A stretch of DNA of 64,000 nucleotides from Thiohalocapsa sp. (GTDB lineage: Bacteria; Pseudomonadota; Gammaproteobacteria; Chromatiales; Chromatiaceae): positions 1 through 64,000 of the forward strand of contig NZ_JAJDNQ010000080.1 in assembly GCF_022340605.1 (NCBI RefSeq). The letters are read 5' to 3'. Within the stretch, counting starts at the first letter, position 1, and every line of letters begins with the position of its first letter. The position numbers and the translations under genes were made by a program. A model generated the notes under the pieces. The model did no database searches. It was not told the DNA's origin and saw only the letters and a program-made list of their open reading frames with translations. Positions 1 to 64,000 of this stretch are shown piece by piece.

Positions 1-2
1 TG

Positions 3-3000
3 GCGCGGGATCTTGCCACCCAGATCGCGTTGGCGGAGGCCGAGCGGGCCTCGCGCAAGCGCGCCCAGCTCAAGGCCCACCGGGAGCGCGTCATCGTCGC
101 CATGCGCGAGGGCAAAGGGCTGGCGGAGCTGATCGCCGGCCCCGACGTCGATGCCGTGCTCGGCGCGGTGGCCGCCGACGGCGTCGCGCTGGTGGGCGCC
201 GGGCGGGTGGTTACTGGCGGCGCCACGCCGGAGCCGGCCCGTTGCGCCGAGCTTGCCGCACGGTTGGCCGGGCAGTTGCCGAACCCGGGGACGCATTTCT
301 TTGCAACGGACTGCCTGAGCCTCCATCTGCCGGGCACCGAGGACCTCGCCGCCACGGCCGCCGCGGTCTTAGCGCAGCCCCTGGTTGCCCGTTCCGAGCT
401 GCAGATGCTGTGCTTTCGCGGCGAGTCGGTGCGCGAGCTTACCTGGGGCGGCGACCCGGACAAGGCTGTCACCGCCGATGCCGATGGGCGCATCAGTCCG
501 CGCAAGTCGTTCGCGGCCTGGCGGCAGAGCGTGCAACTGCATGGCCCGCGCTGGTCCGAGGAAGAACTGGAGTCGGCGCGCGAGTTCGGCGTGCTTATCG
601 ACATCGAGACGCGCCGCGTCGCCGAGCAGGCGATGCGCGACGTCGAGGCGCGCTTCCGCTCCATGCTCGACAACTCGCCGGCGGCGGTCGTCCTCAAGGA
701 TCTGGACGGACGCTATCTGTTGGTGAACCGCCGCTGCGAGGCCCTGCTCGGCCGCAGCAATGCCGAGCTTTTGGGCAAGCGCCCGGATCAGGTGATGCCA
801 ACCGCCATCGCCGCCGAACTGATGGCCAACGACCGTGCCGTTATCGACGAACTGAGCACGCACACCGTCGAGGAGATCATCGAGGGACCGGGCGGCCCGC
901 ACGTGATGCTCTCTACCAAGTTCCCGCTGCTGGACGCGGCCGGCCGAACCACGGCCATCGCCGGCATGGCGTTCGACATCACCGTGCGCAGGCGCGCGGA
1001 GCGCGCCCGCGACGTGGCGCTGGCCAAGTATCGGGCGCTGTTCGAGAACTTTCCTCTGGGCATCACGGTCTGCGACCGCGATGGCTCCATCGTGGAGGCC
1101 AATCCCGCCTCGGTTCAGATGCTGGGTGTGCCGTTGGCGGAGCAGACAGAGCGTGCTATCGACGGCCCGGAGTGGTCCATCGAGCGGCCGGACGGTGCCC
1201 CGTTGCCCGCATCGGAGTATGCCTCGGTGCGCGCCTGTCGGGATCGCACCGTCGTGCGTGAGCAGGAGATGGTGTTGGTGGCGCCTGGTGGCGAGCGCCG
1301 CTGGCTCAATGTCAGCGCGGCACCGTTGCCGATGGAAGGTCTGGGTGCGCTCGTCGTCTACGAGGACATCACCGAGCGCAAGGAGTTCGAGGCCAGAAGC
1401 CGGGAAGAAGCGGCGCTGCGCGCAAGCGAACAACGCTTCCGCCTGATGGCCGATGAGTTGCCGGTGCTGATCTGGGTCAACGACCCCGACCTCAACTGCA
1501 CCATGGTCAACAAGACCTACCGCAACTACTTCGACCTGCCCGAGTCCGCCTGCACGGGCCGGCAGTGGCTCGAGCGCCTGCATCCGGAGGACCGTGACAG
1601 TTATCGCAACACCTTTTTCGAGAAGCTGCGCTTGCGCAAGCCCTTCCACGGTTTCTTTCGCGCCCGCCGTGGCGATGGTTCATGGCGCTGGCTCGAATCC
1701 TTTGCCCGGCCGCTGTACGACCCGGAGGGGAGGTTCGCGGGGGCGGTGGGCACCAGCCTGGACATTACCGAGCGCAAGGCGGCCGAAGACGCACTGCAGG
1801 CATCCAATCGCGAGCTCGAGCTTCACGCCGACAAGCTCGGGCGGCTCGCCGCGGCGCTGACACTTGCGGAGCAGCGTGAGCGCGAGCGGCTGTCGAAGGT
1901 GCTGCACGATCACCTGCAGCAACTGCTGGTGGGGGCATCCCTGGGCCTGGAGCGCCTGTCGCGCCGGCTCGCGGCCGCCGCCGAGGATGCGGTGACGCCC
2001 GCCGGCGTCGGCATCGAGGAGGCGCTGGATTCGCTGAAGGACCTGTTGCGGCAATCCCTGGATGCCGCGCGCACGCTGGTGGCCGATCTCGGGCCGCCGA
2101 TCCTGCATGATGTGGGACTGGAGCCGGCGCTGGAGTGGCTGTCCCGCAACATGGCGGACAACCATGCCCTGGCGGTGGAGCTGACGCTGGAGACGGAGAT
2201 CCGACCGAAGCCCGAGGACGTTCGCAGTGTGTTGTTCGAATGCGTGCGCGAGGCGCTGTTCAACGTCGTCAAGCATGCCGGTCTTGCGCACGCCGAGGTG
2301 CGGGTCTACCGAGACGCATTCGACCGGCTTTGCATCGAGGTGTCCGATCGCGGCAGGGGCTTCGACACGGGGCAGCCCGCGGCCGGAGAGAGCAACGGCA
2401 CAGGTTTCGGCATCCTGTCCATGCGCGAGCGGCTGCGCTGCCTCGGCGGGTTGTGCGAAATCGAGAGCACGCCCGGCGCCGGCACGCGCGTGCGGCTGCG
2501 CGCGCCGCCGCAGGAGGAGGCGCCCGTCGGCCCCGTACTGACGGATAACGGCGCCGGCGATGGGGCCGACTCCGCCCACCGCGCACCCGGAGAGCCCTCG
2601 CGCGGCAAACGCCTGTCGGTGTTGCTGGTGGACGATCACCCCATGATGCGCCAGGGCTTGCGCGCGCTGCTGGCGGACGAGCCGCAATTCGCGGTGGTGG
2701 GTGAGGCCTGCGACGGTGTCGAGGCCCTCATGCTCGTGGGGCAGCTCAAGCCCCAACTGGTGCTGATGGACTATTCCATGCCACGCATGGACGGGCAGCA
2801 GGCGACGCAGCGCATCAGGGAGAGATACCCCGAAGTCTGTGTGATTGCGCTCTCCATGTATCGGGAGGCCGACCGGGCGGAGGCCATGCTGGCCGCGGGT
2901 GCCTGCGCGTACGTGGACAAGACGGCCGGTGCCGACGCCCTTCTCGATGCCATCCGTGCGGCGCTGCCGCGCTGCAGCGGTGACTGGGGCGGTCCGTCCG

Positions 3001-3029
3001 GCGAGGAGCGCGACGCCCCGTTGTCTTGA
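3..3029 (+). CDS. bphP: Bacteriophytochrome-type hybrid histidine kinase, 5' end outside window
   Basis: The reading frame is open from the window edge, so the N-terminal PAS and GAF chromophore domains are missing from view. The first ~195 visible residues look like a phytochrome PHY domain: they contain the tongue motifs WGGDP and SPRKSF followed by a W-rich segment. Three PAS domains follow (about residues 205-325, 335-455 and 470-590), the last two ending in D-I-T-E-R-K. A NarL-type dimerisation/phosphoacceptor region has the motif SKVLHDHLQQLL, then comes a HATPase domain (GTGFGILSMRERL) and a C-terminal receiver (VLMDYSMPRMDG) with no DNA-binding domain. The expected role is red/far-red light sensing with phosphorelay output. 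The last ~500 residues closely resemble those of the kinase at 8258. The PHY call rests on motif recognition; the bilin-binding Cys cannot be checked here. Confidence 0.85.
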   Translation, partial: ARDLATQIALAEAERASRKRAQLKAHRERVIVAMREGKGLAELIAGPDVDAVLGAVAADGVALVGAGRVVTGGATPEPARCAELAARLAGQLPNPGTHFFATDCLSLHLPGTEDLAATAAAVLAQPLVARSELQMLCFRGESVRELTWGGDPDKAVTADADGRISPRKSFAAWRQSVQLHGPRWSEEELESAREFGVLIDIETRRVAEQAMRDVEARFRSMLDNSPAAVVLKDLDGRYLLVNRRCEALLGRSNAELLGKRPDQVMPTAIAAELMANDRAVIDELSTHTVEEIIEGPGGPHVMLSTKFPLLDAAGRTTAIAGMAFDITVRRRAERARDVALAKYRALFENFPLGITVCDRDGSIVEANPASVQMLGVPLAEQTERAIDGPEWSIERPDGAPLPASEYASVRACRDRTVVREQEMVLVAPGGERRWLNVSAAPLPMEGLGALVVYEDITERKEFEARSREEAALRASEQRFRLMADELPVLIWVNDPDLNCTMVNKTYRNYFDLPESACTGRQWLERLHPEDRDSYRNTFFEKLRLRKPFHGFFRARRGDGSWRWLESFARPLYDPEGRFAGAVGTSLDITERKAAEDALQASNRELELHADKLGRLAAALTLAEQRERERLSKVLHDHLQQLLVGASLGLERLSRRLAAAAEDAVTPAGVGIEEALDSLKDLLRQSLDAARTLVADLGPPILHDVGLEPALEWLSRNMADNHALAVELTLETEIRPKPEDVRSVLFECVREALFNVVKHAGLAHAEVRVYRDAFDRLCIEVSDRGRGFDTGQPAAGESNGTGFGILSMRERLRCLGGLCEIESTPGAGTRVRLRAPPQEEAPVGPVLTDNGAGDGADSAHRAPGEPSRGKRLSVLLVDDHPMMRQGLRALLADEPQFAVVGEACDGVEALMLVGQLKPQLVLMDYSMPRMDGQQATQRIRERYPEVCVIALSMYREADRAEAMLAAGACAYVDKTAGADALLDAIRAALPRCSGDWGGPSGEERDAPLS

Positions 3030-3067
3030 ACTGATTCCCAGAACTGATTCCCAGAACTGATTCTGGG
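3028..3067 (+). repeat. 13-bp triplet repeat ending in a terminator-like hairpin
   Basis: GAACTGATTCCCA occurs twice in tandem (3028-3040, 3041-3053), and a third degenerate copy begins at 3054. The third copy completes a perfect stem, CCCAGAA-CTGA-TTCTGGG (3050-3067), 21 bases after the kinase stop codon. No T-tract follows, so termination is only an inference. Confidence 0.6.
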
Positions 3068-3405
3068 TCGCGACGCCCCCGCGACCCCCACCAGCGCCAC
3101 GGGGGCGCGGCCGGTGGCAGCGTCGACGCTGTCATTGGCGCCGCCGCCCGCGATCCTGCGATAATCACGTGTTTCCGTGCACTTGCGCTACGGAGTCACG
3201 AAACACAACGTGCAAATGATAGTCGGCTGCAACAAGTGCGCTAGGGGCGCCAGGGTTGCAGAAGCCGTCCACAATTCGCGCGACAGCACGCCCACGCGAC
3301 GGTGCGGATCGCTCGAGTGGCGATTTCCCCTGCGATCGTCGCCTTGAATCCGCGCTTGCGCACAATACAATAACCAAGCAATCTACTCAGAAATCGGAGC
3401 GAGCC
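3068..3405. other. Intergenic region upstream of sufB
   Basis: There is no supported gene. The stretch must contain the suf promoter. No IscR-type regulator gene is present and I could not identify a convincing operator. A GGAG ribosome site lies just before the sufB ATG at 3406. Confidence 0.5.
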
Positions 3406-4917
3406 ATGAGTGCAACCCCACAAGACCTGCCAGGACAGCCGGTCGCCGAGCAGCGGTCTGGTGCCTCGCGCAAGGCCGCCGAGACCGAGGCCGAGTACGG
3501 CCACTTGGTCAAGTCCGAATACGAGCACGGGTTCGTCACCGAGATCGAGTCCGACACGCTGCCGCCTGGCCTGGACGAGTCCGTCATCGCGACCATCTCC
3601 CGGCGCAAGGGCGAGCCGCAATGGATGCTGGACTGGCGCCTTGCGGCCTACGCTAAGTGGCTTGAGATGCCGACGCCACAATGGGCGGCGGTGCACTACG
3701 CGCCCATCGACTTCCAGGCGATCTCCTACTTCTCGGCGCCGAAGAAGAAGGAGCTGAAGAGCCTGGACGAGGTGGACCCGGTGCTGCTCGAGACCTACGA
3801 GAAGCTCGGCATCCCCATCGAAGAGCAGAAGGCGCTGGCCGGCGTTGCCGTCGACGCCGTGTTCGACAGCGTCTCCGTGGCCACCACCTTCCGCGAGAAG
3901 CTGGCGGAGGCGGGCGTGATCTTCTGCTCCATTTCGGAGGCGGTGCAGGAGTACCCCGAGCTGGTGCAGAAGTACATCGGCAGCGTCGTGCCGCCGACCG
4001 ACAACTTCTATGCCGGACTCAACTCCGCGGTATTCACCGACGGCACCTTCGTCTACGTGCCGAAGCACACCCGCTGCCCGATGGAGCTCAGCACCTACTT
4101 CCGCATCAACGAGGCCAAGACCGGCCAGTTCGAGCGCACGCTCATCGTCGCCGACGAGGGCAGCTACGTGAGCTACCTGGAAGGCTGCACCGCCCCGCAG
4201 CGCGACGAGAACCAGCTGCACGCGGCGGTGGTGGAGCTGATCGCCATGGACAACGCCGAGATCAAGTATTCCACGGTGCAGAACTGGTATCCGGGCGACG
4301 AGGAAGGCCGCGGCGGCATCTACAACTTCGTCACCAAGCGTGGCGACTGCCGCGGGGCCAACTCCAAGATCAGCTGGACCCAGGTGGAGACGGGCTCCGC
4401 CATCACCTGGAAGTATCCGAGCTGCATCTTGCGCGGCGATCACTCGGTGGGCGAGTTCTACTCGGTGGCCGTGACCAAGGGTCGCCAGCAGGCGGACACC
4501 GGCACCAAGATGATTCATCTGGGTAAGCACACGCGCTCCACCATCGTCAGTAAGGGCATCTCGGCGCAGCATGGCATCCAGTCCTACCGCGGCCTGGTGC
4601 GAATCGCCGGAAAGGCGGAAGGGGCGCGCAATCACACCCAATGCGATTCGCTGCTCATCGGCGACAAGTGCGCCGCCAACACCTTCCCGTATATCGAGGT
4701 GAAGAACCCCACGGCGAAGATGGAACACGAGGCCACCACGTCGAAGATCAGCGACGACCAGCTCTTCTACTGCCGCTCCCGCGGGCTGTCGGAAGAGGAC
4801 GCGGTGTCGATGATCGTCAACGGCTTTTGCAAGGAGGTGTTCAACGAGCTGCCCATGGAATTCGCCGTGGAGGCTCAGAAGCTCTTGAGCATCAGCCTGG
4901 AGGGTGCGGTGGGCTGA
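3406..4917 (+). CDS. sufB: Fe-S cluster assembly protein SufB
   Basis: SufB is the scaffold subunit of the SufBCD complex, on which [Fe-S] clusters are assembled in the cytosol. The 503-residue product has the family's usual length (about 495), and the family signature YLEGCTAPQ is present with Cys at about residue 261. The C-terminus carries the conserved segment [19 protein letters not shown]. The open frame extends upstream to 3256, but ATG 3406 with GGAG just before it is the sensible start. It is followed by sufC and sufD. No sufS, sufE/sufU, sufA or iscR lies in the window, so the sulfur donor must be encoded elsewhere. Confidence 0.96.
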
Positions 4918-5081
4918 TCCGCCCCCAATCCGCCCCTGAACTGCCCCTAACCTGCTCCGGGCCCCGCCCCGGGCATGCGATGAGCACGCCGCGCCGCCAG
5001 CCGCGCGCGGACTTGATACACAAGCGAGCCGCATTCGTGCCGCGAGACCGCCGCGGATGCCGCCAGCCGACGGAGTCAACC

Positions 5082-5830
<749 letters not shown>

Positions 5831-5834
<4 letters not shown>

Positions 5835-7192
5835 GCGCGCAGGCACTCGAATCCGACCGGGCCACCAACGCCGTGGGCGGTGTGCCCGAGGCGGGCCCCT
5901 TCGACGCCTGGTTGCCTGCATCGGCACCTGCTACCGGCGAGCCCGGCTGGCTCACCGCCGCCCGGACTGCCGCCACCGAGCGCGTGCGCACCCAGGGTGT
6001 TCCCACCGGCAAGTCCGAGGGCTGGCGCTACACGGGTCTGCGCGCGCTGCTGGAGCAGGGCTTCACGCCAGTGGACGAGCCACTGGACGCCATGCTGCGC
6101 GAGGACCTCGACGACCTGCTGGTCCCGGGCCTCGACGCCCACCGGGTGGTGGTCGTCAACGGCAGCTTCGCGCCGCATCTTTCCGATCTCGACGACCTGC
6201 CCAAGGGGCTTCGCATCGGTGGCCTGCGGGCGACGCTGGCGGAGGACCCGGACGCGCTCGCGGACGACCTCGCCCGCATCGCCGGCGACGGCGCCCACGT
6301 GTTCGCGTCGCTCAACACCGCCGGCATGGGCGACGGCGTGGTGCTGCTGGCGGACCGCGGAGCCCTGGTGGAGAAACCCGTCGAGCTGCTGCACCTCTCG
6401 GTCGGCATGGACGAGCCCAAGGTGGCGCAGCCGCGCCACGTGATCCGGCTTGGCGACGGTGCCCGGGTGACGCTCATCGAGCGCTGGGCGAGCCTCGGGG
6501 ATGCGCTCTACTGCAACAACGCGGTGCTGGAGATTGGCCTCGGCCGCGATGCCGTGCTCGCACACCGGCGCGTGCAACTGGAGAGCCCGAGCGCCTTCCA
6601 CCTCTCCGGCGTCTACCTGCGCCAGGGCGCCGGCAGCCGCTATGACGGCATCAACGTCGGTCTCGGCGGACGCTGGGCGCGCACCGATCTGGTGGTGCGC
6701 TTCGCGGGCGAGCACGCCGAGTGCGACTTGAGCGGACTCTACCTGGCCGGCGACAAGCAGCTCATCGACTATCACCTCGACGTGCAGCACGGCCTGCCGC
6801 GCTGCACCAGCCGTGAGAACTTCAAGGGTATCGTCCACGGCAAGGGCAAGGCGGTATTCGACGGTCTGGTGTATGTCGCCAAGGACGCCCAGCAGACCGA
6901 CGCCGCGATGTCCAACCGCAACCTGCTCCTGTCGCAGGGCGCGGAGGTGGACACCAAGCCGCGGCTCGAGATCTACGCCGACGACGTCAAGTGCAGCCAC
7001 GGCACCACCGTGGGCCAAATCGAGCCTGAGATGCTCTTCTACCTGCGCTCCCGCGGCATTCCCGAAGGGCTCGCGCGGCGCATGCTCTGCCTCGGTTTCG
7101 CGGGCGAGATCATCAATGCCCTGGGCAACGAGGCGCTGGCCGGCTACGTCTCGGAGGCCGTCGGTGGGCGGCTCCAGGCTGCGCCGCTCTGA
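5831..7192 (+). CDS. sufD: Fe-S cluster assembly protein SufD
   Basis: SufD is the SufB-like partner of the SufBC2D scaffold complex and is needed for iron acquisition during cluster assembly. The 453-residue protein has the characteristic C-terminal beta-helix segment (DVKCSHGTTVGQIEPEMLFY) followed by LRSRGIPEGLARRML, which mirrors the end of SufB. The N-terminal half is more divergent and alanine-rich, as is usual for SufD. Its start overlaps the sufC stop by four bases. Confidence 0.95.
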
Positions 7193-7291
7193 CGCCCGAG
7201 GCGTGTGATCGGGGCCGTGCAATCGACTCAGAACCATCTCCGGGCGGGAGCCGTCACGCACGGCGCCCGGAGGCCGTAACGTGGTGATGTG

Positions 7292-7735
7292 ATGAACAGA
7301 CTCGCGCGTTTCGCCGGCTTCGGAGCCGGCCACGAAGAGGGCGTCGACCGTGACGACATCGACGCCGAAGCGGCAGCCTCCGACGCGGCTGCCCCGCCGG
7401 GCACCGGCTCGGATGTGGACGCCGCCGGCGGCGAGGCCCTGCGGGAGCCTATCATCGCCGCGCTGCGGCAGGTCCACGATCCAGAGATCCCCGTCAACAT
7501 CTACGATCTCGGGCTCATCTACAGGATCGACATCACCGGCCGCGGCAACGTCGCCATCGACATGACGCTCACCGCACCGGCCTGTCCCGTGGCCGGCATG
7601 ATGCCGGTCATGGTCAAGGATGCCGTCAAACGGGTGGAGGGCGTCGGCGAGGTCATCGTGGAGCTGGTGTGGGACCCGCCCTGGAGTCCGGAGACCATGT
7701 CCGACGAGGCCAAGTTGCAGCTCGGCATGTTGTAG
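7292..7735 (+). CDS. sufT: SufT-like DUF59/MIP18-family Fe-S maturation protein
   Basis: The 147-residue protein has a ~45-residue acidic/alanine-rich N-terminus followed by a DUF59 domain. The domain begins at REPIIAALRQVHDPEIPVNI and contains the conserved YDLGLIY and LTAPACPVAG motifs with the family cysteine, and a C-terminal WDPPWSPETMS. DUF59 proteins linked to suf operons (SufT) help insert Fe-S clusters into target proteins. The gene lies 99 bases after sufD on the same strand. GTG 7289 directly precedes the ATG and is an alternative start. Confidence 0.9.
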   Translation: MNRLARFAGFGAGHEEGVDRDDIDAEAAASDAAAPPGTGSDVDAAGGEALREPIIAALRQVHDPEIPVNIYDLGLIYRIDITGRGNVAIDMTLTAPACPVAGMMPVMVKDAVKRVEGVGEVIVELVWDPPWSPETMSDEAKLQLGML

Positions 7736-8257
7736 CCACCGCCAACCGCCTGTGCCCGCCCCCTGCAGCACCACCGATGGGGCGAGCGCCGTTCTTGCAC
7801 GTCAGCCAGGCCGCATGCCCGCGTTGCCCGTGAACGCCACGGGCCGTGTTGCGGTCGTGCATCGCACGGCTCGGCCAAGTTCTCCCGATGCGCGTGGACG
7901 TACGCCCGGGCGCCTGGTTCCAAAGAACAGGATGTGCGTCGCTCGGGGCGGCAGAATGGCGTGACCGAGCGTCTCCCGCACGTGGGTATGGGGCTTTCTG
8001 ATGGCCCCGTTGGGCGCTCCGTGGGGCCGGTCGTGCGGACTTGCGCCCACCGGTTTCGCCCGTTGGTCGGCTTGCTAAGCGCTTGTGCCGGGAGTACGTT
8101 TCGACATGCGCGCAGCTACGATAGCGTCTGTGTCCAGCTGTCCGTGTCGGCAACAACCGGCAATGACCGGTGTCTTCAGCCGTCCGGCCGTTGCCCTTCC
8201 GGGCACCTATAACGGAGCGTATTCCTTCCGACAGCGGCGATAGGGAGCGAAGCGCCA
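7736..8257. other. Intergenic region, no gene seen
   Basis: Over 500 bases separate sufT from the next kinase. Short open frames exist in several phases, but none has a ribosome site or a recognisable product. No tRNA or strong terminator was found. It probably contains the promoter of the downstream kinase; a purine-rich GGGAGCGA lies before its ATG at 8258. Confidence 0.5.
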
Positions 8258-10324
8258 ATGATCGCGAACGCGCAGGCTCAGAATCCCGGGAAACTCGGCG
8301 GCGAGTCGCCCACCGGCCGGGGCGGCATCGTGCCGTCGCATGCCAGCGATGCTGACTCGCTGCTGGTGGTGGTGGTGGACGATCAGAGCGCCGGGCGCAG
8401 AATCCTGGAACAGGTCATTCGCGGCATCGGGGCCGATATACGCGTGGCGTCTTTCGACGACGCCGCCGCCGCGCTGGCTTTCGTTCGTGCCGAGACGCCG
8501 GATCTCATTGTCACCGACTACCTGATGCCGGGCATGGACGGCGTCGGCTTCATCCGCCGCGTCCGGCTCATGCCCGGCTGTGACGACGTGCCCATCATCG
8601 TGGTGACGGTGGTGGAAGACCGACAGGTGCGCTACCGCTCCCTGGATGCGGGGGCCACGGATTTCCTGAGCCGCCCGATCGACGAGCACGAGTGCCGGGC
8701 GCGCTGCCGCAACCTGCTCACGCTGCGGCGCCAGCAGCAGATCATCAAGGCCCGGGCATTGGCGCTGCAGGAGACCGAGCGGCGTTTTCGCATCATGGCC
8801 GATGAGCTGCCGCTGGTCATCTGGGTGCAGGACACGGCGGGGGCGGTCGCCTTCGTGAACAAGACCGGCTGCGACTTTTTCGGCTTGCCGGAGGCGGAGC
8901 TGGCCGGCCGGCGCTGGCAGCAGTTTGTGCACCCGGACGACCGCGGGCGCTATTTAGCCGCGGCCGAGGCCAGCTTCCCCGCCCGGCAGCCGCACCAGGA
9001 CCAATGTCGTGTGCGCCGCGCCGACGGGCAGTGGCGGTGGATCGAGACCTTTGCCCGCCCCTACCAGAGCCCGCAGGGCGTGTTCGCCGGCGTCGTCGGC
9101 GCCTGTCTGGACATCACCGAGCGCAAGGCCGCCGAGGAGTCGCTGCGCTTATCGCATCTGGAGCTCGAGCGCCGGGGCGAGCAGTTGGCGCGCCTGTCCT
9201 CGCAACTGAGTCTCACCGAGCAGCGCGAGCGTAAGCGGCTCGCGCAGGTCATCCACGACGACCTGCAGCAGTTGCTCGTGGGCGCCGCGTTCAGCATCGA
9301 GCGTGCCGGGCGGCGTTTGGACGATAGCGCGGGGGGCGCCGCCGCACGCGATGCGCTGAATGGCACGGGCGCATTGCTGCGGCAGGCGATCGAGGTCGCG
9401 CGCACCCTGGTGGGTGATCTGAGCCCCCCCATCCTGCATGAGGTCGGACTGGCCGCGGCGCTGGACTGGCTCGCCCGGCGGATGCAGCAGCGCTTCGGCC
9501 TGAACATCTCGCTGGATCTCGACCGCGCCGTGGCCCCGCAGCACGAGCATCTGCGCTGTGTGCTCTTCGAGGCGGCACGGGAGGCGCTGTTCAACGTCGT
9601 CAAGCATGCCGATTGCAGCGAAGTCCACCTCGCCCTGTCGTGCGCCGCCAATGGCTGGCCGCAGGTGGTGGTTGAAGACGACGGCGTCGGCTTCGATGTC
9701 CCGACGCGTCTAGGGGACGGCTCCGACACGGGCGGGTTCGGCCTGTTCTCGATGCGCGAGCGTTTGCACCTGTTGGGTGGGGATCTCCGCATCGAGAGTC
9801 GGCCCGGCGCCGGCACCCGGGTCGTGCTCACCGCGCCGCCGGTGGTTGCGTCCTGCGGGTCGGCCGAGGTTCCCGGCAGCGTCCATCAAGTGATGCCCGC
9901 GGCGGTGGTGGCGGCAGCAGGGGTCGCGCCTGCGGCGGACTTGCGTATCTTGTTGGTGGACGACCACGCCATGATGCGCCGAGCGCTGTCGTCCATGCTG
10001 GAAGGGGAGTCCGGGCTCAGCATCGCCGGCGAGGCCGCCGATGGCATCGAGGCTGTCGCCGCGGTCGAGCGACTGCAACCGGATATGGTGCTGATGGATT
10101 TCTCGATGCCGCGCATGGATGGCGTCGAGGCGACGCGCAGCATCAAGCAGCGCTGGCCGCGGGTGCGGGTGATCGGGCTGTCCATGCACGAGCAGGCCGA
10201 CCGCGCCCAGGCGATGCTCAACGCGGGCGCGTCGGCTTATGTCTGCAAGTCCGGCGACGTTGAGCTGTTGCTGCAGACCATCCAGCGGGTGAGCATGGCC
10301 GAGGACTCGGAAGGTCGCGTCTGA
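8258..10324 (+). CDS. Hybrid histidine kinase, receiver-PAS-kinase-receiver
   Basis: This is a 688-residue soluble signalling protein. It has an N-terminal receiver (about residues 35-150, phosphoacceptor Asp87 in TDYLMPGMDG), a PAS domain (about 170-295, ending in D-I-T-E-R-K), a NarL/HisKA_3-type kinase core with VIHDDLQQLLVGA, a HATPase (GGFGLFSMRERL), and a second receiver (VLMDFSMPRMDG) without an output domain. From the PAS onward it is visibly paralogous to the phytochrome kinase at 3-3029, even sharing MADELP and ALFNVVKHA. It lies 90 bases upstream of the RpfC-like kinase on the same strand, so the two may be co-transcribed. This is the place where rpfG sits in xanthomonads, but no HD-GYP domain is present. 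Confidence 0.9.
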   Translation: MIANAQAQNPGKLGGESPTGRGGIVPSHASDADSLLVVVVDDQSAGRRILEQVIRGIGADIRVASFDDAAAALAFVRAETPDLIVTDYLMPGMDGVGFIRRVRLMPGCDDVPIIVVTVVEDRQVRYRSLDAGATDFLSRPIDEHECRARCRNLLTLRRQQQIIKARALALQETERRFRIMADELPLVIWVQDTAGAVAFVNKTGCDFFGLPEAELAGRRWQQFVHPDDRGRYLAAAEASFPARQPHQDQCRVRRADGQWRWIETFARPYQSPQGVFAGVVGACLDITERKAAEESLRLSHLELERRGEQLARLSSQLSLTEQRERKRLAQVIHDDLQQLLVGAAFSIERAGRRLDDSAGGAAARDALNGTGALLRQAIEVARTLVGDLSPPILHEVGLAAALDWLARRMQQRFGLNISLDLDRAVAPQHEHLRCVLFEAAREALFNVVKHADCSEVHLALSCAANGWPQVVVEDDGVGFDVPTRLGDGSDTGGFGLFSMRERLHLLGGDLRIESRPGAGTRVVLTAPPVVASCGSAEVPGSVHQVMPAAVVAAAGVAPAADLRILLVDDHAMMRRALSSMLEGESGLSIAGEAADGIEAVAAVERLQPDMVLMDFSMPRMDGVEATRSIKQRWPRVRVIGLSMHEQADRAQAMLNAGASAYVCKSGDVELLLQTIQRVSMAEDSEGRV

Positions 10325-10414
10325 CAAGCGCGATTGCGTGAGCCGCGGCTTACAAGAGGTGCCGCTCGGCTGCTGCCCTGTGACGCGGTACCACCGATCT
10401 GGGCTGATTGCGTG

Positions 10415-12709
10415 ATGGACACCAACCGGCAGCGAGACAGCAACGAGGTGCCCGAGTCCGCCGGGGGGCGCTTGACCCGGTGGTCATGGCTGCATCTCCC
10501 GACCGCGCTGCGCTTGTCTCGGGAGCACAAGGGCGGCGACGCCATCGAGCGCGAGCAGGCGGTCATCCGCGTCATTCTCGGCAGCATCGTAGTGATCTAC
10601 ATGTTCACCGCCGGGACCGGCGCCGCATCCGTGTCGGTGGTGGGCGCCGTGCGCTGGGTAGGGGGGATGTTCCTGCTTGCGGCGGTCGTGCTGCTCCTCG
10701 CCGCATTGCGCGATATCGGACCCGCGCAGGCGCGGCGCAGCCTTGGCATCCTGGTCGACCTGTCCGGTGCCTCGGCGATGATGGCGCTGGCTGGTGAGGC
10801 GGGGGCGCCACTGCTCGGCATCTATCTCTGGGTCATCGTCGGCAACGGCTTCCGCTACAACATCCGCTATCTGGCGTTCGCCACGGTCATGAGCCTGATC
10901 GGCTTCGCCCTGGTCGTCGTGGTTGCGCCCTATTGGCATCACCACCCCGTTTTTGCCCTCAGCTACTTCCTGGTGCTGATGGTCATTCCCGCCTACGTGG
11001 CGGCGCTGCTGGCCACGCTGCATCGCGCCGTGCGCGAGGCCAAGGAGGCGAGCTCGGCGAAGAGCCGCTTCCTCGCGAAGATGAGCCACGAGCTGCGCAC
11101 GCCGCTGAACGGGGTTATTGGCCTCAGCGATCTGCTGATGGATGCCGAGCTCCGTGGCCAGGAACGCGAGCTCGTGCGCACCATTCACGTGTCCGGCAAG
11201 ACCTTGCTCGGCATCATCGACAACATTCTGGATTTCTCCAAGATCGAGGCCGGGCGGCTGAGCGTCGACTGCACCGACCTGGACATTTATCGCCTGGTGT
11301 CGGAGACGGTGGCGATGTTCGCCCCACAGGCATGGCGCCAAGGCATCGAACTTGACACGGAGCTCGATCCGCAACTGCCGCATCGACTCCGGGGCGACCC
11401 GCTGCACATCCGTCAGGTTCTCATGAATCTGGTCGGCAACGCCGTGAAGTTCACCGAGTCGGGTGGCGTGGTGGTGCGCGTGATGCAAGCGGACGACCCG
11501 CAAGTGCCGGCGCTGCTTCGGCTCCGCTTCGAGGTGGAAGACACCGGGATGGGGATTGCTCCGAAGGATCAGCAGCACATCTTCGACAGCTTCCAGCAGG
11601 CCACCGACATCGCCAGCCGGCGGTTCGGCGGCACGGGGCTTGGCACCGCCATTGCCCGCGAGCTGGTTCGGCTCATGGACGGGCAGATCGGCTTCCACAG
11701 CATCCTGGGACAGGGCTCGCTATTCTGGTTCGAGCTGCCGCTAGAGCGGTCGCAGGCCGTCGCTGAAGGTGCCGTGCCCGCACCGGATCAGAGCGCGCAG
11801 CTGCTGGCCGCGAACGTTGTCCCGCTGGCCGCGCCCCAACGCAGCCTGTTGCCGGTGTCCGGCCTCAGGGTGCTCGTGGCAGAGGACAACGAGATTAACA
11901 GGCAGGTTTTGCGCGCGACCCTGGAGCGGGCCGGCTGCCGCCTGATCATGGTGCAGGACGGGGAGCAGGCGCTCAACGCCCTGCACGAGCATGGCGATGA
12001 GCTGGACCTGCTGCTGCTGGACAAGAACATGCCTGGGCGCGGTGGACTGGAGGTGTTTCGGGCGCAGCGCTTCATGCGGTCGCGGGCGCCGGTGCCCACC
12101 ATCATATTGTCCGCCGATGCCACGGACGCGGCGCTGCAGTCAGCGCGCGCGACGGGTGTGGACGCTTATCTCACCAAGCCCCTGGACCGCCAGCGCCTGC
12201 TGGACACCATTGCCGCTATCGCTTTGCGGGGAGGACGCGCGCCCGCGGGCGCTGACGCGCCGACGCCGGTCGAGTCGTCGGCATTGACAGACGGTGCCTG
12301 CGCCCGCGGTCCTGCGCCTGATGCCGGGGCCGGAAAGTCCGAGCCCTTCCTGGACCAACACAAGCTGGCGTCGCTGCGGCAACTCGACGGGGGCAGTGGC
12401 TTCTTCGTCGAGCTCCTCGAGGGTTTCCAGCGGGACGCCGAGACATCGGTATCGGCCATCGCCGAGGCGCTCGCGGACGGTGACTATCCGCGGATGCGGC
12501 ACGCCGTCCATGCGCTGCTGGGCAGTGCCGGCGAGGTCGGCGCGTTGCGCCTGGTGAGCGACGCCCAGAAGTTCCGCGGCCTGCGGCCGTTCGAGCTCGA
12601 CTCGGCGCCGGCGCAGCAACTCCTTGCCCGGCTGCGGCAGACCCTCGCGACGACGCTTCGGCTGCTGCGGGCGCCGGAGCGTAGCGTCCCTGCCGACTGG
12701 GTGCCGTAA
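10415..12709 (+). CDS. rpfC: RpfC-type hybrid sensor kinase (diffusible signal factor sensor)
   Basis: This 764-residue protein has the RpfC layout. A hydrophobic N-terminal sensor has several membrane segments (about residues 48-200) and contains GNGFRY and the REAK..KSRFL linker typical of RpfC. A HisKA domain follows with phospho-His225 in MSHELRTPLNG, then HATPase (NLVGNAVKFT, GGTGLGTAI), a receiver (VLVAEDNEINRQVL, phosphoacceptor Asp536 in LLLDKNMPG), and a C-terminal Hpt domain (VHALLGSAGEVGA). In Xanthomonas RpfC senses cis-2-unsaturated fatty acids (DSF) and controls RpfF by binding it. Here it is convergent with an rpfF homologue only 7 bases away, the arrangement found in xanthomonads. 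ATG 10415 is preferred over upstream non-ATG starts. Confidence 0.88.
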   Translation: MDTNRQRDSNEVPESAGGRLTRWSWLHLPTALRLSREHKGGDAIEREQAVIRVILGSIVVIYMFTAGTGAASVSVVGAVRWVGGMFLLAAVVLLLAALRDIGPAQARRSLGILVDLSGASAMMALAGEAGAPLLGIYLWVIVGNGFRYNIRYLAFATVMSLIGFALVVVVAPYWHHHPVFALSYFLVLMVIPAYVAALLATLHRAVREAKEASSAKSRFLAKMSHELRTPLNGVIGLSDLLMDAELRGQERELVRTIHVSGKTLLGIIDNILDFSKIEAGRLSVDCTDLDIYRLVSETVAMFAPQAWRQGIELDTELDPQLPHRLRGDPLHIRQVLMNLVGNAVKFTESGGVVVRVMQADDPQVPALLRLRFEVEDTGMGIAPKDQQHIFDSFQQATDIASRRFGGTGLGTAIARELVRLMDGQIGFHSILGQGSLFWFELPLERSQAVAEGAVPAPDQSAQLLAANVVPLAAPQRSLLPVSGLRVLVAEDNEINRQVLRATLERAGCRLIMVQDGEQALNALHEHGDELDLLLLDKNMPGRGGLEVFRAQRFMRSRAPVPTIILSADATDAALQSARATGVDAYLTKPLDRQRLLDTIAAIALRGGRAPAGADAPTPVESSALTDGACARGPAPDAGAGKSEPFLDQHKLASLRQLDGGSGFFVELLEGFQRDAETSVSAIAEALADGDYPRMRHAVHALLGSAGEVGALRLVSDAQKFRGLRPFELDSAPAQQLLARLRQTLATTLRLLRAPERSVPADWVP

Positions 12710-12716
12710 CACCGCC

Positions 12717-13577
12717 TTACGCGGCAGCGGCACCGAGCTGGGTCTGGCGCGACACGAGGCGCTGCATCATCCGCAGGTCCCGAGGCTCCAGCGCGAGCGC
12801 GGCATCGACCCAAATCTCCAAGACGTCACGCAATTCCCGGTAGCCGAGGGGATTGAGGGTGTTGCGCACCTTGCGCACGGCGCGGAAGCCGTTGCGGCTC
12901 CGGTTTTCGCGCCGAATGTGCTCGTAGACCGCCAGCGCGCCGTCTCCCGGCTCGGCAAGTACATCGACGAGCCCCATGTCGTGAAGGGTCTCGGCTGAAT
13001 AGAGATCGCCACTCAGCATCATGCGCTCCGCCTGCTTGGCGTCGAGCTTGCGCGAGAGTAGGCTATAGGCTCCCATGCCAGGGAACAGGTTGAAAAGGAT
13101 TTCCGGGAAGCCCATGCGCGTGCCGCGCTCGGCGATGATGACATCGCTGGACAGTGCGGCCTCGAATCCCCCGCCCAACGCGTCCCCCTGCACCAGAGAG
13201 ATGGTGGTCACGCCGCTGTCGAGGCACTGCAAGTTGGCGTGCAGCGCATCGATGCATCTGATGCCGTAGTCCAGCAGACCCTCGCGGTCTTGCTGCTGGA
13301 TGAGCTTGCTGAACAGATCCAGGTCGCCGCCCAGGTTGTAGACCCCAGGCATTGCGGATGCGATGACGTGATAGCGCACGCCGAGCGCCGCAGCACCATG
13401 ACGCAGACGGCCGAACCAATCATTGAGCTCGTCGAGCATCACGGTGGTGAAGCACGGCCGTGCGGGTGCGCTCATGAAGCACCAGGCGGCTTCATGCTTT
13501 TGATCAATATGAATTTGCAATTGCCGGAAAGTGGGCGTTGAGGCGCTGCGGTGGGCGATGGAGGTAACGGCGGACAT
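12717..13577 (-). CDS. rpfF: RpfF-type DSF synthase (crotonase family)
   Basis: This 286-residue enoyl-CoA hydratase/isomerase-fold protein matches RpfF, which makes the cis-2-enoic fatty-acid signal DSF from acyl-ACP by combined dehydratase and thioesterase activity. The diagnostic core is present: PGVYNLGGDLDLF, then VQGDALGGGFEAALSS and RGTRMGFPEILFNLFPGMGA. The two catalytic glutamates fall at 139 and 159, with the same 20-residue spacing as Glu141/Glu161 of Xanthomonas RpfF. GGAGCTCCC lies just before the ATG. It is convergent with rpfC. An AT-rich upstream region with palindromes probably controls it. Ordinary beta-oxidation crotonases lack this context and the NLGGDLDLF stretch. Confidence 0.9.
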   Translation of the reverse strand: MSAVTSIAHRSASTPTFRQLQIHIDQKHEAAWCFMSAPARPCFTTVMLDELNDWFGRLRHGAAALGVRYHVIASAMPGVYNLGGDLDLFSKLIQQQDREGLLDYGIRCIDALHANLQCLDSGVTTISLVQGDALGGGFEAALSSDVIIAERGTRMGFPEILFNLFPGMGAYSLLSRKLDAKQAERMMLSGDLYSAETLHDMGLVDVLAEPGDGALAVYEHIRRENRSRNGFRAVRKVRNTLNPLGYRELRDVLEIWVDAALALEPRDLRMMQRLVSRQTQLGAAAA

Positions 13578-13689
13578 TGGGAGCTCCTGGTTTCTATTCG
13601 TGACTTTGGCGGCAGACTCGGATACCGACTTGAGCGTCCGGGATCGGCTCGGCCGAGCAAACGCCCGATAACAGACTATACTATTGCAC

Positions 13690-13728
13690 CTAGATCTAGA
13701 TAAACTAATTTCTTATCTAAAGATAAGA
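13690..13728. promoter_or_regulatory. Two AT-rich palindromes upstream of rpfF
   Basis: CTAGATCTAG (13690-13699) is a perfect 10-bp palindrome. Twelve bases further, TCTTATCT-AA-AGATAAGA (13711-13728) has perfect 8-bp arms. They lie 113-151 bases upstream of the rpfF ATG in an AT-rich island, as expected for operator sites of a dimeric regulator. The regulator is unknown. Confidence 0.5.
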
Positions 13729-14015
13729 GAAACACTGTCTTACAAACAGAAATAATCCGCTTGCTTCCGCGTAGGGTTCTCCATATCGACATCGGCTATT
13801 GCCGTCGGGTCGCTCGATTGGCGCCCTAGGGGGGGTCGGGGCTACAGGGCTCGTGTGGCGGAGGCTCGCGACCGGTATCCTTCGGTCTCCTCGTGCGAGG
13901 GAACTGCCGATTGTTCGATGTTGCCCGTGCGGGGCAGGCTGCCCCGCCATGTTCAGCGACCCATCGCAGAAGGTGAGGGGGAGCGGAAACCGCGTTTTTG
14001 CTTCTCATGCCGATC

Positions 14016-14036
14016 TTGGCCATGGATTATGGCCAA
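14016..14036. promoter_or_regulatory. Inverted repeat TTGGCCAT-N5-ATGGCCAA
   Basis: Perfect 8-bp arms flank a 5-base spacer and end 35 bases before the TTG start chosen for the HD-domain gene. The position suggests an operator or promoter element. If translation begins at ATG 13949 instead, this would be coding sequence. Confidence 0.4.
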
Positions 14037-14071
14037 TAATCGGCGTCTCCCCAGCCCATGGAGCACACGCA

Positions 14072-15430
14072 TTGACCGATCTCGTCGCTGCTGCCCGGCG
14101 CTTCGCCACCGAGGCGCACGAGCGCATCGATCAGCGCCGCAAGTACAGCAACCAGCCCTATCAGGAGCATCTGAAGGCGGTGGCCGAGCATGTCGCCGGC
14201 GTTACCGACGACGCCGAGATGCTCGCCGCCGCCTGGCTGCATGACACGGTGGAGGACACGCCGGCCACCTTCGGTGACATAGAGCGGGTGTTTGGGCGCG
14301 CGGTTCGCGACCTGGTGGCGGAGCTCACCGACGTGAGCAGGCCCGGTGATGGCAATCGTGCCGCGCGCAAAGCCAAAGACCGCCATCATCTGGCGCAGGC
14401 CTCGGCGCGGGCCAAGACCATCAAGCTTGCCGACCTGATCGATAACTGCACCGACATTTGCCGGCACGATGCCGCCTTCGCCCGCGTCTACCTCGGCGAG
14501 GCGGCGGCGTTGTTGGACGTGCTGGGTGACGGCGATCCCCGGTTGTACCGCCGCGCCCAGCAGGCCATCGCCGCATGCGCGCGGCGCCTCGGCTTGCCGG
14601 CACCGCCGCAGAGTCTCGCCGAGGGCGACGTGGTGCACCCGCCCGGTGAGCTCAGCCTGTCTCAGCGACGCGCGCTGCGCCTGTTCACCGACGCCTTCAC
14701 CGCCAGCGAGATCGCGCAGCCGCTGCGCTCTTACGACTGCGAGCGCGGTGTCAACGCGCTGTCGGACCTCGCTGCCCGGGATGATCTGGAAGTGGCGGGA
14801 CTGCGCCGGGACGGGGTTTGTGTCGGCTTCCTCAACCCCGACGTAAGGCCGGCGCGGCACGTCGATGACCTGCTTCGCCCCTTCGAGCCGGCGCAGGTGG
14901 TGCCGCGCGATGCGTCCCTGTCCGAGGTGGTGCACGTGCTGACCCAGTACGATTTCTGCTTCGTGACTGCCATGGGCGACGTAGCGGGCGTCATCACCCG
15001 CGGCGACATGCAGCAGCCGGTGGTGCGCATGTGGCTGTTCGGCATCATCACGCTGATGGAGATGGAATTGCTCGAGCGCATCCGCGCCCGCTGGCCGGAC
15101 GGCGGTTGGACCGGGCTCCTCTCCGCCGGCCGTCTCGACAAGGCGCAAGCGCTGCTCGCGGAACGCCGCCGGCGGGGGCAGCACGTGGACTTGGCGGATT
15201 GCCTTCAGCTCAGCGACAAGGCGCGCATCCTGATGGATGACGAGGAGCAGCGTCTCGCCTTTGGTCTGCGCACCAAGGGGGCCGCCAAGCGTGTCATGAG
15301 CGATCTCGAGTCGCTGCGCAACAACCTCGCCCACATGCAGGACATCGTGACCTACGACTGGCCGCAGATCGCGCGCCTGGCGCGCAACATCGAGGAGCGG
15401 CTTCGTCGGCACGGCGGCGACCGTCTGTGA
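14072..15430 (+). CDS. Mesh1/SpoT-like HD hydrolase with CBS-like and C-terminal helical region
   Basis: The N-terminal ~180 residues are an HD domain of the (p)ppGpp-hydrolase type. They show EHL (His33), AAWLHDTVEDT (HD at 57-58), FGRAVRDLVAELTDVS and later KTIKLADLIDN, the same motif series as Mesh1 and the SpoT hydrolase domain. No synthetase or TGS domain follows. Around residues 270-330 is a CBS-like stretch (FVTAMGDVAGVITRGDM). The C-terminus is helical and holds RNNLAH, an R-x4-H motif like that of HEPN RNases. Alarmone hydrolysis is inferred from the HD motifs; the role of the C-terminal part is unknown. TTG 14072 places the start just before the HD fold, but ATG 13949 is possible. 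Total length is 452 residues. Confidence 0.75.
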   Translation: MTDLVAAARRFATEAHERIDQRRKYSNQPYQEHLKAVAEHVAGVTDDAEMLAAAWLHDTVEDTPATFGDIERVFGRAVRDLVAELTDVSRPGDGNRAARKAKDRHHLAQASARAKTIKLADLIDNCTDICRHDAAFARVYLGEAAALLDVLGDGDPRLYRRAQQAIAACARRLGLPAPPQSLAEGDVVHPPGELSLSQRRALRLFTDAFTASEIAQPLRSYDCERGVNALSDLAARDDLEVAGLRRDGVCVGFLNPDVRPARHVDDLLRPFEPAQVVPRDASLSEVVHVLTQYDFCFVTAMGDVAGVITRGDMQQPVVRMWLFGIITLMEMELLERIRARWPDGGWTGLLSAGRLDKAQALLAERRRRGQHVDLADCLQLSDKARILMDDEEQRLAFGLRTKGAAKRVMSDLESLRNNLAHMQDIVTYDWPQIARLARNIEERLRRHGGDRL

Positions 15431-15597
15431 CCGAGAAATGACCGTTGAATGACGGGATCGAGGTGGCAAGCATGTGGTTCTGGCCCCTACACTCCGCCGC
15501 CGGAGCGGCGGAGCGCAGGTCCATCGAGACGACGACTCGGGGACAACCAGCCCGCTTGCCCGAGTCGCATCGCCACCGTGGAACCGAGGACCCCGAC

Positions 15598-16653
15598 ATG
15601 ACTCATTGCCGCCGTGCCGCCGCCCTGCTGCGCCACCTGCTCGTCGCCGCATCCTTGCTTGCCGTTGCTGCATCGTCACCGGCGGCAGAGCAGGGCAAGG
15701 CGCTGAAGCTGATCGGCTCTGGCGCCAGCTTCCCGGCACCGCTGTACCTGCGCTGGTTCCGGGACTACTACGTGGCGCATCCCGAGCTCCAAGTCGACTA
15801 TCAGAGCACCGGCAGTGCCGGGGGGGTGCAGGACCTGATCGGCGGTCGGGTGGATTTTGCGGGCACGGATCTGCCGCTCACCGAAGAGCAGGCGCGCCGG
15901 GTCGCCGGCGGGATTCGCCAAGCGCCGATGGCGGCCGGCGGCATCGTCGCGGTCTATAGCCTGGACGGCGTGCCGGACCTGAAGCTCAGCCGCGACGCCT
16001 TGGTGGGCATCTTCTCGGGCCGCATCGCGCGCTGGAACGACGCGGCCATCGCGGCGGCCAACCCCGGGGCGACCCTGCCGGATGCGCCCATTACCGTGGT
16101 CGCGCGCGCCGATTCCAGCGGCACCACCTACAAGTTCACCCGCCACCTGAGCGCGGTGAGTGCCGAGTTCGCGCAGCAGGTGGGCACCAACATGCTGCCC
16201 AACTGGCCGAAGGCGCTGAAGGTGCGCGGTGGGCTGGTACGCGGCCGTGGCAACGACGGCGTTGCGGCCAGCGTGCGGGCGATTCCGGGCAGTATCGGCT
16301 ACGTGCAGTACGCCTTCGGTTTCTTGCCAGGGATCAGCATGGCGGCGCTGGAGAACCGCTCGGGCAAGTACGTCGCCCCCGGCGAGGCCGGCTTCGACGC
16401 GGCCATGCTCTCCGTGTACGAGAACCACAGCGTCGAGAACACCAGCGATCCGATCGGCGATGGCGCCTATCCCATCGTCGGGATCTCTTGGCTGGTGCTG
16501 CGCAACCGGTATGACGACCCGGCCAAGCCCGCGGCGCTGGATGACGTGATCGCCTACGCGCTCGGCGCCGGCCAGGACATCACCGAGCGACTCGGCTATG
16601 TGCGCTTTCCCAAGCCCCTGATCACGTCTGTGCAGGAACAACTGATCAAGTAG
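15598..16653 (+). CDS. pstS: Phosphate ABC transporter substrate-binding protein PstS
   Basis: PstS is the periplasmic phosphate-binding protein that delivers phosphate to PstCAB. The 351-residue product starts with a Sec signal peptide (basic MTHCRR, hydrophobic LLVAASLLAVAA, cleavage near SSPAAEQ). It then shows the PstS hallmarks IGSGASFPAPLY, YQSTGSAGG, FAGTDLPLT and ARADSSGTTYKFT. No pstC, pstA, pstB or phoU is next to it; the neighbouring genes are unrelated, so it is either a detached paralogue or the transporter is encoded elsewhere. ATG 15598 was chosen because it begins the signal peptide. Confidence 0.95.
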   Translation: MTHCRRAAALLRHLLVAASLLAVAASSPAAEQGKALKLIGSGASFPAPLYLRWFRDYYVAHPELQVDYQSTGSAGGVQDLIGGRVDFAGTDLPLTEEQARRVAGGIRQAPMAAGGIVAVYSLDGVPDLKLSRDALVGIFSGRIARWNDAAIAAANPGATLPDAPITVVARADSSGTTYKFTRHLSAVSAEFAQQVGTNMLPNWPKALKVRGGLVRGRGNDGVAASVRAIPGSIGYVQYAFGFLPGISMAALENRSGKYVAPGEAGFDAAMLSVYENHSVENTSDPIGDGAYPIVGISWLVLRNRYDDPAKPAALDDVIAYALGAGQDITERLGYVRFPKPLITSVQEQLIK

Positions 16654-16804
16654 CTGCCGCCTGCTTGGCAGGGTGCCGGGTCGATGTCTCGCCGGACCTT
16701 TGCGGCATCAGCCTATCGCCGCGCGTGGCGTCGAGTGCGGGAGATGTCGCGATGAGCGCCACCCTATGTCCGGCACGCCGCCGGCGGCGGACGACGTCGT
16801 TCGC

Positions 16805-17371
16805 TCAGCCGCCGACGCGCCCGAGCATCTGCTGCCAATCCAGCAACTCGCCCGGGCCGCCGGCCACCGTGCTGCGGTAGCTCGGCAGGTTCATGCCGGT
16901 GCCGATGGGCGGCCAGCTTGGCGGCGGGTGCAGCCAGCCGCCGTCGGCGCTGCGCATATGGCTGCGGTCGCTGGCGAAGTCTGCGCGATAGTCGGCCGCC
17001 GGCACCAGCCGGAACAGGGGTTGCAGCGCCGACGGTAGCTGCTCGATGGACGGGAAGCTGCCCGTGAGCCAGCGGCCCGCGGGAACTGGGCAGCCGAGAC
17101 GGCTGTCGAGATCCCAAATGCGCGCACTGCCGTCCAGCAGCACCACGTGATAGTCCCACCAGCACAGACCGCCGGGTGGCGCCGCCTTCTGTGCCGCTAG
17201 CGGACAGGCGCCTTGACGGTTCATGAGGAACACGACGTGCCGCGGCCCGTCGCCCAGCGCTGGCTCCGCGCATAGCCACCAGGCGTTCTCTTCGCAGTAG
17301 AAGGGCTGATAGCGGAAGCCCGTGGTGTCGCGGGCTGGGGCCGGCTTGGGTTGTCGCTCCGAGTCTGGCAT
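16805..17371 (-). CDS. ntaQ: Protein N-terminal glutamine amidohydrolase (NTAQ1/WDYHV family)
   Basis: This 188-residue protein matches the NTAQ1 family, which deamidates N-terminal Gln of proteins to Glu in the eukaryotic Arg/N-degron pathway. It has the Cys element FYCEENAWWLC (Cys26), WWDYHVVLLD (His75), RIWDLDS (Asp87/Asp89) for the Cys-His-Asp triad, and the family-specific FASDRSHM and WLHPPPSWPPIGTGMNLPSY. The length is close to that of the human enzyme (about 205). The frame is open to 17506, but the first ~45 residues of that extension are Arg/Pro-rich and probably untranslated. No clear ribosome site was found, so the start is uncertain. It is convergent with pstS and divergent from alaC. 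Confidence 0.88.
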   Translation of the reverse strand: MPDSERQPKPAPARDTTGFRYQPFYCEENAWWLCAEPALGDGPRHVVFLMNRQGACPLAAQKAAPPGGLCWWDYHVVLLDGSARIWDLDSRLGCPVPAGRWLTGSFPSIEQLPSALQPLFRLVPAADYRADFASDRSHMRSADGGWLHPPPSWPPIGTGMNLPSYRSTVAGGPGELLDWQQMLGRVGG

Positions 17372-17600
17372 GGGGTCTGGCGCGGAGTCTGGTAAGGGGG
17401 CTTGCGATCTGGTTGCTTCGGGCGGGCAGGGGCGAGGCCGTGCAGCGCGGCAGGCGCGCCCGCGACCGTGGCCGGGCCTTGCTGGCGTGAGCCGGCGCGC
17501 CCGCATGACTTGGCCGTCGCGGGCGCACGGCGCTTGCTTCCGCTAGTGCTGCGGTTACACTCTGACTCTTTTCACCCTACAAACAGCGTCGAGGTACAAC

Positions 17601-18869
17601 GTGGTCGCGCCCGAGCCCAAGTTCCGCCGCATCGAGCGGCTGCCGCCCTATGTCTTCAACATCGTCAACGAGTTGAAGGCCGCGGCACGGGCCCGCGGTG
17701 AGGATATCATTGACTTCGGCATGGGCAACCCCGACCAGCCGACGCCGCAGCACATCGTCGATAAGCTGATCGAGGCCTCGGCGCGCCGGGATACCCACCG
17801 CTACTCGGTATCCCGCGGCATTCCGCGCCTGCGCCGCGCCATCACCCGCTGGTACAAGAGCCGCTACGACGTCGATCTGGACCCGGCCACCGAGGCCATC
17901 GTCACCATCGGCTCCAAGGAGGGCCTGGCGCACCTGGCGCTCGCCACCATGAGCGCCGGCGACACGGTGCTGGTGCCGAACCCGGCCTATCCCATCCACC
18001 CCTATGGCTTCATCATCGCCGGCGCCGACGTGCGCCACGTGCGCTTGACGCCGGACGTGGACTTCTTCGAGGAGCTGCAGGAGGCCATCCAGAGCTCCTG
18101 GCCGCGGCCGAAGATGCTGGTGCTCAACTTCCCCGGCAATCCCACCACCACCTGCGTGGAGCTGGATTTCTTCGAGCGCGTGGTCGACATCGCCCGCGAG
18201 CACGGCATCTGGGTGGTGCACGACCTGGCCTACGCCGACATCGTCTTCGACGGCTACACGGCACCGTCCATCCTGCAGGTGCCGGGCGCCAAGGACCTGG
18301 CCGTGGAGTTCTTCTCCATGTCCAAGAGCTACAACATGCCCGGCTGGCGCATCGGTTTCATGTGCGGCAGCCCGGAGCTGGTTGCCGCGCTGGCGCGCAT
18401 CAAGAGCTACCTGGACTACGGCACCTTCACGCCTATCCAGGTGGCGGCCATCCACGCGCTGGAGGGCTCGCAGCAGTGCGTGGCGGAGATCCGCGCCATG
18501 TACCAGCGCCGCCGCGATTGCCTGTGCGACGGCCTCAACGACGCCGGCTGGTCCGTGCGCAAGCCTAAGGCCACCATGTTCGTCTGGGCGCGCATCCCGG
18601 AGCAGTATCGGCACATGGGCTCGCTGGAATTCTCGAAAAAGCTCCTGCGCGATGCCAAGGTGGCCGTCTCGCCGGGTATCGGCTTCGGTAACTATGGCGA
18701 CGACCACGTGCGCTTCAGCCTGATCGAGAACGAGCACCGCACTCGCCAGGCGGTGCGCGGCATCAAGCACATGTTCCGCGACGATGCCCGCGCCGCGCCG
18801 GCACAGGCCGGCTCGGCCGAGACGCCCGCCGATGAGCAGGCCGGAAGGGCCGAATCGCAGCCGGCCTGA
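17601..18869 (+). CDS. alaC: Alanine-type aminotransferase AlaC
   Basis: This is a 422-residue fold-type I PLP aminotransferase, closest by pattern to AlaC/YfdZ, which makes alanine from pyruvate and glutamate. It shows [13 protein letters not shown] near the N-terminus, the cofactor-site residues NFPGNPT (Asn180) and HDLAYADI (Asp208), the PLP lysine in [12 protein letters not shown] (Lys242), and the C-terminal arginine region [12 protein letters not shown]. Translation starts at GTG 17601, preceded by GAGG. A Pro/Ala-rich tail of ~30 residues lies beyond the catalytic fold. It is 37 bases upstream of hom, so the pair probably forms an amino-acid biosynthesis operon. Confidence 0.92.
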
Positions 18870-18906
18870 CAGCGACAACGAGATAGTCACAGCGAGAGAA
18901 CAAGCG

Positions 18907-20223
18907 ATGGAACCGGTCAACATCGGACTCCTCGGGCTCGGCACGGTGGGCGGTGGCACCGTCACGGTGCTGACCCGCAACGCCGCCGAGATCGCGCGCC
19001 GCGCCGGGCGCGACATCCGCATCAGCCATGCCGCGGCCCGCGCCTATGACCCGGAGCGCATCGAGGGCCTCGATGGCATCGGCCGCATCAGTGACGACGC
19101 CTTCGCGGTGGTGGACGACCCCGAGGTGGACATCATCATCGAGCTCATCGGAGGCTATTCGCCGGCCCGGGAGCTCGTGCTCCGGGCCATCGCCAACGGC
19201 AAGCACGTGGTGACCGCCAACAAGGCCCTGATCGCGCTGCATGGCAACGAGATCTTCGCCGCGGCGCAGGAGCGGGGCGTGATGGTGGCCTTCGAGGCGG
19301 CCGTGGCCGGCGGTATCCCCATCATCAAGGCGCTGCGCGAGGGGCTCGCGGCCAACCACATCGAGTGGATCGCCGGCATCATCAACGGCACCGGCAACTT
19401 CATCCTCACCGAGATGCGCGACAAGGGCCGCGACTTCGCCGAGGTGCTCGCCGAGGCGCAGGCGCTGGGTTACGCGGAGGCCGATCCGACCTTCGACGTC
19501 GAGGGTATCGATGCGGCGCACAAGCTCACGATCCTGGGCTCTCTCGCCTTCGGCATTCCGCTCCAGTTCGACAAGACCTTCACCGAGGGCATCAGCCGGA
19601 TCGAGGCGCAGGATGTCGCCTACGCCGCCGAGCTCGGCTATCGCATCAAGCACTTAGGCATCGCCCGGCGCGCGGCGGACGGCATCGAGCTGCGCGTGCA
19701 TCCGACGCTGATCCCGCACCGGCGCCTCATCGCCAACGTAGACGGCGTCATGAACGCGGTGCTGGTGAAGGGCGACGCCGTGGGGCCGACCCTCTACTAC
19801 GGTGCCGGTGCCGGCGCGCTGCCGACCGCCTCCGCCGTGGTCGCCGACGTGGTGGACGTGGTGCGGGCATTGACCACCGATCCGAACAACCGCGTGCCGC
19901 ATCTGGCCTTTCAGCCCACGGAGCTCGAGGACACGCCCGTGCTGCCGATGGAAGAGGTCGAGACGGCCTACTATCTCAGGCTCACCGCGCTCGACCGCCC
20001 GGGTGTGATGGCTGGCATTGCCGGCATCCTCGGCGAGGAAGGCATCAGCATCGAGGCCATAAAGCAGAAGGAGCCCGTCGCTGGCGAGACCCATGTGCCG
20101 CTAATCATGCTCACCCATCAGGTGCGCGAGGCAGGCATGAACCGTGCCCTCGAGCGCATCTCCGCGCTGGATGTGGTGCAGGGCGAAATCGTGCGCATCC
20201 GCATGGAGGCGCTGGCGGGCTGA
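18907..20223 (+). CDS. hom: Homoserine dehydrogenase
   Basis: This enzyme reduces aspartate semialdehyde to homoserine on the path to threonine and methionine. The 438-residue monofunctional enzyme has an N-terminal Rossmann motif GLGTVGGGT (residues 9-17), the catalytic-domain signatures TANKALIA and AGIINGTGNFILTEM, and DPTFDVEGIDAAHKLTIL. The C-terminal ACT domain (about residues 355-430, LTALDRPGVMAGIAGILGEE) is the usual site of threonine feedback. ATG 18907 is preceded by a GAGAG-rich stretch. The gene follows alaC closely. Repeat copy A begins 33 bases after its stop codon. Confidence 0.96.
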   Translation: MEPVNIGLLGLGTVGGGTVTVLTRNAAEIARRAGRDIRISHAAARAYDPERIEGLDGIGRISDDAFAVVDDPEVDIIIELIGGYSPARELVLRAIANGKHVVTANKALIALHGNEIFAAAQERGVMVAFEAAVAGGIPIIKALREGLAANHIEWIAGIINGTGNFILTEMRDKGRDFAEVLAEAQALGYAEADPTFDVEGIDAAHKLTILGSLAFGIPLQFDKTFTEGISRIEAQDVAYAAELGYRIKHLGIARRAADGIELRVHPTLIPHRRLIANVDGVMNAVLVKGDAVGPTLYYGAGAGALPTASAVVADVVDVVRALTTDPNNRVPHLAFQPTELEDTPVLPMEEVETAYYLRLTALDRPGVMAGIAGILGEEGISIEAIKQKEPVAGETHVPLIMLTHQVREAGMNRALERISALDVVQGEIVRIRMEALAG

Positions 20224-20256
20224 GCCGAAACACGAGGGTACATCTGCCGGGTACTC

Positions 20257-20425
20257 ACTCGTGCAGCGTTTCACCTAACTTTGCCGTCGTTGTCGTTGTC
20301 GAGTATCCGACCACGACCACGAGCACGAGCACGAGCACGAGCAGAGACTTAGACCAGGTTTCTCGGCTCCGGCCCCATCCGGATTGGCGCCCTGCAAAAT
20401 TGGCTGAAATGGGGACTACTACCAG
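20257..20425 (+). repeat. Dispersed microsatellite-hairpin element, copy A
   Basis: This is one of three copies of the same element. In order it has a conserved left end CTCGTGCAGCGTTTC, then (GTCGTT)2-GTCG, the loop AGTATC, a (CCACGA/GCACGA) array of about six units, and a conserved ~75-base right flank from GCAGAGACTT to TTGGCTGAAAYGGGG and ACTACCAG. The two hexamer arrays can pair at five of every six positions and so form a hairpin. The right end covers the stop codon of the slp gene, and the left end lies just after hom. Confidence 0.85.
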
Positions 20426-21051
20426 GGCCGATACCAGGGACCGAAGCCAGGCCCCCACCAGGGTCCCCAGCCGGTGCCGTACCAGGGGCTGTACCAGGGG
20501 GCCGGATACCAGGGGCCCCAATCCCCTGGACCCGGGCCGAACGACTCGGGCGCGGGCCACAGGTGCTTTCCCGTCGCCCGAACAACCGGATAGCGATAGG
20601 GATATTCGCCAACGTCGCGCGTCTGCGTTCCCACCAGCACCCCGCTGATGGTGAGCAGTCGCTGCCGCGGATACTCCGCTGGGTCCAGGAATCCGTGGAA
20701 TCGCGCGATGAACCGGCCTTGCGGCGTTGCGTCCATGCGCGGCTCGCCCGTGGCGTTCAGCGGGCGGGCGAGGATCTCCACGTCGGTGGTGTCGGCCGCG
20801 TTTTCCACGCCCAGGATGCTGCCGCCCCAACGCACCGGCGTGCCGACGTGGCGCTCCGTTGCGCGGCGCGCCTCGCTGACGGTCAGTGGTGCCGGCGCCG
20901 GTGAGCGGATGTCGTCTGGCACGTGGCCCGCACAGCCGAGCAACAGCGCCATCGCCGCGATGGGCAAAGCGAGCCTCGGCCGCGCCCCTCCGGCGCCCAA
21001 CTTCGGGCCGGCACGGCCACCACGGCGGAAGCGCTCCCGGTCACACATCAT
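20419..21051 (-). CDS. slp: Slp-family outer-membrane lipoprotein
   Basis: This 210-residue lipoprotein has a lipobox AMALLLGC (Cys40 with this start) and then the Slp-family core: RHVGTPVRWGGSILGVEN, DVEILARPLNATGEP, GRFIARFHGFLDPAEYP and VLVGTQTRDVGEYPYRYPVV. Slp proteins are starvation-inducible outer-membrane lipoproteins of poorly known function. The N-terminus before the hydrophobic stretch is long and basic, so the real start may be downstream (a TTG near residue 18 is possible). The last ~40 residues are strikingly rich in Trp, Pro, Gly and Tyr (repeated PWY/GPW). The stop codon lies inside repeat copy A. Confidence 0.85.
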   Translation of the reverse strand: MMCDRERFRRGGRAGPKLGAGGARPRLALPIAAMALLLGCAGHVPDDIRSPAPAPLTVSEARRATERHVGTPVRWGGSILGVENAADTTDVEILARPLNATGEPRMDATPQGRFIARFHGFLDPAEYPRQRLLTISGVLVGTQTRDVGEYPYRYPVVRATGKHLWPAPESFGPGPGDWGPWYPAPWYSPWYGTGWGPWWGPGFGPWYRPW

Positions 21052-21170
21052 CGGCTTCAGGTTAAGCTAGTCTGTGGTGGTTTCGCCTGCATCATGATCA
21101 GGCTAGAACCGTGTCTCTGCCGCGCGACGCGGCGACGGCAGCCAAGCAGCGTTCCTTCGGTCTTGTCCCG

Positions 21171-23735
21171 ATGAAAAGATCTTTCACCAAGCCGCATCAG
21201 GATACCGCGAGCGTGGCGGCGGATGCTCGTGCCGCGGTGATCTCCGACACGGCGGCCGATGGACTCCTGGTGCGCATCCAGACGCTGTCGCGGGTGGTGG
21301 AAAGCTTGCCCGTGGTGGTCTACGTAGATGAGCCTGGCGCGGAGACCCCACGCTATGTGAACGACTTCATGGATACCCTGCTGGGGTTGCCGGCTGGGGA
21401 GGACCGCCCCAGCCATACCCTGTGGTACGAGCACCTGCACCCGGACGATCGGGAGCAGGTTCTCGCCGAGCGGGCGCGCTGCCGCAACGACGGCGAGCCC
21501 TTCTATGCCGAGTACCGGCTGACCACGGGCCATGGCGGGATCATTTGGGTCAGCGATCACGCCCGCGAGGTGCAGGCCGCGGAGACCGGTGCCCGCGTTT
21601 GCATCGGCGTTATCAAGGACATTACCGAGCGCAAGGAAACGGACCTCGCCCTGCGCCGCAGTCTGATGCTCAACGAGGCCGTGCTGGCAACGGTCACGGA
21701 CCTGCTCGCGTACCTGGACTTGGAATTGCGCGTGCAGCACGCGAGCGCGAGCTTCATCGCGGTGCTGGACACGAGTCCGGGCGAGGTCATCGGCCGGTCG
21801 CTGGCCGATCTGCTGAAGCCCGAGGGTGACCCGCTGGCGGAGGCGCTTGCGCGTTGCCGCGGTGGCGAGACGCAGCGCCGGGAGATCTGGCTGGACCTGC
21901 CGGTGGGCGGCCGGCGTTGCCTCGACCTGCACCTGGTGCCGCACCGCGGTGGCGGGGGCGTGTTAGGCATCGTCGCCATCGGCCGCGACATCACCGCGGC
22001 GGTACAGCAGCGCGTGGCGCTGGAGGAGCGTGAGGCGCAGGTGCGCAGCATCGCGCGGAACCTCCCCGTCGCCATCGTCCGCTACATCGAGCTGCCGGAC
22101 GGACGCAGCCGCACCCACTACGCGAGCGAGGGCGCCCGCGACATCTGGGAGGTGGCGGCCCCGGTCGTGGAGCAGAATGCGCAGGTGCTTTGGGACATGA
22201 TCCTGCCCGAGGACCTGCCCGCCACGCGTGCCTCGGTGGACGCCTCGCGCCAGGACTTGACCGACTGGGTTCACCAGTGGCGCATACGCACGCCCAGCGG
22301 GCAGGTCAAGTGGTTGCACGGACGGGGCAAGCCGCGGCGGGGGGCTGACGGCGTGGTCACCTGGGACAGCGTCATCTACGATGAATCCGCCCGCAGGCAG
22401 GCGGAGCTGGAACTGGACCGGCTGGCGCACAGCGACCACCTAACCGGTCTGCCGAACCGGCTCGCCTTCCAGCAGACCCTCGCCGCCGCGCTGGAGCGCA
22501 ACGCCGAGCGCCGCGGGCTGCTGGCGCTGCTCTTCATCGACGTCGACAACTTCAAGCAGGTCAACGACTCCTTCGGCCACAGTGCCGGCGACCGGATGCT
22601 GGTGGAGGTCGCCGCCGTGCTCGGCCGGCAGGTGCCGGCGGGCCAGACGCTGGCGCGCATCAGTGGCGACGAGTTCGTCGTCGTCACCGAGCGTGCCCCG
22701 GACCAGCAGGGCGTCGCCGCCCTGGCGCGCAGCCTGCTGGCGGCGGTGGAGCAGTGGCGCTTCCGTGTGGATGATCAGGAGATCGCAGTCAGCGTGAGTA
22801 TCGGCATCAGCCTCGCCCCGCTGGACGCACGGGACGCCGAGACCATGCTGCAAACTGCCGATACGGCCATGTACCGGGCCAAGCAGCTCGGCCGCAACCG
22901 CTACCAGTTCTACGACCCGAGCTTCACCGAGGCGGTACAGCAGCGCATCGCCTTCGAGAACGGGCTGCGCCGGGCCCTCGACGAGGACGGTCTGGTGCTG
23001 CATTTCCAGCCGCAGGTGAGCATCGACGACGGCCGCATCCTCGGCATCGAGGCCCTGCTGCGCTGGCGTCATCCGCAGCGCGGCATCCTGCTGCCGGTGG
23101 AGTTTCTGTCCATCGCCGAGGGGGCGGGCATCATTGGCCCCATCGGCGAGTGGGTGCTGGCGCAGGCTTTCGACACCTTCGCCGGCTGGAAGCGTGCGGG
23201 CATCGCGCCGCCGCGCCTCGCCCTCAACGTCTCCGCCAAGCAGGTCGCGGACGCCGATTTTCCGCGCCTGGTGCAAACCATGCTGCGCCGCTTCGCCCTT
23301 GCGCCCACGGAGGTGGAGCTGGAACTGAGCGAGGACCTGCTGGTGGAAGAAGGTGGGGAGTCGCTGCGGGTGCTTCAGGCCCTGGCGCGACTCGGGCTCG
23401 GCATGGCCATCGACGACTTCGGCACCGGGCGCTCGTCGCTGGCGTATCTCCGTCGGCTGCCGCTGACGCGCATCAAGATCGACCCCTCCTTCATCGCCGC
23501 GTTGCCGGATGCCGATGCCGCCGCCATCGTGCGCAGCATCGTTTCACTGGCGGGCAGCCTCGGGCTCGAGGTGATCGCCGAAGGGGTCGAGACCCGTGGC
23601 CAGGCCGATTTCCTGGCGGCCAACGGCTGTCCGGCGGTGCAGGGGTATTACTTCGTCGAGCCCAAGGCCAGCGCGGACGTGGAGCCGCTGCTCGCCGCCC
23701 GCCAGTTGGACCCGGTGGGTGGCGCGTCCGCTTGA
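21171..23735 (+). CDS. PAS-GGDEF-EAL cyclic-di-GMP signalling protein
   Basis: Three PAS-like sensor segments (about residues 15-160, 165-285 and 300-425) precede a GGDEF domain (HLTGLPNRLAFQ, DVDNFKQVNDSFGH) and an EAL domain. The diguanylate cyclase signature reads SGDEF rather than GGDEF, and there is no RxxD inhibitory site at the usual spot. The EAL domain keeps its metal and catalytic residues: IEALLRW, LNVSAKQ, ELSEDLL, DDFGTGRSS, IKIDPSFI and AEGVET. Phosphodiesterase activity is therefore likely and cyclase activity possible. No membrane segment is seen. ATG 21171 is used; GTG 21111 is an alternative, and neither has a clear ribosome site. It is divergent from slp. Confidence 0.9.
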   Translation: MKRSFTKPHQDTASVAADARAAVISDTAADGLLVRIQTLSRVVESLPVVVYVDEPGAETPRYVNDFMDTLLGLPAGEDRPSHTLWYEHLHPDDREQVLAERARCRNDGEPFYAEYRLTTGHGGIIWVSDHAREVQAAETGARVCIGVIKDITERKETDLALRRSLMLNEAVLATVTDLLAYLDLELRVQHASASFIAVLDTSPGEVIGRSLADLLKPEGDPLAEALARCRGGETQRREIWLDLPVGGRRCLDLHLVPHRGGGGVLGIVAIGRDITAAVQQRVALEEREAQVRSIARNLPVAIVRYIELPDGRSRTHYASEGARDIWEVAAPVVEQNAQVLWDMILPEDLPATRASVDASRQDLTDWVHQWRIRTPSGQVKWLHGRGKPRRGADGVVTWDSVIYDESARRQAELELDRLAHSDHLTGLPNRLAFQQTLAAALERNAERRGLLALLFIDVDNFKQVNDSFGHSAGDRMLVEVAAVLGRQVPAGQTLARISGDEFVVVTERAPDQQGVAALARSLLAAVEQWRFRVDDQEIAVSVSIGISLAPLDARDAETMLQTADTAMYRAKQLGRNRYQFYDPSFTEAVQQRIAFENGLRRALDEDGLVLHFQPQVSIDDGRILGIEALLRWRHPQRGILLPVEFLSIAEGAGIIGPIGEWVLAQAFDTFAGWKRAGIAPPRLALNVSAKQVADADFPRLVQTMLRRFALAPTEVELELSEDLLVEEGGESLRVLQALARLGLGMAIDDFGTGRSSLAYLRRLPLTRIKIDPSFIAALPDADAAAIVRSIVSLAGSLGLEVIAEGVETRGQADFLAANGCPAVQGYYFVEPKASADVEPLLAARQLDPVGGASA

Positions 23736-23753
23736 CCACCCGCGCCGACAGCG

Positions 23754-25079
23754 CTATGCGAAATCGGGGTCACCACGCTTGGGCTCGCGCTCGCGCTCGC
23801 GCTCGATGAGCATTTGCGCCAGCGAGTGGTAGAGCGGCTGCGGGGTCAGCAGGTAGGAGACACCGTAGCCGATCATCGCTGCCGCCATCAGTGCCAGCAG
23901 GGTGTTCTGGTTGTCGGTCATCTCCATGACGATGACGAAGCCGGTGATGGGGGATTTCACCGCGCCGGCGAAATAGGACACCATGCCCAGCAGTACCATC
24001 AGATCCAGCGGTGCCAGGGGCAGCACCCGGTGCAGGTCGGCGCCGATGCCGGCCCCGGTGGATAGTGCCGGCGCGAATATGCCGCCGGGGATGTTGCTCA
24101 GGTAGGACGCGAGCGACGCGATGAACTTGTACACGGCATAGAAGGGTTGCGGTGCCTCGCCGTCGATGACCAGGGCCTTGGCGATCTGGTAGCCGGAGCC
24201 CATGACGTCATAGTTCGTCATCGCCCCCATCAGCACCACCACGGCACCGCAGACGAAGGCGACGCCGAGGGGATTGCTCGCCACCAACGGGGCGAGTGCC
24301 CGCGACATGCGCATGACAAAGTAAGCGAACAGCCCGCCGGCGAGGCCCGCCACGACCGCGCAGACCAGCACGGCTAGCCAATCGCTCGATCCGGTCGCCT
24401 GTCCGGCCGCGGCGGTGCCGAAGTAGTAGGGCTGCCCCACCAGCAGCATCGAGACCAGCGCGGACAGCACGACGGATAGCACGACGATCCCGGCGAGCCG
24501 TGGCGTGAAGCTGCGCAGCATCTCCTCGAACGCGAACACGATGCCCGCCAACGGGGTGTTGAACGCCGCTGAGATGCCCGCCGCGCCACCGGCCAGGAGC
24601 ATGCCGCGGGCCATGTAATCGGCCGGGAAGCGGGCCAGCCGGCGCATGGAATACATGATGGCAGCGGCCACGTGGACGGTGGGCCCCTCGCGACCGACAG
24701 AGGCGCCGCAGACCTGGGCGATCAGGGTCAGCAGGATCTTGCCGCCCGCGAGCCAGAGCGTCAGCCAGCGATCCTTCGCCCGGGTCTCCAGTGCGGCGAT
24801 CACCTGGTTGATGCCGCTGCCCTCGCTGCCGGGGAAGAACCGGCGTGCGAGCCAGGCCACCAGCACCAGCCCGAGGGGCGTCATCAACAGCGGCAGCATG
24901 GGCTCGGCGGCGGCGATGCGCTGGAAGAGCAGGTTGGCCTGCTCGCTGAGCTGGCCGAAGGCGGACGACACCGCCCCCACCAGCACCGCACCGAGCAGGA
25001 ACGCGGCGCGCACCCGCCAGGCGCGCGCGGAGAGCAGCACGCGGCGGGTATAGCGCAGGCGGTCGATACGCATGGCCAT
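23754..25079 (-). CDS. ClC-family chloride channel/antiporter
   Basis: This is a 441-residue multi-spanning membrane protein with ClC signatures. GSGIN (residues 87-91) stands where most ClC proteins have GSGIP. GREGPTVH (129-136) carries the gating Glu131, and PLAGIVFAFEEML and GGIFAPALSTGAG complete the ion-pathway motifs. There are no C-terminal CBS domains. The tail instead ends in an Arg-Glu repeat (EREREREPKRG) encoded by a short GCTCGC-type array at 23778-23802. Transport of chloride or a related anion, perhaps coupled to protons, is inferred from the family. It lies on the same strand as the dsrC-like gene upstream, 136 bases away. Confidence 0.92.
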   Translation of the reverse strand: MAMRIDRLRYTRRVLLSARAWRVRAAFLLGAVLVGAVSSAFGQLSEQANLLFQRIAAAEPMLPLLMTPLGLVLVAWLARRFFPGSEGSGINQVIAALETRAKDRWLTLWLAGGKILLTLIAQVCGASVGREGPTVHVAAAIMYSMRRLARFPADYMARGMLLAGGAAGISAAFNTPLAGIVFAFEEMLRSFTPRLAGIVVLSVVLSALVSMLLVGQPYYFGTAAAGQATGSSDWLAVLVCAVVAGLAGGLFAYFVMRMSRALAPLVASNPLGVAFVCGAVVVLMGAMTNYDVMGSGYQIAKALVIDGEAPQPFYAVYKFIASLASYLSNIPGGIFAPALSTGAGIGADLHRVLPLAPLDLMVLLGMVSYFAGAVKSPITGFVIVMEMTDNQNTLLALMAAAMIGYGVSYLLTPQPLYHSLAQMLIEREREREPKRGDPDFA

Positions 25080-25215
25080 CAAGCGCCGCTACGCCCGCCG
25101 CGCACCACGGCACAGACCGGCAACGCCGCGCGCCGCCGGGGGAGGCGAAAAAAAGCCGGCTTGCGGCCGGCTGCTGGTTGCCGAGTGCGCGTGTCGCACA
25201 GCGTGCGACGTCCGC

Positions 25216-25554
25216 TCAATAGCCGCCCTTGCGCATCACCTCGGGCAGGCCCGCGATCTTGGTGCCCTGCTTGGTGGGGGCCAGCGGGAAGAGCTTGTAG
25301 ACATCCTTGCTGGTGGGCTTGGAGCCCCAGACCTTGCCCATGTCCTTCAGCAACTGGCGCTCCATGGGCTGGTTCTGGTTGTGGTTGTAGTACTCCTCGC
25401 GGAGGTACTTGATGATGTCCCAGTGTTTGTCGGTGAGCTCGATGCCTTCCGCATCCGCCAAGACCTTGGCGACGTCCTCATTCCAGTCGCCGAGGTTGGC
25501 CAGGTAGCCGCTCGCGGTGGTTTCGATGCTCGTACCGTTGACTTCGATTGCCAT
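25216..25554 (-). CDS. DsrC/TusE-family protein lacking both redox cysteines
   Basis: The 112-residue product is clearly a DsrC paralogue: MAIEVNG at the start, GYLANLGDWNEDVA, ELTDKHWDIIKYLREEYY and LFPLAPTKQG..AGLP all align with the dsrC gene at 32321. Yet both functional cysteines are gone. The position of DsrC Cys98 (QACRYAGLP) reads QGTKIAGLP, and the C-terminal GCV is replaced by KGGY. The protein has no cysteine at all, so it cannot carry persulfide or form the DsrC trisulfide. Such cysteine-less homologues have been grouped as regulatory-type (RspA-like) proteins. GAGGAG precedes the ATG. It follows the cas6-like gene in the same direction. Confidence 0.93.
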   Translation of the reverse strand: MAIEVNGTSIETTASGYLANLGDWNEDVAKVLADAEGIELTDKHWDIIKYLREEYYNHNQNQPMERQLLKDMGKVWGSKPTSKDVYKLFPLAPTKQGTKIAGLPEVMRKGGY

Positions 25555-25899
25555 GTTGGGCTGCTCCTCTCGTCGTCGCCGGCGGCGATGGCCGCCGGGT
25601 GCGTTTCTTGTGTCTTTGCGCTGCCGTCGCCAGCGGACGTGCTCGATGGCGACAGCATAATGACCCGCTAATATTAGAGAAATCGGCGGGTTAGGGAAAC
25701 TTCTAAATGACCGGTGTCGTCCGGCAGGCGCCTGGGCCGGCCAGACCGAGTGGCATTAAGGCACTGAAAGTGCAGAGATAGGAAGAGACCGCGGTGCTCC
25801 CATTGAGACCTGGCTCGGTGCTGGTCTCGGCCCCCGATGCTGATCGGTCCCCCCGCCGGAACGGGGGCTGGTCCGGCTCCGTCGTCTTCGTGCAGGCGT
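25555..25899. other. Intergenic region between cas6-like and dsrC-like genes
   Basis: About 345 bases without a supported gene. It contains a locally AT-rich segment (CTAATATTAGAGAAATC, near 25668-25684) flanked by ACCCGC (25663-25668) and GCGGGT (25686-25691), an inverted repeat that could be an operator or a small hairpin. This suggests the dsrC-like gene has its own promoter. Confidence 0.5.
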
Positions 25900-26583
25900 C
25901 TACTTGGGCTTATGCACCGCGTCGATGCCTTTGTGCGGGATGAACAGCCCGCAGCCCATGGCGCGGTACGGGCCGAGTCCGCGCTGTTGCAGGAGCAACG
26001 ACTCCTCCGGCGGCAAGTCCGCCAGCATCAGGCTGCGTGTCTCGATGGGGCCGTCCGGCGTCGCCAGCCGCGTCGTCTTGCCGCACAGGGCCTTGCGCAC
26101 GCGGATGCCCATCTCGGCAAGTGTGTCGGCTGCCCAGCGCAGGAAGGCGTCCTCGTCCACCCCGGGCGGGCCCGCCACGTAGCGCGAAAAGATCGTGCCT
26201 TCTCTGCCCAGCGGCCGCGGCTTGGCATTGCCGATGCCGAGCGGGGCACCGGCGATGTCCAGCGTCCTGCCCTCGAGGGCGGCGCGCAGCGCGTCCATCT
26301 TGGCCCGGGGCACGCGGATGCTCAGCTTGGTGCGCCGAGACAATAACAGATGCTGGTCTCCGCCGTGGGTCGGACGCTCCCACCCATTCTGTGAGCCGGC
26401 CACGTGGATGCTGTGGATGCCACAGCCGGGCTCTTCGAGCCAGGGCGCGGCGGCCAGCAGGGCGCGGCTCAGCGCGTAGGCATGATCCACGGGGATGGAG
26501 CGGCAATCAAGGTTGAACAGCACGTCGACGATGTCGTCGGCGATGCCGATCGCGGGGGTTTCCTCGTCTTCCTGCCAAAACAT
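25900..26583 (-). CDS. Orphan Cas6/Cmx6-like endoribonuclease-family protein
   Basis: The 227-residue protein resembles the Cas6/Cmx6 family of type I CRISPR systems. It has VDVLFNLDCRSIPVDHAYAL near the N-terminus (candidate His34), a LLLSRRTKLSIRVP strand, GRTLDIAGAPLGIG, KPRPLGREGTIFSRYV, EESLLLQQRGLG, and a C-terminal glycine-rich loop MGCGLFIP. Cas6 proteins bind and cut CRISPR repeat RNA. No CRISPR array or other cas gene is present in the window, so a different RNA substrate or role is likely. The frame is open into the upstream gene; ATG 26583 starts the conserved region, though no ribosome site is obvious. The same-strand neighbours are the dsrC-like gene and a 237-residue protein. 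Confidence 0.75.
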   Translation of the reverse strand: MFWQEDEETPAIGIADDIVDVLFNLDCRSIPVDHAYALSRALLAAAPWLEEPGCGIHSIHVAGSQNGWERPTHGGDQHLLLSRRTKLSIRVPRAKMDALRAALEGRTLDIAGAPLGIGNAKPRPLGREGTIFSRYVAGPPGVDEDAFLRWAADTLAEMGIRVRKALCGKTTRLATPDGPIETRSLMLADLPPEESLLLQQRGLGPYRAMGCGLFIPHKGIDAVHKPK

Positions 26584-26671
26584 ATGGGGGCGTGGGATGC
26601 GTTGGGTGAACGGGTGCCGGCGACGGACTCGGCGTCGGGCGCGCAGGCCCGACTGGCGCCAAGTCCTGGCC

Positions 26672-27385
26672 TTAGGCGGGCAGTCGCTCCTGCAGCGCCT
26701 CGCGGTCGAACCACCAGTCGTCCTGGACCAGCACGTCGATGACGTTGCGCAGCCGCACGAGGAATTTTTCCGGCTCGCGCAATTCCAGCCGGTCGCGCCA
26801 CAGGTCGAAGGCCTCCTGACTGTCCACGTCGCTGTGACGGCGGGCAACACTGGAGAGCATCTGGGACGTGAAGAAGACCAGATTTTCGCGCTGCGTCCCC
26901 TCGGCACGCAGGTCGGCCAAGAACAGGGCCGTGGTGGCGGCGACCGCGGCGCCGTCGGCGTCGTTGGGCGTTTCGTCCACGACGTGGTTGAGCAGGTCGA
27001 CGGCCAGCTCGACATCGATAGGGCAGGTGACCGCCAGCCAGATGCCCTGCCCTAGCGCGGCGAGCGACTGGGGCTGCTCGGCGCGGAACAGGACATCGCA
27101 GCAGTCGGCCGCCGATTCGATCTCTTCGAGCGTCATGAAGGCGTCGAAGGCCTCGCGTGCGATCGACCAAGCCTGCTCGCCGCGGCCCAGTCCGACCAGC
27201 GTCCGCGCCATCTGCAGTTGCGTTTCGGCGACGCGAAGCGCGTCGGCGCCGGCGCGCTGGATGGTGTCGTATTGTTCCTGCAGTGCCAACAGGTGCGACT
27301 CCAGCGCCGCTTCCTCGGCGCCCTGCCGGACGATGGAATCTGCCGCGGTGTCGGGCAGTCGCTGGGTGATGTCGTAAGCCTTCAT
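26672..27385 (-). CDS. Uncharacterised 237-residue helical protein
   Basis: I do not recognise this family. The sequence is acidic, alanine/leucine-rich and predicted almost fully helical, with a TPR-like feel around residues 45-110 (RVAETQLQMARTLVGLGRGE, QAWSIAREAFDAFMTLEE). There is no signal peptide or membrane segment, so it should be cytosolic. It lies between the 63-residue gene and the cas6-like gene, all on the minus strand with gaps of 171 and 88 bases, which suggests a shared function with the Cas6-like and DsrC-like proteins. A helical-repeat adaptor or chaperone is one possibility, stated only as inference. Confidence 0.8.
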   Translation of the reverse strand: MKAYDITQRLPDTAADSIVRQGAEEAALESHLLALQEQYDTIQRAGADALRVAETQLQMARTLVGLGRGEQAWSIAREAFDAFMTLEEIESAADCCDVLFRAEQPQSLAALGQGIWLAVTCPIDVELAVDLLNHVVDETPNDADGAAVAATTALFLADLRAEGTQRENLVFFTSQMLSSVARRHSDVDSQEAFDLWRDRLELREPEKFLVRLRNVIDVLVQDDWWFDREALQERLPA

Positions 27386-27556
27386 GTGGATCGCCTAACG
27401 GGGTTCGCTTGCGGGCTTGGCAGTTGCGATGGCCTCTGCGGATGGTTGCCGGGATGACCTGTTCGGGTGACGGTTATGTCTGTGCGCCCGATGTGCGCTT
27501 GGTCTGCGCCCGGTCCGCTGCCGGTGTGGTCAGTGGCAGCCGCAGTCGGCCGCGGA

Positions 27557-27748
27557 TCAACGGATCAGGCCGCTGAATGCCGCCTCCAGGCGGTCTTCCC
27601 AGTCCTCTGGGGTGTCCGGGTAGGGCGGCTTCACGTCCATTCGGAAGAAGCGTTCCCCGGTGCGGGCGGCATCCATCACCGCGTGCTGCAGTTCGGGGAA
27701 GGTCTCGATGTCTTTCCGGGAGACCAAGATCTCACTAAGTTTCAACAT
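27557..27748 (-). CDS. Uncharacterised 63-residue protein of the DsrC-like/Cas6-like cluster
   Basis: This short protein starts MLKLSEILVSRKDIETF and contains a distinctive conserved-looking core (GERFFRMDVKPPYPDTPEDW). Its composition is that of a real protein (acidic, aromatic, with few of the Arg/Ala runs typical of spurious frames). It has no cysteine, so it does not itself carry sulfur. It is the first gene of the minus-strand group 27748-25216 and diverges from dsrA. Function is unknown; linkage to the sulfur genes is the only clue. The ribosome site is weak. Confidence 0.7.
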   Translation of the reverse strand: MLKLSEILVSRKDIETFPELQHAVMDAARTGERFFRMDVKPPYPDTPEDWEDRLEAAFSGLIR

Positions 27749-28096
27749 GGGTTCGGTGCCCTCGAGTTCGTAGGGGCCATCTCCCCGCTTTGCGGTCCGG
27801 CCGTTGCGCCTGGATGGCACGCCGTGGGCGGGCCTTGGCAGTGCTCTGCAATGGTCGGGCGCACGGCGGCGGGCCAGAAAGTGTCGGCGAGTGTCTGCGC
27901 GCCGCACTTGCGGCCTGAGCCGTCGGCCGCGGCAAAGCCCGCGGAACTTCTGCCCCGAGCGCATGTCGTGCTGCGGTCATGGGCGGCTATGTGCTGACGC
28001 GCCACGTCGAATGCAACGCGGGCGTCGCAAAACGGGTATCCCTAAGTAGGGATTCAGGCGCGTCTCGATATCAGTGGGTACGAATATTAGGGAACG

Positions 28097-28125
28097 TTGA
28101 CATTGACAGGGGTGCTGGCTAGACT
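28097..28125 (+). promoter_or_regulatory. Sigma-70-type promoter candidate for dsrA
   Basis: TTGACA (28097-28102) is followed after exactly 17 bases by TAGACT (28120-28125). A second TTGACA directly follows the first (28103-28108). It points towards dsrA and would give a leader of over 400 bases. Confidence 0.55.
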
Positions 28126-28200
28126 CGGTGGCCTTGAGCAAAGGTGGGGCGACAACTTCATACCCCATTGAGCGGAAAAAGAAAAAAGCAGTCGGTCAAC

Positions 28201-28216
28201 TATCCCCAATGGGATA
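28201..28216. promoter_or_regulatory. Palindrome TATCCC-CAAT-GGGATA upstream of dsrA
   Basis: Perfect 6-bp arms flank CAAT. A related half-site, ATACCCCATTG, lies about 40 bases upstream (near 28160), downstream of the promoter candidate. It could be a repressor or activator site in the dsr leader; this is inferred from symmetry and location only. Confidence 0.4.
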
Positions 28217-28548
28217 TCCCGGCGCCAACCCGACATCCCGAACGTGGAATTTCTGTCTCCGGTCCAGCCGACTATAGTGCCTCCCCAGACACGGGCGTCC
28301 TGCGACGAGGTCCGGGCGGAGCCATGCCGGTGCCAGGGCGGCGTCTAGATGACTTCTTATGAGGCGTCGGCCAAAAAGCGTCGGCCAGACACATAGGCCG
28401 CAAGTGGCTCGCGCAAGACGCCCAAAGCTCTACCCAAACTTCGGTCCGGCAGCCCACGGCGTGTGCTGTCAGACGCCGGGCCCAAATTGATCGGATCCCA
28501 ATCTTGATCAGATTAGGTTGACCTGACCTCTACGGGAGATTCAGCGAC

Positions 28549-29796
28549 ATGGCGATCGACAAGCACCATACCCCGATGATCGATCAGCTGGAGGACGGCC
28601 CCTGGCCGAGCTTCATCTCCGGCATCAAGCGGCTGCGTGACGAGCATCCGAACGAGCGCATCAACGCGGTGACCAATGACCTGCTCGGTCAGCTGGAGCA
28701 CTCCTACGAGACCCGCAAGGGCTACTGGAAGGGAGGCACCGTTTCCGTTTATGGCTACGGCGGCGGCATCATCCCGCGCTTCTCCGAGGTCGGCAAGGCG
28801 TTCCCCAAGTCGAGAGAATTCCACACCCTGCGTGTGCAGCCGCCGGCTGGCAATCACTACAGCACAGCGATGCTGCGTCAGCTCGCCGACAGTTGGGAGA
28901 AGTACGGCTCGGGTCTGGTCACTTTCCATGGTCAGACCGGCAACATCATGTTCATCGGCGCCGACACTGAGTCGACGCAGCACTTCTTCGACGAGATCAA
29001 CGAGTACGGTTGGGACCTCGGCGGCGCCGGCCCTTGCGTGCGCACGGCCATGTCCTGCGTGGGCGCGGCCCGTTGCGAGATGTCGTGCACCAATGAGCTG
29101 AAGTCCCACCGCATGCTGGTGAACAACTTCACCGACGATGTGCACCGTCCGGCGCTGCCGTACAAGTTCAAGTTCAAGGTGTCCGGCTGCGCCAACGACT
29201 GCCAGAACGCCATCGAGCGCTCCGATTTCGCCGTGCTCGGTACTTGGCGCGACGACATGAAGGTCGACCAGGACGAGGTGAAGGCCTACGTGAAGGCCAA
29301 GGGCCGCCAGTACATTATCGACAACGTCATCACCCGTTGCCCGACCCAGGCTTTGTCGCTCAACGACGATGACACGCTGGCTGTCAACAACCGCGACTGC
29401 GTGCGCTGTATGCACTGCCTCAACGTCATGCCGAAGGCGCTGCACCCCGGCGACGACAAGGGTGTGACCATCCTCATCGGCGGTAAGCGCACGCTCAAGA
29501 TCGGCGACCTGATGGGTACCGTGGTCGTGCCGTTCAAGAAGCTGGACACCGAGGAAGACTACGAGGAGATGGTGGAACTCGCCGAGAACATCATCGACTT
29601 CTGGGCCGAGAACGGGCTGGAGCACGAGCGCTGTGGCGAGATGATCGAGCGCATCGGGCTTGCCAACTTCCTCGACGGCATCGGTATCGACCCCGATCCG
29701 AACATGCTGAGCCATCCGCGTCAGTCGTCCTATATCCGCATGGACGGCTGGGACGAGGCCGCCGAGGCGTGGTTCGAGAAGCAGGCCGCCGGCTAA
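28549..29796 (+). CDS. dsrA: Reverse dissimilatory sulfite reductase, alpha subunit
   Basis: DsrA is the alpha subunit of DsrA2B2, which in this organism type oxidises reduced sulfur delivered on DsrC to sulfite in the cytoplasm. The 415-residue protein has the sirohaem-[4Fe-4S] cysteines Cys170-x5-Cys176 (SCVGAARC) and Cys214-x3-Cys218 (SGCANDC). A ferredoxin motif CVRCMHC starts at residue 284. Length and motifs match the oxidative type of purple sulfur bacteria. GGGAG lies upstream of the ATG. It opens a single-direction cluster reaching dsrS at 43414. Confidence 0.98.
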   Translation: MAIDKHHTPMIDQLEDGPWPSFISGIKRLRDEHPNERINAVTNDLLGQLEHSYETRKGYWKGGTVSVYGYGGGIIPRFSEVGKAFPKSREFHTLRVQPPAGNHYSTAMLRQLADSWEKYGSGLVTFHGQTGNIMFIGADTESTQHFFDEINEYGWDLGGAGPCVRTAMSCVGAARCEMSCTNELKSHRMLVNNFTDDVHRPALPYKFKFKVSGCANDCQNAIERSDFAVLGTWRDDMKVDQDEVKAYVKAKGRQYIIDNVITRCPTQALSLNDDDTLAVNNRDCVRCMHCLNVMPKALHPGDDKGVTILIGGKRTLKIGDLMGTVVVPFKKLDTEEDYEEMVELAENIIDFWAENGLEHERCGEMIERIGLANFLDGIGIDPDPNMLSHPRQSSYIRMDGWDEAAEAWFEKQAAG

Positions 29797-29919
29797 TACG
29801 CTGACGCTACCGGGATCGGCCGCGGCGGGTCGGTGCAACCGACCGCCAGCCGCGCGCCGATTTCCTTCGCCGACCAAGATCAGCACCTAACTGTTTACTG
29901 ATTGACTGGAGGACCATCG

Positions 29920-30993
29920 ATGGCCAAAGAGATGCGCGAGCCCATCGAAACGGGCTGCCCGGACCCGTGGCAGTACATGCACCCGGTGATGCGAAAGAAC
30001 TTCGGCCAGTGGAAGTACCACGAGCACCCGCGCCCGGGCGTACTGCGTCACGTCGCCTACAGCGGTGACGAGATCTGGACTGTCAAGGCCGGCACCCAGC
30101 GCATTCTGGACGTGTTCACGCTGCGCAAGCTGTGCGACATCGGCGACCAGCTCGCCGACGGCTTCGTGCACTTCACGCTGCGCTCCAACATCGAATACAT
30201 GGTCACCGACGAGGCCAGGGTCGCGCCGCTGATCCAGGCGCTGGAAGACGCGGGCTTCATCGTCGGCGGCACCCAGAACTCGGTGACCATGATTTCCCAC
30301 ACCCAGGGCTGGCTGCATTGCGACATTCCCGGTACCGATGCCTCCGGCGTTGTCAAGTCCATGATGGACGAGCTCATCGACGAGTTCCGCAACGCCAACA
30401 TGCCCAACCGGGTGCACATCACCACCTCCTGCTGCCAGATCAACTGCGGCGGGCAGGGTGATATCGCCATCAACGTGCAGCACACCAAGCCGCCGAAGAT
30501 CAACCACGATCTGGTGGCGAACGTCTGCGAGCGCCCGTCCGTCGTCGCTCGCTGTCCGGTGGCGGCCATCCGGCCGGCCATGGTGAACGGCAAGCCGTCG
30601 CTGGAAGTGGACGAGCGCAAGTGCATCTGCTGCGGTGCCTGCTATCCGCCGTGCCCGCCGATGCAGATCAACGACGCGGAGCACTCCAAGCTGGCCATCT
30701 GGGTGGGCGGCAATCACTCCAACGCCCGCGGCAAGCCGACCTTCCAGAAACTGGTCGCCGCCGGCATCCCTAACAACCCGCCGCGCTGGCCCGAGGCCAC
30801 CGCGATCGTCAAGCGCATCCTGAAGGCATACAAAGAAGGCGCGCGGGACTGGGAGCGGGTTGGCGAATGGATTGAGCGGATCGGGTGGCCGCGCTTCTTC
30901 GAAGAGGTGGAGCTGCCGTTCACCAAGTATCACATCGATACCTGGCGCGGTTCGCGGGCCAGCTTCAACAGCTCGTCCTACATCCGCTTCTGA
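29920..30993 (+). CDS. dsrB: Reverse dissimilatory sulfite reductase, beta subunit
   Basis: DsrB pairs with DsrA and provides the catalytically competent sirohaem site. The 357-residue protein shows TTSCCQINCGGQGDIAINVQ for the cluster/sirohaem region and a ferredoxin domain with CICCGACYPPCPPMQ. CTGGAGG precedes ATG 29920. It follows dsrA by 123 bases. The ending NSSSYIRF is typical of DsrB. Confidence 0.98.
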   Translation: MAKEMREPIETGCPDPWQYMHPVMRKNFGQWKYHEHPRPGVLRHVAYSGDEIWTVKAGTQRILDVFTLRKLCDIGDQLADGFVHFTLRSNIEYMVTDEARVAPLIQALEDAGFIVGGTQNSVTMISHTQGWLHCDIPGTDASGVVKSMMDELIDEFRNANMPNRVHITTSCCQINCGGQGDIAINVQHTKPPKINHDLVANVCERPSVVARCPVAAIRPAMVNGKPSLEVDERKCICCGACYPPCPPMQINDAEHSKLAIWVGGNHSNARGKPTFQKLVAAGIPNNPPRWPEATAIVKRILKAYKEGARDWERVGEWIERIGWPRFFEEVELPFTKYHIDTWRGSRASFNSSSYIRF

Positions 30994-31121
30994 GGCCCCG
31001 CTTCTGACCCCGCTGTGGGTACACAGCCCCATCGCGGGCAGAAGCCAGCGGCGGACCGGCCGGCTCCAGACCCGGCCGGCCGCTGCCCGCCACTCAAGAG
31101 GTCGCCCAATCCGAGGTCGAT

Positions 31122-31514
31122 ATGAAATTCGCAATCCAAGTCAACGAGGGACCGTATCAGCACCAGGCGTCCGATTCGGCCTACTTCTTCACCAAGGCGG
31201 CGCTGGAGAAGGGGCATGAAGTCTTTCGCGTGTTTTTCTATCACGATGGCGTCAACAATTCGTCCCGCCTGACCACCCCACCCCAGGACGATCGCAACAT
31301 CGTCAACCGCTGGGCCGAGCTGGCCGAGCAGCACGATCTCGACATGGTGGTCTGCGTCGCCGCGGCTCAGCGCCGCGGTGTCGTCGACGAAGGTGAGATG
31401 CAGCGCAACGGCAAGGATGCGACCAACATCCACCCGCGCTTCCGTATCTCCGGCCTCGGCCAGCTGGTCGAGGCGGCCATTCAATCGGATCGCCTGGTCG
31501 TCTTCGGCGACTGA
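31122..31514 (+). CDS. dsrE: Sulfurtransferase subunit DsrE
   Basis: DsrE is the catalytic subunit of the DsrE2F2H2 hexamer, which receives sulfane sulfur (via TusA/rhodanese) and passes it to DsrC. The 130-residue protein keeps the persulfide-carrying cysteine at residue 78 (MVVCVAAAQRRG), the same number as in Allochromatium. It is related to TusD. dsrF follows after 19 bases. Presence of dsrEFH is a marker of the oxidative dsr pathway. Confidence 0.97.
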   Translation: MKFAIQVNEGPYQHQASDSAYFFTKAALEKGHEVFRVFFYHDGVNNSSRLTTPPQDDRNIVNRWAELAEQHDLDMVVCVAAAQRRGVVDEGEMQRNGKDATNIHPRFRISGLGQLVEAAIQSDRLVVFGD

Positions 31515-31533
31515 TTCGGCGGGGGAGACGAAC

Positions 31534-31944
31534 ATGTCGGAAACCATCAAGAAATTTCTCTATCTCAACCGCAAGGCGCCCTACGGGACCATCTACGCCT
31601 GGGAGTCGCTGGAGGTGGTCCTCATCGGTGCGGCGTTCGACCAGGACGTGAGCCTCGCCTTCGTGGAAGACGGCGTGTACCAGCTCACCAAGGACCAGGA
31701 CACCACCGGCATCGGCATGAAGAACTTCTCGCCGACCTACGCCGCGCTGGGCGACTACGAGGTGAAGAAGATCTTCATCGAGAAGGAATCCCTCGACGAG
31801 CGTGGGCTGACCCTCGACGATCTCCAGCACCTGGTCTGGGAAGACGAGGACGACGACTGGGCCGAGAAGGATTCCATCAAGCTGGTCTCGCGCGAAGAGA
31901 TGACGGCTCTCATGGAAGACGCCGACGTCGTCTTCAGCTTCTGA
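31534..31944 (+). CDS. dsrF: Sulfurtransferase subunit DsrF
   Basis: DsrF is a structural subunit of the DsrEFH sulfur-transfer complex and a TusC homologue. The 136-residue product starts MSETIKKFLYLNRKAPYGT and has a TusC-like core (EVVLIGAAFDQDVSLAFVEDG, YQLTKDQDT). It contains no cysteine, in line with a non-catalytic role. GGGGGAG lies ahead of ATG 31534. Confidence 0.96.
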   Translation: MSETIKKFLYLNRKAPYGTIYAWESLEVVLIGAAFDQDVSLAFVEDGVYQLTKDQDTTGIGMKNFSPTYAALGDYEVKKIFIEKESLDERGLTLDDLQHLVWEDEDDDWAEKDSIKLVSREEMTALMEDADVVFSF

Positions 31945-31982
31945 CGCACTACTAGCCGGGAGACTGGCGAGCGAGGATCACC

Positions 31983-32291
31983 ATGAGCACCCTTCACACC
32001 GTCAACAAATCGCCCTTCGAAAAGACCTCTCTGGACGTCTGCCTGTCCCACGCCGGCGCTGGTGCCAGCGTGCTGTTGCTGGAGGACGGCGTCTACGGCG
32101 CAACCAAGGGTACGGCCGTCGAGACCCGCGTGAAACAGGCGCTCGATTCGGTCAAGCTGTTCGTGCTGGGGCCCGATCTCAAGGCGCGGGGGCTGTCCGA
32201 GGACCGCGTCATCGAAGGCATCAGCGTCGTGGACTACGCGGGCTTCGTGGATTTGGCCGCGGAGAACGACAAGGTCCAGGCCTGGCTGTAA
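31983..32291 (+). CDS. dsrH: Sulfurtransferase subunit DsrH
   Basis: DsrH completes the DsrEFH hexamer and is a TusB homologue. In the 102-residue product the conserved cysteine falls at residue 20 (SLDVCLSHAGAG), as in Allochromatium DsrH. The rest follows the family pattern (VLLLEDGVYGATKGT, LGPDLKARGL, YAGFVDLAAENDKVQAWL). dsrC begins 29 bases downstream. Confidence 0.96.
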   Translation: MSTLHTVNKSPFEKTSLDVCLSHAGAGASVLLLEDGVYGATKGTAVETRVKQALDSVKLFVLGPDLKARGLSEDRVIEGISVVDYAGFVDLAAENDKVQAWL

Positions 32292-32320
32292 TTCCATCAA
32301 CCTACACAGGAGCATCCACC

Positions 32321-32653
32321 ATGCCCATCGAAGTCAACGGTAAGTCCCTCGAGACCGACGAAGAAGGCTACCTCGCCAACATCAATGACTGGGAGCCTGG
32401 CGTTGCCGAGGTGATGTCCAAGGAAGACGACCTGGAGCTCACCGACGAGCACTGGGACATCATCAACTACCTGCGCGAGTACTATGAGGAGTACCAGATC
32501 GCCCCCGCGGTGCGCGTACTCACCAAGGCCGTCGGCAAGAAGTTCGGCAAGGACAAGGGCAACAGCAAGTACCTGTACGGTCTGTTCCCCTACGGTCCGG
32601 CCAAGCAGGCGTGCCGTTACGCCGGTCTGCCGAAGCCGACCGGCTGCGTCTGA
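32321..32653 (+). CDS. dsrC: Sulfur carrier protein DsrC
   Basis: DsrC carries sulfur between DsrEFH, DsrAB and the DsrMKJOP membrane complex. The 110-residue protein has the swinging C-terminal arm with both conserved cysteines, Cys98 (QACRYAGLP) and penultimate Cys109 (GCV end), which form the trisulfide/disulfide chemistry. AGGAG precedes the ATG. It contrasts with the cysteine-less paralogue at 25216-25554. A 253-base gap follows before dsrM. Confidence 0.98.
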   Translation: MPIEVNGKSLETDEEGYLANINDWEPGVAEVMSKEDDLELTDEHWDIINYLREYYEEYQIAPAVRVLTKAVGKKFGKDKGNSKYLYGLFPYGPAKQACRYAGLPKPTGCV

Positions 32654-32906
32654 GTCGGCGAACTCGGCCGCTGTCGGCCGCTCTCTCGGGGCCTTCCGGG
32701 GCAGCGCCGGCAGCGGCGACGAATTGCAGCGCCGTCCGTCCGCGTCAGCATTCGACGCCGGCGAACGGCTACGCCGGCCGCCGAGTCTCTCGCGCCGGCC
32801 ACTGAGCGTAAAACCGGTGCGCACGCGCGGCGCCGGTGCTCTGGGGCCGTGAATTCCGGGCTGCGCCGGACCACCAATACGACTTCATCACCGAGGCAGT
32901 GTCGTC
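32654..32906. other. dsrC-dsrM spacer with GC-rich hairpins
   Basis: This is the longest non-coding gap among dsrA-dsrR. Just after the dsrC stop it holds CGGCCG-CTGT-CGGCCG (about 32672-32687), a strong stem, and further GC-rich self-complementary sequence. This may attenuate transcription or protect dsrC mRNA, giving dsrC more product than the membrane-complex genes. That reading is inference. Confidence 0.4.
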
Positions 32907-33641
32907 ATGTCCTTCATCTCCACCATCTACGCCTATCTGTTCTATTTCGCGGCGTTCATGCTGGTGCTCGGACTGGCGGCCAAGGTCGTGCAGTACGCCC
33001 GCACGCCCGCTCCGCTCAAGATTCCCACGACACCGGCGCCGACGACACGCGCTGGCGTGGCATTCCGGATCACCCGCGAGGTGGTCTTCTTCGAGAGTCT
33101 GTTCCGCGGCAACAAGTGGATCTGGATCTTCGGCTGGATGTTCCACTTCGGTCTGTTCATGGTCACGCTGCGCCACCTGCGTTACTTTATCGACCCGGTG
33201 TGGGCGCCGATCAAGTTTATCCAGCCCTTCGGCATCTATGGCGGCATGGCCATGGTGGTGGGGCTTGCCGGACTGTGGGCGCGCCGCTTCCTGGTGGACC
33301 GCGTGCGTTACATCACCTCGCTGTCGGATCACCTGATTCTCGCCCTTCTGATCAGCATCGGTCTGTCCGGGCTGTCGATGAAGTTCATCGCGCACACCGA
33401 CGTCATCCGCGTGAAGGAGTTCTTCCAGGGGCTCTACGTCGGCCACGTCTCGACCCTGCCGGCCGACCCGTTGCTGCTGGTGCACCTGCTGCTGGTGGCC
33501 TCGCTGATGATCATCTTCCCGTACAGCAAGCTGTTGCACATGCCCGGGCTCTTCTTCAGCCCGACGCGCAACCAGGTGGATAACCCGCGCGAGCGCCGGC
33601 ACCTGGCGCCTTGGGCGCGGCGGCTGGAGCAGCAGCAGTAA
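32907..33641 (+). CDS. dsrM: DsrM, cytochrome b-type membrane subunit
   Basis: DsrM is the dihaem-b, NarI-like integral membrane subunit of DsrMKJOP. The 244-residue protein has about five membrane segments starting at residue 5 (TIYAYLFYFAAFMLVLGLAA). It also carries histidines suited to haem binding (WMFHFGLFMVTLRHLRYF, LLVHLLLVASLMIIFPYSKLLHMPG). It is expected to exchange electrons between the quinone pool and DsrK. The frame with the haem histidines and hydrophobic segments is the real one. Confidence 0.96.
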   Translation: MSFISTIYAYLFYFAAFMLVLGLAAKVVQYARTPAPLKIPTTPAPTTRAGVAFRITREVVFFESLFRGNKWIWIFGWMFHFGLFMVTLRHLRYFIDPVWAPIKFIQPFGIYGGMAMVVGLAGLWARRFLVDRVRYITSLSDHLILALLISIGLSGLSMKFIAHTDVIRVKEFFQGLYVGHVSTLPADPLLLVHLLLVASLMIIFPYSKLLHMPGLFFSPTRNQVDNPRERRHLAPWARRLEQQQ

Positions 33642-33753
33642 GCTGCGGCAAGCGGTACCGGCTCGTCCGGCGGCGCCTGATCGCCGCTCCCCGAGCCTGA
33701 CGCAAAAGCGGAGCGCCGCGGCGCACGACTCAGATTTCGGAGACTTTAGACCC

Positions 33754-35289
33754 ATGGCCAAGGCCGACTTCGAAGTTCCAGTCCTGAAGCAGTACCCCGA
33801 AATCCCCGAGATCGAGCCGGGGGTTATGGCCCACTCGTCGCCGTTCAAGGCCAAGGCGGAGTTCCAGGCCGAGCTCGGCTTCCCGGGGGAGCTGGTGGAC
33901 AACTGGCAGGAGAAGGCCATCGCGAAGATGGGCGACCTGCTGGGGCGCTACCGCTCGCTGCGGGTGTACCTGGACGCCTGCGTCAAGTGCGGGTCCTGCA
34001 CCGACAAGTGCCACTACTACCTCGGCACGCATGACCCGAAGAACATGCCCGTCGGCCGCCAGGACCTGATGCGCAAGGTCTATCGGCGCTACTTCACGCT
34101 GGCCGGCAGGTTCTTCCCGAAGCTCGTCGGTGCCGAGGACTTCACCGAGGAGGTACTGAACGACTGGTACAGCTACTTCCACCAGTGCTCGCAGTGCCGT
34201 CGCTGCTCGGTGTTCTGCCCCTACGGCATCGACACCGCCGAGATCTCCATGGCCGCCCGTGAGGTCATGGATCACATCGGTATCGGGCAGAAGTACTGCA
34301 ACGAGATCATCGGCAAGGTCTACAAGATCGGCAACAACTTGGGATTGCCGGGGCCGGCGCTCGAGGACACGCTCGAGGGGCTGGCGGAGGACGTCTACGA
34401 CGAAACCGGTGTGGAGGTGCGCTATCCCCTGGACGAGGAGGGCGTCGAAATCCTGCTGGTGACGCCATCGGCAGACTTTTTTGCCGAGCCGCACGTGGAC
34501 GGCCTGATCGGCTACGGCAAAGTCTTCCACGAGGCGGGCGTCTCCTGGACGCTCAGCAGCTACGCGTCCGAGGCCGCCAACTTCGGCATGTTCATCGGCT
34601 CCTACGAGAACATGCGCCGGGTGGCGCTGCGCATCCGCGAGGCGGCCATCAAGCTCGGCGTCAAGCGCATCGTGTTCGGCGAGTGCGGCCACGCCTGGCG
34701 CGTCGCCTACAGCTTCCTCAACACCCTGGCCGGCCCCTGGGACTTCCTGGACCCACGCTACCCGATTCCGCAGCACATCTGCGAGTTCACCTGGGATCTG
34801 ATCCAGCAGGGCAAGCTCCGGCTCGACAAGAGCCAGAACGATGACATGGTGCTGACGTATCACGACTCGTGCAACGTCGCCCGCGCCTCGCGGATGGGCG
34901 ATCGCCCCGGCGGGCAGTTCGAGATCCCGCGCGCGATCATCCGCGCCACCTGCAACCACTTCTACGACATGGACGAGGACACCATCCGTGACCGCACCTT
35001 CTGCTGCGGCGGTGGTGGCGGCTTGCTTACCGACGACCTGATGGAAGTGCGGGTCAAGGGCGCGCAGCCGCGGGTGGAGGCGCTGAACAACGTCATGCAC
35101 GAGAAGGGCGTGACGCACATGGCCGCCATCTGCGCCATCTGCAAGAGCCAGTTCACCAAGGTGCTGCCCTACTACGGCATGGACATGGATCAGATCGTCA
35201 GCGTGCACCAGCTGGTGTCCAACGCCCTGATTCTCACCGGGCAGGTCACCGACGAAGACGAGGAGGAGGCCGCCGATGAGGCCGCCTGA
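33754..35289 (+). CDS. dsrK: DsrK, HdrD-like Fe-S subunit
   Basis: DsrK is the cytoplasmic catalytic subunit of DsrMKJOP and acts on the DsrC disulfide/trisulfide. The 511-residue protein has two [4Fe-4S] ferredoxin motifs (CVKCGSCTDKC and CSQCRRCSVFCPYG). Two HdrD-type cysteine-rich regions follow (GECGHAWR with DSCNVAR, and CCGGGGGLL with CAICKSQFTK) that bind the special catalytic cluster. It lies 112 bases after dsrM. Confidence 0.97.
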   Translation: MAKADFEVPVLKQYPEIPEIEPGVMAHSSPFKAKAEFQAELGFPGELVDNWQEKAIAKMGDLLGRYRSLRVYLDACVKCGSCTDKCHYYLGTHDPKNMPVGRQDLMRKVYRRYFTLAGRFFPKLVGAEDFTEEVLNDWYSYFHQCSQCRRCSVFCPYGIDTAEISMAAREVMDHIGIGQKYCNEIIGKVYKIGNNLGLPGPALEDTLEGLAEDVYDETGVEVRYPLDEEGVEILLVTPSADFFAEPHVDGLIGYGKVFHEAGVSWTLSSYASEAANFGMFIGSYENMRRVALRIREAAIKLGVKRIVFGECGHAWRVAYSFLNTLAGPWDFLDPRYPIPQHICEFTWDLIQQGKLRLDKSQNDDMVLTYHDSCNVARASRMGDRPGGQFEIPRAIIRATCNHFYDMDEDTIRDRTFCCGGGGGLLTDDLMEVRVKGAQPRVEALNNVMHEKGVTHMAAICAICKSQFTKVLPYYGMDMDQIVSVHQLVSNALILTGQVTDEDEEEAADEAA

Positions 35290-35429
35290 CGGCCGCTGCC
35301 CCACCCCTCCGAGCTGGGGCGCCGCACATGCAGAGAGTCGTCCAGTCATCAGGTCCCGGCCGACGCCATGTCGACCAGATCTCATCGATTAAGCGAGCGC
35401 GACAGCTTGCAGCGTAAGGAGCGTTATCC

Positions 35430-37391
35430 ATGGCAACTTCCAGCGATGAAATGAACAAGCTTTCCTGGCGCCGGTTCGAGGACGGCGACAACGTCTGGGA
35501 CAGTCTGACGGAGAAGATCTTCGTCCAGGATACGTCCCACAAGTGCCCGACCTACGTGCACAAGACGCCGCCTTGCCAGGGCAGTTGCCCGTCCGGTGAG
35601 GACATCCGCGGCTGGCTGCAGATCGTGCGCGGGCTGGAGCAGCCGCCGGAGGGCCTGACCTGGCAGGAGTACGCGTTCCGCCGCTCCACGGACGCGAATC
35701 CCTTCCCGGCGATGATGGGGCGCGTGTGCCCGGCACCCTGCCAGGACGGCTGCAACCGCAACGAGCTGGAAGACTTCGTCGGCATCAACGCCGTCGAGCA
35801 GTTCATCGGCGACACTGCCATCGCCAATGGCTACAAGTTCGAGACCCCGCCGCCGACCAGCGGCAAGCGCGTGGCCATCATCGGCGGCGGCCCGGCCGGC
35901 TTGGCCGCAGCCTACCAGCTGCGCCGCAAGGGCCACGCGTCCACCATCTTCGAGGCGAATGACGGTTTGGGCGGCATGTTCCGCTTTGGCATCCCGGGCT
36001 ATCGTGTGCCGCGCGACAAGCTCGACGCCGAGATCAACCGCATCCTCGACATGGGCGACATCGAGGTCAAGCTGAACAGCCGCGTCGGCGTCGATGTCAC
36101 CGTCGAGCAACTGGAGAAGGACTACGACGCCGTGCTCTGGGCCATCGGCTGTCAGTCCGGCCGCGGCCTGCCGGTGCCCGGTTGGCAGGACACCCCCAAC
36201 TGCGTCTCCGGCGTCGCCTTCCTGAAGGCGTTCAACGAGGGCCGCATGAAGGTCACCGCCGACAAGGTGGTCTGCGTGGGTGGTGGTGACACCTCCATCG
36301 ACGTGGTCTCCGTAGCGCGGCGTCTGGGCCACATCACCAAGACCGGCAAGAGCGACCTGCCCGAGACCGTCATCCACGACGGCTACGTGGCGCACGACGC
36401 CGCCGCTACCGCTGCCGCCGAAGGGGCCGAAGTCACCCTGACCTCGTTGTTCCCGCGCGCGCAGATGACCGCTGCCGAGCACGAGGTGCACGACGCCCTG
36501 CACGAGGGCGTCACCGTCCTCGACGGCGTCATGCCGGTGGAGGTCCTCAAAAGCGAGAACGGCCGTGCGACGGGCCTCAAGGTCGCCGACTGCAAGATGG
36601 AGGACGGCCGACCGACCCCGGTGGCGGGCACCGAGCGCGTGCTCGATGCCGACCTGATCGTCTCCGCCATCGGCCAAGGCGGCGACCTCACCGGCCTGGA
36701 TGACTTCGACAACGGCCGTGGCCTGATGAACTCCGACAAGTTCTACCAGGTGCCGGACAAGCCCGGCCACTTCGTCGCCGGCGACATCATCCGCCCGCAC
36801 CTGCTCACCACGGCCATCGGCCAGGCGTGGATCGCCGCGGAGTCCATCGACGAGTATCTGAAGCAGGCCGAGCACAAGCGCCGCCCGAAGGTCGACGTGC
36901 ATCACTTCAACCTGCTGGAGAAGATGACCGAGGCGCACCTGGCACCGGAAGCGTTCAACGTGGCCGAGCGCGGCGACCTGCGTGGCACCTCCAGCGGCAA
37001 TTACGCGATCCACAACTACGAGGACCGCTCCGGCGCCGAGATCATCCCGCACGACGAGCTTTTCCTCGCCCACTTCAAGTACGAGGCGCGCAACCTGCGC
37101 AAGGAAGAGGTGCCGAGCGCCGAGGAGGTGCTGGGCCACTTCAAGGAGCGCGTCATTGGCTACACCGACGAGGAGGCTGTCGCCGAAGCCAAGCGCTGCA
37201 TGAGCTGCGGCATGTGCTTCGAGTGTGACAACTGCGTCATTTTCTGCCCGCAGGACGCCGTTTATCGTGTCGCCAAGGACGAGAAGACCACGGGCCGGTA
37301 CGTGGCCACCGACTACGCCCGGTGCATTGGCTGTCACATCTGCGCCGATGTCTGCCCGACCGGCTACATCAAGATGGGCTTGGGCGAATAA
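35430..37391 (+). CDS. dsrL: DsrL, NAD(P)H-linked iron-sulfur flavoprotein
   Basis: DsrL is essential for sulfur-globule oxidation in purple sulfur bacteria, acting as electron partner of DsrAB with NAD(P)(H). The 653-residue protein resembles the glutamate-synthase small subunit. It has N-terminal cysteines (CPAPCQDGCNRNELEDFVGI), an FAD site RVAIIGGGPAGLAAAYQLRR, a nucleotide site KVVCVGGGDTSIDVVSVARR, and a second FAD motif with GHFVAGDIIRPHLLTTAIGQ. Two [4Fe-4S] motifs end the protein (CMSCGMCFECDNCVIFCP, CIGCHICADVCP). Its length is nearly that of Allochromatium DsrL. Confidence 0.97.
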   Translation: MATSSDEMNKLSWRRFEDGDNVWDSLTEKIFVQDTSHKCPTYVHKTPPCQGSCPSGEDIRGWLQIVRGLEQPPEGLTWQEYAFRRSTDANPFPAMMGRVCPAPCQDGCNRNELEDFVGINAVEQFIGDTAIANGYKFETPPPTSGKRVAIIGGGPAGLAAAYQLRRKGHASTIFEANDGLGGMFRFGIPGYRVPRDKLDAEINRILDMGDIEVKLNSRVGVDVTVEQLEKDYDAVLWAIGCQSGRGLPVPGWQDTPNCVSGVAFLKAFNEGRMKVTADKVVCVGGGDTSIDVVSVARRLGHITKTGKSDLPETVIHDGYVAHDAAATAAAEGAEVTLTSLFPRAQMTAAEHEVHDALHEGVTVLDGVMPVEVLKSENGRATGLKVADCKMEDGRPTPVAGTERVLDADLIVSAIGQGGDLTGLDDFDNGRGLMNSDKFYQVPDKPGHFVAGDIIRPHLLTTAIGQAWIAAESIDEYLKQAEHKRRPKVDVHHFNLLEKMTEAHLAPEAFNVAERGDLRGTSSGNYAIHNYEDRSGAEIIPHDELFLAHFKYEARNLRKEEVPSAEEVLGHFKERVIGYTDEEAVAEAKRCMSCGMCFECDNCVIFCPQDAVYRVAKDEKTTGRYVATDYARCIGCHICADVCPTGYIKMGLGE

Positions 37392-37437
37392 GCCCGAAGC
37401 AGTAGCGGCCCTGGGCAACCGGGGCCGGAGCAACCCG

Positions 37438-37962
37438 ATGACACATTTTCACCCCAAGCTCCGCGCACCGGTCGCCATCGCGCCACTCGTGCTGCTGGGT
37501 CTGCTCTGCCTGGGTCTGGCCGCGGCGGCGCAGGCCACCGGTGTCGGCGACTTCGTCGTCGACAGCTCACGCGCGGCCAAGCTCGACCACTGCGTCGAGC
37601 CCACGGAGTATATGCGCCGGTATCACTATGAGCTGATCCGTCACCAGCGCGATACAACCGTGTATGGGGGCATCCGTTCCACCAAGCACAGCCTTGCCGG
37701 CTGCGTTAAATGCCACGTCGGCTACGACGCGCAGCACAAGCCCGTCGCCGTCAATGCCAAGCACCAGTTCTGCAACGCTTGCCATAGCTATGCGGCGGTG
37801 ACCGTGAACTGTTTCGACTGCCACGCCACCGTGCCCAAGGGTGAGTCCTGGAACCAGGTGACGGCCGGGGACCGTGAAGCGCTGCTCCCGGGCGTGCACC
37901 CGCAGGTGGGCGCAGCCGCCCCGGCCGCGCCCGGCGCCGCGCCGGAGAGCAGAGACCAATGA
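37438..37962 (+). CDS. dsrJ: DsrJ, periplasmic trihaem cytochrome c
   Basis: DsrJ is the periplasmic electron-transfer subunit of DsrMKJOP. The 174-residue product begins with an uncleaved signal/anchor (LVLLGLLCLGLAAAAQA). It has exactly three CxxCH haem-binding sites: CVKCH (89-93), CNACH (112-116) and CFDCH (125-129). Cys52 in LDHCVEP is the unusual His/Cys axial ligand known for one DsrJ haem. Its stop overlaps the dsrO start by four bases (ATGA). Confidence 0.96.
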   Translation: MTHFHPKLRAPVAIAPLVLLGLLCLGLAAAAQATGVGDFVVDSSRAAKLDHCVEPTEYMRRYHYELIRHQRDTTVYGGIRSTKHSLAGCVKCHVGYDAQHKPVAVNAKHQFCNACHSYAAVTVNCFDCHATVPKGESWNQVTAGDREALLPGVHPQVGAAAPAAPGAAPESRDQ

Positions 37963-38759
37963 GCAGAGAAGTCGACCAAGTGAACCAGGAGCGTCGCCGC
38001 TTCATGGGTGTCGCGGCGGGCGCCGTCGCAGGCACTGCGGGTGGCGCGGGCGTCGTCGTTGCCGCCCTGTCCAGTGGCGTCTCCAGCGATGCCGCGGCCG
38101 CACCGCGCACCGAGCCCGTCAGCGACCGCCATCGCTGGGGCATGCTCATCGATACCGCAAAGTGCGTGGACGGCTGCACCGCCTGCGTCGATGCCTGCGA
38201 TGAGGAGAACGGCCTGAATCTGCAGGCCGAGCCCCTCGGCGACGACGAGGCCAAGTGGCAAAACCAGCGCTCGGCTTGGATCCGCAAGGTGAAGGTGCAG
38301 GACAACGCCAGCGGTGTCGTGACCAATCTGCCGCTCATGTGCCAGCACTGTGAGCATCCGCCCTGCGTCAACGTCTGCCCCACGGGCGCGTCGTTCAAGC
38401 GTGCGGATGGCATCGTCATGGTGGACCGGCACATCTGCATCGGCTGCCGCTACTGCATCATGGCCTGCCCGTACAAGGCGCGCTCTTTCATCCATGAACA
38501 GGTGGTGCAGAAGCTGACGCGCGCACCCCGTGGCCTGGGCTGTGTCGAGAGCTGCAATCTGTGCGTCCACCGGATCGACGACGGCAACCCTTCCCCCGCC
38601 TGTGCCGACGCCTGCGCGGCCGAGGGTCACCACGCCATCCTGTTCGGCGACCTGAACGATCCCTCGGGCCCGTTGCGGCAGGCCCTGGGTGCCCAGCCGA
38701 ACCGGCAGATTCGCGAGAATCTGGAGCTGAACACTGGCGTGCGTTACGCCGGTCTCTAG
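37959..38759 (+). CDS. dsrO: DsrO, Tat-exported ferredoxin-like subunit
   Basis: DsrO is a periplasmic iron-sulfur subunit of DsrMKJOP. The 266-residue protein has a Tat signal (ERRRFMGVAAGAVAGTAGG). Its NrfC/HybA-like cysteine clusters are CVDGCTACVDAC, CQHCEHPPCVNVCPTGA, CIGCRYCIMACPYKAR and CNLCVHRID with CADAC, enough for several [4Fe-4S] clusters. Translation is coupled to dsrJ through the 4-base overlap. Confidence 0.97.
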   Translation: MSREVDQVNQERRRFMGVAAGAVAGTAGGAGVVVAALSSGVSSDAAAAPRTEPVSDRHRWGMLIDTAKCVDGCTACVDACDEENGLNLQAEPLGDDEAKWQNQRSAWIRKVKVQDNASGVVTNLPLMCQHCEHPPCVNVCPTGASFKRADGIVMVDRHICIGCRYCIMACPYKARSFIHEQVVQKLTRAPRGLGCVESCNLCVHRIDDGNPSPACADACAAEGHHAILFGDLNDPSGPLRQALGAQPNRQIRENLELNTGVRYAGL

Positions 38760-38897
38760 CAGGGCTGAAGCCGGAACGAGCGGACCTACCCAGCAGCTGC
38801 GCCAAGCAACCCCACCAAGTCCACCCGGGCCGCGCCGCGGTGCGGCCCGCGCCATGGCGGCAGAGCGCCGTCGCGGCCCAATTATCGAGACCGACCG

Positions 38898-40127
38898 ATG
38901 GGCAAGAGAATCGTCTACCGCGAATGGCTGATCCAACCCGAGCGTTACTGGGGGTTGCTCGCCGTGCTCGCCGGCGTCATCGCCGTCGGTGGCGCCTCCG
39001 CGCTGTACATGGAGCACGAGGGCCATTGGGTCACCGGCATGACCAACTCCGTGGTCTGGGGCCTGCCCCACGTGTTTGCCGTGTTCTTGATCGTCGCCGC
39101 GTCGGGGGCGCTCAACGTCGCCTCCATCGGCACCGTGTTCAACAAACCGGCCTACAAGCCCTTGGGCCGGCTCTCGGGCCTGCTCGCCTCGGGCATGTTG
39201 GTGGGGGGGCTCTTGGTGCTGGTGCTGGACCTCGGCCGGCCGGACCGGCTCGTCGTGGCCATGACCACCTACAACTTCTCGTCCATCTTCGCGTGGAACA
39301 TCTTCCTCTACACCGGCTTCCTCGCTATCACCGTCGGCTACCTGTGGACCATGGCCGAGCTGAAGGGCAACAGGTTCCAGCGCCCGGTGGGCATCTTCGC
39401 CTTCCTGTGGCGGCTGGCGCTCACCACCGGTACCGGCTCCATCTTCGGCTTCCTGGTGGGACGCACCGCCTATGACACTGCCGTGCTGGCGCCCATGTTC
39501 GTGGTGATGTCGTTCGCCTACGGGCTCGCCGCGTATATGCTAATCCTCATGACCAGCTTCCAGTGGGACGGCCGGCCCATCGGCCCGAAGATCCTGAAGC
39601 GGCTGAAGGACCTGCTCGGACTCTTCGTCTCCTCGATCCTGTATTTCACGCTCATCTACCACCTCACCAACCTGTATGGCGCGAAGGACGCGGATTTCGA
39701 GAGCTTCCTGCTGCTGCATGGCGGCATCTACACTTTCCTGTTCTGGATCGGCTGGGTGCTGGTGGGGAGCGTGGCGCCGCTGGGCATCATCTATCACCCG
39801 CGTCTCAGCAAGGACCCGAACTGGATCCTGGCCGCTTGCGCGTTGGTCATCGTCGGTGGCTTGTCGGCGATGTACGTGGTCATCATCGGCAGCCAGGCCT
39901 TCCCGCTGGAGATATTCCCGGGCAAGACCGTGCTGGAGTTCGGCGCGCCGGGCGACGTCGGCGGCGCCGTGGCGCCCTACACGCCGAGCCTTCCCGAGTT
40001 GCTGCTGGGTGTTGGCGGCGTTGCCGTGGCGATGCTGATCGTGTCGGTGGGCATCCGGGTGCTGCAGTTTCTGCCGGAGTCGCTGTCCGACAAGGATATG
40101 GACGGTCTGGCGGAGGCGGCGGTCTGA
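38898..40127 (+). CDS. dsrP: DsrP, NrfD-family membrane subunit
   Basis: DsrP is the second quinone-interacting integral membrane subunit of DsrMKJOP, of the NrfD/PsrC family. The 409-residue protein is highly hydrophobic with about ten membrane segments, starting at RYWGLLAVLAGVIAVGGASA. It shows the NrfD-like pattern VLDLGRPDRLVVAM and AWNIFLYTGFLAI. With DsrO it probably forms the Nrf-like half of the complex. It follows dsrO by 138 bases. Confidence 0.97.
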   Translation: MGKRIVYREWLIQPERYWGLLAVLAGVIAVGGASALYMEHEGHWVTGMTNSVVWGLPHVFAVFLIVAASGALNVASIGTVFNKPAYKPLGRLSGLLASGMLVGGLLVLVLDLGRPDRLVVAMTTYNFSSIFAWNIFLYTGFLAITVGYLWTMAELKGNRFQRPVGIFAFLWRLALTTGTGSIFGFLVGRTAYDTAVLAPMFVVMSFAYGLAAYMLILMTSFQWDGRPIGPKILKRLKDLLGLFVSSILYFTLIYHLTNLYGAKDADFESFLLLHGGIYTFLFWIGWVLVGSVAPLGIIYHPRLSKDPNWILAACALVIVGGLSAMYVVIIGSQAFPLEIFPGKTVLEFGAPGDVGGAVAPYTPSLPELLLGVGGVAVAMLIVSVGIRVLQFLPESLSDKDMDGLAEAAV

Positions 40128-40253
40128 GCCGCGATCGCATCCGCTCGCCCGGAGCCGTGGCCGCGGCGCCCGCAGCAGCGGGCGCTGAGCCATGTCACGG
40201 GTGGCGCCTGCCGCACCCGCACGCGCACCGGCTGAGCGCACTCGGCGCGTGAC

Positions 40254-41636
40254 ATGCCACACATCTATCTTTCCGCAGCCCGCAAGTCGTCCGGCAAGAC
40301 GACGCTCAGCATCGGGCTCACTCGCGCGCTGCGGCGGCGCGGCCACCGGGTGCAGCCGTTCAAGAAGGGGCCGGATTACATCGACCCGCTGTGGCTCACC
40401 CAGGCGGCAGGCCGTGCCTGTCTCAACCTGGACTATCACACGACGCCGGCGGGAGAGATCCAGGCCGATTTCGCCCGCGCGCTGCGGGACGCGGACCTGG
40501 GCTTCATCGAGGGCAACGTCGGGCTCTTCGACAGTGTCGACGTGCTGGGCGCGCAGAGCAATGCCGAGATGGCCAAGCTGCTCGGCGCGCCCGTCGTGCT
40601 GGTGGTGGACACTCAGGGCATGACGCGCGGCATCGCGCCGCTGCTGCTCGGTTACCTTGCCTTCGATCCGGCGCTGCACATTGCCGGCGTCATCCTCAAC
40701 AAGGTCGGCGGCGAGCGCCATGCGACCAATCTGCGCCGCGTCGTCGAGCACTATACGGACCTGCCTGTGCTCGGCTGCGTGCCGCGCCTGGCCGGGTTTG
40801 GCATCGAGGAGCGCCACCTGGGGCTGATGCCAAGCAACGAGGCCGATGGCGCCGAGGCGACTGTCGAGCGCATCACCAACCTGGTGGCGGCGCACGTGGA
40901 CCTGGAGGCGGTGGAGCGCATCGCCGCAACGGCGCCCTCCCCATCCATCCAGCCGTCCCTCCGCGCGTTCCACCCGGACGGTGGCGGCGCCCCGGTGCGC
41001 ATCGGTATCGCCCGCGATGACGCGTTCGGCTTCTACTATCCCGACGATCTCGCCGCCCTGGCCCGAGGCGGTGCCGAACTCATCCCCTTCAGCCCAGTGG
41101 CGGACACCGATTTGCCAGACGTGGACGCGCTCTTCATCGGCGGCGGCTTCCCGGAGATGCGCATGCGGGAGTTGGAAGCGAATACCGGCATGCGTGCGGC
41201 CGTGGCCGACTTCATTCGCGCCGGCGGCCCCGTCTACGCCGAGTGCGGCGGGCTCATGTACCTCGCGGAGCGCTTGCACTGGCATGGACACGCGAGCCAC
41301 ATGTGCGGTGTGCTGCACGCGGAGGTGGCGATGCACGACCGTCCCCAGGGGCGCGGCTACGTGCGGCTGGCGGAGACCGAGGCGTTCCCCTGGCCACGTC
41401 GGGGCGATCAGGCGGCGGGGCAGGAAATCCGGGCGCATGAGTTCCACCACTCCGCGGTGGTGAAACCGGACCCGGACTGGGTCTACGCGTACGAGGTGCT
41501 GCGCGGCCAGGGCATCGACGGGCGGCACGACGGCATCGTGCAGCACAACCTGCTCGCCAACTACGCGCACCTGCGCGACGTGGGCGGTGTTGCCTGGACC
41601 GAGCGCTTCCTCGCCCACGTCCGCGCACTGGCCTGA
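40254..41636 (+). CDS. dsrN: DsrN, sirohaem amidase (CbiA/CobB-like)
   Basis: DsrN is the glutamine-dependent amidase that converts sirohaem to the sirohaem-amide used by DsrAB. The 460-residue protein resembles cobyrinate a,c-diamide synthase. It has a P-loop-like SSGKTTLSIGLTRALRRRGH, then KKGPDYIDPLW, and a C-terminal class I glutamine amidotransferase domain with the nucleophile in PVYAECGGLMYL and a HEFHHS histidine site. The dsr context rather than a cobalamin operon decides the assignment. Confidence 0.94.
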   Translation: MPHIYLSAARKSSGKTTLSIGLTRALRRRGHRVQPFKKGPDYIDPLWLTQAAGRACLNLDYHTTPAGEIQADFARALRDADLGFIEGNVGLFDSVDVLGAQSNAEMAKLLGAPVVLVVDTQGMTRGIAPLLLGYLAFDPALHIAGVILNKVGGERHATNLRRVVEHYTDLPVLGCVPRLAGFGIEERHLGLMPSNEADGAEATVERITNLVAAHVDLEAVERIAATAPSPSIQPSLRAFHPDGGGAPVRIGIARDDAFGFYYPDDLAALARGGAELIPFSPVADTDLPDVDALFIGGGFPEMRMRELEANTGMRAAVADFIRAGGPVYAECGGLMYLAERLHWHGHASHMCGVLHAEVAMHDRPQGRGYVRLAETEAFPWPRRGDQAAGQEIRAHEFHHSAVVKPDPDWVYAYEVLRGQGIDGRHDGIVQHNLLANYAHLRDVGGVAWTERFLAHVRALA

Positions 41637-41761
41637 AGTCGCTGCCCGTCGCCGCGGGCGGACCTGGGGGCGACGCACCACCCGCAGGCACGCTATGATT
41701 TTCTGACACCCATGCCGGCGCGGCCCTCGCCGGCGGAGCAGACAGCATTGGGAAGTGAGAC

Positions 41762-42076
41762 ATGTTCAAACTGACCCCGGCTGCGGCCGAGCAAGTTCTG
41801 AAGGCGGCGAAGGAGGGCAATGCGGAAGGCTTGTCCCTGCGCCTGGCCGCCGCGCAGAAGCCAGACGGCGCCATCGAATACCGTATGGGCTTCGAAGACG
41901 CCGTTCAGGAGGACGATATCCGTTTCCAGAGCGAGGGAGTCGACCTCGTGATGGCGCCGGAGGACGTCCCCCTCCTGGACCAGGCCACCATGGATTATGC
42001 CGAGGTGGAGCCCGGCAAGATGCACTTCATCTTTCTGAATCCGAAAGATCTGCACTACAAGCCCCCATCTCAATAA
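41762..42076 (+). CDS. dsrR: DsrR, A-type-carrier-like protein without cysteines
   Basis: The 104-residue product has the IscA/A-type fold (FKLTPAAAEQVLKAAKEG at the start and a HFIFLNPKD end) but none of the three cluster-binding cysteines. This matches DsrR of Allochromatium, which lacks Fe-S binding and is reported to act on dsr expression at the post-transcriptional level. It has no cysteine anywhere. The microsatellite-hairpin repeat begins 15 bases downstream of its stop. Confidence 0.94.
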   Translation: MFKLTPAAAEQVLKAAKEGNAEGLSLRLAAAQKPDGAIEYRMGFEDAVQEDDIRFQSEGVDLVMAPEDVPLLDQATMDYAEVEPGKMHFIFLNPKDLHYKPPSQ

Positions 42077-42091
42077 GGGTCTTGGGGTTAG

Positions 42092-42269
<178 letters not shown>

Positions 42270-42289
42270 CCCCTAGCCCCTCATTCGTC

Positions 42290-43414
42290 ATGGAACTGGC
42301 CAGCGAAGACACTTTCCGACTCAACGTGCTGCTCGCCAACAAGCCGAAGGCGATTCGCATCGATGAGTCCAAGCTCATCGTCTATGGGCTGTCGGACAAG
42401 GGCGAAGCGAAGGTGGAGCTGAAGCCCGCCGGCCGCCCGGAGCAATACCTGCGGGCGGTGAAGGAGCTGATTTCCGGCCACATCCTGGGCTCCCCCGGCG
42501 GCTATCCGATCTATCTCAAGCGCTGGACCCGCATGGGGCAGATGCGAGACGAGAGCCTGGAACAGCTCCTGATGCTCGGCGAGCCGGAGGCGGTGGTGGC
42601 CGCAGTGGGCTCACCGGGTCTCACGGAGGAACTGGCGCGGCGCGCCTGGTGGGCCATGGAGGACGCCGACAACGCCCGGCGCATGCTCGAGAATCCGAAC
42701 ATCGTCGCCTGCAGCCTAGGCGCCGAGCTCGCCGCTTACGTGCTGGACTACCTGCCCTTCGAGACCGAGACCGACAGCCAGACCGACTCGGTGCGGGTGA
42801 TCCTGAAGCCGGGCCTGCTGGAGCCGGCTACGGTGGCGGACCTCTGGGCCAAGTCCAGCCGCAAGCAGGCCTATCTGGTGGGCTTCCTACAGGCCCTGCC
42901 GGACGCGCTGCCGGAGCCCCTACCGGCGCGCGCCGATGCCGAGGCACTCGCCGCGGCGCTGGAGCCGCTCCGCGCCGCCGGCAACCCGGTGGCGCGGCAA
43001 CTGCTGCGGGTCGCTTCGGGCCAGGGCCAGCGCTATCTCAAGACGGTTGGCGGGGTGCTGGACAAGCCGCCGAACCAGGATGTCGTCACGGCTGCCTTCG
43101 ATTGCCTGCGGGACTACTGCGCGGCGCTGCGCCCGGACGGAGACCCCAAGCTGGCGCTGGCGGCGGTGCAGGCGGAGGCAGAGCGCTTCGTCACCGAGGG
43201 CCAGACCCACGCGGCGGTGCGCGAGGTATTGGCGGCCTATCCGGGGGCGCGGGACGACATCCTCGCCATGCGCATCCTGTCCGCCGCCGGCTACGGCATG
43301 ATCCGGCCGGTGCTGAGCGATCCGACCACCCTCGGCAGTTTGATGCGGCGCAAGCTGAAGCCGGTGATCGACCCGTTGCAGTCGTACATCGACCGGCTGC
43401 GCACCGGCGGCTGA
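42290..43414 (+). CDS. dsrS: DsrS, accessory protein of the dsr locus
   Basis: DsrS is the last gene of the canonical purple-sulfur-bacterial dsr cluster; it is cytoplasmic, of unclear mechanism, and thought to affect expression of other dsr genes. The 374-residue product is mostly helical with no cofactor motif I can name. The frame is open back to 42137 through repeat copy B, giving implausible (RG)n repeats, so ATG 42290 (MELASEDTFRLNVLL) is taken as the start. The repeat has displaced any nearby upstream ribosome site; none is obvious, so coupling to dsrR may be weakened. Confidence 0.88.
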   Translation: MELASEDTFRLNVLLANKPKAIRIDESKLIVYGLSDKGEAKVELKPAGRPEQYLRAVKELISGHILGSPGGYPIYLKRWTRMGQMRDESLEQLLMLGEPEAVVAAVGSPGLTEELARRAWWAMEDADNARRMLENPNIVACSLGAELAAYVLDYLPFETETDSQTDSVRVILKPGLLEPATVADLWAKSSRKQAYLVGFLQALPDALPEPLPARADAEALAAALEPLRAAGNPVARQLLRVASGQGQRYLKTVGGVLDKPPNQDVVTAAFDCLRDYCAALRPDGDPKLALAAVQAEAERFVTEGQTHAAVREVLAAYPGARDDILAMRILSAAGYGMIRPVLSDPTTLGSLMRRKLKPVIDPLQSYIDRLRTGG

Positions 43415-43430
43415 ACGCGGCGCCCACACA

Positions 43431-43460
43431 ATCGATCGGCATCGATCGGCATCGATCGGC
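43431..43460. repeat. Perfect 10-bp tandem repeat, three units
   Basis: ATCGATCGGC is repeated three times without mismatch in the short gap between the convergent ends of dsrS and the 113-residue gene. Each unit contains the palindrome ATCGAT/CGATCG. It is a possible slippage site or transcription boundary. Confidence 0.8.
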
Positions 43461-43461
43461 G

Positions 43462-43803
43462 TTACTGCCGGCGAACCGTCATGTTGGTGCGCCCGGTGCC
43501 CGCCTGGTCGGTGAGCTGGTACTGTCCGTCGCAGATGGTAGTGAGTCCGAGGATGGACTCATGGCCGCAGAACCGGCCCCAGATGCGCCACTCGCCCTTG
43601 CCGGTACGGGTGATGGTGGCGTGCGAATCGAACCCCCCGACGCTGCCGGTGAGCTGCCACTGCTTTTGGGTGATGCGGCTGATCTCCGCATAGGACTCGC
43701 GGCCGGCGATGTGCCCAGTCGCCCGCCACTTGCGGTCTTTCACCATTTCCGAGACGCTGGCGAACGACTCCCGGCCGTCCACCCAGCCTGATAGCTTCCA
43801 CAT
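43462..43803 (-). CDS. Small protein built of ~23-residue Trp repeats
   Basis: I do not recognise this family. The 113-residue product (counted from ATG 43803) consists of four and a half tandem repeats of 23-24 residues. Each begins with Trp (the last with Tyr) and follows W-x(3)-G-x(3)-G-x2-S, for example WKLSGWVDGRESFASVSEM and WRATGHIAGRESYAEISRI. The alternating pattern suggests short beta-hairpins stacking into a beta-sheet or propeller-like fold. It has no signal peptide. It is convergent with dsrS. TTG 43815 is an alternative start. Repeat regularity strongly supports that it is a real gene. Confidence 0.75.
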   Translation of the reverse strand: MWKLSGWVDGRESFASVSEMVKDRKWRATGHIAGRESYAEISRITQKQWQLTGSVGGFDSHATITRTGKGEWRIWGRFCGHESILGLTTICDGQYQLTDQAGTGRTNMTVRRQ

Positions 43804-43912
43804 AGGTGCGCCCAATGCCGACGGGCTAAGCTGCCCGCTCGTTGTCTTATCTGATTCGAGTTTGACATCGGGAGGCCTCCCGCGTTGTGACGGAGTGGCG
43901 AATCCTGCGCCT

Positions 43913-44980
43913 TTAGCGCGGGCGCTTCGCCTCGCGCCGCTGGGCCGCGGCCTCGGCCAGTTCCTGGAGCATCGGCACGGTGTCGTCCCAGCCGATGCAG
44001 GCGTCGGTGACGCTCTGGCCGTAGCGCAGCGCGACCCCCTCGGTGAGCTCCTGCCGGCCGGCCACCAGGTGGCTCTCGATCATCGCGCCGATGATACGGC
44101 GGTCGCCGCGGGCAATCTGTCCGGCCACGTCCTCGCAGACCCAGATCTGCTTTTCGTGCCGTTTGCGGCTGTTGGCGTGGCTGAAGTCGATCATGATCTT
44201 CGGCCTCAGCTCCGCCTGCTCGATGGCCTCGGCCGCGATGTTCACGCTCTCGGTGTCGTAGTTGGGCCGGCTGCCGCCGCGCAGGATGATGTGGGTGTCG
44301 AGGTTGCCGCGGGTGCTGAAGATGGCCGACTGGCCATCCTTGGTGAGCGACATGAACACATGCGGCCGCGCCGCGGCGTGAATGGCGTCGATGGCCACCT
44401 TGACGCTGCCGTCGGTGGCGTTCTTGAAGCCCACTGGGCAGGACAGGCCGGAGGCCAGCTCGCGATGGCCCTGGCTTTCCGTGGTGCGGGCGCCGACCGC
44501 GCCCCAGCTCACCAGGTCGGCGATGTACTGGGGGCTGATGAGGTCCAGGAACTCGGTGCCGGCGGGCACGCCCATTTCGTTCAGGTCCAGCAGCAGCTTG
44601 CGTGCGAGCCCCAGGCCCTTGTTGATCTCGAAGCTCCCGTCGAGGTTCGGGTCGTTGATGAGCCCCTTCCAGCCCACGGTGGTGCGCGGCTTCTCGAAGT
44701 AGACCCGCATCACGATCATCAGGTGCTCGGCGAGGCGCTCGCGCACCTCCACCAGGCGGCGCGCGTAGTCCAACGCCGCCGCAGGGTCGTGCACCGAGCA
44801 AGGACCCACCACCACCAGCAGGCGGTCGTCGTCACCGTGCAGGATGCGCTGGATCTCGCTGCGGGCGTGGAACACCGTCTCCGCGGCAGTGTCGGTAATG
44901 GGGAACTCGCGGTGCAGGTCCTTCGGCGGGATCACCTGCTTGATTTCGCGAATGCGAAGGTCGTCGGTCTCTGGGCGCAT
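43913..44980 (-). CDS. aroG: 3-deoxy-7-phosphoheptulonate (DAHP) synthase, class I
   Basis: This enzyme condenses phosphoenolpyruvate and erythrose 4-phosphate in the first step of aromatic amino-acid synthesis. The 355-residue protein has the AroFGH signatures VVVGPCSVHDP, RVYFEKPRTTVGWKGLINDP, GTEFLDLISPQYIADLVSWG, GFKNATDGS and IMIDFSHANSRK. Which feedback type (Phe, Tyr or Trp) it is cannot be judged by eye, so the gene symbol is approximate. ATG 44980 begins the family N-terminus (MRPETDDLRI); the longer open frame upstream is Arg/Pro-rich and unlikely to be translated. Confidence 0.94.
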   Translation of the reverse strand: MRPETDDLRIREIKQVIPPKDLHREFPITDTAAETVFHARSEIQRILHGDDDRLLVVVGPCSVHDPAAALDYARRLVEVRERLAEHLMIVMRVYFEKPRTTVGWKGLINDPNLDGSFEINKGLGLARKLLLDLNEMGVPAGTEFLDLISPQYIADLVSWGAVGARTTESQGHRELASGLSCPVGFKNATDGSVKVAIDAIHAAARPHVFMSLTKDGQSAIFSTRGNLDTHIILRGGSRPNYDTESVNIAAEAIEQAELRPKIMIDFSHANSRKRHEKQIWVCEDVAGQIARGDRRIIGAMIESHLVAGRQELTEGVALRYGQSVTDACIGWDDTVPMLQELAEAAAQRREAKRPR

Positions 44981-45347
44981 GTGGACAACGCCTCGGTGGG
45001 GCGCGTGCTGACGGGGGACTCGCGTGTGCGGCCCGGTTGCCGTGCCGGTTGCCGTGCGCTTCCGGGGCGGCGCTCGCGGCGCGGCAGGAGCCACGAAATT
45101 AGCCGCTCAGTATAGCCCAACCGTGCATGGGCGGTCCGCCATGCGGCCCCCGACGGACCAAGACCCTGCCGCGGGCATGGCTGCGGACCACCCGTGCACC
45201 GTAGAATGGACGGTTTCTCCGGCCGTGCATCCACACCCGCGCGGCCCCGTGTTCCGCGCCTGCGGACAGCGGATACCCGCAGCGGCCGCGCGCGGTCTGC
45301 TCGCGTCCCCGTCTTGCCCGCTGGCGCCAACGAGACCGATCAAGCCA
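44981..45347. other. Divergent promoter region between aroG and lipocalin gene
   Basis: About 370 bases without a supported gene. It contains an imperfect stem GCATGGGCGG-T-CCGCCATGC (about 45124-45143) and two related CCGTGCA motifs nearby (45120, 45193). Promoters for both divergent genes must be here, but no clear -35/-10 pair was identified. Confidence 0.4.
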
Positions 45348-46085
45348 ATGAAAGACGACGGATTCGGCCAAGGGCCGGAGCAATCGCCATCGCGTGGCCG
45401 GCGCACCGCCGGCGCCAAGCCCGGCACTCGCCGGCGCCGGCGCACCGGTGCCGGCGGGCGTGACGACTGGGCCGAGGAGATCTATTCTGCTCCCGCGGAC
45501 AAGCGCGCCGCCGACGATGAGGGCGAGGCGCAGGTCATCGTCAGCACCCGGCTGCGCAAGCCCAAGGTACACCTGATGGCGCCCGCCACCGCGGCCTTCG
45601 TGGACCTGCGCCGCTACATGGGGCGGTGGTACGAGATCGCCCGCCTGCCCTATTTCACCCAGCGCCGCTGCGTCAAGGACGCGCACGCCGACTATGTCCT
45701 GGGTGACGACGGCATGGTCTATGTCACCAACCGCTGCACCCACCAAGATGGCGGTACCGGCACTGCCAAGGGCGTCGCGCGAGTGGTGGACCGGGGCAGC
45801 AACGCGCGGTTGGAGATCAGCTTCCGCACCCTCTACGGCGTGCACGTCCTCTGGGACGACTACTGGATCATCGGTGTCGGCGCCGACTACGACTACGCGC
45901 TGGTGGGCCAACCCACGCGCAAGCGCGGCTGGGTCCTGAGCCGTGATCCGTGCCCGGAAGAGGCCAAGGTGCAGGCATGGATCGCGGAGTTCGCCGAAAA
46001 GGGCTTCCCGGCCGAGGAATTCCTGCGCACTCGGCAGGAGGGTGGTCAAGCACCCGCGCGGTCATCCGTGGCGGAGAGCAACTAG
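45348..46085 (+). CDS. Lipocalin (Blc-like) with basic N-terminal extension and no signal peptide
   Basis: The C-terminal ~170 residues form a bacterial lipocalin of the Blc type. They contain the G-x-W signature (YMGRWYEIARLPYFTQRR), two conserved Cys positions (RRCVK, NRCTH), and DYDYALVGQPTRKRGWVLSR. Bacterial Blc proteins are normally outer-membrane lipoproteins. Here no lipobox or signal peptide is visible. Instead ~75 residues of basic, low-complexity sequence (including KPGTRRRRRTG) precede the fold. ATG 45348 is the first plausible start; no good ribosome site is seen. Cytoplasmic location or a mis-set start are both possible. Total length 245. Confidence 0.85.
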   Translation: MKDDGFGQGPEQSPSRGRRTAGAKPGTRRRRRTGAGGRDDWAEEIYSAPADKRAADDEGEAQVIVSTRLRKPKVHLMAPATAAFVDLRRYMGRWYEIARLPYFTQRRCVKDAHADYVLGDDGMVYVTNRCTHQDGGTGTAKGVARVVDRGSNARLEISFRTLYGVHVLWDDYWIIGVGADYDYALVGQPTRKRGWVLSRDPCPEEAKVQAWIAEFAEKGFPAEEFLRTRQEGGQAPARSSVAESN

Positions 46086-46131
46086 TGCACGGCCTTGGAA
46101 TTGTCGATACCGTTCGCTGTCCGGCGCGAGC

Positions 46132-46157
46132 GAGTGTCGCCCTGGAGGGCGACACTC
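46132..46157 (+). terminator. Perfect 11-bp hairpin after the lipocalin gene
   Basis: GAGTGTCGCCC-TGGA-GGGCGACACTC lies 47 bases after the stop codon, with a 4-base loop. No T-run follows, so it is either a factor-assisted terminator/mRNA 3' end stabiliser or a repeat; a related imperfect stem (GTGTCGGCC..GGTCGACAC) occurs at 46206-46227. Confidence 0.55.
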
Positions 46158-46181
46158 CGGCCATCGCGACCCGCGGCCATA

Positions 46182-46214
46182 GTGTCGGCCGGCGTGTCGG
46201 CCGGCGTGTCGGCC
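46182..46214. repeat. 12-bp tandem repeat GTGTCGGCCGGC
   Basis: Two exact copies (46182-46193, 46194-46205) and a partial third (46206-46214) occur in the repeat-rich gap downstream of the lipocalin gene. Confidence 0.75.
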
Positions 46215-46313
46215 TCCAGGTCGACACGGATCAGCACCACGGGCGGCCTTGAGCGTGGCCTCGATACTTCCGCATGAGTGCACTCGCACAACTGCGCTGA
46301 AGTGCCACTGATC

Positions 46314-46514
<201 letters not shown>

Positions 46515-46627
46515 CGGCCGGCGCGAGCTCGGGATCGCAATCGATCCCGATCCCGAAGCGCCTGCAGCCAGTGGTGGCGGGAATCAGGCGCAAGCGCACT
46601 GGCAACCATCTCTCCACGAGGGCGCCC

Positions 46628-46800
46628 GTGGGAGCGGCGTCCTCGCCGCGATCGCTCTAGCGCCGTGGGAGCGGCGTCCCCGCCGCGATCACCCCAGCGA
46701 CGTGGGAGCGGCGTCCCCGCCGCGATCGCTCCAGCGTCGTGGGAGCGGCGTCCTCGCCGCGATCGCTCTAGCGCCGGTGGAAATGGCATCCCCGCCGCCA
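46628..46800. repeat. 37-bp tandem array of REP-like palindromes, about 4.5 units
   Basis: Units beginning GTGGGAGCGGCG start at 46628, 46665, 46702 and 46739, with a degenerate fifth at 46776, so the period is exactly 37. Each unit has the inverted repeat GCGGCG-TCCT-CGCCGC (or TCCC) followed by GATCGCTCTAGCGCC-like sequence. The head resembles the GTGGGAGCGG repetitive extragenic palindromes known in Gammaproteobacteria. Units abut one another with no spacers, so it is not a CRISPR array. Confidence 0.85.
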
Positions 46801-46991
46801 AGTGACTCTATCTTCCCGCCAGTGTGCCGCAAAATCCGTTGCTCGCCGGGGCCATACACGGCCATGATCGGAAGCTGAAGCCAGTGGGATCATAGCGCGT
46901 CCCCGGCTTACCCCACGGCCTCTGATCACGGCTCGCGAAGCTCGACTTCGCGCGTCAAAGAAACCCCCTCGGCGACATGCGGAGAGCCACC

Positions 46992-47840
46992 ATGAAACTG
47001 GTGCGAGACGGCGTTCACCTGTCATTCGAGCTGGCCGGCACGGGCACGCCCGATCTGGTCTTCGTGCACGGACTCGGCGGGGATGCCAGTCACTTCGCGG
47101 CGCAATTGGCCCATTACTGCGACCGCGAACGCGTGCTGATCGTCGAGCTCCGCGGTCACGGCGCGAGCGACGCGCCCCGCCAAACCTACCCGATCGAGGT
47201 CTTCGCGGACGACATCGCCTGGCTCTGCGACACCCTCGAATTGCACCGGCCCGTCATCGTCGGCCAGGGCCTCGGCGGCAATACGGCGCTGGAGATCGCC
47301 GCGCGCCGGCCCGAGCTAGCGGCAGCGGTCGTGCTGCTCGACTCCTCGCTGCTGCTCACTCCAGAGGAAACGGAGCGGTTGACTGCCTGTTGCGACGGCT
47401 TGCACGGTCCCGACTGGCAGGACTGGGGGCGGCGCATCATCGCCGAAGCCTGCCAGCCGACCGACCGCTGCCGCGCACAGGTGGAGGCACGATTCCTGGC
47501 AACGCCACAGCACGTGTTGGCCGCGGCCTGCGACGGCGTCATGGCGTGGGAGCAGACGCGGGCGCGGATCTGCGCCAGCGCATGCCGGGTGCCGGTGCTC
47601 TACGTCGAGGCGTCCCGGCCGTTGGTTGACCTTGAGCGCTTCGCGCGGCTCTGCCCGCAACTGATCACCGCGAAGGCCACCGGTTCCGGGCATTTCCTGG
47701 CCATGGAAGTGCCCGAGCAGGTCGATGCGATGCTCGATCGCTTCCTGTTGCTGTACCGGCGGCAGTCGCATGGAGCGACGCCGCACGCGTCCCAGGCGCT
47801 CAGTGCCCCTCTGGCCAATCGTCGCCAAGCGTCTGCCTGA
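46992..47840 (+). CDS. Alpha/beta-hydrolase-fold protein with nucleophile serine replaced by glycine
   Basis: The 282-residue protein has the fold's landmarks: oxyanion-loop FVHGLGGDAS (residues 24-33), VELRGHGASDAP (51-62), and a C-terminal catalytic histidine in GSGHFLAMEVPEQV (His234). At the nucleophile elbow, however, it reads VIVGQGLGGNTAL, so the residue that should be Ser (position 93, normally G-H-S-L-G-G) is Gly. Classical esterase or lyase activity is therefore unlikely unless another residue substitutes. GGAGAGCCACC precedes ATG 46992. The last ~30 residues are Ser/Ala/Arg-rich. The substrate is unknown. Confidence 0.85.
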   Translation: MKLVRDGVHLSFELAGTGTPDLVFVHGLGGDASHFAAQLAHYCDRERVLIVELRGHGASDAPRQTYPIEVFADDIAWLCDTLELHRPVIVGQGLGGNTALEIAARRPELAAAVVLLDSSLLLTPEETERLTACCDGLHGPDWQDWGRRIIAEACQPTDRCRAQVEARFLATPQHVLAAACDGVMAWEQTRARICASACRVPVLYVEASRPLVDLERFARLCPQLITAKATGSGHFLAMEVPEQVDAMLDRFLLLYRRQSHGATPHASQALSAPLANRRQASA

Positions 47841-48117
47841 ACCTGAACGGGCCTGGCTCGGGGAGGGCGTGCTGGCCGACGATCCGAGCCTCGAGACTCG
47901 CATACCGGCAAGGGGCGTCCTGACCTACCCACGTGCGGGGCGGCTCGCGGTCACCGAGGCCGGCCTGCCGTCACGGACCAGCCTTCGCGAATGCCGTTAG
48001 GCCATGGCGGGAGAAGCCTTGCCGATAACCGTTGCGCAACGGGCAGAGCCCAATCGGCGCTTGGCGCGAAGCCGCGATGGAGGATGAGTCGTCGTTCCGC
48101 CCACCGGTGGACTCCAA

Positions 48118-49303
48118 TCAGTCGCCCCGGGGCAGTAGCGCCTGCGGAATGCCGACGCCATCGTCTTTGACTTGCACGATACAGTCCCCGCCTGCACGGG
48201 TGACCTGGACCGCGATGGACCCGCCCGGCTCGGTGTACTTGGCCGCATTGCTCAGCAGATTGGCAAAGACCTGGCCAAGCCGCACCGGGTCCGCGTCGAG
48301 CGCCAGTGTCGCGGCGGGCAGGTCCAATGTGAGCCGGTGGCCGCGGCTGTCGATCAACGATCGGGTGGTCTCGATGGCTTGTTCGAGCACGTCCGCGACG
48401 GCCACGCGCTCGCGGCGAAGCAGGATACGCCCGTGGTCGATGCGGTTCAGATCGAGCAGATCATCCACCAGGCGCACCAACTGCGCGAGCTGGCGTTGCA
48501 TCTTGGCGATGGTATCCGCCGCCCACGGAAGCTGCTGGCCGCCCTGCGCGAGCAGTTCGAGGCCGTTGCGCAGGGGGGGCGAGCGGGTTGCGCAGCTCAT
48601 GCGCCAACGTGGCGAGAAACTCATCCTTGCGACGGGCCGCCTCGCGCAAGGCCAGCTCGGCCTGCCGGCGCTTGGTGGTTTCTTCGACGACGATGCTGAT
48701 GCCGGTCACCTGGCCAGCGGCGTTGCGCACCGGCAGCGAATGGTGCAGCCAGCTGCGCTCGACTCCGGGCCTGGAGGGCGTCTCGCCGACGGCCTCCTTG
48801 TTGTAGAGGGGGCGACCCGTCTCTAGGGCCTCGCGCAGCTCCGGCTCCATGGTGTCGGCGAGCTGGGGCAACATTTCCCGCACGCGCTTGCCGAACTCGA
48901 TGTGCTGCAAGCCGTGCGTCTTCAGCGCCCCTCGGTACTCCGCCATGACGCGGGCGCGGTCGTCCGGATGAATGCTCGCAAGCCGGCTCGCCTGAGAGGG
49001 TTGTACGCTGCGGGGCAGGCCGTACAGCTCGTAATAGGAGTCCGACCAGATGGAGCGGCCGGTGACCAGATCGATGTCCCGGACGCCGGCGCCGATACGG
49101 CAGCCGGCGTTCGCGAGCGTGGCCTCGCCCTCGCCGCGGGTCGGCTCGGCCGCCCCGGGCCGGACCGGCAGAGGTTCATGACGTGCGCTCTCGTGCAGAG
49201 CCCGCAGTTCATCACGCTCGCGCTCGAGCTCCGCAACGCGCGCCTCCAGCTCCGCGATGCGCGCGCTCGCGGCATCGGCGCAATGGTCCGTGGTCACGGC
49301 CAC
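48118..49303 (-). pseudogene. PAS histidine kinase, frameshifted and truncated
   Basis: The 5' part encodes a coiled-coil N-terminus (SARIAELEARVAELERERDE), a PAS domain (about residues 65-215) and the start of HisKA (EFLATLAHELRNPLAP). There a run of seven C on the coding strand (G at 48573-48579) shifts the frame. Removing one base restores LAPLRNGLELL and joins it to the continuing frame with VRLVDDLLDLNRI and a HATPase N-box (LLSNAAKYTEPGG). The restored product still stops right after VKDDGVGIPQALLP, so the G2 box and the end of the ATPase domain are missing. GTG 49303 is the likely start. It could be a sequencing slip plus truncation, but two independent defects favour a decayed gene. 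Confidence 0.85.
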
Positions 49304-49481
49304 ATCATCGCCTGCCGCGGGCGCTCCGGATCACGCTCCATGAGGTCTCACGATCATCTCCCGTTTGGCTGTATGTCCCTGAGCGCAATGATGCCTGATC
49401 AAGAAAACGTCGGAAACCGCGCATGCGACCGCCCTGCTGATCCTTGGCCAGGATCGCGGCCGAGCGAGCAGGGCCCTGGAA

Positions 49482-50462
49482 TCAAGGGCAGCCGCGCGAG
49501 CTCTGGCTGAGAAACTGCCAGGACCGCCCGGCGCGGCCCAGCTCGAAGGTATCGACGCTGCAAGCGTGCTTGCCGCTCTTCATTCGATAGGATAAGCGAG
49601 CCTGCACGCGCTCGTCGCTCAAGGCGCGAATCTCCGACGCGGTGACTCGGTCCACCTTTCCGTCCCACCAGCCCACATAGCTGTCGAACCCAACCCGGCG
49701 ACGCATCTCGGGCGAGAGCATGGCCCAGGTCTGCGCATAGGGCACGTGCTTCAACAGCGAATAGTAGCGCTCGACGAAGCGGGCGGCCGACCGCGGCTCG
49801 GGTCTGCCCGGGCCGCTCGCCGGGGATGCGCCGGCGCACTTGGCGGAACCAACGAAGCAGCCCCGCTCCATATCCCACACCTTGATGCCCAGGCTCAAGC
49901 ATTCCGCGGTCGAGAACCAATACATGTCGTCGGAGGCCGTCTGGAAGGTGCGCACGAAGATCTCCATGGGTGCGTTCACGGTGTGGCCGTATTCCAGCAT
50001 CTCGCCGACGATCTGTTGCGTGCGGTCGGTATCATCCAAGCGCGAGCCATCGCCGTTCCTGAAGGCGTGGAAACCCAGCCGGCTGGTGGTCGTGCTGGAC
50101 ATCCAGCGCGCGCCGGTGCGGTCGGTGCCGCCCAGGAACGCCAATGCGCAGGCGCTGGCGCACATCCCGCCGCCTTCCACAACGGCCTTGATGCGATTGC
50201 GCCTGAGGTATTCTCCAAGTCGAATACCACCGCCGAGACTGCCGCCGGGGCTGTCGAAATAGACCGCGGTGTTGCGCCTGCGCCCGACCCGGGAGAGATA
50301 GCGGTCGAGGCGCTCGGCGTCGTCCCAGACGACGTTCCCGGTGGCCGACACCGCGGTCAGCGTCTTGGAATCGTTGCCTTGGGCGCTGAAGTCCATCGCG
50401 GCGGCGGGCAGTGCCAGGCTCGTGAGGACAATGCAGGTGATTTGAGCGCAGCCCTTGATCAT
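49482..50462 (-). CDS. Exported ClpP-like serine-protease-fold protein
   Basis: With ATG 50462 the 326-residue product begins with a good Sec signal peptide (MIKGCAQITCIVLTSLALPA). Next comes a ClpP/crotonase-like segment: VYFDSPGGSLGGGIRLGEYL provides the oxyanion glycines, and GGGMCASACALAFLGG holds the candidate nucleophile serine. The C-terminal ~110 residues (FVERYYSLLKHVPYAQTWAM and onward) look like a small NTF2-type or DUF4440-like add-on. Proteins of this type are periplasmic, and their substrates are unknown. A longer start at 50525 would overlap the HNH gene; the chosen start has GGGA five bases upstream and avoids the overlap. Confidence 0.75.
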   Translation of the reverse strand: MIKGCAQITCIVLTSLALPAAAMDFSAQGNDSKTLTAVSATGNVVWDDAERLDRYLSRVGRRRNTAVYFDSPGGSLGGGIRLGEYLRRNRIKAVVEGGGMCASACALAFLGGTDRTGARWMSSTTTSRLGFHAFRNGDGSRLDDTDRTQQIVGEMLEYGHTVNAPMEIFVRTFQTASDDMYWFSTAECLSLGIKVWDMERGCFVGSAKCAGASPASGPGRPEPRSAARFVERYYSLLKHVPYAQTWAMLSPEMRRRVGFDSYVGWWDGKVDRVTASEIRALSDERVQARLSYRMKSGKHACSVDTFELGRAGRSWQFLSQSSRGCP

Positions 50463-50470
50463 GGTCCCGG

Positions 50471-50947
50471 TCAGGCACGTGAGCAAAGCCATGAATCGAG
50501 TTGGCCTGGTGGGTGAAGTTTCCATCCGAGCTCCTCAAGGGTCCAATGTGCCTTGGTCGAGTTTCTCAATTGTGAAGTTGTCACGAGATTGCGTCTCGCG
50601 TCTGTGCCGCCGCGAGCAATCGGAATTACATGATCTACCGTCGGGTGGAAATGCCAGTAGGCGATATGTGTTTCTGATGTCTTCCAATGGGGATGGTATG
50701 GAAAGTCATTTGGCAATTCAAGACTCAAAATGCGTAGCGCGCCTGGATAGAGCAGTCTTTCACCTGAGTATCTATCAATAAAGCCGTCTCGCAGGAAGGT
50801 CGCCATGCTTTGAGCAAGCGTGTATCTGCGTGCGCTTCTCTCGATTGGCGAAAAGGGATAGCCGGCCATAATGATCTTCCCGGCATCTGATGACTCACCC
50901 ATCATTAGGGCTGAGAAGGCTCGCTCAATCGCCTGGAGCTTGTTCAT
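50471..50947 (-). CDS. HNH endonuclease
   Basis: The 158-residue protein has a single HNH/McrA-like nuclease motif: HPTVDHVIPIARGG followed by NLVTTSQLRNSTKAHW, preceded by YSGERLLYPGALRIL. The usual CxxC zinc pairs are absent. The coding sequence is visibly less GC-rich than its neighbours, with many A/T third positions, pointing to recent transfer. It lies just downstream of the SNF2-helicase cluster in the same direction and directly upstream of the ClpP-like gene. A restriction-like or defence role is possible but is only suggested by context. Confidence 0.88.
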   Translation of the reverse strand: MNKLQAIERAFSALMMGESSDAGKIIMAGYPFSPIERSARRYTLAQSMATFLRDGFIDRYSGERLLYPGALRILSLELPNDFPYHPHWKTSETHIAYWHFHPTVDHVIPIARGGTDARRNLVTTSQLRNSTKAHWTLEELGWKLHPPGQLDSWLCSRA

Positions 50948-51119
50948 GCCTTGTTCGTCGCGCAGTTATTTAGCGATATTCAGAATCTGGCCGAGGCTGC
51001 TTGGGCGGCGCCAGATCAGGGTGCCGCGTGGGCGCTGGCCGCAGGTTTCAAATGGCATGGCAAGTTTCGCTGACGCGGTGCCTGCAATGGCTTCGGCGTG
51101 TCGGCGGTTGACGCGCGCT

Positions 51120-54100
51120 TCAAGTGCCAATGTCGCTTCCGGACACGAATGTCGCCACGTCCGCCGCCAGCGCCGCGAGTAGCTCGGGCGGGATGTCGTC
51201 GCTGGCCTGTGCCAGGCTCTGGGCGCGCATGATCAGTGTCGCGTCGTCGGACTGGAGACGGCCGCCGGGCAGGGCCTCGGCGTAGAGCCAGACGGCGGCC
51301 TTGTGGGGCTCGGGCGGCTGGTCCTGCCCGCAGCACAGCGCGGCGGCGTTGAGTAGGGCGCCGAGCAGCAGCTCGGCGGCGGGGGCGGGGCAGTTCTGGC
51401 GCAGCAGCACCTCGGCGGCCTCGAGCTTCTGGCGGGCACGGCGTAGCAGCGGGGGCTCCGATGGCGCCGCGGCCGGCGGTTCGGTTGGGGCCTGATAGAG
51501 CGCCTCGGCGTCGGCGGCGGGGGAGGCGGCGCCCAGGCGCTGTAGACCGCGCAGCGTGCGGCGGTCGATGAGCGCGATGGGGACTTGCTCGGAGATGACC
51601 GCGGCGCGGGCGTCGTCGGCGTCGTCCACTTGATCGAGCACCACCAGCAGGCCGCCCCGGGCGCCGAGGATGCGGTCGATGCGGGGGCCGAGCTCGTGCT
51701 GCAGGACCTCGATGCAGCGGCGGACCTCGTCGCCGAGACCGGTGCCGGCGACCGCCGTGTCGGCGGGCGCCGTGGCGGCTTCGGTGCCTGCCGGCATGCC
51801 CGCCGCCTCGGGCTCGGTGGGTGCCAGCTCGGCGGCGGCCTCGGCCGCGACGGCGGGCGGCAATTGCGTCGGCTCGGCGGCGCCTGCCAAGTCCTCGGCC
51901 AGCACCTCGGCCAGCCGCTTGGACATGCCCACGACATCCTCGGTGGCGTCGGTGTCGACGACGTTGTCGAACAGGTCGCGCTTGCCTTGCACCAGGCCCA
52001 GCACGTGGTCCTCGTAGGCGTCGGCGGCCACCAGGTGGACCACCTGGACCTTGTTGCGCTGGCCGAGCCGGTGCACGCGGGCGACGCGCTGGTCCAGTAC
52101 GGCCGGGTTCCATGGGATGTCCAGGTTCACCAGCAGCGACGCGCATTGCAGGTTGAGCCCGGTGCCGCCGGCGTCGGTGGAGATGAACACCTGGCAGGCG
52201 TCGTCGTCGTGGAAGCGATCCATCAGCGCGCCGCGCCTCGCGCTGGGCACGCCGCCGTGCAGGCGCACGCAGCCGAGACCCATGCGCCGGACGAGCTCTT
52301 CCACCATCTCGCCCATCTGCGCCCACTGCGAGAAGACCACGGCCTTGAGTCCGGCGAGCTGACAGCCTTCCTCCAGGATGCTGGCCAGCTCGTCGAGCTT
52401 CGGCGAGCCCTTGGTTTCCTTGTCCACCAGGCCGGCGGCGTTGCAGGCCATGCGCGCGCGCTGGAGCGCGGCCATCATGCGGTTCTGCTCGGACGGCGTC
52501 AGCGGCCGACGCTTGAGGATCTGCGCCAGGCGCGCGGCGGTGTTGATGGCCTCGTCGTGAATCTCCGCCTGCTTCGGCGACAGCGGCACATCGCGGCGCT
52601 GCTCGATGCGGTCCGGCAGCTGGTCGCGCACCAGGGCGCGGTCGCGGCGCAGCATGACGGGCTGCATGCGCCGTCGCAGCTCGGAGAGGTTGCGGTAGCC
52701 GAGCACCTTGCCGCGCTCGTCGGTGATGTGGAAGTCCACCAGATACCGCCACAGCGGCCCCAGCACCCGCGGGTCCACCACCTGCATCAGGCTGTAGAGG
52801 TCCTCCAGGCGGTTCTCCAGCGGCGTGCCGCTGAGCACGAAGGCGTAGCGCGATGGGATGCGCTTGATGGCGGTGGCGATCTTGGTGCGCCAGTTCTTGA
52901 TGCGTTGGGCCTCATCGAGGATCAGCAGGTCCGGCGCCAGGGTCTCGTTGATGACGCTCAAGTCTCGCAGCACCAGCTCGTAGTTGATGACGTAGAAGCC
53001 GCTGCCTTTGCGGTACTGCACCGCGCGCGCCTCGGCCGGCCCCTGCACCTGGTGCGCCTTGGCGCCGGTGAAGCGCTCGATCTCCCGCGCCCACTGGAAC
53101 CTGAGCGACGCGGGGCAGACGATGAGCACACGCTCCACGTTGTCGTTGCGGTGCAGCCAGTAGGCGGCGGCGATGGCCTGGAGGGTCTTGCCGAGGCCCA
53201 TGTCGTCGGCCAGCAGTGCGCGGCCGCGGCCGGCGAGAAAGGCGACGCCGTCCACCTGGTACGGGTAGAGCCGGGCGCGGATCTCGGGCAGGCGGCCGCC
53301 GCTGTCATGGATGCGGCTGCCGATGTCGCGGGCGCGCAGCTCGCGGGCGGCGTCGTCGGCGAGCCGCCGGGCGTAGGCAAGGGCGTCGTCGCCGATCAGC
53401 AGCTCGTCGCCGCCGTGCTGCTCGGCGAAGGCGAGAAATTCATCCGGCAGCCGGCCGCGGAAGGCGCCGTCGGCATCGAACCAGTCCTCCAGCACCGGCA
53501 GCAGGTGGGCGGCCATCTCGGCGGCCCGGTGCAGCCGGATGCGCGGGGCGTCGTCGCGCTGCCAGTCCAGGTAGACGTAGGGCCGCGGCGCCGGCTGGTT
53601 GCGGATCGCTTTGTAGTCCTTGCGCTTGCCGATGCGGTGCAGCACCGCCTCGATGTGCTTGCACGTGCCGAGCTGATTGGTGGCGAAGTCCGGGCAGGTG
53701 CAGTGGTTGGCGCGCTCGGTCAGCGAGCGGATCTGCACCTGCCAGGTGGTCTGGATCGGGCTCGCGCCGGTGCCGATGGAGCGCGCCCGCCAGGTGCCGA
53801 ACCAGGTGCCGAACCAGGGGGCATCGTCGTGATTACCGCCGACGGGCTCGACGCGCACCTCGGCGCGGCCGCGCTTGACCCGCTCGTCGATGGCGGCGGC
53901 GACGGCGTCGCCCAGCTTGGCGTCGGGCGGCTCGGCGGTGCCGAAGGCGAGGAGCGCGGCCAGGGCGTGGACGCACAGGCCGCCGTCGGTGTCGGCGCCA
54001 TCGCCATGGTTGGCGCAGTCGCAGGCGGACCAGAGGTTGCCGTCGGCGTCGTAGCCCAGGCTCAGCGCAAGCTGCTCTTCGGAGTCCTCATCCTCCACCT

Positions 54101-54263
54101 CGGCGTGCAGCTCGCCGTCGGCGAACTGCACCTGCACCACGCGCTTATCCTGCGCATGGCGCCAGGCGCGGCGGAGCTGCGACTCGCCGGCGAGACCGTG
54201 CAGCTCCTCGCTGTCGAACACGAAGTGGGCCTGGGTGGCGCCGGTGGCTGGGGTCTGCGGCAT
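51120..54263 (-). CDS. SWIM zinc-finger SNF2-family helicase
   Basis: This 1047-residue protein has two SWIM-type zinc-binding motifs in its N-terminal third (CDCANH..CVH and CTCPDFATNQLGTCKH). A complete SNF2 ATPase follows, with motif I DDMGLGKTLQAIAAAY, motif II LLILDEAQRIKNW, motif III LSGTPLENRLEDLY, and C-terminal VVFSQWAQMGEMVEELVRR, STDAGGTGLNLQ and DQRVARVHRLGQ. After the helicase comes an Ala/Pro-rich linker and a helical tail. Such proteins remodel protein-DNA complexes and occur in bacterial conflict systems. GGAG precedes ATG 54263. It follows the 1163-residue ATPase-TPR gene in the same direction after 207 bases. Confidence 0.93.
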   Translation of the reverse strand: MPQTPATGATQAHFVFDSEELHGLAGESQLRRAWRHAQDKRVVQVQFADGELHAEVEDEDSEEQLALSLGYDADGNLWSACDCANHGDGADTDGGLCVHALAALLAFGTAEPPDAKLGDAVAAAIDERVKRGRAEVRVEPVGGNHDDAPWFGTWFGTWRARSIGTGASPIQTTWQVQIRSLTERANHCTCPDFATNQLGTCKHIEAVLHRIGKRKDYKAIRNQPAPRPYVYLDWQRDDAPRIRLHRAAEMAAHLLPVLEDWFDADGAFRGRLPDEFLAFAEQHGGDELLIGDDALAYARRLADDAARELRARDIGSRIHDSGGRLPEIRARLYPYQVDGVAFLAGRGRALLADDMGLGKTLQAIAAAYWLHRNDNVERVLIVCPASLRFQWAREIERFTGAKAHQVQGPAEARAVQYRKGSGFYVINYELVLRDLSVINETLAPDLLILDEAQRIKNWRTKIATAIKRIPSRYAFVLSGTPLENRLEDLYSLMQVVDPRVLGPLWRYLVDFHITDERGKVLGYRNLSELRRRMQPVMLRRDRALVRDQLPDRIEQRRDVPLSPKQAEIHDEAINTAARLAQILKRRPLTPSEQNRMMAALQRARMACNAAGLVDKETKGSPKLDELASILEEGCQLAGLKAVVFSQWAQMGEMVEELVRRMGLGCVRLHGGVPSARRGALMDRFHDDDACQVFISTDAGGTGLNLQCASLLVNLDIPWNPAVLDQRVARVHRLGQRNKVQVVHLVAADAYEDHVLGLVQGKRDLFDNVVDTDATEDVVGMSKRLAEVLAEDLAGAAEPTQLPPAVAAEAAAELAPTEPEAAGMPAGTEAATAPADTAVAGTGLGDEVRRCIEVLQHELGPRIDRILGARGGLLVVLDQVDDADDARAAVISEQVPIALIDRRTLRGLQRLGAASPAADAEALYQAPTEPPAAAPSEPPLLRRARQKLEAAEVLLRQNCPAPAAELLLGALLNAAALCCGQDQPPEPHKAAVWLYAEALPGGRLQSDDATLIMRAQSLAQASDDIPPELLAALAADVATFVSGSDIGT

Positions 54264-54470
54264 GGTGGCTCCGGGTTGCGTTGCAGGGTTGGGTGTTGGC
54301 TCGTGCTTCGCGCGTGCTGCGGCAAGATCGGGCAAGGGCGCGGTCGCGGATGCGGTGGTGCCGATACCGATCGCGATCGGACGCGATCCAGGGCGACACG
54401 GATCAACAATCCACGCGGCGCAACACGCCGACAACGGCACATCCCAGCGACCTCGCCCCACAGCGCCCGG

Positions 54471-57400
54471 CTAGACCAGAAATCGCAACGGCCCGTCGAT
54501 GCGCTCGCGCGGCAGCGGCGAGGTCGTGTCGGCCGGCTGCTCTGCGAGCATCTCGACAGAGCCGTTGCCGGGGTCGAGCCGGAGCTTGGCGACGTACACC
54601 TTGCCGGCGTGGCTGATCGTGGCCGCGTAGACGGGACGGCCCGCGTCGTCGGTTTCCAGATGGCGCCAGGGGGTTAGCGGAACGGAATCCGCAGCGACCG
54701 CGACCGTCGGTTCCGCCGCGGCATCGAGCCAAGCACCGGCGTCGATGATCTCGAAGCGCCCGCCCTCGGCGCGCAGGGATGCGCAGAACCAGCGCGTGTA
54801 GTCCGCGCGGGCCACGTCGGTATCGAGCCGGATGCGCCCGTCCGCGACCAGCGCGTATGGGGTCGCGCTATTGCCGTCGAGCAGCACCAGGCCGGCGTCG
54901 CCCGCCAGCAGGTCCAGCGCAGCCGCTTGGCCAGCGCCGGCGAGATGCACCTGGATCAGGTCCAGGTCGCTGAAGGACAGGGGGCGGCGCTCGATCAGCA
55001 GCACGTCCGGGCCCGGCCGCGCCATCGGTGCCGGCAGCCCTTCCGAGCGGGCGAGCGCCCGGGCCGCGTCGGGCAGCGCGCGGATCATCCGGCCGACGAG
55101 GGTTCGGGCGGTGTGGCCGTCGAGCCGCTGCCAGGCGTCGGGGAGCAGGTGCGCCGGGTGCGGCTCGGGCGCGTCGCTGTAGCGCGCAAGCACCGCGTCG
55201 AGGTCGATCTGGTTGGGGCTGGGCGGCTCGGCGATCCAGAACGCCCGCTGCCGCCCGGCTTCCGCCGCCTCGGCGAGCTTGCGCTCCACGTCGGCCAGCA
55301 GCGTATCCAGCTCACGGTCGAGCGCGTCCGGCCCGGTGCGGAGCAGGTTGGCGAGCCAGGGCTCCAGCAGCCCGCGCTCCTCCCGCGGCAGGTTCAGCAG
55401 CACCTCCGGGCGCTGCGCTGCCTGGTACGCGATGCCGGCCGCGAGCAGCCGCAGCGGCAGCTGCAACTGCGGGATGTCCCCGGCCAGCGCCCGCCAGGTA
55501 TCGAGCCAGGCTTGGGTGCTTTGTTGCGGCAACCAGTCGATGGCGAGGGTTCGCAGGCTCCGGACCAGCGCCTCGCCCAGTTCGGTGAGCAGGCCGTGCT
55601 TGCCGAACAGCTCGAGCCAGAGGGCGATATGACGCCGCCAGACCTGGGGGCGCTGGGTGCGCGCCGGCAGCCAGCGGACATTGCCGAGGTCTTCGCCCGA
55701 CCAAACCGGTGGGCGGGTCTTGGCCAGAAGCCCATCGAGCGCGACGCGGCCGTCGTCCCACCGGTCGAGCCACAGCAGGGCCTCGGCGTGCTCCAGTGCG
55801 ACCTTGAAAGTATCGCTCGCCTTGTAGCCGGGTTGCGGCTGTGACAATAGCGCCAGCGCCTCGCCGGGGCGGCCGGACGACGTCAAGGCCGCCGCCTTTT
55901 CCAGCGTCAGCGGCGTGCCGTGCTGATCCAACTCGGGATCGAGCTCAAGCGCACGATCATAGGCCCTAAGCGCGGTGTCCAAATCGCCAACGCTGTGGCG
56001 CGCAAAGCCGCGGTAGGCCTGGCCCAGCGCCGACTCGGGCATGAGCGTGGCGAAGGCATCGGTGACGCGCTGGCACGTCCGAGATCGTCCTTGCTCCTGC
56101 AAGGCGCCGAGCAGGCGGCGCCAGGCGTCCATGCGGCGCGGTTCCAGTGCCAGCGCCTTGCCGTAGGCACGTACCGCGTCATCGAGCCCCTGGATCACCT
56201 GGAGGTCGTCGCCCCGCTCTTCCCAGTCCGCCGCGCTTGCGGGCTCGCCGATCAGCTCCATGGCGCGCTCCAAATACTGCCTTGCCTCCGCATTCCGCCC
56301 CGCACGCTTAAGATTCCAGCCATGGTCGCGGTTCAGCGCTGGATCATCGGGCTTCAGCGCCACCGCGCGGGCCGAGGCACGCAGTGCCTCGTCGAAGCGT
56401 CCGAGCTGGTCGAGCAGGAAGCCCCGCCAGCTCCAGCCGAGGCTGTCCTCGGGATCGATCTCGGTCACGCGGCGCCAGCAGGCGAGCTGGTCCTCGGGCG
56501 GGGCGTTCAGCGCCTCGAGGCAATCCGCCTTGCGCTCCCAGCACGTTTTGTCGTGTGGGTCCCGCTCCAGCGCGCAGTCTATCTCCGCCAGGGCCCTCTG
56601 GTAGTCGCCCTCCTGCACCGCGCTCAGGAAGGCCTGGTCCAGGGTCGCCCGCAGCGGGTCCGGCTCCGACCTTGCCCGCTCGACGGCCGCTTGCAGGTGA
56701 GAGCGCTCCAGCCCGCCGTGTGCGGTGCTGCCCGCCAGCTCCGACAACTCGCTGCTGGAGTACCAGATGCGCAGGAAGTCGATGAACAGCGGGATGGTCT
56801 CGCCGCGCTGCTCCTTGACATCGAGGCACAAGCGCATCAGTGGCTCGCGCAGCTCGTAGTAGTTGTTGCGGCCGATGCTGTCCGCTTGCAGCACATAGCC
56901 CAGCTCCACGAGCTTGCCGAGCTGGGTCGATGCGCTCTGCGGGCTCACCATGACCTCCCGGGCGATGGTCTTGACCGGCACCGCGACCTTGAGCCGGCGC
57001 AAGGTGTCGACGATGCCCCGCTGCAAGGGCGCGAGCCGGGCCATGCGCGCCTGGTAGTAAGGCGTCAGCTCGTCCATGAGCTTCAGAAACGGCCGCACCA
57101 GCTCGTCCAGGGACTCGCGCGTCAGAAACTCGTGGAAGATCACGTAGACACGCGGGTTGCCGCCGGCCAGGTAGTGCACCGCGCGCACGCGGGCGAGGCC
57201 GAGCGGGCTCCAGATCAGGTCCGCCAGCGCGCTGTCGCTGGTGTGCTCGGCGAGGCGGGCCAGTAGCTCGGCGGCGTCCTCGACGCCGAAGGGCTCGAGC
57301 CGCTGGGTGCGGAAGAAGCCGTAGAAGGCCTCTTTCTTGTCCGTCAGCGGGTCGGTGAGGCTGGTGGTGGTGGCGAGGATCGCTAAGCGAGCGGTGTTCT

Positions 57401-57962
57401 GGATCAGCGCGCGCAGCTTGCGCTGGCCGTCCTGGCGCAGGTCGGCGAGCAGATCGTCCAGGTTCTCCGCCAGCAGCAGCAGGGTGCGCTCGCCTTGGGA
57501 GGGCGCGGCTGGATTCGCGGCGGGGTCTGCGGCCGGATTTTGCAGGGTCTCGGCGATAAGGCCTTCCAGCATGGCCTCCTGGCGGCTCGTGTCGGTGACG
57601 TCGAGCACGGCCTCCAGGCGCTCGCCGAGCCAGTCCAGGTCCGGCTCGTCGTCGCGCAGCCGGCGCAGGATCAGCGCCAGCAGCTGGGCGTAGCCGGGCA
57701 CATAGGGGTCCTCTGGCAACCAGGCGATGCGCAGCCGCGCGCTGAGCTCCGTATCCGCACGCACCCGGTGGTAGATCAGCGCGACCAGGTGGGTCTTGCC
57801 GATGCCGCGCGGGCCGACCAGGAGGCGTTGGTGCTTGTTCCCGCTCAGGGCGCTGTCGCGGATGCTCGCCATCAGGCTCCGGGCCAGCGGCTCGCGGGCA
57901 ACGAATAGGGCCTCCAGCTTTGCCGGGTTGCTGGGGGTGAAGGTGGAATGGCCATCGGTCAT
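54471..57962 (-). CDS. AAA/STAND-like ATPase with winged helix and TPR repeats
   Basis: This 1163-residue multidomain protein starts with a P-loop ATPase (Walker A LLVGPRGIGKTHLVALIYHR near residue 50; Walker B-like LLLLAENLDDLLADL). A winged-helix region of MarR-like pattern follows near residues 320-400 (VPVKTIAREVMVSPQSASTQ). TPR repeats run from about 455 to 720 (for example RFDEALRASARAVALKPDDP and DLDTALRAYDRALELDPELD). The long C-terminal part is helical, then beta-rich, with no motif I can name. The design (NTPase plus DNA-binding fold plus repeat sensor) is that of STAND-like signalling or defence ATPases. The start lies 8 bases after the stop of the upstream ATPase gene, so they are co-transcribed. 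Confidence 0.88.
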   Translation of the reverse strand: MTDGHSTFTPSNPAKLEALFVAREPLARSLMASIRDSALSGNKHQRLLVGPRGIGKTHLVALIYHRVRADTELSARLRIAWLPEDPYVPGYAQLLALILRRLRDDEPDLDWLGERLEAVLDVTDTSRQEAMLEGLIAETLQNPAADPAANPAAPSQGERTLLLLAENLDDLLADLRQDGQRKLRALIQNTARLAILATTTSLTDPLTDKKEAFYGFFRTQRLEPFGVEDAAELLARLAEHTSDSALADLIWSPLGLARVRAVHYLAGGNPRVYVIFHEFLTRESLDELVRPFLKLMDELTPYYQARMARLAPLQRGIVDTLRRLKVAVPVKTIAREVMVSPQSASTQLGKLVELGYVLQADSIGRNNYYELREPLMRLCLDVKEQRGETIPLFIDFLRIWYSSSELSELAGSTAHGGLERSHLQAAVERARSEPDPLRATLDQAFLSAVQEGDYQRALAEIDCALERDPHDKTCWERKADCLEALNAPPEDQLACWRRVTEIDPEDSLGWSWRGFLLDQLGRFDEALRASARAVALKPDDPALNRDHGWNLKRAGRNAEARQYLERAMELIGEPASAADWEERGDDLQVIQGLDDAVRAYGKALALEPRRMDAWRRLLGALQEQGRSRTCQRVTDAFATLMPESALGQAYRGFARHSVGDLDTALRAYDRALELDPELDQHGTPLTLEKAAALTSSGRPGEALALLSQPQPGYKASDTFKVALEHAEALLWLDRWDDGRVALDGLLAKTRPPVWSGEDLGNVRWLPARTQRPQVWRRHIALWLELFGKHGLLTELGEALVRSLRTLAIDWLPQQSTQAWLDTWRALAGDIPQLQLPLRLLAAGIAYQAAQRPEVLLNLPREERGLLEPWLANLLRTGPDALDRELDTLLADVERKLAEAAEAGRQRAFWIAEPPSPNQIDLDAVLARYSDAPEPHPAHLLPDAWQRLDGHTARTLVGRMIRALPDAARALARSEGLPAPMARPGPDVLLIERRPLSFSDLDLIQVHLAGAGQAAALDLLAGDAGLVLLDGNSATPYALVADGRIRLDTDVARADYTRWFCASLRAEGGRFEIIDAGAWLDAAAEPTVAVAADSVPLTPWRHLETDDAGRPVYAATISHAGKVYVAKLRLDPGNGSVEMLAEQPADTTSPLPRERIDGPLRFLV

Positions 57963-57970
57963 CGGATCGC

Positions 57971-59200
57971 TCAGTCCGCGCGGACCGGATCATCCGCCGG
58001 CGGTAATGGCCCCAGGCCCAGGTCGAGCCGCCACCAGCGGCGGATGAGCGGGAAGCGGAAGCCGAGCCGGCCGCTCGCGTCCTGGGTCAGGTAATGGTCA
58101 CGCTGCATCAGCTTGAGCAGCCGGCGCAGCGGCTCGCGGTCGGGGCCGCACAGGGCGCGGGCGGTGTCGTTGTCGGGCTGGAAGTCGAGCTTCAGCGCCT
58201 CGTGCAGGTCGCCCGGCGTGAGCAGTCCGTGCGTGGCCAGTTGGTCGAGCAGTGCGCGCGCCGCGGCGGACGTCGGTCCGTAGTAGCTCGTGAGACGGCT
58301 TCGGTAGTGCTCCAGCTGCCAGGGGTCGTCCGGGTCGGTCAGGGCGTCTTGGATGATCCGCGATGCCGCCCCGGGCGACGCTGCCTGTCCGGCATCGGCG
58401 AGCTTGGCCGCCACGTGCTGGATGTAGTAGGGCACGCCGTCCAGCTCGCGGGCGATGAGCTCGGCCGCGGCCGTCGCATCGGCGCCGTCGAGTCGCTCGC
58501 CCCGCACCAGCTCCAATGCCAGGTGCACGGCATCCGGGGGGGCCAGCGGCGGGATCTCCACCGCGCGCATGTCGTTGATCGGCGAATGCACCCAGCCCCG
58601 GTCCTGCAAGCCGACGAGGACGTGATGCAAGCCAATGGAGCCCGTAAAGACCAGGCGCAGACTCGGGTGCATCTGGCGGAGACCGCGCAGAGTGTCCAGC
58701 AAGTCCACGACCACGGCCTCCCTTTCGGCGCGGGCGATCTTCTGCAAGGCCCAGGGGAATTCATCCCAGATCAGGGCCACCCGAGGGTTTGCATGCGCCG
58801 CGAGCCCACCGAGCAGCCGCTCCAGCGCGGTCTTCCAGGGCAGGCCCTTGGCGTCGGGCAGCTTGAGCACGCCAGCAAATTCCGTGCCGCCCAGCGCGGA
58901 CCAGAGATCCTCGAGCCACCGCCGTGCCTGATTCGACCTTCCGAGGTGGCCGCCGATGGCCTGCGCCGTGCGCTCCACCAGCTCCGTCGGGCTGTTGACG
59001 CGCTCGACGTCCATGTATACGGCGCGCAGGCTCTCGACTGGCTCGGCGGTCATCTTGCGGATGACCGTTGTCTTGCCCATGCGCCGCTCCGCGGTGAGGA
59101 CCAGGCTCTGTCCGTCCAGGATCGACCACAGTCGGGCGATGAGTTGGTCGCGGCCGATCACGTCCGTGGGGGCGATGATGCCGCCTGGAATCGCCTTCAT
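57971..59200 (-). CDS. AAA ATPase, archaeal-type/STAND-like
   Basis: The 409-residue protein has a P-loop (LVLTAERRMGKTTVIRKM, near residues 33-50), Walker B VALIWDEFPWAL, sensor-like LRLVFTGSIGLHHVL, and a C-terminal helical lid plus winged-helix-like region ending in GFRFPLIRRWWRL. It resembles the archaeal ATPase (PF01637-like) group found in conflict systems. AGGGGATACGC precedes the ATG. It is the first gene of the minus-strand set 59200-51120, with a palindromic operator-like site 34 bases upstream. Confidence 0.88.
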   Translation of the reverse strand: MKAIPGGIIAPTDVIGRDQLIARLWSILDGQSLVLTAERRMGKTTVIRKMTAEPVESLRAVYMDVERVNSPTELVERTAQAIGGHLGRSNQARRWLEDLWSALGGTEFAGVLKLPDAKGLPWKTALERLLGGLAAHANPRVALIWDEFPWALQKIARAEREAVVVDLLDTLRGLRQMHPSLRLVFTGSIGLHHVLVGLQDRGWVHSPINDMRAVEIPPLAPPDAVHLALELVRGERLDGADATAAAELIARELDGVPYYIQHVAAKLADAGQAASPGAASRIIQDALTDPDDPWQLEHYRSRLTSYYGPTSAAARALLDQLATHGLLTPGDLHEALKLDFQPDNDTARALCGPDREPLRRLLKLMQRDHYLTQDASGRLGFRFPLIRRWWRLDLGLGPLPPADDPVRAD

Positions 59201-59233
59201 GCGTATCCCCTTTGATGTGCGTCTCTACTGACG

Positions 59234-59251
59234 TACGTTCAATTTAACGTA
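59234..59251. promoter_or_regulatory. Operator-like palindrome TACGTT-CAATTT-AACGTA
   Basis: Perfect 6-bp arms flank an AT spacer, 34 bases upstream of the first ATPase ATG and inside a small AT-rich island (TTCAATTTAACGTAG). Location and symmetry suggest control of the ATPase/SNF2 cluster. Confidence 0.5.
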
Positions 59252-59589
59252 GTTCTCCCGGTCCGCAAAGGGTCTTGGGTGCGCCGGGCGTCGGCGATCC
59301 CGGTGATTTGCGAGGTCGGGATGGAGTCGCGCGGGTCGTGCGAGCGCGCCAGTTCAGCCGCCGCATCGCGCCAAGCGCGCGGCGCCGCCGCCGTCGGGTG
59401 CGTTGCCCGTTGCGCCGCTGCGCGAGGCTCTTCGGCGGTGCGGGGTGTCGCGCGGTTTGCGTCGGGCTTCGCCGTCGCTCAGCCCGACCTGCGATGCTCG
59501 CCCGATTCGGTCGTCAGGAGCGCCATGACGCCGTCGACGCGGCGCCGAGCCGCGTCGACGGCGAGCCGGCTGGAAGCCGGCGCTCCCAA
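59252..59589. other. Intergenic region between nrdB and the ATPase cluster
   Basis: About 340 bases with no supported gene. Its right end contains strong stems downstream of nrdB, listed separately. The rest is GC-rich sequence with nothing I can identify. Confidence 0.5.
59530..59562 (-). terminator. Perfect 14-bp stem downstream of nrdB
   Basis: GCCGTCGACGCGGC (59530-59543), spacer GCCGA, and its exact reverse complement (59549-59562) form a very stable hairpin about 28 bases after the nrdB stop. No T-tract was found. A REP-like stem GCCGGC-TGGAA-GCCGGC (59565-59581), followed by GCTCCC, sits between it and nrdB. Confidence 0.6.
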
Positions 59590-60987
59590 TCAGTCCCAAC
59601 TGAGGGCGCCGCCAGTCTGGTACTCGGTGACGCGGGTCTCGAAGAAGTTCTTCTCCTTCTTGAGGTCCAGCACCTCGGACATCCACGGGAAGGGGTTGCT
59701 GGCGCCCGGGTATTGCTCCGGCAGGCCGATCTGTGCGCAGCGGCGGTTGGCGATGAACTTGAGGTATTCCTCGAACATGGGCGCGTTCAAGCCGAGCACG
59801 CCCCGGGGCATGGTGTCGTGGGCGTACTGGGACTCCAGCGCGACGGCGTCGCGAATCATGGCCACCAGCTCCTGCTTGAACGCCTCGGTCCACAGGTGCG
59901 GGTTCTCGATCTTGATCTGGTTGATGACATCGATGCCGAAGTTCATGTGCATGGACTCATCGCGCAGGATGTACTGGAACTGCTCGGCGGTGCCGGTCAT
60001 TTTGTTGCGCCGGCCCATGCTCAGCACCTGCACGAAGCCGACGTAGAAGAAGATACCCTCGAAGATCACGTAGAAGGCGACGAGCTCGCGCAGCAGCCGC
60101 TGGTCGTTCTCCTGCGTGCCGGTGTGGAAGTGCGGGTCCGCCAGGTATTGAGTGAAGGGCAGCGCCCACTCGGCCTTGCGTGCCACCGCCGGCACCTCGC
60201 GGTACATGTTGAAGATCTCGCCCTCGTCGAGCCCCAAGCTCTCCACCACATATTGATAGGCGTGGGTGTGCAGGGCCTCTTCGAACGCCTGGCGCAACAG
60301 GTATTGGCGGCATTCGGGGTTGGTGATGTGGCGGTAGACGGCAAGCACCAGGTTGTTGGCCACCAGGGAGTCCGCCGTGGAGAAGAAGCCCAGGTTGCGC
60401 TTGATGATGGTGCGCTCGTCGAAGGTGAGGCCGTTGGGATCTTTCCAGAGCGCGATGTCCGCGTTCATGTTGATCTCTTGCGGCATCCAGTGGTTGGCGC
60501 AGCCGTCCAAGTACTTCTGCCAGGCCCAGTCGTACTTGAAGGGTACGAGCTGATTAAGATCAGCGTGGCAGTTGATGATGCGCTTGTCGTCCACGCGCAG
60601 GCGGCCGGCGCCCATCTCCAGGTTTTCGAGGCCGGTGGCGCCACCATGGGCGGCGATGTCGTAGCCGGGCGCCGCGCCGGCAGGCTGGGAAGATGCCGGC
60701 GCCACGGCGGGCGTGTCCTCCAGCAGGGAGCGTTGCTGCGGCAACGGGTTGGGGTTGACCACCGGCGCGCTGCCCGCCGTGCGCATCAGCGCGTCGTTAC
60801 CGACGGTGCCGTCACCGGGCCGCACCGCCCGCGCCGGCTCGGCCGCGCTGGACAGCGCGAAGTCCTCGTCCGCGGCCGGTGCGTCGTCGAAGGCGGCTTC
60901 GGCGGGCGGGACCACCGGCGACGCGGCGCGGGCCGCGGGCTGGGTGCGCGGGGTCAGGTTGGCGAGCGGGTCGTCCCAATTCAGCAT
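59590..60987 (-). CDS. nrdB: Ribonucleotide reductase class Ia, beta subunit
   Basis: NrdB holds the diiron-tyrosyl radical for deoxynucleotide synthesis. In the 465-residue protein the iron ligands and radical residue are seen in [15 protein letters not shown] (Glu, His, and Tyr four residues after the His), [10 protein letters not shown] and [24 protein letters not shown] is also typical. The C-terminal tail ([14 protein letters not shown]) would dock on NrdA. The first ~125 residues are an unusual Ala/Pro-rich, probably disordered extension before the catalytic fold. AGGAGATATCCAA precedes ATG 60987. No nrdA lies beside it in the window. Confidence 0.95.
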
Positions 60988-61207
60988 TTGGATATCTCCT
61001 GGGCGGTCGAGTGGTGGCTTGGCGTCTAGACTTGTGGTGGTTGCCGGTCGGTCCCGTTGCAAGGCAGGCAGCGGCATGAGGGAGCGTCAGCGGTTGGGCG
61101 AGCATCCGGTGTCGGTTGAGGGAGGCCGAATGCCGAGCACGACAGTCCGGATAGCTGCCTGATTGTTGCGCCTCCTTCGTCGGTCCAACCTAAATCGGCG
61201 TCGTCTT

Positions 61208-62281
61208 CTATTGCGGGCCTGGCGCGGCGGTCTGCTCCGGGAACAGGGGCGGGCTCAGCACGTCGCGGAGCGCGGCATAGGGCACGGTGACCCGGAAGTC
61301 CCCGATGGCATAGGGGCCGACCTGGTATTGGCTGAAGGTCACGCGGATGCCGTCGGCGGTGGGCAGCAGCAGGCCGTAGTTTTCGGCCGTCGGCGCGGTG
61401 CCCTGCTGGAACCAGTCGTCGTCGACCATCTCCGAGTCGTCGTTGAAGGGCGCCTCCTTTTGCAGCGCCGCGCGCGCGTGCTCGGCCAGCGGCGCCAGCC
61501 AGTCGCTGCCGGCGCGGAACAGCGCCGCCGGCTCCAGGGGCTTGCCGGTCTTGCGGTCCAGCACCAGCGGCAGATACAGGGCACCGCCGTGGGCGCCGCC
61601 GGTGTACATGTAGCCGCCGCCGTCCACGGCGATCAGGGTGTCGGTGGTGTAGACCTTCTCGTAGCCAAGGGAGAAGGCCCAAGGCGGGCCGAGGTGGATG
61701 CCGTCGTTCTCGGCGAGGAACTCCGCGTACTGCTTCCGGAACCCTTCCAGGGGCTCGCGGAAGGCCTGCTCGATGCCCGTATTGGCGGCGCGGGTGGCGG
61801 CGTCGTCGCCGGGCAGCACCGGGAAGATGGCCTCGATGTCCAGATCGCCGCGCTTGTCGATTAGCTGCACGGCGGCTCCCGCCTCCACGACTTCGCGCTT
61901 GACCTTCCCCTTGTTGCCCTCGGGGCCGCCGCCGAGTGCGGCGATGCGCGCGCGGTACGCCTGCTCCAGGCAGGCGGTGTCGGTGCAGGCGTCGCGGGTC
62001 TCGAGCCACGCGCGCTGGGCGGCGAGCAGGGCCTTGTCGTCTGCGTCCGGCGCCTTCTGCGCGCGCTCATAGAGCTCGGCCATGCGCTCGTCGAGGCGTC
62101 CCAGCAGCCACTCGCCGCAGATCAGCTTCTCGACCGCCGTGGCGGCCTTGGCGCAGTCGAAGCTAGCGGCGGCCGCCTGCATCACGCCGCCGAGGGCGAG
62201 CGCCGTCGCAAGCGCGAGCGCAGTTTGTGCCGCGGCTCGTAGCCGGGTGCCAGTGGTCCTCGTGGCAAGCGCGATAGTCAT
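61208..62281 (-). CDS. Exported LprI-domain protein with RsiV/DUF3298-like C-terminus
   Basis: The 357-residue product has a Sec signal peptide (LRAAAQTALALATALALGGV, cleavage near AAAAS). It then has an LprI-type domain (about residues 40-115: FDCAKAATAVEKLICGEWLL, LDERMAELY, AQRAWLETRDAC, CLEQAY). The C-terminal half resembles the DUF3298/RsiV fold (FSLGYEKVYTTDTLIAVDGG, GGAHGGALYLPLVLDRKTGK, VPYAALRDVL). LprI and RsiV-like domains both have links to lysozyme binding or inhibition, so a periplasmic role in lysozyme resistance or envelope sensing is plausible. GGGAGGGCACC precedes ATG 62281. Confidence 0.82.
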   Translation of the reverse strand: MTIALATRTTGTRLRAAAQTALALATALALGGVMQAAAASFDCAKAATAVEKLICGEWLLGRLDERMAELYERAQKAPDADDKALLAAQRAWLETRDACTDTACLEQAYRARIAALGGGPEGNKGKVKREVVEAGAAVQLIDKRGDLDIEAIFPVLPGDDAATRAANTGIEQAFREPLEGFRKQYAEFLAENDGIHLGPPWAFSLGYEKVYTTDTLIAVDGGGYMYTGGAHGGALYLPLVLDRKTGKPLEPAALFRAGSDWLAPLAEHARAALQKEAPFNDDSEMVDDDWFQQGTAPTAENYGLLLPTADGIRVTFSQYQVGPYAIGDFRVTVPYAALRDVLSPPLFPEQTAAPGPQ

Positions 62282-62640
62282 TGGTGCCCTCCCGGGGCGT
62301 CCCACAGTCGTTGATGCTGTTTTGGGGCCATAGGTATCCCGATGCCAGCAGCGCGGGCTTCAGACATACTGCCGAATAAACTCGCAATACTCGCGGCGGC
62401 CGGAGGCGGAATGCCGCTTCACCGAGCGCCGGATTTTCTCCTAATTTTTCGACGCCAGCCGCTGATCGAACAGGGACTCCTGGGCGCCCTCGTCGGGCGC
62501 CTCCGGCGCATCCGCCCGCGACCAAGTGTCGGGTAGCGCGTCGTGTGCTGCGCCGCGCTCGCCGTCGATGACTGGCGACAGCGGCTCGCTTAACCGCCCG
62601 ATGTTCAGTCTCGAGCCTCAACCCGATTCGCGCGCTCCGA
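62282..62640. other. Intergenic region, no gene seen
   Basis: About 360 bases. Short frames exist, but none has convincing composition or a ribosome site. The stretch around 62371-62450 is somewhat less GC-rich. The promoter of the LprI-like gene should be at its left end. Confidence 0.4.
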
Positions 62641-63060
62641 TCAATCATAAGGGCCTAAGAAGATCATGCCGCCCCAGAACACCGAGCAGACAAGAGAAAA
62701 AGAGAAACACGCCCGTAAAATGAAAAGCTGCGCCGGGTTTGTGGACTGAAGCGCCTCGCGAAAGAGCCTCACATCATCCGGCAGGCTCGTCTCCGCAGTT
62801 ACGATGGCCATCACCAGTCGCTGGTGGATCTCCACCGAGCGCCAAATGATCAGCGCGCCGGTGATTGACCAGAGAAACAGCACCATGTTCGCCGCCCGTG
62901 CCGTATGCGGATGGATTTGCACCTTGTCGAACGCCAGCATCAGGGCGACGACCGCGAGCGCCTGGATCGACGCATAGACGTTGAAGCGAGACCAGAACCG
63001 ATCCAGCTCCGAATTCAGCGTCGCGATATAGACTTCGAGATAGCGGGGGATCTGGATCAT
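62641..63060 (-). CDS. Small membrane protein, function unknown
   Basis: With ATG 63060 (MIQIPRYLEVYIATLN) the product has 139 residues and about three hydrophobic segments (ASIQALAVVALMLAF, MVLFLWSITGALIIW, LFILRACFSFSLVCSVFWGG). The middle segment contains IHQRLVMAIVTAETSLPDD. I do not recognise a family. A TTG start at 63090 would add ten polar residues. Codon use is less GC-rich than most of the window, like other genes of accessory origin. Confidence 0.7.
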   Translation of the reverse strand: MIQIPRYLEVYIATLNSELDRFWSRFNVYASIQALAVVALMLAFDKVQIHPHTARAANMVLFLWSITGALIIWRSVEIHQRLVMAIVTAETSLPDDVRLFREALQSTNPAQLFILRACFSFSLVCSVFWGGMIFLGPYD

Positions 63061-63395
63061 GTTTTTGGTTGACTCTGCTTTGGTGCGCAATTCAGTTGCG
63101 ACAACTGCCTTTTTGCGTTGTTCCAGCGTCGGAGAGACTGGGCAAGTATCGCTCGCAACGCTAAAATCGAGCGGTTTGTAGGTCGGGTTACGCTGCGCTA
63201 ACCCGACCTAAGCCGAATACGTGTCCAGTCTCTGGAGCGCCGGAATGCGGGGCGGAAGCCCGCGTCCAGCGTCCCTCTCTCCCATGCCCCCTGTTATGAT
63301 CGCTAGCTGCTGCTCTGGCAACCCCATCGACCGCCTGGTCACGGTTCCACCGGCTTGCCGACAGGACCTCGATGGCTACCCGATGTCTCGTCGGT
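63061..63395. other. Intergenic region with a REP-like hairpin
   Basis: About 335 bases without a supported gene. The palindrome at 63179-63210 is listed separately. Nothing else is recognisable. Confidence 0.5.
63179..63210. repeat. REP-like palindrome with perfect 12-bp arms
   Basis: TAGGTCGGGTTA, loop CGCTGCGC, and TAACCCGACCTA. This GTCGGGTTACGC..GCGTAACCCGAC type of stem is a familiar extragenic repeat in many proteobacteria. Here it lies between two minus-strand genes. Confidence 0.85.
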
Positions 63396-63962
63396 CTACC
63401 GCAGTTCGGAAAGCACGCCATTCACTGCAGCCATGTCGAATGCCTCAGCATCGAACGGACCGCCGAGCCACTCCAGCATGGCGTCGTGCTCAGGATCGGC
63501 GGGATCGGCCAAGACTTTGAGCAGTTCTGCATATCCCCAGACTCCCCCGCAATCCTCGGGCGGGCAGGCACGCTTTCCCCTGATGCAGACCGGCAACGCC
63601 TGTGCCTTATCGTAGGGCAGGACCTTTTCCAGCGTGATCTTGTGCTCCCAGCTATCGCCGAAGTCATACTCGTAGGTCATGGCGTCCTTCTCCATTTGCA
63701 GCAGATCACGCAGCTTGACCTTCGTCTCGTCTTCGATGTCCAAATCCGCCGCAAAGTCGTCATACGCAACACCATACGATCGGCCAAATGCGGAGAACTG
63801 GTGCAGGTGACAATTGAACCAGCCCATTGCAATTTGAATCACCAGATGCAGTCGATCGAGCCGGATATCGCTCGGCACGAGAATGCGCCGCCAGATCGGC
63901 GGCTTCGAGCCCTTCAGCGTGATCTTCAACTGGTAAGTCTGTCTCGGGCGTCTCGTGGCCAT
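63396..63962 (-). CDS. Plasmid pRiA4b ORF-3 family protein
   Basis: This 188-residue protein matches the pRiA4b ORF-3-like family. It has YQLKITLKGSKPPIWRRILVP at the N-terminus, LDRLHLVIQIAMGWFNCHLHQF, a MTYEYDFGDSWEHKITLE block, and CIRGKRACPPEDCGGVWGY with the conserved cysteines. The function of the family is not established; it is common on plasmids and in accessory regions. ATG 63962 starts the conserved part; GTG 63980 is an alternative. Confidence 0.93.
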   Translation of the reverse strand: MATRRPRQTYQLKITLKGSKPPIWRRILVPSDIRLDRLHLVIQIAMGWFNCHLHQFSAFGRSYGVAYDDFAADLDIEDETKVKLRDLLQMEKDAMTYEYDFGDSWEHKITLEKVLPYDKAQALPVCIRGKRACPPEDCGGVWGYAELLKVLADPADPEHDAMLEWLGGPFDAEAFDMAAVNGVLSELR

Positions 63963-64000
63963 GGACTGGGGCCTCCACACAAGTTCAGGGCTTGCAGTGA

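Follow-up and report, generated by a model that had tools for sequence, protein, structure and literature searches.

Why does a protein of the CRISPR-associated Cas6 family stand beside the dsr operon of a sulfur oxidizer? The window, the whole stretch of 64,000 nucleotides from Thiohalocapsa sp. that was analysed, contains a group of four minus-strand genes encoding proteins of 63, 237, 227, and 112 aa, all of which are present as open reading frames, as the first-pass annotation had listed them. The dsr operon, whose dsrA begins at position 28549 of the plus strand, is transcribed divergently from this group, and 800 bp separate the two. The features are as follows.

27557..27748, minus strand: s63, 63-aa conserved protein (ORF), whose homologues also adjoin dsrA in genomes outside the class
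26672..27385, minus strand: h237, 237-aa all-helical, TPR-like solenoid protein (ORF and structure model)
25900..26583, minus strand: Cas6-family (PF09559/TIGR02807) protein of 227 aa, dsr-linked type (profile, fold, and tree)
25555..25899, minus strand: intergenic stretch separating the Cas6-like gene from the DsrC-like gene, with a promoter-like motif at 25668-25677
25216..25554, minus strand: cysteine-free DsrC-like protein of 112 aa with the C-terminus RKGGY (ORF and PF04358)
28549..29796, plus strand: dsrA, which opens the divergently transcribed dsr operon (TIGR02064 match)

We conclude with high confidence, from linkage and co-occurrence, that the Cas6-like protein is a RAMP protein that has departed from CRISPR and now serves the oxidative Dsr pathway of Gammaproteobacteria as a dedicated partner.

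The 227-aa protein matches PF09559 (Cas6) with an E value of 2.2e-62 (210.9 bits; cut-off 26.7) and TIGR02807 (cas6_cmx6) with a score of 103.9 (cut-off 98.85). Its structure model (pLDDT 86.9) is predicted to adopt the double ferredoxin (RAMP) fold, and the best match in the PDB is 8fcj_B (Z 24.2, rmsd 2.3, 198 residues), the Cas6 of a type I-B CAST complex. The proposed assignment to Cas6/Cmx6 and the proposed fold are thus borne out by a profile match and by a solved Cas6. Near the C-terminus is a glycine-rich loop, a mark of the active-site region in Cas6 (excerpt of PMC3652601), that is conserved in the dsr-type proteins (G202 in 89/91, G204 in 90/91, G210 in 91/91, and G212 in 90/91); identical Cas6 proteins were merged before residue, tree, and locus counts, giving 91 distinct dsr-type proteins. 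The common profile, the double RAMP fold, and the glycine-rich loop are shared with Cas6/Cmx6 proteins, including those of type I-B CRISPR and CAST (8fcj). Unlike these, the dsr-type protein is linked to dsr and has no adjacent array by crude scan. It is a member of the Cas6 family by profile and fold, and by context it is not a CRISPR Cas6.

The linkage to dsr is consistent across genomes. Among the 95 carriers of PF09559 in a sample of 142 genomes, the Cas6-like gene is divergent from and adjoins dsrA in 79, as judged by the positions of the matches. Among the remaining 16 are cases of contig breaks, and in six genomes (G060, G065, G067, G095, G118, and G128) the gene has, by our own reading, apparently moved. 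In distinct dsr-type loci with room, the 63-aa gene lies ahead of the Cas6-like gene in 62/70, the 237-aa gene lies ahead of it in 74/89, and the DsrC-like gene comes next after it in 67/82. All four genes occur together in 44 of the 62 distinct loci with enough flank, which is more than expected by chance, so the neighbourhood described for this window holds in most genomes examined. The 237-aa protein was rejected as a defining part of the group, being missing upstream in 15/89 loci with room, including one from a 1.1-Mb genome.

Co-occurrence with dsrA is nearly complete. When a strong dsrA is taken as a best match below 1e-60 and a PF09559 match of any type counts as presence, 90 of the 91 genomes with a strong dsrA carry PF09559, the exception being G047, compared with 5 of the 51 without. 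Of those five, G011, G020, and G034 have dsrB-level matches by our own reading, and in G048 and G059 the block lies at a contig end. Outside the family to which the window belongs (55 genomes), PF09559 is found in 16/16 genomes with dsrA and in 0/39 without. Within the class, the gene appears tied to sulfur oxidation in 17 of the 56 sampled families. In a largely different phylum-wide sample of 299 genomes, PF09559 is present in four, including the window's own genome; these four are the only genomes of the same class in that sample with a strong dsrA, and the dsrA-bearing genomes of other classes in it lack PF09559. A PF09559 search of eight dsrA genomes from another class of the same phylum and of G047 likewise gives no match. 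Close relatives of the protein occur in 59 loci, which by record titles belong mostly to Chromatiaceae and other gammaproteobacterial sulfur oxidizers. Since these loci were found by close similarity, linkage counts drawn from them lean to near relatives; the searches of 142 and 299 genomes and the count of 79/95 by position are free of this bias.

The dsr-type proteins have a signature of their own. Residues H34, L38, R84, R90, E144, G168, and G210 are invariant in 91/91, H57 is present in 90/91, and W68 and R70 are present in 88/91, the exceptions being L110-L112. In the alignment, the W68-R70 insertion is absent from ten CRISPR-type sequences. In the tree, 89 of the 91 dsr-type proteins are grouped with a support of 0.97 and the branch of all 91 with 0.389; nine CRISPR-type copies are grouped with 0.906, and the CRISPR-type copies from the window's own family form a branch separate from the dsr-type.

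The column aligned with the catalytic histidine of Cas6 contains histidine in 0/91 dsr-type proteins, the column being set by sequence alignment near a loop and equated by eye with His46 of PfuCas6. His46 is essential in PfuCas6 (excerpt of PMC3652601), which shares an LHE motif with the type I-B branch and 8fcj. Histidine occupies the column in 8fcj (LH) and in 4/4 copies of the type I-B branch (L094 assigned by scan, L096-L098 by tree), and is absent from it in 5/5 copies of the WYL branch. In 4/91 dsr-type proteins, a histidine is found elsewhere in the same short segment. Compared with type I-B Cas6 and 8fcj, the dsr-type lacks the aligned histidine and has its own invariant residues and the W68-R70 insertion. 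The pattern suggests that the dsr-type protein is likely inactive in cleavage. The missing histidine alone is no proof of inactivity, because the Sulfolobus Cas6, whose active site likewise lacks the canonical histidine, cleaves RNA (excerpt of PMC3652601). A difference is that the substrate of the Sulfolobus enzyme is CRISPR RNA; the same excerpt emphasizes RNA recognition and chaperone-like roles.

The strongest rival explanation, which we consider unlikely, is that the Cas6-like protein is an active, site-specific RNase that acts on dsr mRNA or a small RNA and thereby sets the ratio of Dsr proteins. H34, invariant in the dsr-type and located in alpha-1, could stand in for the missing histidine, in line with the catalytic histidines of Cas6e and Cas6f, which are in alpha-1 (excerpt of PMC3652601). 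However, H34 is also kept in 8/9 CRISPR-type copies of relatives and may therefore be structural, and the aligned catalytic histidine is missing throughout the dsr-type. The rival would also account for the higher levels of dsrEFH and dsrC transcripts than of dsrA in Allochromatium vinosum (excerpt of PMC3397948). It draws further on strong predicted hairpins in the dsrA-dsrB and dsrC-dsrM gaps, with mean z values of -2.5 (n=66) and -2.7 (n=58); both sets of gap regions were counted without merging duplicates and include G047, which has no PF09559. However, similar hairpins (z below -1.5) occur in 4/7 and 5/7 of the corresponding gaps in the operons of eight genomes from outside the class without PF09559. 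Because they are also present in dsr operons that lack a Cas6-like protein, the intercistronic hairpins were rejected as its specific substrate and dropped as evidence.

The region upstream of dsrA contains the following elements.

28201..28216, plus strand: dyad TATCCC-N4-GGGATA, putative operator, the sole exact copy in the window's genome
28236..28250, plus strand: imperfect second copy of the dyad (TCCCGAACGTGGAAT), read by eye
28273-28278, plus strand: TATAGT, -10-like element, read by eye

The dyad, allowing up to one mismatch, is present in 55/59 upstream regions and in 2/2950 single-base shuffles. With up to two mismatches, it is found in none of 8/8 dsr loci outside the class, nor in L123-L125 or L127. 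Exact copies occur in eight of 12 genomes searched, in seven of them adjoining dsrA and in G012 elsewhere; they are absent from G081, G101, G125, and G131, and G120 has an extra, unlinked copy. Because it lies upstream of the -10-like element and is accompanied by an imperfect second copy, we read the dyad as a putative DNA operator that would act at the dsr promoter. A conserved RNA hairpin in the dsr leader, which the first-pass annotation had suggested looking for, is not supported: dsrA leaders (170 nt, 59 loci, 20 shuffles each) are no more structured than their shuffles, with a mean z of -0.46 and 15% below -1.5, and Rfam gives no match in 25000-29000. No RNA target of the Cas6-like protein is found in the dsrA leaders, in the intercistronic gaps, or by Rfam. 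The proposed re-use of a Cas6-like protein in sulfur metabolism is thus strongly supported, on account of the linkage and co-occurrence, whereas the proposed control at the RNA level gains no support from the leader, the dyad, the hairpins, or the missing histidine. An RNA-level mechanism is still the one that we favour as the most likely, with rather low confidence.

Less probable than an active RNase is a scaffold that has lost RNA binding and contacts the DsrC-like protein or the Dsr enzymes. The gene adjoins those of the DsrC-like protein and of a TPR-like solenoid, and the GWxRP loop, which is confined to the main dsr group, is in part poorly modelled (residues 64-69) when the protein is modelled alone, as a partner-binding loop might be. 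The retention of the invariant R84 and R90 and of the glycine-rich loop, a matter of sequence conservation, argues against loss of RNA binding. The solenoid itself is the 237-aa protein, modelled as all-helical and TPR-like (pLDDT 91.2); a fold search with this model gives TPR-like matches that are weak, all with E above 0.001, and profile searches place neither the 237-aa nor the 63-aa protein in a family above cut-off.

The 112-aa partner matches PF04358 (DsrC) with an E value of 1.4e-34 and, as noted at first pass, contains no cysteine. It belongs to the same profile family as DsrC and TusE and retains the C-terminal arm, but both cysteines of the arm are replaced. The last cysteine of DsrC, which is the penultimate cysteine of TusE, is glycine in 73/73 complete copies, and the earlier one, needed for a two-cysteine DsrC, is replaced in 73/74. 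The terminus RKGGY is found in 70/76. The name RspA is used for cysteine-free relatives. With both arm cysteines replaced, the protein cannot carry sulfur in the way known for TusE, and a docking or decoy role can be inferred from its sequence. An improbable alternative is that the Cas6-like protein serves RNA modification or sulfur relay, like TusE in tRNA thiolation. DsrC and TusE are homologous, and TusE passes sulfur to a tRNA enzyme (excerpt of PMC3397948), but the absence of both sulfur-carrying cysteines from the partner speaks against this role, which the first-pass annotation had also raised.

The DsrC-like gene follows the Cas6-like gene after 345 bp, and this gap contains a promoter-like TAATATTAG motif (CTAATATTAG at 25668-25677, read by eye); on account of the gap and the motif, the DsrC-like gene may be a separate transcript with its own promoter. 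In 10 genomes the DsrC-like gene is not adjacent, and in 8 of these 10 a full-length copy with 57-79% identity is found elsewhere.

The claim that no CRISPR array or other cas gene is visible holds: a crude repeat scan of the window and of dsr-type loci L001-L089 and L099-L109 finds no array, and in a PADLOC scan of nine window proteins the Cas6-like one is the sole match, its eight neighbours matching no model. The window's genome (G000) has its only cas1 match on another contig, and a second copy of PF09559 on contig 36 that groups in the tree with WYL-linked copies of the CRISPR type. Wherever second copies were scanned in the same genus and family, they are of the CRISPR type; the copy at L094 lies with Cas3, Cas8b, Cas7b, and Cas5b, and those at L092 and L095 lie with a WYL regulator. 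A cas1 match is present in 62/95 carriers and absent in 33/95, some of which are incomplete genomes and one of which (G125, 1.1 Mb) is 98% complete. CRISPR-associated proteins are described as present in Candidatus Thiobius and absent in strain ODIII6 (excerpt of the source), and both have the dsr-linked gene (L055, L056). By the array and PADLOC scans and the cas1 counts, the dsr-type protein is linked to neither CRISPR arrays nor other cas genes. A role as the missing cas6 of a CRISPR locus is unlikely, given the second, CRISPR-type copy and the carriers without cas1. That the protein is a CRISPR Cas6 serving distant arrays of the genome in trans is very improbable and was rejected on the cas1 counts: 59/59 members of A1 match the CRISPR family TIGR02807 at E <= 0.001 and most carriers have cas1, yet the gene follows dsrA rather than cas1, 12 genomes have cas1 without PF09559, and some of the same genomes hold separate CRISPR-type copies.

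In the reading that we prefer, the Cas6-like protein stays with dsrA, keeps its own invariant residues, and persists in genomes without a cas1 match. It would bind structured RNA, cleaving it little or not at all, as suggested by loss of the usual catalytic histidine with retention of the RAMP fold and the glycine-rich loop, and would act on RNA of the dsr system. The DsrC-like protein would sit in the docking site of DsrC without sulfur cargo, and the two proteins would form a regulatory unit. Taken as a whole (dedicated Dsr partner, weakly cleaving or non-cleaving RNA binder, and regulatory unit with the DsrC-like protein), this reading has a little less than an even chance of being correct. 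A fuller version is doubtful: that a single domestication, in an ancestor of the Gammaproteobacteria that carry dsr, turned a CRISPR RNA-processing protein into one that now controls rDsr at the RNA level, with the sulfur state conveyed via a cysteine-free DsrC decoy.

Some observations count against the reading as a whole. G047 has dsrA without PF09559, the branch of all dsr-type proteins has the support of 0.389 given above, and the DsrC-like gene may not act together with the Cas6-like protein.

The annotation name 'CRISPR protein' is misleading for a gene that apparently belongs to sulfur oxidation, and the rDsr pathway gains a near-constant, unstudied partner. Among the matches listed for openly licensed PubMed Central articles, no title or abstract opening links Cas6/Cmx6 to dsr. 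The protein offers an example, open to testing, of Cas6 exapted beyond immunity, in which loss of the usual histidine could part RNA binding from cleavage; if the fuller version is true, a protein that once served immunity governs an energy metabolism. Mutants in dsr have been made in Allochromatium vinosum (excerpt of PMC3397948), which allows a direct test if its copy is confirmed.

A simple NG86 count against eight relatives gives a dN/dS of 0.19-0.32 for the Cas6-like gene; the DsrC-like gene, also against eight, has 0.10-0.27, and dsrA, against seven, has 0.05-0.08.

A TauD-like dioxygenase gene lies between dsrA and the gene for the 63-residue protein in L103, L028, L109, and other loci compared, and the product of the L103 copy matches PF02668. 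In total, a TauD-like gene is present upstream in 33 of the 68 loci with room for one. The 800-bp gap of the window contains no TauD-like ORF.

L175-L181, dsr loci that belong to a different class of the same phylum, lack PF09559. In all seven, each of which has enough upstream sequence, the TauD-like gene and the 63-residue gene are divergent from dsrA; an eighth other-class dsr locus (L133), with upstream sequence that is too short, is outside this count. A common gene then follows in four of the other-class loci, and in each of the three that were scanned it encodes sirohaem synthase. The Cas6-like gene and the DsrC-like gene may have been added later. In one genome, the Cas6-like gene is relocated and adjoins a PF04143 sulfur-transport gene (L105, 7939-10005).

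The region upstream of dsrA carries a dyad in the window:

28201-28216, TATCCC-N4-GGGATA

Matches to this dyad with up to one mismatch occur in 55 of 59 upstream regions, versus 2 of 2950 single-base shuffles, and a genome search returns one exact copy in the window's genome. This dyad may be the operator of a regulator dedicated to dsr. Strong hairpins are located in the dsrA-dsrB and dsrC-dsrM gaps of many dsr operons, in those with and without the Cas6-like gene alike.

The aligned catalytic histidine, a column assigned by sequence, is absent in 5/5 members of a CRISPR-type Cas6 branch (L090-L093 and L095), as it is in the dsr-type proteins. A WYL regulator is linked to the CRISPR-type Cas6 in L092 and L095, the two branch members scanned.
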